From an uncultured Bacteroidota bacterium (GTDB lineage Bacteria > Bacteroidota > Bacteroidia > Flavobacteriales > Flavobacteriaceae): DNA of 41,035 nucleotides. The stretch spans positions 1 to 41,035 of the forward strand of contig CAKZOC010000162.1 of assembly GCA_937136025.1 (NCBI GenBank). Reading direction: 5' to 3'. Every line of letters starts with the position of its first letter. Position 1 is the first letter of the stretch. Position numbers and translations under genes: made by a program. Shown piece after piece: positions 1 through 41,035 of this stretch. The notes under the pieces were generated by a model that did no database searches, had not been told where the DNA came from, and saw nothing but the letters and a program-made list of their open reading frames with translations.

Positions 1-882
1 GATCTGCAGCATCCGGACATAATCGATGGCTACTTCATCTCCGGAAGCGTCAAAGTTATTGGATTTGGCGCTGACAGCCTTTGCAAAAGGCATGAGTTCC
101 CGGACGCCTTTGTAGCGATCGTATTGATCAATGCAACCCGAATCACCCCCCTTTATACAGAAATTCCCAAAATCGGGCAGGGTGCCACAATTGTCCATTC
201 CGACCTGTTGCATCACTTGTGCCAAAAGTCCGGCATTGGACGAAAGTCCCCCGTGGTTCTCGACCAGTACATTGATGCTCTTATCTTTGGCATAACTAGC
301 CAAGCGGGTCAACCCATCTACAGAATTGGCCACCCAGGTCTGCGGATCACTGCTGCCCGAAAGATTTACCCGAATAGAATGACATCCCATAGCAGCAGCA
401 GCATCCACCCATTTGTGGTGGTTTTCCACAGCGGCTATTCGAGCGGCCTTATCGGTAAGGGCCAAATCGCCCTGATCATCAATCATGATCAGCAGGTTTT
501 GCATGCCATGCTTTCTTGCCTCCTCATTCGACCGCTCTACGAAGGTCTGCATTTCTGTATCGGTAAACACCTGAATTTTATGCTCTCCATCCATTTCTTT
601 CGCGTACAACTGACTCACGTACTCCAATCCGCTAAAGCCCCAGGATTTAGCCTTTGCCGCAAATTCAAAAGGATCGAGACCTTCTTCCCGGATCATTTTA
701 TGAATGGACCATTGGGCCAGGGAGAGCTTAAAAAAGGGTGCGGCTTCCGGCTCGGGATCTCCTTCAGCATCGGGTTCAGCAGCCATTGTGTTTTTGGGTT
801 TGTCTTTACAGGCCGCCATTCCAAGGAGGGTGAGGGCCATCCCGGCCTGACTGCTTCTGTAGATGAAATTTCTGCGCTTCAT
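1..882 (-). CDS. Tat-exported sugar isomerase/epimerase-like TIM-barrel lipoprotein (3' end outside window)
   Basis: The minus-strand frame is open from an ATG at 882-880 to base 1, giving 294 codons without a stop, so the C-terminus lies outside the window. The N-terminus MKRRNFIYRSSQAGMALTLL has a twin-arginine motif followed by a lipobox-like stretch ending at Cys25, so a Tat-exported lipoprotein is likely. The rest resembles the xylose-isomerase-like AP endonuclease 2 TIM-barrel family, with LAQWSIH at the first strand, VENHGG carrying a candidate metal-binding Glu, and LPDFGNF carrying a candidate Asp. Substrate is not determined. It is divergent from the GMC dehydrogenase cluster, and the two probably act on related sugars or oxidised sugars in the periplasm. 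The family call is firm; the reaction is not known. Confidence 0.85.
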   Translation of the reverse strand, partial: MKRRNFIYRSSQAGMALTLLGMAACKDKPKNTMAAEPDAEGDPEPEAAPFFKLSLAQWSIHKMIREEGLDPFEFAAKAKSWGFSGLEYVSQLYAKEMDGEHKIQVFTDTEMQTFVERSNEEARKHGMQNLLIMIDDQGDLALTDKAARIAAVENHHKWVDAAAAMGCHSIRVNLSGSSDPQTWVANSVDGLTRLASYAKDKSINVLVENHGGLSSNAGLLAQVMQQVGMDNCGTLPDFGNFCIKGGDSGCIDQYDRYKGVRELMPFAKAVSAKSNNFDASGDEVAIDYVRMLQI

Positions 883-911
883 AGATTACTGGACTATTGT
901 GGTTTGTAATG

Positions 912-930
912 CCCCGGAGATTCTCCGGGG
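912..930. other. Perfect hairpin between divergent genes
   Basis: CCCCGGAG (912-919) pairs perfectly with CTCCGGGG (923-930) around a 3-nt loop, followed on the plus strand by TTTAATAAG. The T run is too short for a convincing intrinsic terminator. The hairpin sits 30 bases upstream of the minus-strand isomerase start and 149 bases upstream of the GMC gene. It could be a leader hairpin of the isomerase mRNA, an operator-like palindrome, or a weak terminator. Confidence 0.5.
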
Positions 931-1079
931 TTTAATAAGAGGTGAAACCGAATCTTTAAAATATTGTCAAATTCCTATTTATCGGTCCTTTTAAAGGGCT
1001 TTCCTTCAGTTTTAACAGATTTTAAATGTAGAAAATTAATTTAATATTTAATACTTTTAGCGACCTAACAAACCCATTG

Positions 1080-2798
1080 ATGAGTAAGTTTTATTACAAC
1101 CAGGAAGAAGAAACCTATGATGCCATTGTGGTAGGAACAGGTATTAGCGGAGGCTGGGCCGCCAAGGAATTGTGCGAGCAGGGCTTGAAAACGCTGGTGC
1201 TGGACCGGGGCCGTATGGTCAACCACATTGAGGATTATCCCACGGCCAATATGGACGATTGGGATTTTCCAAACAACGGGGAACTCCCAAGGGAGGAAAA
1301 GGCCAAACAAGCGAAACAGGCCCGAACGGGGTACACGGTAAAAGCTCCACATAATTTCTGGTTTGTCGACGATCTGGAACATCCCTATAATGAGACCAAA
1401 CGCTTTGACTGGATGCGCGGATATCACGTTGGCGGGCGTTCCATTATGTGGGGACGTCACAGTTATCGATGGAGTGATATGGATTTTGAAGCAAACAAAA
1501 GGGACCGCATTGCCGTGGACTGGCCCGTGCGGTACAAAGACATCGCCCCCTGGTACGATAAGGTCGAAGCGTACATAGGAGTTACCGGAGAATCTTTGGG
1601 GCTTCCCCAACTGCCCGACGGCGTATTTGAACCCATGATGGAGCTCAACTGTGTTGAACAACACGTGCGCGAACAGGTCGCTGAGCATTTTGACGGAAGG
1701 GTGATTACTGCCGGGCGTGTGGCTCATATTAATAGTGACAAACAATTTGAAGGAAAAAACCGCATGCGGTGTCAATACCGAAACCGCTGTATAAGAGGGT
1801 GTCCTTTCGGGGCGTATTTCAGCAGCAATTCCTCTACGCTCCCTGCTGCGGAAGCCACCGGAAACATGACGCTTCGTCCCGATTCCGTGGTACATGAAGT
1901 CATGTATGATCCCGATACTAAAAAAGCAACCGGGGTAAAGGTCATCGACCGGATCACGAAAGAGACTTATGAATTTAAGGCTAAGGTCATATTTTTATGT
2001 GCCTCTGCCATAGCTTCCACCGCCATCCTGATGCAATCCAAATCAGACCGATTTCCCAATGGGATGGGTAACGATTCGGATCAACTCGGACGCAACATCA
2101 TGGACCACCATCTGGGTGTGGGCGCCGGTGGGCGGTTTGAAGGTTTTGAAGATAAATATTATAAAGGGCGCAAACCGAATGGAATCTACATCCCCAGGTT
2201 CAGAAACCTGGGGGGCAGCTCCAACACGGATAAATTTATCCGGGGGTATGGATACCAGGGAGGTGCCAGCCGGGGGAGTTGGGAAGATTCCGTCAAAGAG
2301 CTGTCCCATGGTAAAGGCTTGAAAGAGGCGATTCTCAAACCCGGGGGATGGAACTTCGGAATGGGTGGCTTCGGTGAAGTCCTGCCCTATGAGGATAACC
2401 GAATGACACTGGATTACGACAAACTGGATAAATGGGGACTTCCCACAGTTACCTTTGATGCAGAATTCAAAGACAACGAATGGAAGATGCGCGAAGACAT
2501 GAAGGAACAGGCAGTCGCTATGCTCGAAAAAGCGGGATTAAAGGACGTACAGCCCTTTGACGACCCCGGAGCGCTGGGTCTGGGAATTCACGAGATGGGA
2601 ACCGCACGTATGGGTCGGGATCCAAAAACCTCCGTCGTCAACGGATATAACCAGGTTCACGCTGTGAAAAATGTCTATGTAACGGATGGCGCATTTATGA
2701 CCTCAGCAGCCTGTGTAAATCCTTCGCTGACCTATATGGCTTTTACTGCCCGGGCTGCACAACACGCTGCACAAGAACTTAAAAAAGGAAACATCTGA
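1080..2798 (+). CDS. GMC family FAD-dependent oxidoreductase (sugar dehydrogenase large subunit)
   Basis: Predicted flavoprotein dehydrogenase of 572 residues. The ATG at 1080 is preferred over an in-frame TTG directly before it at 1077. The FAD-binding Rossmann motif VVGTGISGG is at residues 17-25 and is followed by the FAD-ribose acidic strand LVLDRG. The C-terminal GMC signature HEMGTARMG puts the conserved His at 504, and ACVNPSLT puts Asn547 where other GMC enzymes have the second catalytic His or Asn. No signal peptide is visible. The next gene overlaps its stop codon by one base and does carry a Tat-like signal, so this subunit could be exported bound to it, as known for gluconate- and glucoside-3-dehydrogenase-type complexes. 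Likely oxidises a sugar or glycoside; the substrate is inferred only. Confidence 0.9.
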   Translation: MSKFYYNQEEETYDAIVVGTGISGGWAAKELCEQGLKTLVLDRGRMVNHIEDYPTANMDDWDFPNNGELPREEKAKQAKQARTGYTVKAPHNFWFVDDLEHPYNETKRFDWMRGYHVGGRSIMWGRHSYRWSDMDFEANKRDRIAVDWPVRYKDIAPWYDKVEAYIGVTGESLGLPQLPDGVFEPMMELNCVEQHVREQVAEHFDGRVITAGRVAHINSDKQFEGKNRMRCQYRNRCIRGCPFGAYFSSNSSTLPAAEATGNMTLRPDSVVHEVMYDPDTKKATGVKVIDRITKETYEFKAKVIFLCASAIASTAILMQSKSDRFPNGMGNDSDQLGRNIMDHHLGVGAGGRFEGFEDKYYKGRKPNGIYIPRFRNLGGSSNTDKFIRGYGYQGGASRGSWEDSVKELSHGKGLKEAILKPGGWNFGMGGFGEVLPYEDNRMTLDYDKLDKWGLPTVTFDAEFKDNEWKMREDMKEQAVAMLEKAGLKDVQPFDDPGALGLGIHEMGTARMGRDPKTSVVNGYNQVHAVKNVYVTDGAFMTSAACVNPSLTYMAFTARAAQHAAQELKKGNI

Positions 2799-3451
2799 TG
2801 AACAGAAGAATCGCATTAAAAAACATGGGGTTAGCCCTGGGGTACACCGTAGCTACACCCACGATAATAAGCCTGATGCAAAGTTGCAAACAGGATAGTG
2901 GTCCTGTCTGGACGCCGGTTTTCTTTTCTGCGGAGGAAGGTGCCGTGATTATGCAACTGGCAGATTTGATTCTGCCCAAGACCGATACCCCGTCGGCCAC
3001 AGAAGTTGGCGTACATACTTTTTTAGATCGCTATATGATGGAGGTTTCTGACCCTAAGGAGCAGGAGCTGATAAAATTGGGGCTCGGCCGATTTATGGAA
3101 AAAGCCATGGCGGATTCGGGCAAACAAGCCGGGGATCCCCTGACGCCTGAAGATTTGGAACCCGTGCTGGCAGGAGCCCTCAAAAAGCGTGAAAAAGACG
3201 CCGAAGCTCAAATCTATGAAACCCTGATGACCTACAATGAAGCCATGGCTGAGGGCCAGCCTGCTGAATTGGATGGAGATGTTTCCAGATTTGTCTTTGC
3301 CAACCAGTTTCGCGATGCGGTCATCTGGTCTTATAAAACCTCAGAATATGTAGGAGAAGAAGTACTGGCCTACCTTCCCGTGCCCGGAGAGTATATCGGG
3401 TGTGGAGATGTAGACGAGCTCACAGGTGGCAAAGCCTGGTCTATATCCTAA
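2798..3451 (+). CDS. Gluconate 2-dehydrogenase subunit 3 family protein (Tat-type lipoprotein, small subunit)
   Basis: A 217-residue protein whose ATG overlaps the GMC stop codon (TGATG), so the two are translationally coupled. The N-terminus MNRRIALKNMGLALGYT is a twin-arginine-type signal, and SLMQSC ending at Cys30 is a plausible lipobox. The region IMQLADLILPKTDTPSATEVGV is the core of the gluconate 2-dehydrogenase subunit 3 family. Known members serve as the small subunit of membrane-bound flavoprotein sugar dehydrogenases and carry the export signal for the catalytic subunit. Here it probably exports and anchors the preceding GMC protein. No cytochrome c subunit is seen nearby, so the electron acceptor is unknown. 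Confidence 0.85.
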   Translation: MNRRIALKNMGLALGYTVATPTIISLMQSCKQDSGPVWTPVFFSAEEGAVIMQLADLILPKTDTPSATEVGVHTFLDRYMMEVSDPKEQELIKLGLGRFMEKAMADSGKQAGDPLTPEDLEPVLAGALKKREKDAEAQIYETLMTYNEAMAEGQPAELDGDVSRFVFANQFRDAVIWSYKTSEYVGEEVLAYLPVPGEYIGCGDVDELTGGKAWSIS

Positions 3452-3461
3452 CGTATCTTTC

Positions 3462-4370
3462 TTGAAACGACGTTCCTTTATTCGCAATACAGGTCTGGCT
3501 GCTGTAGCCACTGCGGCCTCCCCTGCCCTCCACGGGAATGCCACAACAGCCATTCCCAAACCCTTTAATCTGAATTTCGCCCCCCATTTCGGTATGTTCC
3601 AGGCCCACGCCGGAGCAGATCCCATGGATCAGCTACGCTATATGGCAGACTCCGGATTTCGTGCCTTTGAAGACAACGAAATGGCACAACGCCCTGTGGC
3701 TCTGCAGGAGAAGATCGGACAATTTCTCGAGGATCGCGATATGAAAATGGGCGTTTTCGTGGGCCATACCATTGCCTGGTCCCAACCCAATCTGGCTTCA
3801 GGGGATGCTGGAGCTCGCCGCGTATTCTTAGAGGAGATAAAAGCCTCTGCAGAGGTGGCAAAAAGAGTAGGGGCCCAATGGATGACTGTAGTTCCGGGTC
3901 ATGTGGATATGAAACAATCCATGGCTTTCCAGACCAGCCATGTCGTCGAGACACTTCGGGCGGCCGCTGAAATCCTGGAATCCCATCAACTCACTATGGT
4001 CCTGGAGCCCTTGAATTTCAGGGATCATCCCGGGCAGTTTCTCTCAGAATCCCCTCAGGCGTATGAAATCTGCAAAGCGGTTAACTCACCGGCCTGTAAA
4101 ATTCTTTTCGATATCTACCACCAGCAGATTCAGGAAGGAAACCTGATCCCAAATATTGAAACATGCTGGGATGAGATCGCCTATTTTCAAATAGGTGACA
4201 ACCCGGGGCGTAAGGAACCCGGTACAGGCGAAATCAATTACAGCAATGTGTTCCGGTTTATTCAGCGTCAGGGCTACTCCGGTATTCTTGGGATGGAACA
4301 CGGCAACTCCATGGAGGGTAAAGAAGGGGAACTCGCCGTTCTCAACGCCTATAGATCTGTAGATCCTTAA
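3462..4370 (+). CDS. Hydroxypyruvate isomerase family TIM-barrel protein with Tat signal
   Basis: I choose the TTG at 3462, giving 302 residues beginning MKRRSFIRNTGLAAVATAAS, a clear Tat signal. An earlier in-frame GTG at 3426 would bury that signal and overlap the upstream gene. The mature part matches the hydroxypyruvate isomerase (Hyi) branch: VLEPLNFRDHPG with Glu182, FDIYHQQ with Asp217, YFQIGDNPGRKEPGTGEINY with Gln243, and GMEHGN with Glu279. These are the expected metal-binding and catalytic positions. Hyi proper is cytosolic, so Tat export is unusual and suggests another substrate, such as a ketosugar made by the adjacent GMC dehydrogenase. It starts 10 bases after the small subunit gene and is probably in the same operon. 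Confidence 0.85.
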   Translation: MKRRSFIRNTGLAAVATAASPALHGNATTAIPKPFNLNFAPHFGMFQAHAGADPMDQLRYMADSGFRAFEDNEMAQRPVALQEKIGQFLEDRDMKMGVFVGHTIAWSQPNLASGDAGARRVFLEEIKASAEVAKRVGAQWMTVVPGHVDMKQSMAFQTSHVVETLRAAAEILESHQLTMVLEPLNFRDHPGQFLSESPQAYEICKAVNSPACKILFDIYHQQIQEGNLIPNIETCWDEIAYFQIGDNPGRKEPGTGEINYSNVFRFIQRQGYSGILGMEHGNSMEGKEGELAVLNAYRSVDP

Positions 4371-4799
4371 ACACACCTTGACTTCGCGGATAATCCTCCA
4401 TATTCCGCGCGAACCCTTGTTCCTTGATGAACCCCTGCAGGTGCATACAGCAGTATAAACGGCTTAAAGAAGGGGAATACAATCGGGCGTGTAAATAGTC
4501 GAATCCAGAAGATGTAAATGAAGCGGATCTAAATCGAATATCTGCAGGAATTCTATGTGGGAATCGGATGGGTCAAATCTTAAAAGTCAAACAGTACGAC
4601 CCCAGAACACGTTAAAATCTCATTGATACCGGCAGATGAATCAGGTAGTTCCCCCGAAACCTAAATTCAATCTAAGGAGCTCCCGAAGGAATCCCTTAGT
4701 TCCGATGTCAACAGTGTCCTCTAAAGTTGTTATATCAATAACAAGCTTCAGGAGTCGTACTTTTATCGTTTGACTTCTAATCTCTTTCTTCTACAATAT
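4371..4799. other. Gene-poor interval with possible decayed reading frame
   Basis: No convincing gene is present between two oppositely oriented operons that converge here. On the plus strand an ATG at 4427 opens a frame (MNPCRCIQQYKRLKEGEYN...) that meets TAG at 4496-4498 and then stays open to a TAA near 4614. The text on both sides of the TAG looks protein-like, so this may be a decayed small gene, though chance is possible. A weak hairpin formed by CTAAGG (4672-4677) and CCTTAG (4694-4699) is the only other structure I see. Confidence 0.3.
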
Positions 4800-5372
4800 T
4801 TACATGGTGATGTTTGAGGGCAGGGGTCTGGCTTTAAAAGCCCCGGTAACCCGAAGCGAGCCCCCACTTCCATCCTGTAACACCATATCTATTTCGCCCA
4901 AAACTTCCCGGGGCGTACATCCTGAAATCGAGATTGACCCGGATTCACTGAAATACAGGGCCGACGTCTTCCCTCCCAGGTCCGCATATCCAAACACGGT
5001 GTCAAAGCGCTTCATAATCCCCCCACTCTGCTCATCTACCGAATACTCTCCTTGCTCGATCATTTCATCTGTTCCGGAGATAGGAATTAAAAATCCAAAT
5101 CCAGGGCCCTCAGCGATGAGTGGATTGACAAAATGGAGTTTGAAAATCCGGGACTCCATGGAATTGTCTTGCTTAACCGAATACTCAAAATACACAGGGC
5201 CGTTTATCTTATTACTTTGGCCATCTATGGCGGTTTCAAGGTCGTACTTCCCTGTGGCCAATTCCGCCGTTTTGGGGACAGGATCCGGAGCTATATAAGC
5301 AATCGCCAAGACCAGTGCCACCCCCAATACAAATGGCCAGGCCAGCCGAAACCATTTGGAATCCTTATTCAT
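4800..5372 (-). CDS. Membrane-anchored hypothetical protein
   Basis: A 190-residue protein of unknown function. After MNKDSKWFRLAW there is one hydrophobic segment at about residues 13-29 (PFVLGVALVLAIAYIA), acting as an uncleaved anchor or signal. The remaining roughly 160 residues look like an extracytoplasmic beta-rich domain, with alternating hydrophobic strands such as GPVYFEYSV and KTSALYFSESGSISISG. The start codon overlaps the stop of the upstream small secreted protein (ATGA), so they form a two-gene operon. I do not recognise the family. Confidence 0.7.
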   Translation of the reverse strand: MNKDSKWFRLAWPFVLGVALVLAIAYIAPDPVPKTAELATGKYDLETAIDGQSNKINGPVYFEYSVKQDNSMESRIFKLHFVNPLIAEGPGFGFLIPISGTDEMIEQGEYSVDEQSGGIMKRFDTVFGYADLGGKTSALYFSESGSISISGCTPREVLGEIDMVLQDGSGGSLRVTGAFKARPLPSNITM

Positions 5373-5572
5373 GGAGTCTTCGATTGACTGACATAGGTCT
5401 CGTCGGGTTCATCAGCAGGCCAATGGGCCGGGATCTCGGAAGACTCCTCCGCCCTCTCATCGTAGCTCACAACCACCTGATCTTCTACTTCTTTTACTGC
5501 AGTAGATTCCGTCAATGCTGCTAAAGCAACGGCCAAAACAAAAGCTACAAAGAAAAAAAGGCACTTTTTCAT
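5369..5572 (-). CDS. Small secreted hypothetical protein
   Basis: A 67-residue protein with a classical signal peptide (MKKCLFFFVAFVLAVALAAL) and a short acidic mature part (VEDQVVVSYDERAEESSE). An AGGAG ribosome-binding site lies just upstream of the ATG at 5572, which is notable because most genes here lack one. It overlaps the following membrane protein gene by four bases (ATGA). No recognised domain. It is divergent from the LytTR regulator, which may control it. Confidence 0.65.
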   Translation of the reverse strand: MKKCLFFFVAFVLAVALAALTESTAVKEVEDQVVVSYDERAEESSEIPAHWPADEPDETYVSQSKTP

Positions 5573-5916
5573 TTTCTCCTAAATTGCTTGATTTCAGGGG
5601 AATCTCGTTAAAAACGCTCTCAAAACTAGGCGCTTTGCGGGCGTCATTTCAAGGTAAATGTGTAAACAGTGTTAAAATTTGTATAAACCGCAATTTGATT
5701 GCAAAATCGCACGCTTCGGACTTCTACGACCCTATGAATCCGGAGCCTATTGGCGCAACATCCTGAAAAACATATCTTTAATTGTAGGATAATTCTTCCT
5801 ATTGACGGGGATTCTTCAACAGAGAAGGCCGCATTCGCTCATTTCGCCCAACTCCCCAGCCTATTCGAATGCCATTCCAGACATTTTTTTTAAATTTCAG
5901 GATTATTCCCCAGGGC
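5573..5916. other. Divergent intergenic region upstream of LytTR regulator
   Basis: Holds the promoters of the small secreted-protein operon and of the LytTR regulator. TATCTTTA at 5773-5780 is one mismatch from the Bacteroidota -7 box TAnnTTTG and could drive the regulator. A short palindrome GCAAT-TTG-ATTGC lies at 5690-5702. An in-frame ATG at 5869 would extend the regulator by 16 residues, but the extension does not look like receiver-domain sequence. No gene is seen here. Confidence 0.35.
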
Positions 5917-6645
5917 ATGATTGAAGCAGTAATAGTAGACGACGAAGAAAAGGCCATTCAAAGCCTGGGCTGGGAATTGAGCCACTTTTCAAACGAAATA
6001 GTCGTTATCGCTTCCTTTACCGACCCGTTCAGGGCCCTGGACTATTTGCAGCACAACACCCCGGACTGCCTGTTCCTCGACATAGAGATGCCGGCCATGG
6101 ATGGTTTCCAGTTTATACAGAAACTGCATAACAGAGATCTGGCGATCATTATCACCACTGCCTATAACCAGTATGCCATCCAGGCCCTTAAAAATGAGGC
6201 CATTGATTATTTGCTGAAGCCCATAGATGCCGATGATCTTCAGGAGACGATCTCAAAAATACGGCGTCATAACACCTCCCATCTGACCACAAATCGCCTG
6301 GAAAAACTATTGGCAGGCAAGAACAGTCAGGGCAAGAAAATCACGGTCAATACCGATGGGAAATTACTGTTCCTGGACAATGATGATGTATTGTATGCGG
6401 AGTCTGATGGCAACTACAGCACCTTGTACCTGTCAGATGGCCGAAAGATTGTATTGACTAAAAAATTAAAAGAAATCGACGATCTTTTGCCTCCCGAAAC
6501 CTTTTTCAGGATCCACAACTCCTATATCATCAATCTGGAAAAAGTAAAAGAGTACCTTAAAACCGACGGATACGTCGTTTTGGTATCCAATCATAAAATT
6601 CCGGTGTCACGTAAGAGAAAATCCGATTTTCTGGATTTGATTTAA
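5917..6645 (+). CDS. LytTR-family response regulator
   Basis: A 242-residue two-component regulator. The ATG at 5917 begins MIEAVIVDDEEKAIQSL, the usual start of a receiver domain. Acidic residues VDDE are at 7-10, the phosphoacceptor Asp55 is in CLFLDIEMP, TTAYNQYA holds the conserved Thr, and LLKPID holds the conserved Lys. The LytTR DNA-binding domain occupies roughly residues 140-240 (VLYAESDGNYSTLYLSDGRK, FFRIHNSYIINL). It ends 11 bases before the histidine kinase and is almost certainly its partner. Targets are unknown; the divergent small secreted-protein operon is a candidate. Confidence 0.93.
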   Translation: MIEAVIVDDEEKAIQSLGWELSHFSNEIVVIASFTDPFRALDYLQHNTPDCLFLDIEMPAMDGFQFIQKLHNRDLAIIITTAYNQYAIQALKNEAIDYLLKPIDADDLQETISKIRRHNTSHLTTNRLEKLLAGKNSQGKKITVNTDGKLLFLDNDDVLYAESDGNYSTLYLSDGRKIVLTKKLKEIDDLLPPETFFRIHNSYIINLEKVKEYLKTDGYVVLVSNHKIPVSRKRKSDFLDLI

Positions 6646-6656
6646 GTTGCTAGAGA

Positions 6657-8588
6657 ATGCTGCGTTTCGCAAAAAGCACTTGTTTTCTTTTTTTAAGCCT
6701 TTCGCTTACGGCCCTGGGTGCCCAAAATATCCCCGAAGCATTTACCCGGCTCACGGATAGTGTCCTCACCCAGAAGCCGACGACATACGAGGAATTGGAT
6801 GGCTTTCTAAGGCCTTACCGGAGAGATTCTGTCCTTATGAACTACTTTATAGGGCAAAGCCTTGGCGCTGGCTATCTCGATGGCCTGAGCTACAGCTACA
6901 ATCAGCTCGGAACGCTGAATCGCAATATTTCCAATTACGAGAAAGCCCTTGAATACCATAAAAAAGGATTGAACGCGGCTACAGAAGCTGAGAATATAGA
7001 ATTCCGAATCTTTAGCCTCAACATGCTGGGAGTGGTCTACCGCCGACTGGATGCCATAAAAACAGCCCTGGATTACAACCAGGAAGCTTTGCGGCTCGCA
7101 GAGACTATAGAAAACCCCTCCACAGGTATCCGGAGAAGTAAAAATGTATCGCTGAATAGTATTGGGAATATCTATCAGGCTCTCGAACAATACGAACGGG
7201 CCCTGGATCACTATCGACAATCCTATTTGCTGGAAGAAACCCTGGGAAATACCCTGGGCATGGCTATCAACCTGCAAAACAGCGGGGAATGTCTCGAAGC
7301 ACAGGGTAAATTGGATGAAGCACTTGAATATTTTCAACGATCTCTGGCCTTCGATACGGAGATTAATTCCATACGTGGCAAGGCTATTTGCGGGAACAGT
7401 ATATCTCGAGTTTATATTAAGCAGGGCCGGTATGCAGAGGCTGTTGAGCTGCTCAACACGAATATGGATATGGCCCTGAGCACAAAAGACCAGCATATCA
7501 TCGCCCCTGCCTACAACAATCTGGGCTGGGCGCACCTGAAACTGGAAAATTGGGATCTGGCGGAGGAAAACCTGACTAAAGGCCTCGAGACTGCCAGGGA
7601 AAATAAGTTCTTAAGAGGTATCTGTGAGAGTTACGAACTACTCTCCGATCTGGCCTCCGAGCGTGGTGATTTTCAGAATGCCCTGATATACTTTCGGGAA
7701 TCCGACAAATTTCGAAGACAGGTGACCAACGATGTGAACATCAAATACGTCAATGATGTGATTTTCAGGTATGAATCTGAAAAGCAGAAGGAAGTAGCAC
7801 AACGCCTCAGACAGGAAAATGAAATCGTCAACCTGAAGCTGAAACGCAACCAGAATACGCTGCTGGTCGGCGCCCTTTTACTGGTGCTTTTTTCTTTGGT
7901 CCTCTATACTATTTTCCGTCAGAATAAACTCAACAACGAGAAAAAGGTACTGGCACTCGAACAGAGTCGGCTGCGCAGTCAGATGAATCCGCATTTCCTA
8001 TTTAACTCTCTGAATTCCATCAAACACTTTATAATCAATAACGAACAAAAGAATGCAGTCCACTACCTGAATAAATTTTCAAAACTCGTTCGTAAGATTC
8101 TTGAGGCGTCTTCAGAAAAAGATATCAGTTTACAGGAGGAACTCGATACCGTAGATCTCTACATGAATATCGAAAATACGCGATTTAAAGATGAAATCGA
8201 CTTTGAAATCCATGTGGATCCCAGCCTGAATCCCGCCTCCATAAAAATACCTTCTCTGGTACTTCAGCCGTTTTTAGAAAACGCCCTGTGGCATGGGTTA
8301 TCGTCTAAAAAAGGGAAGAAAACTATTCGTCTGGAAGTCACCCCCAAGGGTCCTGATTATATCGAAATCGCCATTCGGGATAATGGGATTGGAAGGGAAG
8401 CTTCGGAAAAATTAAACCTCCAGAAAACGTTAAAGCGCAAATCACTCGGCATTTCGATAACCCGGGAGCGCCTGGCCAATTTCTCAAGGGTGTACCAGAA
8501 TTCGTTTGACCTCAGGATCAGGGATATCGTATCTCCCAAAGGGAAAGTAGAAGGGACGGAGGTATTACTTAAGATTCCTACAATTTAA
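6657..8588 (+). CDS. TPR-containing LytS-type sensor histidine kinase
   Basis: A 643-residue sensor kinase. A signal peptide (residues 1-22) is followed by tetratricopeptide repeats over about 75-350, for example NLQNSGECLEAQGKLDEALEY and NNLGWAHLKLENWDLAEENL. A short coiled coil leads to one transmembrane segment (about 401-420). The cytoplasmic part is a His_kinase domain with SQMNPHFLFNSLNSI (phospho-His446) and a HATPase region with the G-box IRDNGIGRE. The TPRs therefore lie outside the cytoplasm and may sense a peptide or envelope protein. It follows the LytTR regulator by 11 bases, and its 3' end overlaps the convergent DUF3109 gene by 11 bases. Confidence 0.93.
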   Translation: MLRFAKSTCFLFLSLSLTALGAQNIPEAFTRLTDSVLTQKPTTYEELDGFLRPYRRDSVLMNYFIGQSLGAGYLDGLSYSYNQLGTLNRNISNYEKALEYHKKGLNAATEAENIEFRIFSLNMLGVVYRRLDAIKTALDYNQEALRLAETIENPSTGIRRSKNVSLNSIGNIYQALEQYERALDHYRQSYLLEETLGNTLGMAINLQNSGECLEAQGKLDEALEYFQRSLAFDTEINSIRGKAICGNSISRVYIKQGRYAEAVELLNTNMDMALSTKDQHIIAPAYNNLGWAHLKLENWDLAEENLTKGLETARENKFLRGICESYELLSDLASERGDFQNALIYFRESDKFRRQVTNDVNIKYVNDVIFRYESEKQKEVAQRLRQENEIVNLKLKRNQNTLLVGALLLVLFSLVLYTIFRQNKLNNEKKVLALEQSRLRSQMNPHFLFNSLNSIKHFIINNEQKNAVHYLNKFSKLVRKILEASSEKDISLQEELDTVDLYMNIENTRFKDEIDFEIHVDPSLNPASIKIPSLVLQPFLENALWHGLSSKKGKKTIRLEVTPKGPDYIEIAIRDNGIGREASEKLNLQKTLKRKSLGISITRERLANFSRVYQNSFDLRIRDIVSPKGKVEGTEVLLKIPTI

Positions 8589-9147
8589 GGTGTTCATCGG
8601 CCACCGCTTCCAACTGCTCATACCACGCCTCACCAAATTTTCTGATTAAAGCTTCCCGGACAAATTTGTAGATGGGAACTTCCAAACTCGATCCCAGGCT
8701 ACAGGCCGGATCGCAAATATGCCATTGATGATAATTAACCGCGGTTATCTGAGTATATTCCCGGACCCGCACGGGATACAAATGGCAGGATACGGGCTTC
8801 TTCCAGGAAGTAGCTCCTGCTTTGTGAGCTTTTTCAATCCCGCATAAGGCCACCCCGTTCTCAAAGACGGCATACGCGCATTCTCTGTCTTCAACCAGAG
8901 GCGTTTCCCATTCTCCGTCAGACCCTTTTACATAAGTGCCCTGCGCCTCAATGGCGCGTATGCCCTCCGGCCTGAGGTAGGGTTTAATACTGGGGTAAAT
9001 CGTTTTAAGTGTCTGCAATTCTTCCGTTTCCAGAGGGGCCCCGGAACTACCTTCTACGCAACAAGCGCCTTTGCACGCCGTGAGATCACAGGCAAATGCA
9101 TTTTCCAGAATTTCTTCTGAGATCAGTGTTTTTCCAATCTGAAACAC
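8578..9147 (-). CDS. DUF3109 family cysteine-rich protein
   Basis: I choose the GTG at 9147, giving 189 residues beginning MFQIGKTLISEEILENAF, which is how this family normally starts. An upstream ATG at 9261 would add 38 residues not typical of the family and would run over the MarC promoter box. Conserved cysteines occur in CDLTACKGACCVEGSSG, ECAYAVFENGVALCGI, SCHLYPVR and HICDPACSLG, a pattern suggesting a metal or Fe-S site. Function is uncharacterised. It converges on the TPR kinase with an 11-bp overlap and is divergent from MarC. Confidence 0.85.
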   Translation of the reverse strand: MFQIGKTLISEEILENAFACDLTACKGACCVEGSSGAPLETEELQTLKTIYPSIKPYLRPEGIRAIEAQGTYVKGSDGEWETPLVEDRECAYAVFENGVALCGIEKAHKAGATSWKKPVSCHLYPVRVREYTQITAVNYHQWHICDPACSLGSSLEVPIYKFVREALIRKFGEAWYEQLEAVADEHLKL

Positions 9148-9241
9148 AATTTTTTTTTTGAAGTCCGTCCAAAGATATCGAATCCCGGTCAATGGCTTTT
9201 TACATTCTGAAAATCTGCTTTCAGCGTTCTGGCAGGTAGTG

Positions 9242-9249
9242 TACCTTTG
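9242..9249 (+). promoter_or_regulatory. TAnnTTTG -7 box upstream of marC-like gene
   Basis: TACCTTTG matches the Bacteroidota sigma-70 -7 consensus exactly and lies 17 bases before the MarC-family ATG. No clear TTG is present about 20 bases upstream, only a TTT. Confidence 0.5.
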
Positions 9250-9266
9250 CCCGAAATTCAAACCAA

Positions 9267-9845
9267 ATGTTCACACACCTGGATTTTAGAGAAATTATAT
9301 CTGCGACCATGATCCTTTTCGCGGTTATCGACATCGTGGGAAGCATTCCGATTGTGATTGATCTTAGGAAAAAAGTGGGGCATATCGAATCTGAAAAAGC
9401 CTCAATCGTAGCCGCGATCATTATGATTGCGTTCCTTTTTATTGGAGAAAAAATTCTCAAACTCATCGGGATAGACGCCAATTCGTTTGCCGTAGCAGGG
9501 GCTTTTGTCATCTTTTTCCTGGCCATTGAAATGATCCTGGGTATTACTTTGTACAAAGACGACACTCCGGAAACCGCTTCTATCGTTCCTCTTGCCTTTC
9601 CACTAATCGCCGGAGCGGGTACCCTGACGACCTTGTTGTCTATTCGGGCAGAATATCATGTACTCAATATTATCATTGCCATTATTTTGAATGTTATCTT
9701 TGTGTATATCGTTTTGAAATCGTCTTCGCGTATTGCCAAAGTTATGGGCCAACAGGGCCTGAGCGTAATTCGGAAAGTTTTTGGGGTGATCCTTCTGGCG
9801 ATTTCAGTGAAACTGTTTGCCAGTAATATCAATGGGCTTTTTTAG
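9267..9845 (+). CDS. MarC family integral membrane protein
   Basis: A 192-residue, highly hydrophobic protein with about six membrane-spanning segments, the normal size and topology for MarC/UPF0056. Characteristic stretches are ILFAVIDIVGSIPIVIDL near the N-terminus, AGAFVIFFLAIEMILG in the middle, and VPLAFPLIAGAGTLTTLLS. Transport substrate is unknown for the family, and the early link to multiple antibiotic resistance was not upheld. A small membrane protein gene follows 16 bases later and is probably cotranscribed. Confidence 0.9.
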   Translation: MFTHLDFREIISATMILFAVIDIVGSIPIVIDLRKKVGHIESEKASIVAAIIMIAFLFIGEKILKLIGIDANSFAVAGAFVIFFLAIEMILGITLYKDDTPETASIVPLAFPLIAGAGTLTTLLSIRAEYHVLNIIIAIILNVIFVYIVLKSSSRIAKVMGQQGLSVIRKVFGVILLAISVKLFASNINGLF

Positions 9846-9861
9846 CCCGGAATCGTATTAT

Positions 9862-10068
9862 ATGAACAAAATACTCTTGCTTGTACTCCTTGTCCTCGCC
9901 CTTGTACTGATAGGATACAACAGTACCGTTGTCAATTTTGAAAAGCCTTTGGAAGGGGACAGCCTGGTTGCTCTGATTTGCATTGTTGCCTCCCTTTGCG
10001 CCATTATTTTACTGTTAATCTTCAATGCGGCAAGAAAGATTCAAAAGAAGATTGATGACGAATCCTGA
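9862..10068 (+). CDS. Small two-helix membrane protein
   Basis: The ATG at 9862 gives a 68-residue protein beginning MNKILLLVLLVLALVLIGYN. A second hydrophobic segment (SLVALICIVASLCAIILLLI) is followed by a basic tail (RKIQKKIDDES). The first helix, a short loop and the second helix resemble small hypothetical proteins of flavobacteria; I do not recognise a function. It probably shares the MarC transcript. Confidence 0.65.
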   Translation: MNKILLLVLLVLALVLIGYNSTVVNFEKPLEGDSLVALICIVASLCAIILLLIFNAARKIQKKIDDES

Positions 10069-10084
10069 TGGAAAAATTCAGGAC

Positions 10085-11680
10085 TTAGTCCTGAGCGATC
10101 ATCTGCCGGTCCAGGCTTAGTATTCGCTGTAACATCGGGTCGGCTCCACCCAGAATTTCTGCCTTTAAATCCGGAGAGAACAACTGCTCGGCCAGAGAAG
10201 CCTTCAGGTAGCGTTTGATCAGAGCCTCGTATTGATAATAATCCAGCCTGAAATTATACCTGTCCATAAAATCGATAAAGCTTTCAAAGAGAATATCATC
10301 TGCATTAAAGGATTCCAGGAAGGTCTCAGCAGTATAATCTGAGTAGCGGGCGCGATCCTCTTCCAGGTGTTCAAACCCGAAGGAAGAAAAGAAGCCTCTG
10401 GCATCAAGAGCCGCAAGTGCTTCTTCTTCGTTACTGCCGATAGGTACGAATACATCCGGAATGATCCCGCCCCCTCCGTAGACCACTTTGCCTCCCGGAG
10501 TTATAAACCGAAGTGAATCTGCGACCTTGATGCTATCGGCAGATCCGAGCTCCCCATTGTGATAGCGCTGCATATACCGATGGTAATAATCCTCTGTCCC
10601 GTTCTCATATTCCCGCTGAATCGAGCGGCCCGTTGGGGTATAATACCGCGATACTGTCAGTCGGACGGCGGACCCATCTCCCAGCGCCATTTCCCGTTGT
10701 ACGAGGCCTTTGCCAAAGGAGCGACGCCCGACGATGGTTCCGACATCATTATCCTGCAAGGCACCGGCAATAATTTCAGAAGCCGAGGCCGACCTTTCAT
10801 TGATCAGCACATACACCGGCTTGTCTTCAAAACCCCCTCTGGAGGTGGCAAAAGTAGAATCTATTTGTCCTTTCTTATTTTTTGTAAATAAAATCAACCG
10901 GTTTTTGGGAAGGAAGACATCCGCGATTTCTTCGGCCACGTTGAGATACCCCCCCGGATTATCCCTCAGGTCCAGAACGAGTTTTTGAGCCCCGTTTCGC
11001 TCCAGTTCCTTCAAGGCCTTCCGGAATTCATCAAAAGTAGATTCTGCGAATCGATTCATCCGCATATATCCCATATCGGGGCGAATCATATAATAGGCGT
11101 CAATGCTGCGTATGGGCACGTGATCCCGCTGCAGGCGCATTTTAAAGGTGCGGTCTTCAGATTTCCGGTAAACCGTGAGCACGACCTCACTACCCTCCTG
11201 CCCTTTGAGCCTGTTTACAATCTCATCATTGGATAATTTCTGGTCGAACAAGGTGTCGTTATCCGCAATCAGGATTTTATCTCCGGGGCGCAGGCCACGC
11301 CTCTGGCTGGGACCTCCTTTAATCGTTCTTGTCACCGTAATGGTATCCCGGAACATGTAGAAGTTTATGCCAATCCCGACAAAATCCCCCTTCATATTTT
11401 CATTAACCCGCTCCATCTCATCTTTGGGGATATAGACCGAGTGCGGATCCAATTTATCGAGAATATTGTTCACTGTGACGTCTACAATGCTGTCCGTATC
11501 CACCTCGTCCACGTACTCATAATCGATGTAGTCAATGAGTCGGTTGAGCTTATCTTTCTTGGAATTGGTGGTAAAGAATTTTTCAGGGGTGTCGTCAAAA
11601 TGCAATTTTCCCCCGACAAAAATGCCGAGTGCCAGGGCAAATGCCACAACTGCCGGACCTATATAGTAACTCTTTTTCAC
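10085..11680 (-). CDS. S41 family carboxy-terminal processing peptidase
   Basis: A 531-residue periplasmic serine protease with a GTG start at 11680. An N-terminal signal or anchor (residues 5-23) is followed by a PDZ domain (about 95-180, MKGDFVGIGINF, GLRPGDKILIAD) and the S41 catalytic core (about 200-370). The Ser lies in NERSASASEI (295-302) and the Lys is 324 in SFGKGLVQ, with the substrate-site motif DLRDNPGG before them. The family cleaves C-terminal tails of envelope proteins. It follows the dCMP deaminase gene with a single base between stop and start, so the two are translationally coupled and share the promoter at 12181-12211. Confidence 0.95.
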   Translation of the reverse strand: MKKSYYIGPAVVAFALALGIFVGGKLHFDDTPEKFFTTNSKKDKLNRLIDYIDYEYVDEVDTDSIVDVTVNNILDKLDPHSVYIPKDEMERVNENMKGDFVGIGINFYMFRDTITVTRTIKGGPSQRRGLRPGDKILIADNDTLFDQKLSNDEIVNRLKGQEGSEVVLTVYRKSEDRTFKMRLQRDHVPIRSIDAYYMIRPDMGYMRMNRFAESTFDEFRKALKELERNGAQKLVLDLRDNPGGYLNVAEEIADVFLPKNRLILFTKNKKGQIDSTFATSRGGFEDKPVYVLINERSASASEIIAGALQDNDVGTIVGRRSFGKGLVQREMALGDGSAVRLTVSRYYTPTGRSIQREYENGTEDYYHRYMQRYHNGELGSADSIKVADSLRFITPGGKVVYGGGGIIPDVFVPIGSNEEEALAALDARGFFSSFGFEHLEEDRARYSDYTAETFLESFNADDILFESFIDFMDRYNFRLDYYQYEALIKRYLKASLAEQLFSPDLKAEILGGADPMLQRILSLDRQMIAQD

Positions 11681-11681
11681 C

Positions 11682-12134
11682 TTAATCTTCTTGTATTTTT
11701 ACCACATCTTCGATGACGGGCAAATGGCTGAGCTGCACTCCTGCTCTCCTCAGGAAATCCAGACCCGATCCATCCTTATACGCAAACTGATACACGACCC
11801 TCTTTATCCCGGACTGATGAATGAGCTTACTGCATTCCCGGCACGGAGACAGGGTGATATACAAGGTGGCGCCTTCACAGGACTGGGTAGAGGAAGCCAC
11901 CTTAGAGATCGCATTCGCCTCTGCATGAAGCACATACCATTTTGTATATCCGGCCTCATCTTCACAATAATTTTCAAAACCGGTTGGGGTTCCGTTGTAC
12001 CCATCGGAGATAATCATCCGATCCTTGACTACAATGGCTCCTACCTGTTTGCGTTTGCAATAGGAAAGCTTTCCCCATTCATGGGCCATGCGTAAATAAG
12101 CACGGTCGTATTTCTCCTGTTTTTTACTCTTCAC
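11682..12134 (-). CDS. dCMP deaminase family protein (ComEB-like)
   Basis: A 150-residue zinc-dependent cytidine/deoxycytidylate deaminase starting with GTG at 12134. Zinc and catalytic residues are His70 and Glu72 in the HAEAN motif and Cys98/Cys101 in the PCRECSK motif. The substrate-side GYNGTPTGF motif near residue 45 is typical of dCMP deaminase, which makes dUMP for thymidylate synthesis. Length is normal. It is the first gene of a two-gene operon with the S41 protease, an arrangement whose functional logic is not evident. Confidence 0.93.
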   Translation of the reverse strand: MKSKKQEKYDRAYLRMAHEWGKLSYCKRKQVGAIVVKDRMIISDGYNGTPTGFENYCEDEAGYTKWYVLHAEANAISKVASSTQSCEGATLYITLSPCRECSKLIHQSGIKRVVYQFAYKDGSGLDFLRRAGVQLSHLPVIEDVVKIQED

Positions 12135-12180
12135 GCTGATATGCTAACGTTTCTGCAGGTTATTTTCTTGCCGGAATTCA

Positions 12181-12211
12181 CTAAGATACCCGCTTTCGAA
12201 AAGCCTGACAA
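12181..12211 (-). promoter_or_regulatory. Promoter of dCMP deaminase-S41 protease operon
   Basis: On the minus strand a TTG (12211-12209) is followed after 20 bases by TATCTTAG (12188-12181), which differs from the Bacteroidota -7 box TAnnTTTG at one position. It lies 46 bases upstream of the GTG start at 12134. Confidence 0.5.
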
Positions 12212-12247
12212 CCTTTGCAGGGTTAATTTTAAGTGAAAAAAGCCGTC

Positions 12248-12823
12248 CTAGAAAAAAATCAGCTTGAGGGCGATCAGGGCGATTACGAGGCTAAACCCCC
12301 ACACGTAATACTTCCTGGACAGAGGCGTCCATTGCAGGAGGACATAACTCAGAGTGAGGACCGCCAGAAGGACTGCGAGCTGCGCTCCCTCGATACCTGC
12401 CGCGAACCCAAGCAGGGGCGCAGTTTTTTCCTCCTCCTCCGCCATCAGCATCCTGAAATAGTTTGAAAATCCCAGGCCGTGTATCAGTCCGAAGAAACCG
12501 GTGACCCCCAAATCCATTCTAAAGGCTTTTTGGGAAGCCTGCGCTTTATCGGCCGTGTACAGATTTAAAAGGGCGGTAATGAGAATTGTTATCGGGATCA
12601 ACAATTCCACAAGGTCTGAGTTCACCTGGACGACCCCATATGCCGCAAGGGCGAGGGAGAGGCAGTGCGTAAGGGTAAAGAGGGTGGCCAGCCAAAACAC
12701 TTTCTTCCATTGCCCGAAACTAAAAGGAAGGGCCAAAGCGGTTAGAAAAAGGACGTGATCGTAACCGTTGGGATCTAAAACATGGGTAAAACCCAGTTCC
12801 GTATAAAACCAAAAGTCATTCAT
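12248..12823 (-). CDS. HupE/UreJ family membrane protein
   Basis: A 191-residue membrane protein with about six to seven hydrophobic segments. The N-terminus FTHVLDPNGYDHVLFLTAL and the motifs LFTLTHCLSLALAAYG and GFFGLIHGLGFSNYF, with conserved histidines, are characteristic of HupE/UreJ-2 proteins. Family members are linked to nickel, cobalt or hydrogenase maturation, but no hydrogenase or urease gene is seen nearby, so metal transport is only a family inference. The TerB-DnaJ gene lies upstream on the same strand, 26 bases away. Confidence 0.85.
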   Translation of the reverse strand: MNDFWFYTELGFTHVLDPNGYDHVLFLTALALPFSFGQWKKVFWLATLFTLTHCLSLALAAYGVVQVNSDLVELLIPITILITALLNLYTADKAQASQKAFRMDLGVTGFFGLIHGLGFSNYFRMLMAEEEEKTAPLLGFAAGIEGAQLAVLLAVLTLSYVLLQWTPLSRKYYVWGFSLVIALIALKLIFF

Positions 12824-12849
12824 TTGCGAAATGATTTTTACTATCGGGC

Positions 12850-13575
12850 CTATAAACCGCGTTCTTCTTGAATGCGCTCATAGGCCAGTTGAACTTGTTT
12901 GAATTTCTCCTCGGCACCTTTTCGGATGGCTTCATCCTCGGTAATTACCCGGTCCGGATGATACTTTTTCGCCATATCCCGATACGCCTTTTTGACTTCC
13001 TGGTCCGTAGCGGTTCGTTCAATCTCCAAAATCGTGTAGGCCGTGTCAGCGGATTTGACAAACATCGCCTCTATACTCTCAAAATCGCGTTTACCCAACT
13101 TGAGATACCCGGCTATCTCCCGTAACTTGTTGTATTCGGCCGGGCTTACCCGTCCGTCAGCCCCGGCAATCCCAAAAAGAAAATGAACCAGTTGCAACCG
13201 TACTTCATACCGCGTCCGCTGATTCAGGAAACTGCAAATGCGCTGGGCAGAGACCTCCCGCTTTTTAACCACTTCGTTAAAGGTTCGGAAAATAGCGTTC
13301 GCTTTTTCCTTCCCATAAGTGCCTAAAAAGTATTGCCTCACATAATCGAGTTCCCGCTGGCTGACGCTGCCGTCGGCCTTTATAACGATGGAGCACAGTG
13401 AAATCAGGTGCAACTCAAAATCCTGAGGCGAAACCTGAGTGCGGTTCAGGTCGCGGAAAACATTTCCGCCTTTTCCGCCCATGCCATCGACCATACTCCC
13501 CAGAAAGAATCCCAGAAGCGCTCCGGGAAGGCGAAAAAGCAGGTAACCCAGAATGGCTGCGACCCATTTAATCAT
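12850..13575 (-). CDS. TerB-DnaJ protein (DjlA-like co-chaperone)
   Basis: I choose the ATG at 13575, giving 241 residues that begin MIKWVAAILGYLLFRLPGAL. An earlier ATG at 13677 adds 34 residues and would overlap the divergent bacilliredoxin promoter. The N-terminus is a Gly-rich membrane segment (4-30). A TerB-like helical domain (about 55-160) follows, with two acidic repeats KADGSVSQRELDYV and GADGRVSPAEYNKL. The C-terminal J domain (about 175-241) has the HPD motif in KKYHPDRV. This order matches DjlA, a membrane-anchored DnaK co-chaperone. Confidence 0.9.
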   Translation of the reverse strand: MIKWVAAILGYLLFRLPGALLGFFLGSMVDGMGGKGGNVFRDLNRTQVSPQDFELHLISLCSIVIKADGSVSQRELDYVRQYFLGTYGKEKANAIFRTFNEVVKKREVSAQRICSFLNQRTRYEVRLQLVHFLFGIAGADGRVSPAEYNKLREIAGYLKLGKRDFESIEAMFVKSADTAYTILEIERTATDQEVKKAYRDMAKKYHPDRVITEDEAIRKGAEEKFKQVQLAYERIQEERGL

Positions 13576-13666
13576 TGAAATAAATTTGCGCAAAGATAGC
13601 AGATTCACCCTGATTAATCCCTGCGGCTTCCCCGATCCAACATCCCTTAAAATTCTTTTGATTTTG

Positions 13667-13674
13667 TACCTTTG
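13667..13674 (+). promoter_or_regulatory. TAnnTTTG -7 box upstream of bacilliredoxin gene
   Basis: TACCTTTG matches the Bacteroidota -7 consensus exactly, 24 bases before the bacilliredoxin ATG. No convincing -33 TTG is visible. Confidence 0.5.
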
Positions 13675-13698
13675 CACATCACTTAAAACAAAAAAGCT

Positions 13699-14109
13699 AT
13701 GTATCCAGCAGACTTAGTAAAACCCATGCGCGACGATCTGGCCTCGGCCGGATTTGAGGAGCTATATACAGCGGAAGCTGTCGAAAATGCCATTAAGGGC
13801 GAGGGGACAACCCTGGTCGTTGTGAATTCTGTTTGCGGTTGTGCGGCCGCCAATGCCAGACCGGCTGCCAAAATGAGCCTGCATAATGAGAAAACCCCCG
13901 GAAGACTCGTTACTGTTTTCGCAGGAGTGGATCGGGAGGCTGTGGATGCGGCCCGCAATATGATGGTTCCTTTCCCGCCTTCTTCACCCAGTATGGCCCT
14001 TTTCAAAGATGGTGAGCTCGTTCATATGATCGAAAGACACCATATTGAGGGACGCCCTGCTGAAATGATTGCCGAAAACCTGGTTCAGGCCTTTAATGAA
14101 TTCTGTTAA
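13699..14109 (+). CDS. BrxA/BrxB family bacilliredoxin
   Basis: A 136-residue thioredoxin-fold protein. The bacilliredoxin active site CGC is Cys46-Gly47-Cys48 in VVNSVCGCAAANARP. The N-terminus MYPADLVKPMRDDLASAGFEEL and the downstream HHIEGRPAEMIAENL match the BrxA/BrxB (YphP/YqiW) family at full length. Characterised members remove bacillithiol from S-bacillithiolated proteins, so the host may use bacillithiol. It is expressed from its own promoter and is followed by an intrinsic terminator. Confidence 0.95.
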   Translation: MYPADLVKPMRDDLASAGFEELYTAEAVENAIKGEGTTLVVVNSVCGCAAANARPAAKMSLHNEKTPGRLVTVFAGVDREAVDAARNMMVPFPPSSPSMALFKDGELVHMIERHHIEGRPAEMIAENLVQAFNEFC

Positions 14110-14139
14110 GAAAGACCTGATCTTAGATTCCTTTTTTAG

Positions 14140-14170
14140 AAACCGCTTGTTTACAGGCGGTTTTTTATTT
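14140..14170 (+). terminator. Intrinsic terminator after bacilliredoxin gene
   Basis: AAACCGC (14140-14146) pairs with GCGGTTT (14157-14163) across a 10-base loop and runs into a T-rich tract. It lies 30 bases after the bacilliredoxin stop and immediately before the acyltransferase start, separating two transcription units. Confidence 0.75.
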
Positions 14171-14178
14171 TTGACGGC

Positions 14179-14916
14179 ATGGAACGTATTATTTCCTATC
14201 CCCTTTCGGGACTCTACATTCTTCTTTTCGGCCTGACCCTGGTCGTCTTTCACCCCATTCAATGGCTCTGCCTGAACCTCTTTGGATACGACGCACACAG
14301 AAAGAGTGTTGCCCTGTTAAACCTCTGTCTGATGCGCTGTACACATTTGCTGGGGACGCGCTACACCTTTAAGAATACCGCACTCCTGCCCGCCAAAGGG
14401 CCTGCCATCATCGTGGCGAATCATCAGAGCATGTACGACATCCCTCCCATCATTTGGCGGCTGAGGAGGTTCCATCCCAAATTTGTGAGCAAGAAAGAAT
14501 TGGGCAGGGGTATTCCGAGTGTTTCATACAACCTCAGGCACGGGGGTTCCGCGCTGATCGACCGGAAAGATCGAAAACAGTCCCTGACAGCTATCCGGGA
14601 ACTTGGGGAATATATCGAGCGTACGGGCAGAAGTGCAGTGATTTTTCCAGAGGGTACCCGGAGCAGGGATGGAAACCCCAAAGCTTTTCGAATGGTCGGC
14701 CTGAAGGTGCTTATAAAAAGCGCCCCTTCTGCCCATATCATCCCAGTAAGCATCAATAATTCCTGGAAAATACTCCGTTTCGGTAAATTTCCATATGGCC
14801 TGGGTGCGCACCTCGAATTTATCATACACCCCAGTGTTCCGGCGGCCGGATGTACAGACAAAGAACTCAATGAAATAGAGGTCACTATTGCCTCAGCCAT
14901 AAATAAAAGCCCATGA
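14179..14916 (+). CDS. plsC: 1-acyl-sn-glycerol-3-phosphate acyltransferase family protein
   Basis: A 245-residue membrane-associated acyltransferase that makes phosphatidic acid from lysophosphatidic acid. A hydrophobic N-terminal segment is at about residues 8-32. The catalytic motif NHQSMYD (HX4D) is near residue 78, and the glycerol-phosphate-binding motif FPEGTRSRDG is near 158. Length fits PlsC. Its stop overlaps the start of the HD-domain gene by four bases (ATGA), so they are co-translated. Paralogues acting on other lysolipids, such as ornithine lipids, cannot be excluded. Confidence 0.9.
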   Translation: MERIISYPLSGLYILLFGLTLVVFHPIQWLCLNLFGYDAHRKSVALLNLCLMRCTHLLGTRYTFKNTALLPAKGPAIIVANHQSMYDIPPIIWRLRRFHPKFVSKKELGRGIPSVSYNLRHGGSALIDRKDRKQSLTAIRELGEYIERTGRSAVIFPEGTRSRDGNPKAFRMVGLKVLIKSAPSAHIIPVSINNSWKILRFGKFPYGLGAHLEFIIHPSVPAAGCTDKELNEIEVTIASAINKSP

Positions 14917-15572
14917 ATGATGCGCAGCGCATTGAAAAAACCATCGCCTACGTACAACGCGAATTAAAGGACTCGGAAGGAGGACACGACTGGTTTCACA
15001 TTCAGCGTGTTTTTCGAAATACCCTGCACATTGCCCGGGAGGAGAAAATAGACTTGCTCGTGGTGAGTCTGGCGGCCCTCCTGCACGATATTGCAGATCC
15101 CAAATTTCACAACGGCGATGAGGAAATAGGCCCGAAAAAAGCCGCAGCATTTATGGCGGATCTGGATATTTCTGAAGCGCGGCGGGAACACGTCGTTCAG
15201 ATTATTCGCCATATCTCCTATAAAAACAGCCTGGAGGCTTCAAAAAGCAGATTTGATTCCAGGGAGCTTCAGGTGGTCAGGGATGCAGACAGACTCGATG
15301 CTATGGGTGCCATAGGGATCGCAAGGGCCTTTAACTACGGAGGTCATGCCGGTCGTAAACTCTATGATCCCGAGGTGGCGCCAAATCCTAAAATGGATAA
15401 AGCCACTTACAAAAAAAATACCGGCCCGACCCTGAATCATTTTTACGAAAAGCTGCTATTACTGAAAGACCTGATGCATACCGAAACCGGGAAAAAACTG
15501 GCCGAAAAGCGGCATCAGTATATGTTGGATTTCCTTGAAGAATTCTATAGTGAATGGAATGGGATAGCCTGA
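14913..15572 (+). CDS. HD domain phosphohydrolase
   Basis: A 219-residue HD-superfamily protein similar to YedJ-type hydrolases. The metal ligands are His29 (DWFHIQRV), the HD pair at 58-59 (AALLHDIADPKF), and a later Asp in VRDADRLDAMGAIGIARAF. The long C-terminal helix region carries conserved LMHTETGKKLAEKRHQYM. The physiological substrate is unknown, though a nucleotide or other phosphoester is likely. It is coupled to the upstream acyltransferase by an ATGA overlap. Confidence 0.9.
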   Translation: MNDAQRIEKTIAYVQRELKDSEGGHDWFHIQRVFRNTLHIAREEKIDLLVVSLAALLHDIADPKFHNGDEEIGPKKAAAFMADLDISEARREHVVQIIRHISYKNSLEASKSRFDSRELQVVRDADRLDAMGAIGIARAFNYGGHAGRKLYDPEVAPNPKMDKATYKKNTGPTLNHFYEKLLLLKDLMHTETGKKLAEKRHQYMLDFLEEFYSEWNGIA

Positions 15573-15589
15573 ACTCACCGGGATTTTTG

Positions 15590-15597
15590 TATCTTTT
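15590..15597 (+). promoter_or_regulatory. Near-consensus -7 box upstream of Gfo/Idh/MocA gene
   Basis: TATCTTTT is one base from TAnnTTTG and lies 30 bases before the ATG of the oxidoreductase. No -33 element is evident. Confidence 0.35.
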
Positions 15598-15627
15598 TCA
15601 CCCAATTATCCCTAAAACGAATTCCAT

Positions 15628-17052
15628 ATGCGCAGAAGATCCTTCCTGAAAAATGCAGCCGCCAGTTCGGCGGCTTTTACTATTGTCCCGAGTTACGTCC
15701 TGGGAAAAGGGCATGTTCCCCCCAGCGACACCCTGTATGTTGCGGCTTTTGGAGTCGGAGGCCGGGGCCGTGGGGTTATGCGCGGACTGGAGGCGACAAA
15801 AAAGGTGAAGTTTGTGGCCCTTTGCGATGTGGACGACAAACGTGCAGCCGGCAGTTATGAAGCCTATAGTGCAGCCTCGAAATACAAGGATTTCAGAAAA
15901 GTATACGACAATCACCTCAAGGAAATTGACGCCGTGATGGTTGCCACCCCGGATCATACGCATGCGACAATTGCGCTCCCCTTTATGCGTGAAAAAAAAC
16001 ACGCTTATGTCGAAAAACCACTGACCCACAATATTCGCGAGGCCCGGCTAATGACCCAAGTCGCCCGGGATATGGGTATCGTTACTCAAATGGGGAACCA
16101 GGGAGCTTCCAGCGATGACAGCCGGATTGCCAGAGAGTGGGTGGAAGCTGGAGTCATCGGCGAAGTAGAACGTGTAGATTGCTGGACGAATCGTCCGGTA
16201 TGGCCACAAGGCATCCCGCTTCCAAAAGAGAAACACGACATCCCAAATGGCCTCGACTGGGATTTATGGCTCGGTCCTGCAGCCGCGCGTGACTATAATG
16301 ATGCCTATCTCCCTTTTAAATGGCGGGGCTGGTGGGATTTTGGTACGGGTGCTTTGGGCGATATGGGCTGCCACATCATGGAAACCCCTTTCAGCGTTTT
16401 GGATTTGGGATATCCCACAGAGGCTGAGGCGAGTTGCACTACAAATTGGGTTGGCGATTTTGTAGAGGCGGATTACAATGCCTCCTGCCCATCTTCTTCC
16501 ATTGTCCGATTGAAATTTAACACGGAAAAACATGGTGAAGTCCGCCTGAACTGGTATGATGGTGGGATCTTGCCGGATCTGCCCGATGAGTTAAAAGATG
16601 ATGAAAAGATTGGCGATACCGGAGGCGGAAGTATTTTTTATGGAACCAAGGGAATTATGGTATGCGACGTTTACTCCAGAAATGCCCGTCTGCTTCCCTC
16701 TGAAATGATGGGCTTATTAAAACCGCCTGCCGCGAAATACCCGAGGATAGCGGGTGATGTGGAAGGGCATCAAAAGAATTGGGTGGATGCATGCCTCAAC
16801 GGTGGGACGACATCTTCTGATTTTAGCCGATCCGGCCCGCTCACTGAATCGGTCCTGATGGGTAATCTTGCCATCCGTGCGTTTCAGTATAAAACCCTTA
16901 AATCAGGTAAAAAATTAGGTGATTGGGACCCGTTCGACTACCCGGGCAGACGCAAAATCCAATGGGATGGCGCCAATATGCGGGTAACCAATTTTGAAGT
17001 GGCCAATGCGTGGGTACAGGGAAGCTACCGCAGCGGATGGGAGCTTCAATAA
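15628..17052 (+). CDS. Tat-exported Gfo/Idh/MocA family oxidoreductase
   Basis: A 474-residue NAD(P)-dependent sugar oxidoreductase. The N-terminus MRRRSFLKNAAASSAAF is a textbook Tat signal. The Rossmann motif AAFGVGGRGRGVMRGL is near residue 43 and the conserved EKP motif is in AYVEKPLTH near 130. Length and the C-terminal region (GALGDMGCHIMETPFS) fit the long periplasmic Bacteroidota branch of the family. Tat export suggests folding with a bound nucleotide. Some members of this branch act as glycoside hydrolases or oxidise sugars at C3, which would fit the GMC cluster at the window start, but that link is inference. Confidence 0.92.
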   Translation: MRRRSFLKNAAASSAAFTIVPSYVLGKGHVPPSDTLYVAAFGVGGRGRGVMRGLEATKKVKFVALCDVDDKRAAGSYEAYSAASKYKDFRKVYDNHLKEIDAVMVATPDHTHATIALPFMREKKHAYVEKPLTHNIREARLMTQVARDMGIVTQMGNQGASSDDSRIAREWVEAGVIGEVERVDCWTNRPVWPQGIPLPKEKHDIPNGLDWDLWLGPAAARDYNDAYLPFKWRGWWDFGTGALGDMGCHIMETPFSVLDLGYPTEAEASCTTNWVGDFVEADYNASCPSSSIVRLKFNTEKHGEVRLNWYDGGILPDLPDELKDDEKIGDTGGGSIFYGTKGIMVCDVYSRNARLLPSEMMGLLKPPAAKYPRIAGDVEGHQKNWVDACLNGGTTSSDFSRSGPLTESVLMGNLAIRAFQYKTLKSGKKLGDWDPFDYPGRRKIQWDGANMRVTNFEVANAWVQGSYRSGWELQ

Positions 17053-17066
17053 CTCTGCAGGTATAT

Positions 17067-18143
17067 TCAAAACAGCGTCCATTGACCGGTCTTATACTGC
17101 TGGTGTAAGGCCGTGTTTAACGCGGGGAATTCGCGGTTTTTAAAATAGCGCCTGCGGGCAATACGGGCCATTGTATGTATTTGTTCGGCAACAGCTCCTT
17201 CCCCTTTATTTCTCAGGCCAAATCTGCTGTCATTCAGGCTCCCGCCATGACACGCCTTTATCAGTGAAAGCACCTTATCTGCCCGGTCTGGCATGGCTTT
17301 GTGAATCCAGGACGTAAATATATTTCCCACCGCGCCATTCAATCGAACGACATTCAGGCCAAAGGAGCGCGCTCCGGCTTCGGATACCGCCCGTGCCAAA
17401 GCGTGCAACTCATGACTATTCAGACCGGGAATAATCGGAGCGAGCATGGCATTTACCGGAATACCCGCCTCTGAAAGCAGGCGGATCGTTTTTAAACGCT
17501 GAGCAGTCGTCGTCGTGCGTGGTTCGAGCCTGGATCTGATTTCTTTATTCAGAGAGGTGACTGAAATATGCACCCCTACGAGTTGGTCCCTGTTCAGGGC
17601 CTTGAGAATATCGAGATCGCGCAAAACCATGGCATTTTTGGTGATGATTCCTACCGGGTGTTTGTATTTCAAAAACACTTTTAAACATGCCCGGGTAATT
17701 TCAAAGTGTTTTTCCGCCGGCTGATAGCAATCTGTATTTCCGGAGAGCACGATGGGGGCAGCCTTCCATTTATGGTTTCTTAAAAACGCGTCCAAAAGTG
17801 CAGGGGCTTCTTCCTTTACAAGTATTTTCGACTCAAAATCGATCCCGGGGCCCAATCCCCAATACTCATGCGTGTTCCGGGCATAACAATACACACATCC
17901 ATGCTCACAGCCCTGATACGGGTTCATACTATAGCCCATTCCCACATCCGGACTAAGCACTTTATTGACAATCGTTTTTGGAAAAATCTTTTGATAGGTT
18001 GTTCGGATCTTTTGTGCTTCCCCTTCCCGGTACATGTATTCTAAAAACTCCGGGATGCTTTCGTGCCTGAAGTTCTCAAAACGATTGCTTACCCGTTCCT
18101 GGGCGCCCCGGCCTTTAGAAAAAGAGTTGGGATCCTGATGCAT
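17067..18143 (-). CDS. PA0069 family radical SAM protein
   Basis: A 358-residue radical SAM enzyme. The [4Fe-4S] cluster ligands are Cys79, Cys83 and Cys86 in YQGCEHGCVYCYARNTHEYW, and the GPGIDFESKILVK stretch is diagnostic of the PA0069 group, related to spore photoproduct lyase. Its substrate has not been established to my knowledge. It converges on the Gfo/Idh/MocA gene with 14 bases between stops. The gene starts with ATG at 18143. Confidence 0.9.
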   Translation of the reverse strand: MHQDPNSFSKGRGAQERVSNRFENFRHESIPEFLEYMYREGEAQKIRTTYQKIFPKTIVNKVLSPDVGMGYSMNPYQGCEHGCVYCYARNTHEYWGLGPGIDFESKILVKEEAPALLDAFLRNHKWKAAPIVLSGNTDCYQPAEKHFEITRACLKVFLKYKHPVGIITKNAMVLRDLDILKALNRDQLVGVHISVTSLNKEIRSRLEPRTTTTAQRLKTIRLLSEAGIPVNAMLAPIIPGLNSHELHALARAVSEAGARSFGLNVVRLNGAVGNIFTSWIHKAMPDRADKVLSLIKACHGGSLNDSRFGLRNKGEGAVAEQIHTMARIARRRYFKNREFPALNTALHQQYKTGQWTLF

Positions 18144-18247
18144 ATTCTTGGTTTTTATCCAAATTTATGGATTATTTCCAATATATAATATGCCTTTATA
18201 GATTACGTAGGAAGGTCTGGATCAGCTATGCCGATGAACCCCGTTCT

Positions 18248-19798
18248 TTAGTGAACTTCTACCGACACCAGTTGTTTCCTGGATCCCTGTTTCGCGTAAA
18301 AAAGCAAGCGATCGCTTTCCAAATCGACGTAGGGCATGGAAACCATCAGGGGGAGTCGTGCTTCATCGGAATCGATGATTTTCTCATAACTCAAGGCTCC
18401 GGCTGCATCGAGACGGATCACAAAGACATTCCGGTTCCGGCTGTAACCCTGTTTGAATATCAAGCGCTCACTGCCGATAAGCTGGGGCTCTTCAGAAGCC
18501 AGGCAGACAAAGAAATACGTTTGACCGTCCTTGGTATAGGAACTATAGGAAGTGTAGGCCCCATCTCCCTGAGTCACCTCTGTTTTATTGATATTTCGGG
18601 CCCACAGGAGTTTTCCCTCCGGATCCAGTTTGACGCTCACAATATCGTTGTGATGAAACCGCTGGACTTTTACCCGTCCTCCACTGGCATTGGGCTGCAT
18701 ACTTTCGGTCATAAAGTACTCTTCAGCATTAAAGAGCAGGGATCCGTCCGCTGTGAAATGGGCACCCTTAAAGACCAGGTTTTTGATCGCTTTCTCGGTT
18801 TCCTTCCCAAATTTGTCCAACATAAACTGCTGAGTAAACGGATTGTATGTGCGCTGGAGGATCGACAGATCCCCGGGGTCGAGGACTAAATACTCCAGCC
18901 CGTTATACCGGTTATCCTTCCTGTCTGCATAAAAGCCCGCACATATGAGTTGATCGCCGCGCCATAGGGGTTTGACTGCCTCTGAAAATTTTCCCGGTAT
19001 ATCGAAAACCTGAGTTTTAATCCCCGACTTGTGGAGCCGGACCAACTCGTATTGAAACTTGCGTTCTTCCGCTTTGAACCTGCGTTGCCGGAAATAAGCT
19101 TTGCCCACCAAATACACTGCTGACAAATCCTTCGATACGGCCAACTCCTCAAAAGCAAAGTTCTTCTCCATGCTCTGTGAAGAGAAATCGGAATCCATTA
19201 TGCGCTCCAGCCGGTTGTTATAGACTAACAGCCGGTGTTTTAAATCCTTATTCTGGGATTGTAAGATGCTGATGGCAAAAACCCGGGAGTCCGGATCTGA
19301 GAGAATTGTAGTGGAAAAGCCGGTCTTAAAGCTCCGGTTATAGTAGTTCTTGTCCACCGGGGCCTCCACATAATCGGCCTTGAGGCTTAGCAAACTGCGA
19401 ACCGTAAAATTGTATGCCCCTACAGGGCTCTGATGCACCTTGTATTCGTAAGAGAGCGTTTCGGAATTGTATTCCAAAAACAAAAGGTATATTTGGTCAT
19501 TTGCCACGAATCCGTGTACAAAGTCCCCGTCTTTATACTTATAATTATATTCTTCAACAAGCTGAAGATCTGAATTATACCTCTCTATAAGATACCCTTT
19601 TGGACGGACCAGCAACCCCGAATAATACCCCCGCACCAATATTTTGTCCGAGGATACAGTTTCCGAAAAAGACAACAAGTTGGAATATTTATACCGATCT
19701 TTATATTTATCGCCAAATGTATATTCCAGAGGCATGTCCTGCCCCTGGGCAACCCATAGAGCCAGCATGCCGGCAAGCAGGCATAAACGTCGTAGCAT
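18248..19798 (-). CDS. Secreted hypothetical protein, possibly beta-propeller
   Basis: A 516-residue protein with a signal peptide (MLRRLCLLAGMLALWVAQGQ). The mature part is rich in aromatic beta-strand-like repeats such as KGYLIERYNSDLQLVEEYNY, SVKLDPEGKLLWARNINKTE and VFVIRLDAAGALSYEKIIDS, which resemble blades of a beta-propeller. No catalytic motif or C-terminal secretion domain is recognised. It is the last gene on the minus strand after the crotonase gene, 16 bases away, and may belong to that transcript. The function is unknown. Confidence 0.75.
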   Translation of the reverse strand: MLRRLCLLAGMLALWVAQGQDMPLEYTFGDKYKDRYKYSNLLSFSETVSSDKILVRGYYSGLLVRPKGYLIERYNSDLQLVEEYNYKYKDGDFVHGFVANDQIYLLFLEYNSETLSYEYKVHQSPVGAYNFTVRSLLSLKADYVEAPVDKNYYNRSFKTGFSTTILSDPDSRVFAISILQSQNKDLKHRLLVYNNRLERIMDSDFSSQSMEKNFAFEELAVSKDLSAVYLVGKAYFRQRRFKAEERKFQYELVRLHKSGIKTQVFDIPGKFSEAVKPLWRGDQLICAGFYADRKDNRYNGLEYLVLDPGDLSILQRTYNPFTQQFMLDKFGKETEKAIKNLVFKGAHFTADGSLLFNAEEYFMTESMQPNASGGRVKVQRFHHNDIVSVKLDPEGKLLWARNINKTEVTQGDGAYTSYSSYTKDGQTYFFVCLASEEPQLIGSERLIFKQGYSRNRNVFVIRLDAAGALSYEKIIDSDEARLPLMVSMPYVDLESDRLLFYAKQGSRKQLVSVEVH

Positions 19799-19814
19799 GG
19801 TAGATTAATTTGAA

Positions 19815-20597
19815 TCAGGCACCCGGAAAATCAGGAGCTCTTTTCTCCAGAAAAGCGCGGGTTCCCTCCTTGAAATCCGCGGTGCCGAAGCATTCGCCAA
19901 AAGCGTCAATTTCGGCCTGAAATCCCGGTTTGCTACTACTAAAACCTGCATTTACCGCTTTTATTGCACTGGAAATCGCGGCTGGGGAGTTTTTGGCGAT
20001 CTGCCCGGCCAAAGACCGGCAAAACTCCAAGAGCTCCTCCTGATCCGTAACGTGGTTCACCAGCCCATATTCCAGGGCCTTTTCCGCTTTGACCATACCC
20101 CCTGTGAGAATCATCTCCATGGCTCTCCCTCTCCCCACGAGCATGGGAAGGCGTTGGGTTCCGCCATACCCGGGTATTACTCCCAGGGAAACCTCTGGCA
20201 ACCCCATTTTTGCATTGGTACTTGCCACGCGGAAATGACAGGCCATGGCCAGTTCCAGCCCCCCTCCCAGCGCAAATCCATTGACGGCAGCAATTACCGG
20301 AGTCCTCAAGGTTTCAATTCTGTCAAAGAGTTGTCGCTGCCCATCCGCAGCGAGGGCTCTCCCCTCTGATGCTGAGTACTCGGAAAACTCAGCGATGTCA
20401 GCCCCCGCCACAAAGGCTTTAGGCCCGGAGCCGGTAAGAATAATCGCCCGAATTTTCGGATCTTCCTCCAGGACCCCCAACGCTTCCCCGAGTTCTTTTA
20501 TGGTCTCCCTGTTGAGGGCGTTTAATTTCTCAGGACGGTCCACAAAGACCAGTGCCAGCTCTTCTTCTACTGTTACAGATACCGAATTATAACTCAT
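19815..20597 (-). CDS. Enoyl-CoA hydratase/isomerase (crotonase) family protein
   Basis: A 260-residue crotonase-fold enzyme of normal length, expected to hydrate 2-enoyl-CoA in fatty-acid or related degradation. The oxyanion-hole segment is [13 protein letters not shown] near residue 65. The catalytic glutamates are in [13 protein letters not shown] and [19 protein letters not shown], matching Glu144 and Glu164 of rat crotonase. Its start overlaps the stop of the histidine kinase gene by four bases. Other CoA substrates are possible. Confidence 0.92.
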
Positions 20598-22153
20598 GCT
20601 ATTACAGATTTATGCTTTTTTATTTGGGGAATGCGAACGGTGAAGACCGTGCCCTTACCCGTATTAGAACTGAAATCAATGCTGCCTTTATAGGTCTCGA
20701 CGATCGTCTTTACCATGCCCAGGCCCAGGCCCATTCCACTGGTTTTGGTTGTGAATTTGGGCTCAAAAATCTTATCCCTGAATTCTTCTTCTATTCCCTT
20801 TCCATTATCGGCGACAGATATTTTGGCCATATCTCCTTCGGCGGAAACAATAACCAGGATTTTCGGATTCTCAACCTCCGGTAGCGCCTGAATGGCGTTT
20901 TTAACCAGATTTGTAATAACGCGAATCAGCTGGGTACGGTCCATTTTTACAACCAGGTCGTCGGCTTCGGAAACAAAGTAGATAAAGGGTTCGTTAAAAA
21001 TATCGAGGGCCAGTTTCACCACCTCTGCAACATTGAGCGTTTCATTTTGCTGCGCAGGCATTTTCGCGAAATTGGAAAAGGCCGACGCAATACTGCTCAG
21101 CGTATCGATCTGCTGGATCAGGGTTTTGGAGAACTCTCTAACCTTTGTTCCGATTTCCGGGTCTGAAGGATCGAATTTACGCTCAAAACTCTGAACGCTC
21201 AGACGCATAGGGGTCAGTGGGTTCTTGATCTCATGAGCGACTTGCTTGGCCATTTCCCGCCAGGCCTGCTCCCGTTCGCTTCTGGCCAGCATAGCAGCGC
21301 TTTGGGAGAGTTCATCGATCATTGCATTATACGAATCTACGAGCTGTGCTATTTCCAGACTCGGGTCCTCGATCAGAATTTTTTCATTCGTCCGGGCCAG
21401 TCGCGTTTGATTCAATTTTTCCGAAACGGTTTGCAATGAACGCGTGATGTATTTCGAAATGAAATAAGCCAGGGCTATGGCCAGAAGTAACATGAAGAGG
21501 TATACGACCCCAAGGCGCATCAGGAATTCGCGGAGTTCTTTATCGTAAAAAGAATTTTCTTCAAAGTAGGGAAGGTGTAAAATCCCAATGGGCTTAAAAT
21601 GACTGTCCGTGATGTAAGAATAGGATGCCTGATAGTTAAATCCTGCAGCCGTGTTTTCTTCAATAAAGTGTTTGTTTATCGTGTTGCGCAGGGAGTCGAG
21701 AATGTGGGGCTCCAGGCGGGTAGAAACATCGTCATTGTCAAACTGGGGTCGGGAGCTTTTGATCAACCGCCCCTGAAGGTCGTAAAGGTTGAAATTTGTG
21801 CCTTCAATGATGGCAATCCGATAAATTTCATCTTTAAAAATCAGCGAAAGATATTGCGAAGTAATCGGGTAGGTCGTCCGTTGGAGGGCAAAAGTAATGG
21901 CCTGTTTAATCTGTTCTTCCTTCCGCCCCAGGCGATCTTCATGATACTCCCTGGATTGTTCCCTGAACTGGTAGACCGTTACCCCGGCAATTAAGACCGA
22001 GGCGATCAGCACCAGAAGGATCATAGAGACAAAAATCCGCGACCGCAATGAAAACTTCCTGAACAAGCCTCTGGGTTTATCGCTAAAGATAGCAATAATC
22101 GCACCAAAAAATTTCCTGAATGGAGTCCGTGGAGATAAAGTATATAACCGCAA
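20594..22153 (-). CDS. NtrY-like sensor histidine kinase
   Basis: A 519-residue kinase. The best available start is a TTG at 22153, 13 bases after the HemJ stop; no upstream ATG is in frame. Two membrane segments (about 43-62 and 205-228) flank a periplasmic sensor, followed by HAMP, then a HisKA domain with the H-box QVAHEIKNPLTPMRLS, an N-box NLVKNAIQALPE, and G-boxes VADNGKGIEE and GMGLGLGMVK. The layout matches NtrY-type kinases. No response regulator is adjacent, so its partner is elsewhere. It sits between hemJ and crotonase in one operon. Confidence 0.88.
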   Translation of the reverse strand: MRLYTLSPRTPFRKFFGAIIAIFSDKPRGLFRKFSLRSRIFVSMILLVLIASVLIAGVTVYQFREQSREYHEDRLGRKEEQIKQAITFALQRTTYPITSQYLSLIFKDEIYRIAIIEGTNFNLYDLQGRLIKSSRPQFDNDDVSTRLEPHILDSLRNTINKHFIEENTAAGFNYQASYSYITDSHFKPIGILHLPYFEENSFYDKELREFLMRLGVVYLFMLLLAIALAYFISKYITRSLQTVSEKLNQTRLARTNEKILIEDPSLEIAQLVDSYNAMIDELSQSAAMLARSEREQAWREMAKQVAHEIKNPLTPMRLSVQSFERKFDPSDPEIGTKVREFSKTLIQQIDTLSSIASAFSNFAKMPAQQNETLNVAEVVKLALDIFNEPFIYFVSEADDLVVKMDRTQLIRVITNLVKNAIQALPEVENPKILVIVSAEGDMAKISVADNGKGIEEEFRDKIFEPKFTTKTSGMGLGLGMVKTIVETYKGSIDFSSNTGKGTVFTVRIPQIKKHKSVIA

Positions 22154-22166
22154 GGGCAGAGGCGTC

Positions 22167-22712
22167 CTATTTGGGTTCCTTCCTGACCTTTTTATAGAGC
22201 CGTATCCCGAGCATCAAAAGAACAGCAAGCCCGAGTAAGCCTCCTAAACCGTAAATCCATTGAAAACTGCTCTTAAGAATCGCCAGAAAAACCACAGCGA
22301 AAAGGATGAGCGTGGCCCCTTCATTCCAGATCCGCATATACTGTGAGGTGTAGGAAAATTTTTCTCTTTGAAACCTTAAAAACATCTGGTGGGTTTTCAA
22401 ATGATATGCGATAAGTAACACAATAAATCCGAGTTTAATATGCATCCAGGGCTGTGAAAGCCAGGACGGCATTAAAGTCAGCAAACCGATCGCGAAAATC
22501 GTGCAGAGAATGGCCGAAGGCCAGGTGATGATATACCACAGGCGTTTTTCCATAATGCGGAACTGCTCGGAAAGCACGGCTCTGGCTTCCGCAGGTTTCT
22601 CCCGGGCTTCGATATGGTAGATAAAGAGACGGGGCATATAAAACAACCCCGCGAACCAGGTGACGACAAAAATCAGATGGAGGGCTTTGATGTAATTGTA
22701 GTATTCGGCCAT
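22167..22712 (-). CDS. hemJ: Protoporphyrinogen oxidase HemJ (CopD-like family)
   Basis: A 181-residue membrane protein with four to five hydrophobic helices, the HemJ/UPF0093 size. Conserved features include the N-terminal KALHLIFVVTWFAGLFYMPRLF with its His and the middle segment PWMHIKLGFIVLLIAYH. HemJ oxidises protoporphyrinogen IX to protoporphyrin IX in haem synthesis. It heads an operon with the histidine kinase and crotonase. A CopD-type relative is the main alternative, but the motif pattern favours HemJ. Confidence 0.85.
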   Translation of the reverse strand: MAEYYNYIKALHLIFVVTWFAGLFYMPRLFIYHIEAREKPAEARAVLSEQFRIMEKRLWYIITWPSAILCTIFAIGLLTLMPSWLSQPWMHIKLGFIVLLIAYHLKTHQMFLRFQREKFSYTSQYMRIWNEGATLILFAVVFLAILKSSFQWIYGLGGLLGLAVLLMLGIRLYKKVRKEPK

Positions 22713-22794
22713 GCTTGATTTTCAGGTAAACTTACGCCATGAACACGAAAGAAGAAAATCCGTAAAAGGATTCGCAGGTGCCCGGGGCACATCC

Positions 22795-24096
22795 TTATAC
22801 CCCCGTTGTATTCAAAGGGGGTTTTGCCGTTGCCCGGAACAAAAAGAAGGCGGCCACAGCGGGCAGCACCCACCCCAACTGATACGACTGCAAAGGCCAC
22901 CAGCTTTCCAGTGCCTGGCTCAGCTGCGGCCATCCAATGCTCCCCAAAAAGTCGGGGATTGTAAAAAAAAGGGTAGTGAAAACCACAGCCCTGAAAACCC
23001 TTGGTGTCGTCCAGTCCGGGGGTAGGGCATTCAGGAGAATGAGCACAATGGTAAGGGGATAGATAAACATCAGGGCCGGCAGGGCCACAGCAATGATATA
23101 GTCAACGGGGAATTGCCCCATAAGCACCCCCAGGACGCAACAGACCAGGGCGGTAACCCGGTACACAAATTTAGAATTGCCAAATCGGGATTGTACAAAG
23201 TCTGCCGTGCCCGTAACAATCCCCACCGCGGTGGTAAAACAGGCCAGCGCAATGAGGAGACTCAGGAATAAGTTCCCGTTATATCCGAGAGCGCGCGCAC
23301 TCATTTGGCGCAGGACTTCCGTTCGGCTCAACCCATCATTCAGCGCATCTCCCATGAGGGCGCCTGAGAGAATTAAACCGGCATAAAGCACCAATAAACC
23401 CAAACCCGCCAGCCATCCTGCCCGGGAGATATAGTGAAATCGCTGTGTGGTATCAATATCTGGCATTTCCCTTTTGAGGGATATCAGGATCACGCCCCCA
23501 ACTACCACGGCGCCAATCGCATCAAAGGTCTGATACCCCTCCAGTAATCCTTCAGAAAAAGGGTTGTCGAGAAGTGTTGGAGCAGTAATGCCTTCCCCGG
23601 TCAGGGTGATGCTTCCGATCAGGATTATCAGGACAATGAGGATTGCCGGGGTCAGCCATTTCCCAATCAGCGGAACGATGCGGGAACGGTTTAAGACCAA
23701 GAAAAAAACAAGGGAAAAATAGACCAGACTCGTCAGGAGTGCGGGACTATCAAAAAAAGGAGCGATCCCCATCTCGTGGGTTACCGAAGCGGTACGCGGT
23801 GCGGGCAGGGCAATAGAAATGGCATATACGATATAGCAGTACCCCAGGCTAAACCCCTTAGACACTTTTCGGGAAAAATCAAACATGTCGCCCTGCAGGC
23901 GGGCATGGGCAAGAATCCCCAACATGGGTATCACCACGGCCGAAACGCTAAACCCGATTCCCGTCTGCCACCAGGAAACCCCGGAGCGCATGCCCAATTG
24001 AGGGGGCAGAATAAGGTTCCCCGCCCCAAAAAACAAAGAGAATAAAGCAAGGGCCAGTATCCATTCTGATTTTATTTTGATCCCCGGGGTCGCCAA
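22795..24096 (-). CDS. brnQ: Branched-chain amino acid transport system II carrier (BrnQ)
   Basis: A 433-residue sodium-coupled branched-chain amino acid transporter with about twelve transmembrane helices. The N-terminus LALALFSLFFGAGNLILPPQLG is the family signature. The start appears to be TTG at 24096, as no ATG precedes the first helix in frame. Other conserved parts are EGYQTFDAIGAVVVGGVIL and the C-terminal helix pair. It is a single transcription unit oriented away from the zinc-ribbon gene. Confidence 0.92.
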   Translation of the reverse strand: MATPGIKIKSEWILALALFSLFFGAGNLILPPQLGMRSGVSWWQTGIGFSVSAVVIPMLGILAHARLQGDMFDFSRKVSKGFSLGYCYIVYAISIALPAPRTASVTHEMGIAPFFDSPALLTSLVYFSLVFFLVLNRSRIVPLIGKWLTPAILIVLIILIGSITLTGEGITAPTLLDNPFSEGLLEGYQTFDAIGAVVVGGVILISLKREMPDIDTTQRFHYISRAGWLAGLGLLVLYAGLILSGALMGDALNDGLSRTEVLRQMSARALGYNGNLFLSLLIALACFTTAVGIVTGTADFVQSRFGNSKFVYRVTALVCCVLGVLMGQFPVDYIIAVALPALMFIYPLTIVLILLNALPPDWTTPRVFRAVVFTTLFFTIPDFLGSIGWPQLSQALESWWPLQSYQLGWVLPAVAAFFLFRATAKPPLNTTGV

Positions 24097-24337
24097 ACTC
24101 TATAGATTTATATCCGTTAAATCCTCAAGGCCAATTTACGTTTTCCTGTCGCTTTCAATGCTCTTTATCGAAAAAAGAAAGAAATTATCGGGATGATCCA
24201 ATAAAAAGAACAGACCGTTCGTTGGAGAATAGTCTGAACGCTATAATTTAAACTAAACCTATACGAAGAAACAGGTGGTTCCCAGGCCAACACCCAAGTA
24301 CCCGACGGAACCCAATCGATCCCCAAAACCTACTGCC

Positions 24338-24559
24338 ATGAAAAAACTTTTCTGCTCCCTCTTCGGACACCACTTCAGCGTTTCGAAAAAAATCACATCC
24401 CACATTAAAGAATACTCCTGTGTGCATTGCGGGAAACAGGTCACTACCGATGCCAGTGGGAATTTATCGCTCTTAACTCCAGAAATGAAAGAGATCAACG
24501 ACACCCTGGAGAATATCTACCAGAAAAGACATCGGCACAATTCACATCAATTAGCCTGA
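24338..24559 (+). CDS. Small conserved zinc-ribbon-like protein
   Basis: The ATG at 24338 gives 73 residues starting MKKLFCSLFGHHFSVSKKIT. The CVHCGKQV knuckle (about residues 28-35), together with Cys6 and nearby histidines, suggests a single zinc-binding site like DUF1660-type short proteins. The region before this ATG is Pro-rich and less protein-like, so the longer frame starting at 24275 is rejected. Its 3' end overlaps the convergent thiL gene by nine bases. Function unknown. Confidence 0.65.
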   Translation: MKKLFCSLFGHHFSVSKKITSHIKEYSCVHCGKQVTTDASGNLSLLTPEMKEINDTLENIYQKRHRHNSHQLA

Positions 24560-25612
24560 ATCCCGACTCCCAAAAGCATTCCAGCCCTGAGCCGTCAGTG
24601 GTATTGCCGAGCCTCCCCTGGTAATCAGGTTCGCTCCCGAACCCGATGCCGTCATATGCCCGATCACCGTTAAATCCGGATTCCCTTTAATTTTCGGGTA
24701 GTCCTCCTGGGCTATCGTCATGAGCAATTCATAATCTTCCCCCCCACTGAGCGCAGCCAGTGTGCTGTCTATTGAGAACTCCTCACACACCTGAATAACT
24801 GTAGGGTCCAGGGGTATTTTATCTTCAAACAAATTACATCCCACATGACTCGAGGTCGAGAGGTGGAGGATTTCAGAAGAAAGTCCGTCACTGATATCGA
24901 TCATGGAAGTGGGTCGAACCTCAAGGGCCTTTAAAAGCGCAATAATATCTTGGCGGGCTTCGGGTTTCAACTGCCGTTCCACGATATAATGATAGGGCTC
25001 CAGATCGGGCTGATGGTTGGGGTTCGCTTTAAAAACCTCCTGCTCCCGCCGGAGCACCTGCAGCCCCATATACGCAGCGCCCAGATCTCCGCTAACCACC
25101 AGAAGGTCGTTGGCCCCTGCCCCGCTGCGGTAGGTAATGTCCTCTTCAGCGTCGGTCTGACCTATAGCCGTGACGGAGAGAAGCATCCCTTTGGCAGAGG
25201 AAGTCGTGTCTCCCCCGACTACATCGACACCATAGTGTTTGGAAGCCCGCTCTATTCCGAGATACAGCTCTTCAAGCGCCTGAAGGGAAAACCGGTTTGA
25301 GACAGCCATGGAAACAGTGACCTGAGTGGGTGTCATATTCATGGCGTAGATATCACTCAAATTAACCACCAGGGCTTTATACCCCAAATGCATTAAGGGG
25401 GTAAAACCCAGGTCAAAATGAACGCCTTCTACCAACATATCGGTAGAAATAGCCACAAAATTTCCGCCTACCTCAACAATGGCCGCATCATCGCCGATGG
25501 CCTTCCTTGTAGAAGGTTGAGAAGCAGACATTTTTTGGGTGAGGTGAGCAATAAGCCCGAACTCTCCGAGATCCTCGAGTTGCGTGCGCGTGTTGTCTTT
25601 ATTTTCAAACAT
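24551..25612 (-). CDS. thiL: Thiamine-phosphate kinase
   Basis: A 353-residue ATP-dependent kinase converting thiamine monophosphate to thiamine diphosphate. Motifs include EFGLIAHL, the metal-binding IGDDAAIVE, STDMLVEGVHFDL, NLSDIYAMNMTPTQ and VDVVGGDTTSS, in the order expected for ThiL. Length matches the family. It is divergent from sufA. A -7-like box only five bases before its ATG suggests a very short or absent leader. Confidence 0.95.
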   Translation of the reverse strand: MFENKDNTRTQLEDLGEFGLIAHLTQKMSASQPSTRKAIGDDAAIVEVGGNFVAISTDMLVEGVHFDLGFTPLMHLGYKALVVNLSDIYAMNMTPTQVTVSMAVSNRFSLQALEELYLGIERASKHYGVDVVGGDTTSSAKGMLLSVTAIGQTDAEEDITYRSGAGANDLLVVSGDLGAAYMGLQVLRREQEVFKANPNHQPDLEPYHYIVERQLKPEARQDIIALLKALEVRPTSMIDISDGLSSEILHLSTSSHVGCNLFEDKIPLDPTVIQVCEEFSIDSTLAALSGGEDYELLMTIAQEDYPKIKGNPDLTVIGHMTASGSGANLITRGGSAIPLTAQGWNAFGSRDSG

Positions 25613-25616
25613 GGAC

Positions 25617-25624
25617 CAAAAATA
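25617..25624 (-). promoter_or_regulatory. Candidate -7 box for thiL with almost no leader
   Basis: On the minus strand TATTTTTG (25624-25617) matches TAnnTTTG and is separated from the thiL ATG by only four bases, implying a leaderless transcript if used. No -33 TTG is visible. Confidence 0.35.
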
Positions 25625-25885
25625 ATACCCCCGTACGGATCACGTGCTATTTCCTTCAAAAAAACAGGTCTGAATTCCGATCCGGAGGCCCTTTTTTCAG
25701 GAACAATCAAGCCCTACGGAAGGCTTGTAAAAACCCATTGGAAATCAATGGAAAAGCCCTTCGGGCGGGACTCAATGAAAATCGGGGGGCGGGGTATTTC
25801 ATCTGGATTTCTATCCATAAGTTTTTCCAATAGACCCATACGTTATAATAATGTTATGAATGCTGCAGAAATGGGACATACTTGC
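25625..25885. other. thiL-sufA divergent intergenic region
   Basis: No gene is seen. CCATTG (25735-25740) and CAATGG (25746-25751) form a perfect 6-bp inverted repeat with a 5-base spacer that could be a hairpin or an operator. I see no match to a known Fe-S regulator site such as IscR. Confidence 0.3.
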
Positions 25886-25893
25886 TATATTTG
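25886..25893 (+). promoter_or_regulatory. Promoter -7 box of the suf operon
   Basis: TATATTTG matches TAnnTTTG exactly and lies 29 bases before the sufA ATG at 25923. A CTG sits at the -33 spacing (25863-25865), a weak match to TTG. Confidence 0.5.
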
Positions 25894-25922
25894 CTTTCTA
25901 TTTAGATTTATTTCAAATAACA

Positions 25923-26252
25923 ATGATCAAGGTTTCAGAATCCGCAAAACAAAAAGTCCTTACCCTGATGCAGGAGGAAGGTTTTGACACGGTCAACGAC
26001 TATGTGCGCGTTGGAGTCAAAAGCGGTGGATGCAGTGGTTTGTCGTATGAACTCAATTTCGATCGGGAAATCGGGGAGACGGACAAAGTATTTGAAGATA
26101 ACGCCGTTCGCATTATCGTGGACAAAAAGAGTTTTCTGTATCTCGTGGGAACGACCCTGGAATATTCCGGGGGATTGAACGGAAAAGGATTTGTTTTTAA
26201 TAACCCCAATGCCGAGCGCACTTGTGGCTGCGGCGAGAGCTTTTCCCTTTAA
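25923..26252 (+). CDS. sufA: HesB/IscA family A-type Fe-S carrier (SufA)
   Basis: A 109-residue A-type carrier that receives Fe-S clusters from SufBCD and passes them to targets. The ATG at 25923 gives the normal MIKVSESAKQKV start; an upstream ATG at 25860 would overlap the promoter box. The three conserved cluster cysteines are Cys37 (SGGCSGLSY) and Cys101/Cys103 (RTCGCGESF). It is first in the suf locus, 71 bases before sufB with a hairpin in between. Confidence 0.93.
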   Translation: MIKVSESAKQKVLTLMQEEGFDTVNDYVRVGVKSGGCSGLSYELNFDREIGETDKVFEDNAVRIIVDKKSFLYLVGTTLEYSGGLNGKGFVFNNPNAERTCGCGESFSL

Positions 26253-26283
26253 CCGGAAGGTGACGGAGCCTCATATCGACTAC

Positions 26284-26305
26284 AACGCCTGCCAAAAAAG
26301 GCGTT
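26284..26305 (+). other. Hairpin between sufA and sufB
   Basis: AACGCCT (26284-26290) pairs perfectly with AGGCGTT (26299-26305) across eight bases, followed by TTTAAAG. The T run is short, so it may be a leaky terminator or an mRNA-stabilising structure setting the ratio of SufA to SufBCD. It ends 18 bases before the sufB ATG. Confidence 0.55.
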
Positions 26306-26323
26306 TAAAGTAATTTTTGAACT

Positions 26324-27769
26324 ATGGCCTATACCGAAGAAGAATTAAAGAAAGAGCTGGAAACCAAAGAGTACGAGTACGGTTTCTATACAGATATTGA
26401 ATCTGACACCTTTCCAAAAGGGCTCAATGAAGAGATTGTAATCGCCATTTCAAAAAAGAAGGAGGAACCGGAATGGATGACGGCCTGGCGTTTAGAATCC
26501 TTTCGCTACTGGAAGGAAATGATTGAACCCGAATGGGCCAATGTAAAATATACAAAACCCAATTTCCAGGACATATCGTATTACTCTGCCCCGAACAGTA
26601 AACCGAAATACGAAAGTTTGGACGAAGTAGATCCGGAGTTGCTGGATACTTTTAAGAGACTGGGTATTTCGCTGGACGAACAAAAAAAACTCGCCGGTGT
26701 AGCTGTGGATGTAGTCATGGATTCTGTTTCCGTGGCCACCACATTTAAGAAAACACTCGCAGAAAAGGGAATTATCTTTTGCTCGATTTCTGAGGCCATC
26801 AAAGAGCATCCGGAACTCGTAAAGAAATATATCGGCTCGGTAGTTCCTCAGAAAGACAACTTTTATGCCGCCCTGAATTCTGCCGTGTTTTCAGACGGTT
26901 CTTTTTGCTATATCCCGAAAGGCGTGCGTTGCCCTATGGAGCTCTCCACGTATTTCAGGATCAATCAGGCGGGTACCGGCCAGTTCGAAAGAACACTGGT
27001 CATCGCCGATAAAGGAAGTTATGTCAGCTATCTGGAAGGATGTACGGCTCCTTCCCGGGATGAAAACCAATTGCATGCGGCGGTGGTAGAGCTCATTGCC
27101 CTGGACGATGCAGAAATTAAGTATTCTACCGTTCAAAACTGGTTTCCCGGAGACAAAGAAGGTAAAGGTGGGGTATACAATTTTGTAACCAAAAGAGGGA
27201 TTTGCGAAAAAAATGCCAAAATCTCCTGGACTCAGGTCGAAACCGGTTCTGCGATAACCTGGAAATATCCTTCCTGCGTGCTTAAGGGAGATAATTCCAT
27301 CGGCGAATTCTATTCAATTGCCGTCACCAATAACTATCAGCAGGCCGATACCGGGACCAAGATGATCCACCTCGGGAAGAACACGCGCAGCACGATCATC
27401 TCCAAGGGAATTTCTGCCGGTAAATCTCAGAATAGCTACAGGGGTCTGGTACAGATTAATTCCAGAGCGGATAATGCGCGGAATTTCTCCCAGTGTGATT
27501 CCCTGCTTATGGGCAACGAGTGCGGAGCGCATACCTTCCCCTATATCGAAGCTAAAAATAAAAGCGCCCAGGTGGAACACGAGGCGACCACCAGCAAGAT
27601 TGGAGAGGATCAGATTTTCTACTGCAACCAACGGGGCATCGATACGGAAAAGGCCATCGCCCTCATCGTAAATGGGTTTAGCAAAGAGGTGTTGAACAAA
27701 CTACCTATGGAATTTGCCGTCGAAGCTCAGAAATTATTAGAAATCAGTCTGGAAGGATCTGTAGGATAA
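26324..27769 (+). CDS. sufB: Fe-S cluster assembly scaffold SufB
   Basis: A 481-residue subunit of the SufBC2D scaffold on which Fe-S clusters are built. Characteristic stretches are [59 protein letters not shown] and the C-terminal [20 protein letters not shown]. Length and cysteines are typical and the frame is intact. It is followed 10 bases later by an MBL-fold lipoprotein rather than directly by sufC, which is unusual. Confidence 0.97.
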
Positions 27770-27779
27770 AAAATCGACC

Positions 27780-28664
27780 ATGAAAGTATTCACTTATTTT
27801 TCACTTTGGGCCGTTTTGCTTACCTCCCTTTTTACCGCATGTAAAATGAATGCCGAAAAGAGTCCGGAAGTGGCCCAGATGATTGAGGAAAAACCGGAAA
27901 TTCGCCTGTATACCTTTGATGGAGGGACCGTTCAGGTCAATGCCCTGGAATTGTTTTCTCAAGATTCAGTGTACAAGGGAAAATCCAAGGAATTCGCCAA
28001 TGCCTTCTACGTCATTGAGCATCCCAAAGGCACCCTGATGTGGGATGCCGGTCTTCCCGAAGCGCTTGTTCCCATGGAAGAGCCCTACACCTCCGCTGAT
28101 GGCAATTTTACGGTATCCCGGTCAGATTCCGTTCAGAATCAGCTGGCAAAGGCAGGACTGACCCTGGAGGATATCGAATTTCTCGCCCTTTCACATACCC
28201 ACTTTGACCACAGCGGCCATGCCGCCCGAATGGGGAAATCCACCTGGCTGGTTCAGAAAGCCGAGTACGACTTCATTACAAGCCCGGAGGTCCAAAAATC
28301 CTATCCCGATGAATACAATGCCATTAAAGACATCAAAAATATACAGCAAATCGATGGAGACTACGATGTTTTCGGGGATGGGTCGGTGGTTATAAAACTA
28401 ATGCCGGGCCATACGCCCGGACATTCGGTCCTTTATCTGGACTTTAAGGAGCACGGTCCTGTTTTGTTGACGGGTGATCTCTATCACCTGTACGCCAACC
28501 GAAAAAACAAACGTGTTCCGATTTTTAACTACGATGTAAAGCAAACCCTGGAAAGCATGGATCGCTTTGAGAGTTTTGCCGAACAAACCGGGGCAGAAGT
28601 CTATCTGCAACACCAAAAAGAGGATTTTGAAAAAATGCCTAAGGCGCCTAAATTTTTAAACTAA
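27780..28664 (+). CDS. MBL-fold metallohydrolase lipoprotein (AHL-lactonase-like) inside the suf operon
   Basis: A 294-residue lipoprotein: the signal MKVFTYFSLWAVLLTSLFTA ends in a lipobox at Cys21. The metallo-beta-lactamase motif SHTHFDHSGH gives His139, His141, Asp143 and His144. Further ligands are His211 (PGHTPGHS), Asp233 (LLTGDLYH) and His278 (LQHQ), so the full set for a dinuclear metal site is present. The pattern resembles the AHL-lactonase-like branch, but the substrate is unknown. It lies 10 bases after sufB and five bases before sufC, so it is translated from the suf mRNA although an exported enzyme cannot act on the cytosolic scaffold. No composition difference from its neighbours is obvious. 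Confidence 0.92.
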   Translation: MKVFTYFSLWAVLLTSLFTACKMNAEKSPEVAQMIEEKPEIRLYTFDGGTVQVNALELFSQDSVYKGKSKEFANAFYVIEHPKGTLMWDAGLPEALVPMEEPYTSADGNFTVSRSDSVQNQLAKAGLTLEDIEFLALSHTHFDHSGHAARMGKSTWLVQKAEYDFITSPEVQKSYPDEYNAIKDIKNIQQIDGDYDVFGDGSVVIKLMPGHTPGHSVLYLDFKEHGPVLLTGDLYHLYANRKNKRVPIFNYDVKQTLESMDRFESFAEQTGAEVYLQHQKEDFEKMPKAPKFLN

Positions 28665-28669
28665 CTGCT

Positions 28670-29422
28670 ATGTTAAAAATAAAAAACCTGCACGCAGGTG
28701 TGGACAACAAGAAGATACTTAAGGGGATTGATCTGGAAGTAAATCCGGGCGAAATACACGCCATTATGGGTCCTAACGGTTCCGGAAAAAGCACGCTTGC
28801 CTCCCTTATCGCAGGAAAGGAAGATTTTGAGGTCACCCGGGGAAAAATCATTTTCGAGGGAGAAGATCTGGACGAAGTCGCACCTGAGGAGCGCGCCCAC
28901 AAGGGGATTTTCCTCTCCTTCCAATACCCGGTTGAAATTCCCGGAGTCTCTGTTACCAATTTTATCAAAACGGCCATTAATGAGACTCGGAAAGCAAAGG
29001 GATTGCCGGACATGCCGGCGAATGAAATGCTAAAACTTCTCAAGGAAAAGGCTGAAATGCTGGAGATCGATCGGAAATTTTTATCCCGGTCGCTCAATGA
29101 AGGTTTTTCCGGAGGAGAGAAAAAACGAAACGAGATTTTTCAAATGGCTATGTTGGAACCCCGTTTGGCAGTACTCGATGAAACAGATTCGGGACTGGAT
29201 ATCGATGCCTTGCGCATCGTTGCAAATGGCGTCAATAAACTGCGCAATAAAGACAATGCCGTTATCGTAATCACACACTATCAGCGCCTGCTGGATTATA
29301 TCGTGCCCGATTTCGTACATGTGATTCACGATGGAAAAATTGTGAAATCCGGAACCAAAGAGCTCGCCCTCGAACTCGAAGAAAAAGGGTACGACTGGAT
29401 CAAACAGGAAGCCGTCTTATAA
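28670..29422 (+). CDS. sufC: Fe-S cluster assembly ATPase SufC
   Basis: A 250-residue ABC-type ATPase of the SufBCD complex. Walker A GPNGSGKST is at residues 34-42, the signature FSGGEKKR at 147-153, and Walker B LAVLDETDSGLD has Asp170 and Glu171, followed by a switch His in VITHYQR. The sequence SGLDIDALRIVANG is typical of SufC. It starts five bases after the MBL-fold gene and is followed 40 bases later by sufD. Confidence 0.97.
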   Translation: MLKIKNLHAGVDNKKILKGIDLEVNPGEIHAIMGPNGSGKSTLASLIAGKEDFEVTRGKIIFEGEDLDEVAPEERAHKGIFLSFQYPVEIPGVSVTNFIKTAINETRKAKGLPDMPANEMLKLLKEKAEMLEIDRKFLSRSLNEGFSGGEKKRNEIFQMAMLEPRLAVLDETDSGLDIDALRIVANGVNKLRNKDNAVIVITHYQRLLDYIVPDFVHVIHDGKIVKSGTKELALELEEKGYDWIKQEAVL

Positions 29423-29462
29423 GGCTCCTTGTAGTCTAATCCTCCCCTTAAACATCAGGAAA

Positions 29463-30779
29463 ATGGAATTAAAAGAAAAACTTATCGCCTCTTTCATGGC
29501 CTTTGAAAATGAAGTGGACCTTGCGGATCCCGTCCATGAAATTCGCTCAGAAGCCCTGAAGAATTTTGAAGCCAAGGGATTTCCCAGCCGCAAATCAGAA
29601 GCCTGGAAATACACCTCTTTGGAGCGCCTGCAAAAGGTGGATTTCAGTTTGTTTCCTAAACAGGATAATGCTCTGGAATACAAAGATGTTAAGAAGTTTT
29701 TCCTTCACGAAATTGACACCTATAAGATCGTCTTCATCGACGGGGTGTACAGCTCATACCTCTCAGAAACGACCCACGATGGGGTTGACATCTGTCTGAT
29801 GAGTGCCGCCCTCACTAAGGAGATGTACAAACCGATCATCGATGTCTACTTTAACAAGGTGGCATCCCGGGAAGATTCGCTGGTTTCTCTCAACACGGCC
29901 TTTGCCAAAGAAGGAGCCTTTATCTACGTACCTAAGAATAAGGTGCCCAGAAAACCGGTTGAAATCCTGCATTTTTCAACAGGCAGTGAAACCGCTCAGA
30001 TGCTGCAACCCCGGAACCTGATCATCGCTGAGGAAAACGCAGAACTTCAGGTGATCGAAAGACATCAGAGCCTTACAGACAATGAAATCCTCACGAATTC
30101 TGTGACGGAGATTTTTGCAGGCAGGGATGCCATTGTGGATTACTACAAAGTACAAAACGACCGGGAATCTGCCAGTCTGATTGACAATACCTATATCGAT
30201 CAGAAAGGAAAAAGTCATGTGAGCGTGCACACCTTCTCTTTCGGCGGGAAACTCACCCGAAACAACCTGAATTTCTTTCAGGATGGAGAATATATAGATT
30301 CGACTCTTAAAGGGGTGACCCTTTTAGGGGAAAAGCAGCATGTAGATCATCATACCCTGGTACACCATCAGCAACCGAATTGCGAGAGCCATCAGGATTA
30401 TAAAGGCATTTTTGGTCAGCGCTCTACCGGAGTCTTCAACGGTAAGATAATCGTGGACAAGATTGCCCAGAAAACCAATGCTTTTCAACAGAACAACAAC
30501 CTGCTGATCAGCGATAAGGCCAGTATCAACACCAAGCCTCAACTCGAGATTTTCGCAGATGACGTGCGTTGTTCCCACGGGTGTACCATTGGCCAACTGG
30601 ACAAAGAGGCGCTATTCTATCTTCAGGCCAGGGGAATTCCAAAAAAAGAGGCCTCTGCCCTGATGATGTACGCCTTTGCCAATAATGTTCTGGAAAGTGT
30701 TCGTATCAAGGAGCTGAAACAACGCATCAATAAATTAATTGCTAAAAAACTTGGAGTAAGTCTGGGGTTTGAGCTTTAA
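29463..30779 (+). CDS. sufD: Fe-S cluster assembly protein SufD
   Basis: A 438-residue partner of SufB in the SufBC2D scaffold. The N-terminal SRKSEAWKYTSLERL and the C-terminal ADDVRCSHGCTIGQLDKEALFYLQ are diagnostic; the CSHG motif carries the conserved histidine implicated in iron acquisition. The frame is intact and of normal length. A 355-bp interval with a beta-barrel-like remnant separates it from sufS. Confidence 0.96.
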   Translation: MELKEKLIASFMAFENEVDLADPVHEIRSEALKNFEAKGFPSRKSEAWKYTSLERLQKVDFSLFPKQDNALEYKDVKKFFLHEIDTYKIVFIDGVYSSYLSETTHDGVDICLMSAALTKEMYKPIIDVYFNKVASREDSLVSLNTAFAKEGAFIYVPKNKVPRKPVEILHFSTGSETAQMLQPRNLIIAEENAELQVIERHQSLTDNEILTNSVTEIFAGRDAIVDYYKVQNDRESASLIDNTYIDQKGKSHVSVHTFSFGGKLTRNNLNFFQDGEYIDSTLKGVTLLGEKQHVDHHTLVHHQQPNCESHQDYKGIFGQRSTGVFNGKIIVDKIAQKTNAFQQNNNLLISDKASINTKPQLEIFADDVRCSHGCTIGQLDKEALFYLQARGIPKKEASALMMYAFANNVLESVRIKELKQRINKLIAKKLGVSLGFEL

Positions 30780-31120
30780 GAAGACGGTTTTTTTTGCCTT
30801 CTGAGTTAAAGGCTCCCTTAGGAGAAGCGGTTCTGATCGCGGACGCATTTAGAAGTGAAATTCACCACAAACGAAAGTGCCCTGCGGACAACAACTCAGG
30901 GCCTGATTTGAATCAGGGTCTCAGCTATGACATTTTACCCCGATGGTTCCTGCAGGTTCAGTACAACCTGATATTTTCTTCGGGTGATTCTCCAGGCCGC
31001 ACCCCCGGAGTTCTGAAGGTCGGGGGCGGATACCGGTTTTAGGGACGAAGGCCTTACATTCACCTCAGTGTAATTACCCGGTTTTAGAAAAGCCTTACAA
31101 CCCTTTCTCAAAACGTTCAG
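30780..31120 (+). pseudogene. Gap between sufD and sufS with a possible beta-barrel C-terminal remnant
   Basis: A plus-strand frame is open from about 30794 to a TAG at 31040-31042, but its only start is a TTG. The last 40 residues (LSYDILPRWFLQVQYNL...) alternate aromatic and polar residues and end VGGGYRF, with a terminal Phe as in outer-membrane beta-barrel proteins. This could be the decayed 3' end of a porin-like gene. The upstream half is not convincing. Palindrome CCTGATT-TG-AATCAGG lies at 30902-30917. A chance frame cannot be excluded. Confidence 0.35.
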
Positions 31121-31128
31121 TATCTTTG
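31121..31128 (+). promoter_or_regulatory. -7 box immediately upstream of sufS
   Basis: TATCTTTG matches TAnnTTTG exactly and ends six bases before the sufS ATG at 31135. If used, transcription would begin at or next to the start codon, giving a leaderless sufS message. No clear -33 TTG is seen. Confidence 0.5.
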
Positions 31129-31134
31129 TAGATC

Positions 31135-32361
31135 ATGAAAACAGCCACATTCGACCTTGTAAAAATCCGGGAAGATTTTCCCATTTTAAACCGTCAGGTA
31201 CACGGGCAGCCCCTGGTGTATCTGGACAATGCGGCTACCTCCCAGACACCCCGTCAGGTCATAGACGTCATTGTCGACTATTATTCGCGCTACAATGCGA
31301 ATATCCACAGAGGGGTGCATACCCTGTCTCAGGAAGCGACGGACGCCTACGAAAAAGCACGCATCAAAATACAGCGTCACTTTAATGCCTTGCACAGTCA
31401 TGAAATCATTATGACTTCAGGGACCACACATGGCATCAATATGGTGGCTTCCGGCTTTACATCATTCCTGAAACCCGGAGATGAGATTTGGGTTTCCGCC
31501 ATGGAACACCATTCCAATATCGTCCCCTGGCAGATGTTGTGCGAGCGCACCGGAGCCCAACTCAGGGTAATTCCGATGAACCTTAAAGGGGACTTGGTTT
31601 TAGAATCTTTTTACGAAGGGCTTTCAGAGCGTACCCGACTGGTGTTCTGCAACCATATTTCCAACGCCCTCGGGACCATAAACCCTATTGAAGACATTAT
31701 TGAGCGCGCCCATGGCGTGGGGGCTGCGGTACTTATTGACGGAGCGCAGGCCGCGCCTCATATCAAAGCGGACATGCAGGCCCTCAACGTTGATTTTTAT
31801 ACCATATCGGCCCATAAACTATGTGGCCCAACCGGAGTGGGAGCCCTCTACGGGAAGACCGAATGGCTCGAAAAACTGCCCCCCTACGAGGGAGGAGGGG
31901 AAATGATTTCAGAGGTGACTTTTGAAAAAACCTCCTATGCAGGACTCCCCCATAAATTTGAAGCCGGCACTCCGAATATCTCCGGGGGCATTGCCTTTGG
32001 GGCGGCCCTGGATTACCTCAACGCCATTGGGATGGATGAAATTGCAGCCTATGAGACAGAATTGCTCCATTATGCAACCTCCGAATTACTGCATATCCCC
32101 GGGCTGAAGATCTATGGAGAAGGCGCGCGCAAGACTTCTGTGATTTCCTTTAACCTGGAAGGTATTCACCCGTATGACGTGGGCACCCTCCTGGATCAGA
32201 TGGGGATAGCGGTTCGCACCGGGCATCATTGTGCGCAGCCCATTATGGATTTCTATCAAATTCCGGGCACGGTTAGGGCAAGTTTTGCATTTTATAACAC
32301 CATGGCCGAAGTAGATCGACTGGTTGAAGGGGTAAAAAAAGCGGCCCGGATGCTCTCTTGA
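31135..32361 (+). CDS. sufS: Cysteine desulfurase SufS
   Basis: A 408-residue PLP-dependent group II cysteine desulfurase that supplies sulfur to SufE and SufBCD. PLP-binding Lys228 is in YTISAHKLCGPTG and the persulfide-carrying Cys366 is in RTGHHCAQP. The N-terminus FPILNRQVHGQPLVYLDNAA is standard for SufS. It lies after a 355-bp gap from sufD and has its own promoter-like box. Confidence 0.97.
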   Translation: MKTATFDLVKIREDFPILNRQVHGQPLVYLDNAATSQTPRQVIDVIVDYYSRYNANIHRGVHTLSQEATDAYEKARIKIQRHFNALHSHEIIMTSGTTHGINMVASGFTSFLKPGDEIWVSAMEHHSNIVPWQMLCERTGAQLRVIPMNLKGDLVLESFYEGLSERTRLVFCNHISNALGTINPIEDIIERAHGVGAAVLIDGAQAAPHIKADMQALNVDFYTISAHKLCGPTGVGALYGKTEWLEKLPPYEGGGEMISEVTFEKTSYAGLPHKFEAGTPNISGGIAFGAALDYLNAIGMDEIAAYETELLHYATSELLHIPGLKIYGEGARKTSVISFNLEGIHPYDVGTLLDQMGIAVRTGHHCAQPIMDFYQIPGTVRASFAFYNTMAEVDRLVEGVKKAARMLS

Positions 32362-32391
32362 ACGATTCCCCGGGAGAGATCTCTGTATCTC

Positions 32392-32423
32392 TTTGAAAAT
32401 GGGCCGTTCATGTTGTAATTTTG
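32392..32423 (+). promoter_or_regulatory. Promoter of sufE-sufT-DUF2480
   Basis: TTTG (32392-32395) and TAATTTTG (32416-32423) are separated by 20 bases, matching the Bacteroidota -33/-7 promoter at both boxes. Transcription would begin shortly before the sufE ATG at 32439. Confidence 0.65.
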
Positions 32424-32438
32424 ACAAAAATTTTATCC

Positions 32439-32864
32439 ATGCAGATCGAAGCGATACAGGAAGAAATTGTCGATGAGTTTTCCATGTTTGAAGATTGGAT
32501 GCAGCGGTATGAATATATGATTGAACTCGGTAAATCCCTCCCCAGGATTTCCGATGAGTTCAAGACCGATGAGCACCTGATCAAAGGTTGCCAGAGTAAA
32601 GTTTGGGTACACGCTGCTATGGAGGACGGTAAAGTAGTCTTTACCGCAGACAGTGATGCTATTATTACTAAGGGTATTATCGGAATCCTGATTCGGGCAT
32701 TCAGCAATCAAAGCCCCGCAGACATTTTGGAAGCAAAAACAGATTTCATAGACAAAATTGGGTTGAAAGATCATCTTTCACCCACCCGGGCCAACGGACT
32801 GGTAAGTATGATCAAACAGCTGAAGCTCTACGCTCTCGCATACCAAACGCAACTCAACACCTGA
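32439..32864 (+). CDS. sufE: Sulfur transfer protein SufE
   Basis: A 141-residue SufE-type sulfur acceptor. The ATG at 32439 is preferred over a TTG at 32421 that lies inside the promoter. The active Cys51 is in EHLIKGCQSKVW, the family signature. It accepts persulfide sulfur from SufS and delivers it to SufB. It is followed 25 bases later by sufT. Confidence 0.95.
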   Translation: MQIEAIQEEIVDEFSMFEDWMQRYEYMIELGKSLPRISDEFKTDEHLIKGCQSKVWVHAAMEDGKVVFTADSDAIITKGIIGILIRAFSNQSPADILEAKTDFIDKIGLKDHLSPTRANGLVSMIKQLKLYALAYQTQLNT

Positions 32865-32889
32865 GAGGCCCAAACTTTAAGAGAAAACC

Positions 32890-33219
32890 ATGGAAACAGA
32901 CACCACAATAGACACCCAGGAACTCGGCGAAAAAATCGTCAGGGTACTAAAGACCATCTACGATCCGGAAATTCCTGTGGATATTTATGAACTGGGGCTG
33001 AAGTACGACGTTTTTGTGAATGAAGACCTCGAGGTTCGTATCCTGATGACACTGACTTCGCCCAACTGTCCGGTAGCAGAAACGCTTCCGGTTGAGGTCG
33101 AGGAAAAAGTCAAGTCCCTGGATGCCGTAAAAGATGCAGAAGTTGAAATCACTTTTGACCCCCCCTGGACCCAGGAATTAATGAGCGAAGAGGCCAAACT
33201 CGAACTCGGCATGCTCTGA
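32890..33219 (+). CDS. sufT: SUF system protein SufT (DUF59/MIP18 family)
   Basis: A 109-residue DUF59-domain protein, the SufT type associated with Fe-S cluster maturation. The motif YDPEIPVDIYELGL is near residues 24-37 and the conserved Cys60 is in LTSPNCPVAETLP. It lies between sufE and the DUF2480 gene, consistent with a role in cluster transfer. Confidence 0.94.
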   Translation: METDTTIDTQELGEKIVRVLKTIYDPEIPVDIYELGLKYDVFVNEDLEVRILMTLTSPNCPVAETLPVEVEEKVKSLDAVKDAEVEITFDPPWTQELMSEEAKLELGML

Positions 33220-33232
33220 CACCCTATATCCA

Positions 33233-33736
33233 ATGGAGAAAGAAATCGTCAACCGCGTTGCCAAAAGCAAATTGATCACCCTCGACCTCGAGGATTTCTA
33301 TCCCAGCGGGAATCGCTTTGTAATTGACTTAAGCCAATGGCTGGAAGAAGGGCTTATTCTGCGCGAAACCCCTTTCAGAAATGCCCTCAAAGCGCACGAT
33401 TGGGAAACGTATCGCGATGGTTTTGTCGCTATAAACTGTAATTCGGAAGCCATCATACCCGCCTGGGCCTATATGCTGGTCAGCTCGTATCTCACTGAAA
33501 TTGCGAAAACGGCCGTTGTGGGATCTTTGGAGGAACTGGAAACGGTGCTCTTTAAGGACTCCCTGAGCGCCCTGGACCTCGAGGCCCTTAGAGATCGCCC
33601 GGTCATTATAAAAGGGTGCAGCAGCCTTCCAGTACCTCCGTCGGCCTATATATGGGCCTCTCAACGCGTGCAGACGGTGGCCAAATCCGTCATGTATGGT
33701 GAAGCCTGTTCTTCAGTTCCCATTTTTAAAAAATGA
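33233..33736 (+). CDS. DUF2480 family protein
   Basis: A 167-residue protein matching the Bacteroidota DUF2480 family at full length: MEKEIVNRVAKSKLITLDLE, AINCNSEAIIPAWAYML, RPVIIKGCSSLPVPPSAYIW and the C-terminal KSVMYGEACSSVP. Conserved cysteines in KGCSS and GEACSS suggest a link with Fe-S or sulfur chemistry. It is part of the sufE-sufT unit, 13 bases after sufT, but its function is not established. Confidence 0.9.
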   Translation: MEKEIVNRVAKSKLITLDLEDFYPSGNRFVIDLSQWLEEGLILRETPFRNALKAHDWETYRDGFVAINCNSEAIIPAWAYMLVSSYLTEIAKTAVVGSLEELETVLFKDSLSALDLEALRDRPVIIKGCSSLPVPPSAYIWASQRVQTVAKSVMYGEACSSVPIFKK

Positions 33737-33773
33737 AATCTTTACTCTCGGGCTCAAATTCACAGGTTTACAG

Positions 33774-33781
33774 TAAATTTG
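33774..33781 (+). promoter_or_regulatory. -7 box upstream of DUF3078 gene
   Basis: TAAATTTG matches TAnnTTTG exactly, 28 bases before the ATG at 33810. The DUF3078 gene may therefore be transcribed separately from the suf genes. Confidence 0.45.
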
Positions 33782-33809
33782 CCCCTGATAAATTAAATTC
33801 AACGCTCAG

Positions 33810-34736
33810 ATGAAACGAATTCTCCTTGTAATCACGGTTCTGTTTGCCGGTCTCACATCCTACGGTCAGACGCTGGAAGAGCTTAAAGCCGCTAAAAAGC
33901 AAAAAGAAGACTCTGTCAGTGCTATTAACGGTCGAATCGGAGATTTGAAATCTCAAATCGATGCCTTCCCGGGATGGAAGTTCGGGGCCTTTGGTACCAT
34001 TGGAGCCAGTCTTTCAGGTTTCAACAATTGGTATGCGCAGGAGACTCCAAACAACTCCACCGGACGTATTGGGATCACTGTAAACCCCTATGCCAAATTG
34101 GACCGGGAGAAATACTTCTGGTACAATAATGCACAACTCAATATTGGGTGGGTCAAATTCGACGATAAGGACGATCCGGATGACCAGGATGGCTTTCGGC
34201 AGTCCAATGATGTATTTAATATTACCTCCCTTTTCGGGTACAACCTGACAAGTAAGTTAGCCGCTTCCACTTTAATGGAATACCGATCGACAATACTCAG
34301 TAATTTTAATGATCCCGGCTATCTCGATTTGGGTGTGGGAATCACCTGGAAGCCGATAGATGGCCTGATCATCGTTGCGCACCCTGCCAACTATAACTTC
34401 GTGTTCAGCAACGACAATACTATTTTCGATTCTTCCTTCGGGGCAAAGTTGTTGGCGAATTACAGCAAATCCATTGGAAAATTTAATTGGAAATCCCAGT
34501 TCTCAGCTTTTGCGAGTTATAAAGACAGCAACCTCTCCAACTGGACCTGGACCAATAATTTCGGCTACAAGGTCTGGAAGGATATCGGCCTCGGGTTTGA
34601 GTTCGGGCTTCGCGACAATAAACAGGAAGCCCTGAATTATGAGATCAATACCCTGGGCAATGCAGGGGCTACTTTTGACAATATAGATAACGACCTGCAG
34701 AGCTATTGGCTTTTTGGCCTTACCTATGACTTCTAA
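33810..34736 (+). CDS. DUF3078 family outer-membrane beta-barrel-like protein
   Basis: A 308-residue secreted protein. A signal peptide (MKRILLVITVLFAGLTSYG) is followed by a short coiled coil (LEELKAAKKQKEDSV) and then long amphipathic beta strands, ending in LFGLTYDF with a terminal Phe. This is the layout of DUF3078 outer-membrane barrels in flavobacteria. The function is unknown. It lies directly after the suf locus, 73 bases from DUF2480. Confidence 0.88.
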   Translation: MKRILLVITVLFAGLTSYGQTLEELKAAKKQKEDSVSAINGRIGDLKSQIDAFPGWKFGAFGTIGASLSGFNNWYAQETPNNSTGRIGITVNPYAKLDREKYFWYNNAQLNIGWVKFDDKDDPDDQDGFRQSNDVFNITSLFGYNLTSKLAASTLMEYRSTILSNFNDPGYLDLGVGITWKPIDGLIIVAHPANYNFVFSNDNTIFDSSFGAKLLANYSKSIGKFNWKSQFSAFASYKDSNLSNWTWTNNFGYKVWKDIGLGFEFGLRDNKQEALNYEINTLGNAGATFDNIDNDLQSYWLFGLTYDF

Positions 34737-34809
34737 AGATTCCTATCTTTAATCCGTTAGACAGGGGAGGAATCGAATTTTTCAGGATGTTCCTTTTCCA
34801 AACCAAGGG

Positions 34810-36039
34810 TTACTCTGAATCTTCCGAGGTATATTCATCCAGGTTCTCAGGGTAGAGGAAATTGTTATACGGGAATCGGCTAATATGGGTTTTGCGTACC
34901 TCCCGGTAGACTGTTTTGCGGAATTCATCGAGGTTTTCTTTGTTCAGGGCCGAAATAAATACAGCATTTCCCCCCATTTTATGCATCCACGTCTTACGCC
35001 ACTCCTCCATGGTGTAATGGCGGGACGTTCTTGGAGTGATCAGGTCATCTTCATCCAGCACTTCCGGCTCGTACAAATCAATCTTATTGAAAACCATCAC
35101 GGTCTGCTTATCGGCACAGTCAATCTCTGAGAGGATTTGATTGACCGAGGCAATATGGTCTTCAAAGCTCGGGTGTGAAATATCTACCACATGCAGGAGC
35201 AAATCGGCTTCCCGCACTTCATCGAGGGTGCTTTTGAAGCTTTCAACCAATTGCGTGGGCAGTTTCCGGATAAACCCAACGGTATCGCTGAGGAGGAAGG
35301 GCAGGTTGCCCAGGACTACCTTACGGACCGTAGTGTCGAGCGTTGCAAAGAGTTTGTTCTCGGCGAAAACCTCGCTCTTACTGATCACATTCATCAATGT
35401 GGATTTCCCCACATTGGTATACCCTACCAGGGCCACCCGGACCAGCGATCCACGGTTCCCCCTTTGGGTTTCCATTTGTTTATCGATCTGCTTAAGCTTC
35501 TTTTTCAGAAGGGATATCCGGTCGCGAACGATCCTCCGGTCGGTTTCAATTTCTGTTTCTCCCGGGCCGCGCATCCCGATTCCCCCGCGTTGCCGCTCCA
35601 GGTGGGTCCAAAGCCCCGTGAGCCTGGGCAAAAGATATTCATACTGGGCGAGTTCTACCTGCGTACGCGCATAGCTGGTGGTGGCACGCTGGGCGAAAAT
35701 ATCCAGAATTAAACCCGTTCGATCGAGGATTTTTACCCTAAGCTGTTTCTCGATGTTTCGCTGTTGCACCGGACTGAGCTCATCGTCAAAGATGACGGCT
35801 CCCACATCATTGTCGTGAACGAACTCCTCGATCTCTGCAATTTTCCCGCTGCCCACAAAGGTCTTGGGGTTGGGGGTGTCCACCCGCTGCACAAAACGAC
35901 CAACCACCTCTCCCCCTGCCGTATATGTAAGGAACTCGAGCTCATCCAGGTATTCCTTCAACTTATCTTCAGGCTGCTCCCGGGTGAGTATCCCCACCAG
36001 AACAGTTCTTTCGTAAGACATCGTCTTTATTTCCAGCAT
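34810..36039 (-). CDS. hflX: GTPase HflX
   Basis: A 409-residue ribosome-associated GTPase that splits stalled ribosomes. The start at 36039 (MLEIKTMSYE) is preferred to an ATG at 36057 that lies in the promoter. The N-terminal HflX domain contains NPKTFVGSGK and the linker RGGIGMRGPGETEIETDRR. The P-loop GYTNVGKS is at 206-213, with DTVGFIRKLP for switch II and NKID for guanine recognition. Convergent with DUF3078. Confidence 0.96.
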   Translation of the reverse strand: MLEIKTMSYERTVLVGILTREQPEDKLKEYLDELEFLTYTAGGEVVGRFVQRVDTPNPKTFVGSGKIAEIEEFVHDNDVGAVIFDDELSPVQQRNIEKQLRVKILDRTGLILDIFAQRATTSYARTQVELAQYEYLLPRLTGLWTHLERQRGGIGMRGPGETEIETDRRIVRDRISLLKKKLKQIDKQMETQRGNRGSLVRVALVGYTNVGKSTLMNVISKSEVFAENKLFATLDTTVRKVVLGNLPFLLSDTVGFIRKLPTQLVESFKSTLDEVREADLLLHVVDISHPSFEDHIASVNQILSEIDCADKQTVMVFNKIDLYEPEVLDEDDLITPRTSRHYTMEEWRKTWMHKMGGNAVFISALNKENLDEFRKTVYREVRKTHISRFPYNNFLYPENLDEYTSEDSE

Positions 36040-36056
36040 AGCATCAAAATCTACCA

Positions 36057-36064
36057 CAAAACTA
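36057..36064 (-). promoter_or_regulatory. -7 box for hflX
   Basis: On the minus strand TAGTTTTG (36064-36057) matches TAnnTTTG exactly, 17 bases before the chosen hflX ATG. It overlaps the alternative ATG at 36057, which argues against that start. No -33 TTG is seen at 19-21 bases. Confidence 0.45.
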
Positions 36065-36126
36065 CGGAATCACAACCAAGTCTTTTTGTATTTTTAAACG
36101 CTCCCCTGTGCCCTAAAGCAGATCCT

Positions 36127-37089
36127 ATGACAACACCCGCATCCGATAGCGTTATCGTCGGGTTCTACAACCTTGAGAATTTATTTGATCCGACAGATGC
36201 GCATGGTGTCCTTGATGACGATTTTACACCGGTTGGCCAAAAGCATTGGACCCCGAAACGGTATGAGAAAAAACTACGGCATATTGGTCAAACCATTTCG
36301 CGTCTTGGAAGTCTGAGCGCCGTGGAGTATCCGGTCTTAATGGGGCTGGCCGAATTGGAAAACGATAAAGTTCTCGATGACCTGCTGGAAATGGAATCCA
36401 TGAAGAAAAATGGCATGGACTTCATCCACTACGATTCCCCGGACGAACGCGGGATTGACAATGCCCTGCTCTATCACCGGGATTTTTTTGAGCCGGAACA
36501 CTGCGAGCCACTACCGGTTCTTATATACAATGAAGATGGCAGTCGGGATTATACACGTGATATTACTTATGTGCGCGGAAACCTCAACGGAGAACGTGTA
36601 CACGTCTTCGTCAATCATTGGCCATCCCGCAGGGACGGCATGCCGGAAACCGATTCCAAACGAATAACCGCAGCCGCAACACTTCTTTCGTTTATGGAAA
36701 CCCTGGAAGCGGAAGAAGAAAACCCGAACTATCTCATTATGGGGGATTTTAACGATGGCCCGGATTCCAAAAGCATACAGCACCTCGTGGGCGAAAAGCC
36801 GCTCTACAATCCCATGGAGACCCTCCAAAGTCCAAACCGGGGAAGTGCCAACTACAGGGGTGAGTGGTCTGTTTTTGATCAAATCATTCTCTCACACTCC
36901 TTCCTCAAGACCCATCCGGGAACCCATACCTTCGATGAGGCCGATATTTTCGATGCGCATTTCCTTCAGGAGTGGAAACAACCCTACAAAGGAAAACCTT
37001 TCAGGACTTTCGTGGGACAAAAATACCTGGGCGGCTATTCCGACCACTTCCCGGTTTACGTCCTGCTGCGGTACCACAACCTGCTTTAG
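36127..37089 (+). CDS. Endonuclease/exonuclease/phosphatase family protein
   Basis: A 320-residue protein. The ATG at 36127 starts MTTPASDSVIVGFYNLENLF, the first strand of the DNase I-like fold; the much longer frame that extends upstream overlaps hflX and is an artefact. Key residues are the Glu-containing FYNLENLF, Glu in GLAELENDK, VNHWPSR, MGDFNDGPDS and YSDHFPVYV, giving the metal-binding and catalytic set. A nuclease or phosphodiesterase function is likely; the substrate is not known. No signal peptide. It is divergent from hflX. Confidence 0.9.
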   Translation: MTTPASDSVIVGFYNLENLFDPTDAHGVLDDDFTPVGQKHWTPKRYEKKLRHIGQTISRLGSLSAVEYPVLMGLAELENDKVLDDLLEMESMKKNGMDFIHYDSPDERGIDNALLYHRDFFEPEHCEPLPVLIYNEDGSRDYTRDITYVRGNLNGERVHVFVNHWPSRRDGMPETDSKRITAAATLLSFMETLEAEEENPNYLIMGDFNDGPDSKSIQHLVGEKPLYNPMETLQSPNRGSANYRGEWSVFDQIILSHSFLKTHPGTHTFDEADIFDAHFLQEWKQPYKGKPFRTFVGQKYLGGYSDHFPVYVLLRYHNLL

Positions 37090-37092
37090 GGT

Positions 37093-37347
37093 TTATGCAG
37101 TGATTTGTATAATCTTATCCTCACTTAAAAGTTGTTCACCTCTAAGTTTGAGAAACACCTGTGCTGTCGTAATTACATCCAGTTCGCAGTATTTGGCGAT
37201 GCGCCCGATATCCCCCTCTTCATAATATACCGATCGGATTTGACTGCCATCAAGATCTTGTTTAGGGGAGGGGATGCCCAGTATATAAGCAAGTAACCTC
37301 AGAGAGGTGTAGTGCTTAAAATCTCCGAATTTCCAGAAGTATAATTT
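37093..37347 (-). pseudogene. 5'-truncated remnant of a 3'-5' exonuclease (PolB-like DNA_pol_B_exo2)
   Basis: A minus-strand frame of about 84 codons is open from 37347 to a TAA at 37095-37093 but has no start. It reads FWKFGDFKHYTSLRLLAYIL near the broken end and continues GIPSPKQDLDGSQI, YYEEGDIGRIAKYCELDVIT and TTAQVFLKLRGEQL. This is the C-terminal end of Bacteroidota 3'-5' exonucleases of the predicted PolB-exonuclease-like family, where the Tyr and Asp of the last motif bind metal. The N-terminal two thirds of the family length is missing and an in-frame stop (37350-37348) lies at the break. The sequence beyond is more AT-rich. Confidence 0.75.
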
Positions 37348-37469
37348 TTAAACACTAACAACGAAGCGTATCCTTTCTATACTGCTCATGATTCAGCAAC
37401 GGTTATCACACCCTGTTCGCAATACATGATTTTGGTAAGGATATGCCTGCCACTTTAGCTATGCCTGAT
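37348..37469. other. Junction segment after exonuclease remnant
   Basis: About 120 bases between the broken exonuclease and the lipoprotein gene. No gene, RNA or repeat is recognised. It marks the start of the less GC-rich accessory stretch. Confidence 0.4.
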
Positions 37470-38063
37470 TTACTTGGGTTTTGAATATTCGATTAATTCC
37501 TCTACGTACAAAAAATCCCCTTGCTTTTGAGTAAGTTTAAGGAAACTTTTAACGGCCGGTGCATATAGCCAAACTTCCTCTTCATCTGCACTATAACCCC
37601 TGGAATTGGTGATTTTACCTGTATATTTAATGGTGTAGGCCATAAATGTACCCGCCTCAACTGTCTCTTCCTGGTATGAAAGTACTTCGGCATCCTGACT
37701 TTGGTTTCCCGTTGTTCCATCCTGGCTGGTCCAACTATTTTCATATTTCCACTTTTTACTCACTTCCAAAGGCCAGTCGTACTTAGGTGTATCGCTTTCT
37801 TCTGGTTTAACAATCTCGGTAACGGGAATGGTGTCTTTCCCAATGGTCATTCCCAAAACTCCGTCAATACTGACTATTTCTCTTGTATCTTTCCCATCCG
37901 AGCGCACTTCTCCTTCAGTAGTCACACCCTTATATTTCCAGACCCATTTCTCACCGAGCTGATAATCAGTTAGAGTTGGCTGGTTGGTTGTATTGGGTTT
38001 AGTTGAGTCGTTACACGCACTAATTAACACTAAGGTCAGTAATAGTAGAATTTGATTTTTCAT
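37470..38063 (-). CDS. Hypothetical lipoprotein
   Basis: A 197-residue lipoprotein with signal MKNQILLLLTLVLISACND and a lipobox ending at Cys17. A Thr-rich linker follows, then a Trp- and Tyr-rich beta-strand domain (GEKWVWKYKGVT, SKKWKYENSW, EEVWLYAPAVKSFLKLTQ) that looks like an extracytoplasmic lipid- or ligand-binding fold. I do not recognise the family. It lies in an AT-rich accessory stretch next to the DUF6090 gene, on the same strand. Confidence 0.75.
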   Translation of the reverse strand: MKNQILLLLTLVLISACNDSTKPNTTNQPTLTDYQLGEKWVWKYKGVTTEGEVRSDGKDTREIVSIDGVLGMTIGKDTIPVTEIVKPEESDTPKYDWPLEVSKKWKYENSWTSQDGTTGNQSQDAEVLSYQEETVEAGTFMAYTIKYTGKITNSRGYSADEEEVWLYAPAVKSFLKLTQKQGDFLYVEELIEYSKPK

Positions 38064-38127
38064 TTTATTTCTTTAGACCTATATGGCGTGTTAGATTAAA
38101 ATTTGTTACAAATATTATAGGCCTAGG

Positions 38128-38853
38128 TTATTCTAATGATTGATATTCATTATCTATGAGCTCAATTAACTCTGTAATTCTCCTTTTTAATAAAACTGAT
38201 TGCCTTGTGTAATAATTAAGTTGTCCAGATGAAATATAAATGTCAGCTAATATTCGTTTGTCAGTAATTTTTATAGGTGAGCCAAAATCACCATATTTTA
38301 TTTCATAAGCATATTTATTTCGTAAATCATTAGAACGATCCAATACATCCTCTCCAATGGTTATGATATTTTGGGCTTCCAATTCATAGATATTCTGAAT
38401 ATTATTAAATAGCCCACGATTGCTTATAATGTTTGATTTTCCTTCAGATATCATGGAATTATAAGTTCCAATTTTTGGTCGAAATTTTCTGTCTGTAAAG
38501 AAAATATATTCTAATTCAGATACTCCTGCTACTTTAGGAAGCTCACCAATAATTTCTTCGAATATAAAGTCAATAGTAGAGTCTTGAGACATTAATTGAG
38601 CAATTCGCCACTTGTGATCTTGAATGACTTGAGACAACAATAATGTATCTTGAATTAAATCACTCTTTATTTCTTTTAGATAGACTTTCTCTGCATCTCG
38701 TGTTTTTTTTAATTCATTAGAATTATTTATGCTTAGCGCAATTAAAATTCCAATAACGACTAGTATAATTTCTCCAATAGCATAAAGAATATATTTAATG
38801 ACCTTATTATCTCTAATCATACTTTGTCTTATTTTTCTAAAGAGTTTTGTCAT
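38128..38853 (-). CDS. DUF6090 family membrane protein
   Basis: A 241-residue protein starting MTKLFRKIRQSMIRDNKVIK with one membrane helix (about residues 22-44, LYAIGEIILVVIGILIALSI), the hallmark of DUF6090. The remaining residues are a helical, charged extracytoplasmic domain. DUF6090 proteins are common in flavobacteria, often in repeated copies, and have no assigned function. The gene is strikingly AT-rich compared with the rest of the window, suggesting recent transfer. Confidence 0.88.
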   Translation of the reverse strand: MTKLFRKIRQSMIRDNKVIKYILYAIGEIILVVIGILIALSINNSNELKKTRDAEKVYLKEIKSDLIQDTLLLSQVIQDHKWRIAQLMSQDSTIDFIFEEIIGELPKVAGVSELEYIFFTDRKFRPKIGTYNSMISEGKSNIISNRGLFNNIQNIYELEAQNIITIGEDVLDRSNDLRNKYAYEIKYGDFGSPIKITDKRILADIYISSGQLNYYTRQSVLLKRRITELIELIDNEYQSLE

Positions 38854-39136
38854 TGGTTAATGGTTGGTCCCGTCCCCATAATTATCGGGAGCCATCGGGA
38901 ATGAAGCACAACATTTGAATTAAGTTAATAACTATATATTTCTCCACTATTCCAGGAAAGTAAATAGAGCGTCTAAATATAAACAATCTCTTCCTGCGTT
39001 AATACCCCCTCATTCCTCGCAATAGCTGCGAGTTGAACTGATTTCATTTTTTGCTGATTTGATGCGAACCTTGTCTCATTATTTATAAGAGGAGTGCTGA
39101 TAGCTGTAAAATCAATTATCAGAAAAAATTTTAGCT
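38854..39136. other. Intergenic stretch with a possible minus-strand remnant
   Basis: No full gene. On the minus strand a frame ending at a TAG (38975-38973) reads VQLAAIARNEGVLTQEEI near its end and stays open upstream into the 3' end of the peptidase gene in another frame. It could be the tail of a lost gene or chance. Nothing else is recognised. Confidence 0.25.
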
Positions 39137-40435
39137 CTAACCTTGATTTTCTCGAGCTAAAAGAATACTAATAGGTATATCACCGTGTTGCAGCATGCGC
39201 TTATGAAAATCTTTGAAATTAAAACCTTCCTGTTTTTTTGCGTTCTCCAGTAATGAAAGCAAGGCTGCTTCCCCGTATTTATAGGTGATCACCTGGGCAG
39301 GCCAACGTTTCATCCTGGCGATCTCACGTTTGGCGATATCTTCCTGGTCTTCAATGTGGGCGTTCCAAAAGGCTAGAGCTTTTTCATCGGACCAGCCGCG
39401 GTAGTTGATCCCAATATCCAAACAGACCCGGACCGAACGGATCAGGTCCCATTCCCATTTGCCGTACTCATCATACATATCAGTATAGGCATCAAGCTCT
39501 TCACCCAGGTGCTCCACATAGGCACCCCAACCTTCTAGAAATCCGGGGTACCAGAAAAGCTCCTGAATTTCAGACCTTTTTACAATACGGTTTAATGAGC
39601 CCTGATAGTGGTGTCCGGGAATGGCTTCGTGAACATAGAACCAGCCCAGCTGTCTGCGGTTAAATGGCTTGTCAAAGAGGTTGTAATAAAAGGTGTTATT
39701 GCTGTAATAAGCTGGGGCGTGAGCCAAGGCAGGATTGCTTCCCCGATCAATTGCTACGTCTGGGATCCGGTCCAGATATGGAAACATCTTAGGAGCAAGT
39801 TTAGCGACTTTCTTTTTTACTTCTTCAAAAGCCGTTTGCACCTTTTCAGGCTCTGTTATCAGGAATCTATCCACATTTAAGTAGGTTTCAAAGGCATCCT
39901 TAGACAAGCCAGTGCTTAGCTGAATGCGCTGCATATTGGCCTTGACCTTTTTGATTTCTGACACACCGAATTCAAACAATTCCTGGGGTGTGACTGACCT
40001 GTCTACCCATTTTTTAAGCAAATAGGAGTACCAATCTTTACCATTAGGGGTGGAGTAAATGCTCTTATTGCCATCAAGAGGAGTTTTGGGGTCCCACTTT
40101 TTTTCCAAGCTTAACCTTTGCTGGTTAAGGGCTATCTCATAACTCATTATCTGGTAATCCAAGAGGTCTTCATCAGGCAGCTCCTTAGGATCTATTGACT
40201 TTAACCTAACCAGCATTTGATCAAAGAACTGCTGCTGTTTTTCGAGCTGCGTTTTTGATCGGATCGACTCCAAATTGCTTGTATAATCAATCTGAAATGC
40301 AGGGATACTAAGGCGCGTATATCCATTATAGAAATCCTCTTTTAAGGCTGAAAAACCCGATCTACTATCAGCCTGAATAAACAGTGACAGTATCAAGCTT
40401 GTGATCAGGTATAGTTTTAAGTTTTGGAGTTTCAT
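39137..40435 (-). CDS. DUF885 family metallopeptidase-like protein
   Basis: A 432-residue protein with a signal peptide (MKLQNLKLYLITSLILSLF...). The zinc-binding-type motif HEAIPGHHYQ matches DUF885, with downstream ELFWYPGFLEGWGAYVEHLG carrying the Glu and FWNAHIEDQEDIAKREIARM in the C-terminal part. The related family includes secreted Zn-dependent carboxypeptidase- or oligopeptidase-like enzymes. It is shorter than many DUF885 proteins (often 550-600 residues), mainly at the N-terminus. It lies 11 bases after the trypsin-like protease gene, forming an operon. Confidence 0.88.
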   Translation of the reverse strand: MKLQNLKLYLITSLILSLFIQADSRSGFSALKEDFYNGYTRLSIPAFQIDYTSNLESIRSKTQLEKQQQFFDQMLVRLKSIDPKELPDEDLLDYQIMSYEIALNQQRLSLEKKWDPKTPLDGNKSIYSTPNGKDWYSYLLKKWVDRSVTPQELFEFGVSEIKKVKANMQRIQLSTGLSKDAFETYLNVDRFLITEPEKVQTAFEEVKKKVAKLAPKMFPYLDRIPDVAIDRGSNPALAHAPAYYSNNTFYYNLFDKPFNRRQLGWFYVHEAIPGHHYQGSLNRIVKRSEIQELFWYPGFLEGWGAYVEHLGEELDAYTDMYDEYGKWEWDLIRSVRVCLDIGINYRGWSDEKALAFWNAHIEDQEDIAKREIARMKRWPAQVITYKYGEAALLSLLENAKKQEGFNFKDFHKRMLQHGDIPISILLARENQG

Positions 40436-40446
40436 AGAGAAATGCC

Positions 40447-41035
40447 TTATTCAGCCTTTATGACTTGTTTAAAATAGTCCAGAGAGGCTGGTTCAAAGAT
40501 CTGCTTGCCTAATTCCTTGTTGAAGTAGCCCATAGAAACTATCCCCACCAGATCTCCGTTTTTATCCACGACGGGTCCGCCGCTGCATCCGCCGTAATTG
40601 CCTTTTGGAACATTCAGGCTCAAGTTACCATCTTTAGTAAACCCGGTAAACTTGCCTTTGACTTTTACCGGTTCTTCAGAATCATAAGGAAAACCCATAA
40701 AGAAGACTTCTTCGCCTGTTTTCAAAGGGGTTTCCCTGATCGAATGAACTTTTGCGGTTTTGGGCAGCGCCTCCTTAATTTCGAAAACCAGCCAATCACC
40801 CTTGGGGGGCATAGCTATCGCTTCTTCTTTATCTTCATTGATCAGTTTTCCCAGTTCAATGTTGTTTGAAGAACTATTTACAGAGCGCAAGGTCCATGAC
40901 TTAAGTTCATCTCCAAAACTGACTGTCTTCATGCTTTCGGTCTTGGCAAAGAAAAGCACATGCTTGGCCGTGATGCCGTAAACTTTCTTCCCATGTTTAA
41001 GCAAAAAGCCACTTCCTGCATGGGCATTATCAAAT
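40447..41035 (-). CDS. Trypsin-like serine protease (5' end outside window)
   Basis: The frame runs off the window, so the N-terminus is missing; at least 195 residues are present. The text upstream of the TTG at 41004 reads DNAHAGSGFLLKHGKKVYGI, so that TTG is not the start. The catalytic triad can be seen: His in ITAKHV, Asp in KGDWLVFEI, and Ser in GGCSGGPVVDKNGDLVGIVS. A chymotrypsin-fold domain of the HtrA/trypsin-like type is likely. It probably shares a transcript with the DUF885 peptidase. Confidence 0.85.
   Translation of the reverse strand, partial: FDNAHAGSGFLLKHGKKVYGITAKHVLFFAKTESMKTVSFGDELKSWTLRSVNSSSNNIELGKLINEDKEEAIAMPPKGDWLVFEIKEALPKTAKVHSIRETPLKTGEEVFFMGFPYDSEEPVKVKGKFTGFTKDGNLSLNVPKGNYGGCSGGPVVDKNGDLVGIVSMGYFNKELGKQIFEPASLDYFKQVIKAE

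Follow-up and report, generated by a model that had tools for sequence, protein, structure and literature searches.

The closest described system to the locus analysed here is that of Muricauda olearia Th120, in which momL, a gene for an AHL lactonase, lies between sufB and sufC (PMC5484670). In the presence of indole, iron chelation raised the suf genes and momL of this bacterium six- to seven-fold and peroxide raised them three- to four-fold; without indole, sufA, sufD, orf10 and orfF were up about two-fold under iron chelation, and momL is not named in that group (PMC5484670). Co-transcription of momL with suf was deduced by the authors from similar transcript levels in qPCR, and MomL activity was measured in the culture supernatant, where it was higher under iron shortage. 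The authors, who worked without a momL knockout, described the arrangement as not yet reported elsewhere (PMC5484670), and in our literature search their study is the sole report found that links momL, or any MBL gene, to sufB. For FiaL and MzmL, the passages of the literature considered here describe demonstrated AHL lactonase activity; they also give a broad AHL range for MomL, FiaL and MzmL, and name a FiaL homologue in Aquimarina muelleri.

The core of the present finding, a gene for an AHL lactonase in the sufB-sufC gap, is already published for M. olearia. What is added here is that the order sufB-MBL-sufC is a conserved trait of the family Flavobacteriaceae, within a wider pattern of envelope proteins encoded in suf operons. 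We read the gene as encoding an exported MomL-type AHL lactonase that would be made together with the suf proteins under stress and would quench the signals of competitors, and we give this reading as a whole a probability of about 0.75.

Results

Organization of the suf locus

The window, that is, the whole stretch of 41,035 nucleotides analysed, from an uncultured member of the Flavobacteriaceae, contains the MBL gene surrounded by a complete SUF set that is followed by a DUF2480 gene, according to the family matches of its ORFs. The features are as follows:

25860..26252, + strand, SufA/IscA-type gene; the true start may be the internal ATG at 25920
26324..27769, + strand, sufB (ORF and family match)
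27780..28664, + strand, probable MomL-like AHL lactonase lipoprotein gene, 294 aa (ORF, family matches, solved relatives and predicted model)
27831..27842, + strand, lipobox F18-T19-A20-C21; Cys kept in 52/52 distinct aligned relatives
28194..28211, + strand, HTHFDH metal motif with H139, H141, D143 and H144 (sequence and alignment of relatives)
28410..28412, + strand, H211, metal ligand position (sequence, alignment and profile alignment)
28476..28478, + strand, D233, bridging-metal ligand position, AiiA D191 (sequence, alignment and profile alignment)
28485..28487, + strand, H236, position of the AiiA catalytic Tyr194; His in 52/52 aligned relatives
28611..28613, + strand, H278, metal ligand position (sequence, alignment and profile alignment)
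28670..29422, + strand, sufC (ORF and family match)
29463..30779, + strand, sufD (ORF and family match)
31135..32361, + strand, sufS (ORF and family match)
32421..32864, + strand, sufE (ORF and family match)
32890..33219, + strand, SUF-associated DUF59/SufT-type protein (ORF and family match)
33233..33736, + strand, DUF2480 protein, closing the apparent suf operon (ORF and Pfam)

A DUF2480 gene was also seen downstream of sufT in six long loci of relatives (L043, L044, L047, L048, L049 and L050). A preliminary description of this DNA had placed an MBL-fold lipoprotein gene 10 bases after sufB and five before sufC, in agreement with the end of sufB at 27769 and the start of sufC at 28670, and the seven metal ligands that it had named (H139, H141, D143, H144, H211, D233 and H278) stand exactly where it put them. 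The sole cysteine of the 294-residue protein is C21, within F-T-A-C. An Rfam scan of positions 24000-34000 gave no match. Around the MBL gene, promoter-like sites numbered 3 against 5.4 expected, in a scan whose models do not include flavobacterial promoters and from which no internal promoter can be claimed; terminator-like sites numbered 12 against 5.6 expected, the majority of them within genes. The search of the window's genome for the LuxI family gave no match, a result that carries no weight, since the control genomes gave none either.

Conservation of the locus across the family

A search of 397 genomes of the family, with a threshold of E 1e-10, gave 45 genomes with a match to the MBL lipoprotein. 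One of these (G251) was weak (29%) and was set aside, and the other 44 span 33 genera. In 42 of these 44, sufB precedes the gene and sufC follows it; the exceptions are G362, where sufB is upstream and the contig then ends, and G028, where the MBL gene is elsewhere. The nearest named relative, Robiginitalea aurantiaca M39, has the same gene order and a protein of 84% identity. The gene is not an invariable member of the suf operon, since strong homologues occur in 44/397 genomes versus 389/397 for SufC, and it is rare outside the family: two of 196 genomes matched at 1e-25 in the order sample (the own genome and G189), both from this family, and two of 198 in the class sample (the own genome and G738, at 1e-20, with 40% identity). 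The G738 gene, from another order (L100, 1447-2262), encodes a lipoprotein lactonase with no suf neighbour within its 3.75 kb, and its protein keeps the D-x-F-H motif, i.e., a His at the position of AiiA Tyr194.

Within the genus, the MBL gene was present in 8 of the 10 genomes searched. The two others, G001 and G008, gave no MBL match and have sufB-sufC spacings of 30 and 26 bases; in the one SufB-SufC-SufD tree built, in which some nodes in other parts are weak (42 to 60), they are placed apart from each other, each amid species that carry the gene (supports 96 and 100), a pattern suggestive of two losses.

The gene looks to be under purifying selection, as dN/dS against R. aurantiaca is about 0.06, a rough value because dS is 1.62. 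Identity with the same species is 84.4% for the MBL protein, 96.5% for SufB and 96.4% for SufC. Over 48 loci, the MBL distances follow those of SufC (rho 0.53, permutation p 0.001); since the correlation between SufB and SufC is itself low (rho 0.27), this is no strong test of co-inheritance. The preliminary description had proposed a survey of how widely the gene is kept and had held a neutral insertion as an alternative; the survey shows that it is not a gene of one strain, and conservation over 33 genera disfavours the neutral alternative. Specifically, a neutral insertion in one strain was rejected on the finding of sufB-MBL-sufC in nearly all of the family genomes with a strong homologue.

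Other occupants of the suf junctions

In relatives, the sufB-sufC gap often contains a further lipoprotein (about 120-140 aa) that is unrelated to the MBL protein and is encoded there by itself or on either side of the MBL gene. Three of five of these proteins scanned matched the NlpE C-terminal OB domain (PF17185) above its cut-off, and the best match of a structural model was E. coli NlpE (2z4i; Z 10.5, rmsd 2.5, 78 residues), with the next unrelated structure at 7.5. This NlpE-C-like lipoprotein was seen at sufB-sufC in L078, L080, L082, L085, L094, L097, L098, L099 and others. It was matched in 205/397 genomes of the family and in none of the three Robiginitalea genomes among them. Where the places of both this gene and sufC are listed, its end lies 3 to 104 bases upstream of sufC, in 62/62 genomes; the places listed cover 150 of the 389 genomes with SufC and 150 of the 205 with NlpE-C. 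The MBL and NlpE-C-like genes, found in 44 and 205 of the 397 genomes, weakly avoid each other, with both in 15 genomes (Fisher p 0.016, genomes being counted without correction for kinship). In Riemerella anatipestifer, iron restriction raised sufA, sufB, an nlpE gene and sufD, among others, according to the part of the report considered here (PMC5609570); their locus tags follow this order, from which we infer a position of nlpE between sufB and sufD in that species. Our literature search on links of suf with NlpE or with lipoproteins in flavobacteria found no description of the sufB-sufC slot.

As a control, 40 MBL-less suf operons were drawn at random from the best-scoring 60 MBL-less SufC matches listed. 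Among the matches listed, an ORF filled the A-B junction in 2 of these operons, B-C in 21, C-D in 3 and D-S in 9, and S-E in 20/36; lipobox-like ORFs were present at B-C in 17 and at S-E in 15 of 36, and at none of A-B, C-D and D-S. Of the 21 ORFs at B-C, 20 are of the NlpE-C type and all lie inside the gap, so that 20/40 of the sampled operons among the matches listed carry this lipoprotein; the alignment behind these matches (A2) has 23 rows built from sufB-sufC gap genes, 6 of them from the genomes of the 40 operons, and the matches in those genomes are therefore not independent. The remaining B-C ORF is a 23S-IVP/four-helix protein (L108, 4101-4325; Pfam). ORFs of this four-helix-bundle type were seen in L108, L117, L125, L126 and L131 at A-B, B-C or C-D, as if such genes shifted among suf junctions, with L108 as the one case checked in Pfam. 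Exported proteins were seen between sufS and sufE (L102, 8165-10104; L122, 2117-2587; L130, 8460-8891), the examples scanned including an M43 metalloprotease and META-domain lipoproteins, and outer-membrane beta-barrel proteins between sufD and sufS (L109, 4370-4990; L112, 4403-5086). Three of the nine D-S and S-E proteins scanned had no family match.

These occupants bear on the possibility that the sufB-sufC junction merely tolerates insertions, so that the MBL gene would be a passenger there and its link with Fe-S assembly only that of a strong promoter. The NlpE-C-like lipoproteins, and once a four-helix protein, at the same junction fit this idea, as do the absence of the MBL gene from two branches inside the genus and its faster evolution than SufB and SufC. 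A neutral hitch-hiker would be expected to decay or move, but the MBL gene is intact, under apparent purifying selection, and in place in 42 of 44 genomes, with a copy of the clade elsewhere only in G028; moreover, the junctions are not alike, since in the 40 operons, among the matches listed, ORFs with a lipobox are found at B-C and S-E and not at A-B, C-D or D-S. We therefore consider a mere passenger unlikely.

Relationship to AHL lactonases

Pfam assigns the window protein to Lactamase_B with 62.4 bits (cut-off 22.7), which gives the general MBL domain only. Its top curated families are the AHL lactonases AttM and AiiA, with 116.9 and 110.9 bits, scores under the equivalog cut-offs of 390 and 375 (NCBIfam), and 20/20 family members scanned matched both models. 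The nearest solved relatives by sequence are AhlX (7.7e-24) and AiiA (about 1e-20). A predicted model of the protein (mean pLDDT 87.7) was closest to the same enzymes, AhlX (Z 31.1, rmsd 2.4, 249 residues) and AiiA (2btn; Z 31.0, rmsd 1.9, 239 residues), followed by 4-pyridoxolactonase (Z 29.9), whereas the listed class B beta-lactamases, IMP-1 among them, reached a Z of about 16 at most. By this comparison the predicted model has the AHL-lactonase fold.

For the alignment, 60 relatives above 36% identity were reduced by 8 identical copies to 52; L012 to L017, L052 and L067, below 36%, were left out. The HXHXDH~H~D motif with its seven dinuclear-metal ligands is present in the window protein and in 52/52 relatives, as are the lipobox Cys and an N-terminal hydrophobic segment (by eye and alignment). 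The conservation of ligands and lipobox, which the preliminary description had put forward as a check, is thus complete among these distinct relatives. Its view of an exported enzyme, presumably dependent on metal and encoded by a gene that stays with suf, is upheld, but its term "periplasmic" goes too far: a lipobox predicts only a lipoprotein of the envelope, and the MomL activity of M. olearia was measured in culture supernatant. A surface export signal of lipoproteins is a motif expected after the lipobox Cys. For such a signal the 52 relatives give a mixed picture, with K at +2 after Cys21 in 50 and D or E at +3 in 33, but a net charge of +2 to +7 that is mostly 0 to +2.

A conserved position of the active site differs from that of AiiA. 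Tyr194 of AiiA is described as catalytic, and Tyr241 of MzmL as its equivalent, in the passages of PMC11112094 considered here. In profile alignments, AiiA and AhlX have a Tyr at the position of H236, where all 52 distinct relatives have His, so that the catalytic Tyr of AiiA/AttM is lacking at this place throughout and the invariant His is a marker of the clade. L053, whose signal peptide is the one printed for MzmL, has a Tyr two and a His three residues past the bridging Asp. The change of Glu238 to Gly abolished the activity of MomL, according to the portion of PMC6562636 at hand; provided that MomL D232 equals D233 here, this position is Ala239 in the window protein, and Glu stands there in 41/52 relatives.

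MomL itself was sought among the loci by its published residues, of which the best locus matches 6/11. The signal peptide of L053 is identical to the printed one of MzmL, and L053 is at sufB-sufC; the A. muelleri locus (L045) reads sufB-lipoprotein-MBL-sufC, its MBL protein being 62% identical to the window protein. Likened to MomL through published features, the window protein is most likely a MomL-type AHL lactonase. This assignment draws on AttM and AiiA as best families, on AhlX and AiiA as closest folds, on the same gene order, the lactonase activity and the joint induction in M. olearia (PMC5484670), and on the places of L053 and L045. Against it stand the clade-wide His236 for Tyr194 and Ala239 for MomL Glu238, the derivation of co-transcription in M. 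olearia from qPCR without a knockout, and the two genus members that are devoid of the gene.

The same His236, which sets the clade apart from AiiA and AhlX, would also suit another native substrate, a lactone of iron stress (for example that of a siderophore or xenosiderophore, or an AHL derivative that binds iron), with quenching as a side activity. The induction of momL with suf under iron shortage (PMC5484670), the nearness of the fold to 4-pyridoxolactonase and the broad AHL range given for MomL, FiaL and MzmL in the passages considered, which fits a permissive lactonase, are in line with this proposal. However, the closest solved relatives are AHL lactonases, siderophore genes were not seen among the ORFs listed around the suf operon, and no test of siderophore hydrolysis was found in the literature considered, so that such a substrate appears very unlikely to us. 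A class B3-like beta-lactamase or other detoxifying hydrolase is scarcely credible, as the subclass B3 models matched weakly (43.9 bits, cut-off 240; NCBIfam) in the search that gave 117 and 111 bits for the AHL lactonase models, and the structure is far nearer AHL lactonases (Z near 31) than listed beta-lactamases (16 or less); a beta-lactamase identity was rejected on these two grounds.

Discussion

Proposed role of the lactonase

With the gene order, ligands, lipobox, fold, locus conservation and purifying selection described above, the reading as a MomL-type AHL lactonase can be put as a sequence of steps. The gene product would be an AHL hydrolase of MBL fold with a dinuclear metal site, exported by Sec and anchored by a lipid at Cys21. 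By analogy with M. olearia, it would be expressed from the suf operon transcript and would rise under Fe-S stress (iron shortage, peroxide). Acting in the cell envelope or outside the cell, it may open the lactone ring of the AHL signals of competing Proteobacteria, which would be weakened when iron is scarce. Both the AHL lactonase activity and the suf-linked regulation are carried over to the window protein from M. olearia, and a benefit to the cell from the lactonase is presumed.

The preliminary description had called the pairing with suf unexpected; the conserved locus is real, and the momL-suf pairing had already been published in 2017. It had also overlooked the affiliation with AHL lactonases and the frequent second lipoprotein at sufB-sufC. 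As the report of one strain has become a family trait, the question of quorum quenching in the iron-stress response can now be studied in a large and genetically varied set of marine bacteria. An unrelated lipoprotein resembling the envelope-stress sensor NlpE occupies the same junction, which makes a link between Fe-S assembly and the envelope testable. More tentatively, and with real doubt, the SUF operon of Flavobacteriaceae could be a combined Fe-S and envelope stress unit, with slots for exported proteins at B-C, D-S and S-E, with MomL-type and NlpE-C proteins as alternative or joint occupants of B-C, and with a lactonase that serves primarily in iron-stress physiology or in competition and less in quorum quenching at large. 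If this were true, iron or oxidative stress would remodel the cell surface while clusters are rebuilt.

Comparison with known systems

In comparison with E. coli NlpE, the gap protein of the relatives is a single small lipoprotein domain encoded in the suf operon, and it is absent from the window. AiiA, AttM and AhlX have in common with the window protein the fold and all metal ligand positions; unlike it, they are not exported lipoproteins, judging from the aligned sequences. AiiA and AhlX have a Tyr at the H236 position, and the window protein scores far under the AiiA and AttM equivalog cut-offs. FiaL, Aii20J and MzmL, AHL lactonases of marine Flavobacteriaceae, are of the same MBL type as the window protein. 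In the passages considered, MzmL has a signal peptide, as the window protein appears to; it is predicted to be extracellular, with a signal peptide of 16 residues, and the Cys right after it in L053 resembles a lipobox Cys. Neither the suf neighbourhood nor a lipobox comes up in these passages on FiaL and MzmL. MomL, compared by its published description, comes closest, as an exported MBL-superfamily lactonase of 294 aa with the HXHXDH~H~D motif and a gene located between sufB and sufC; it differs in having Glu238 where the window protein has Ala at the aligned position. The report on MomL concerned a single strain, whereas here the same arrangement is found in 42/44 genomes of the family with a strong homologue.
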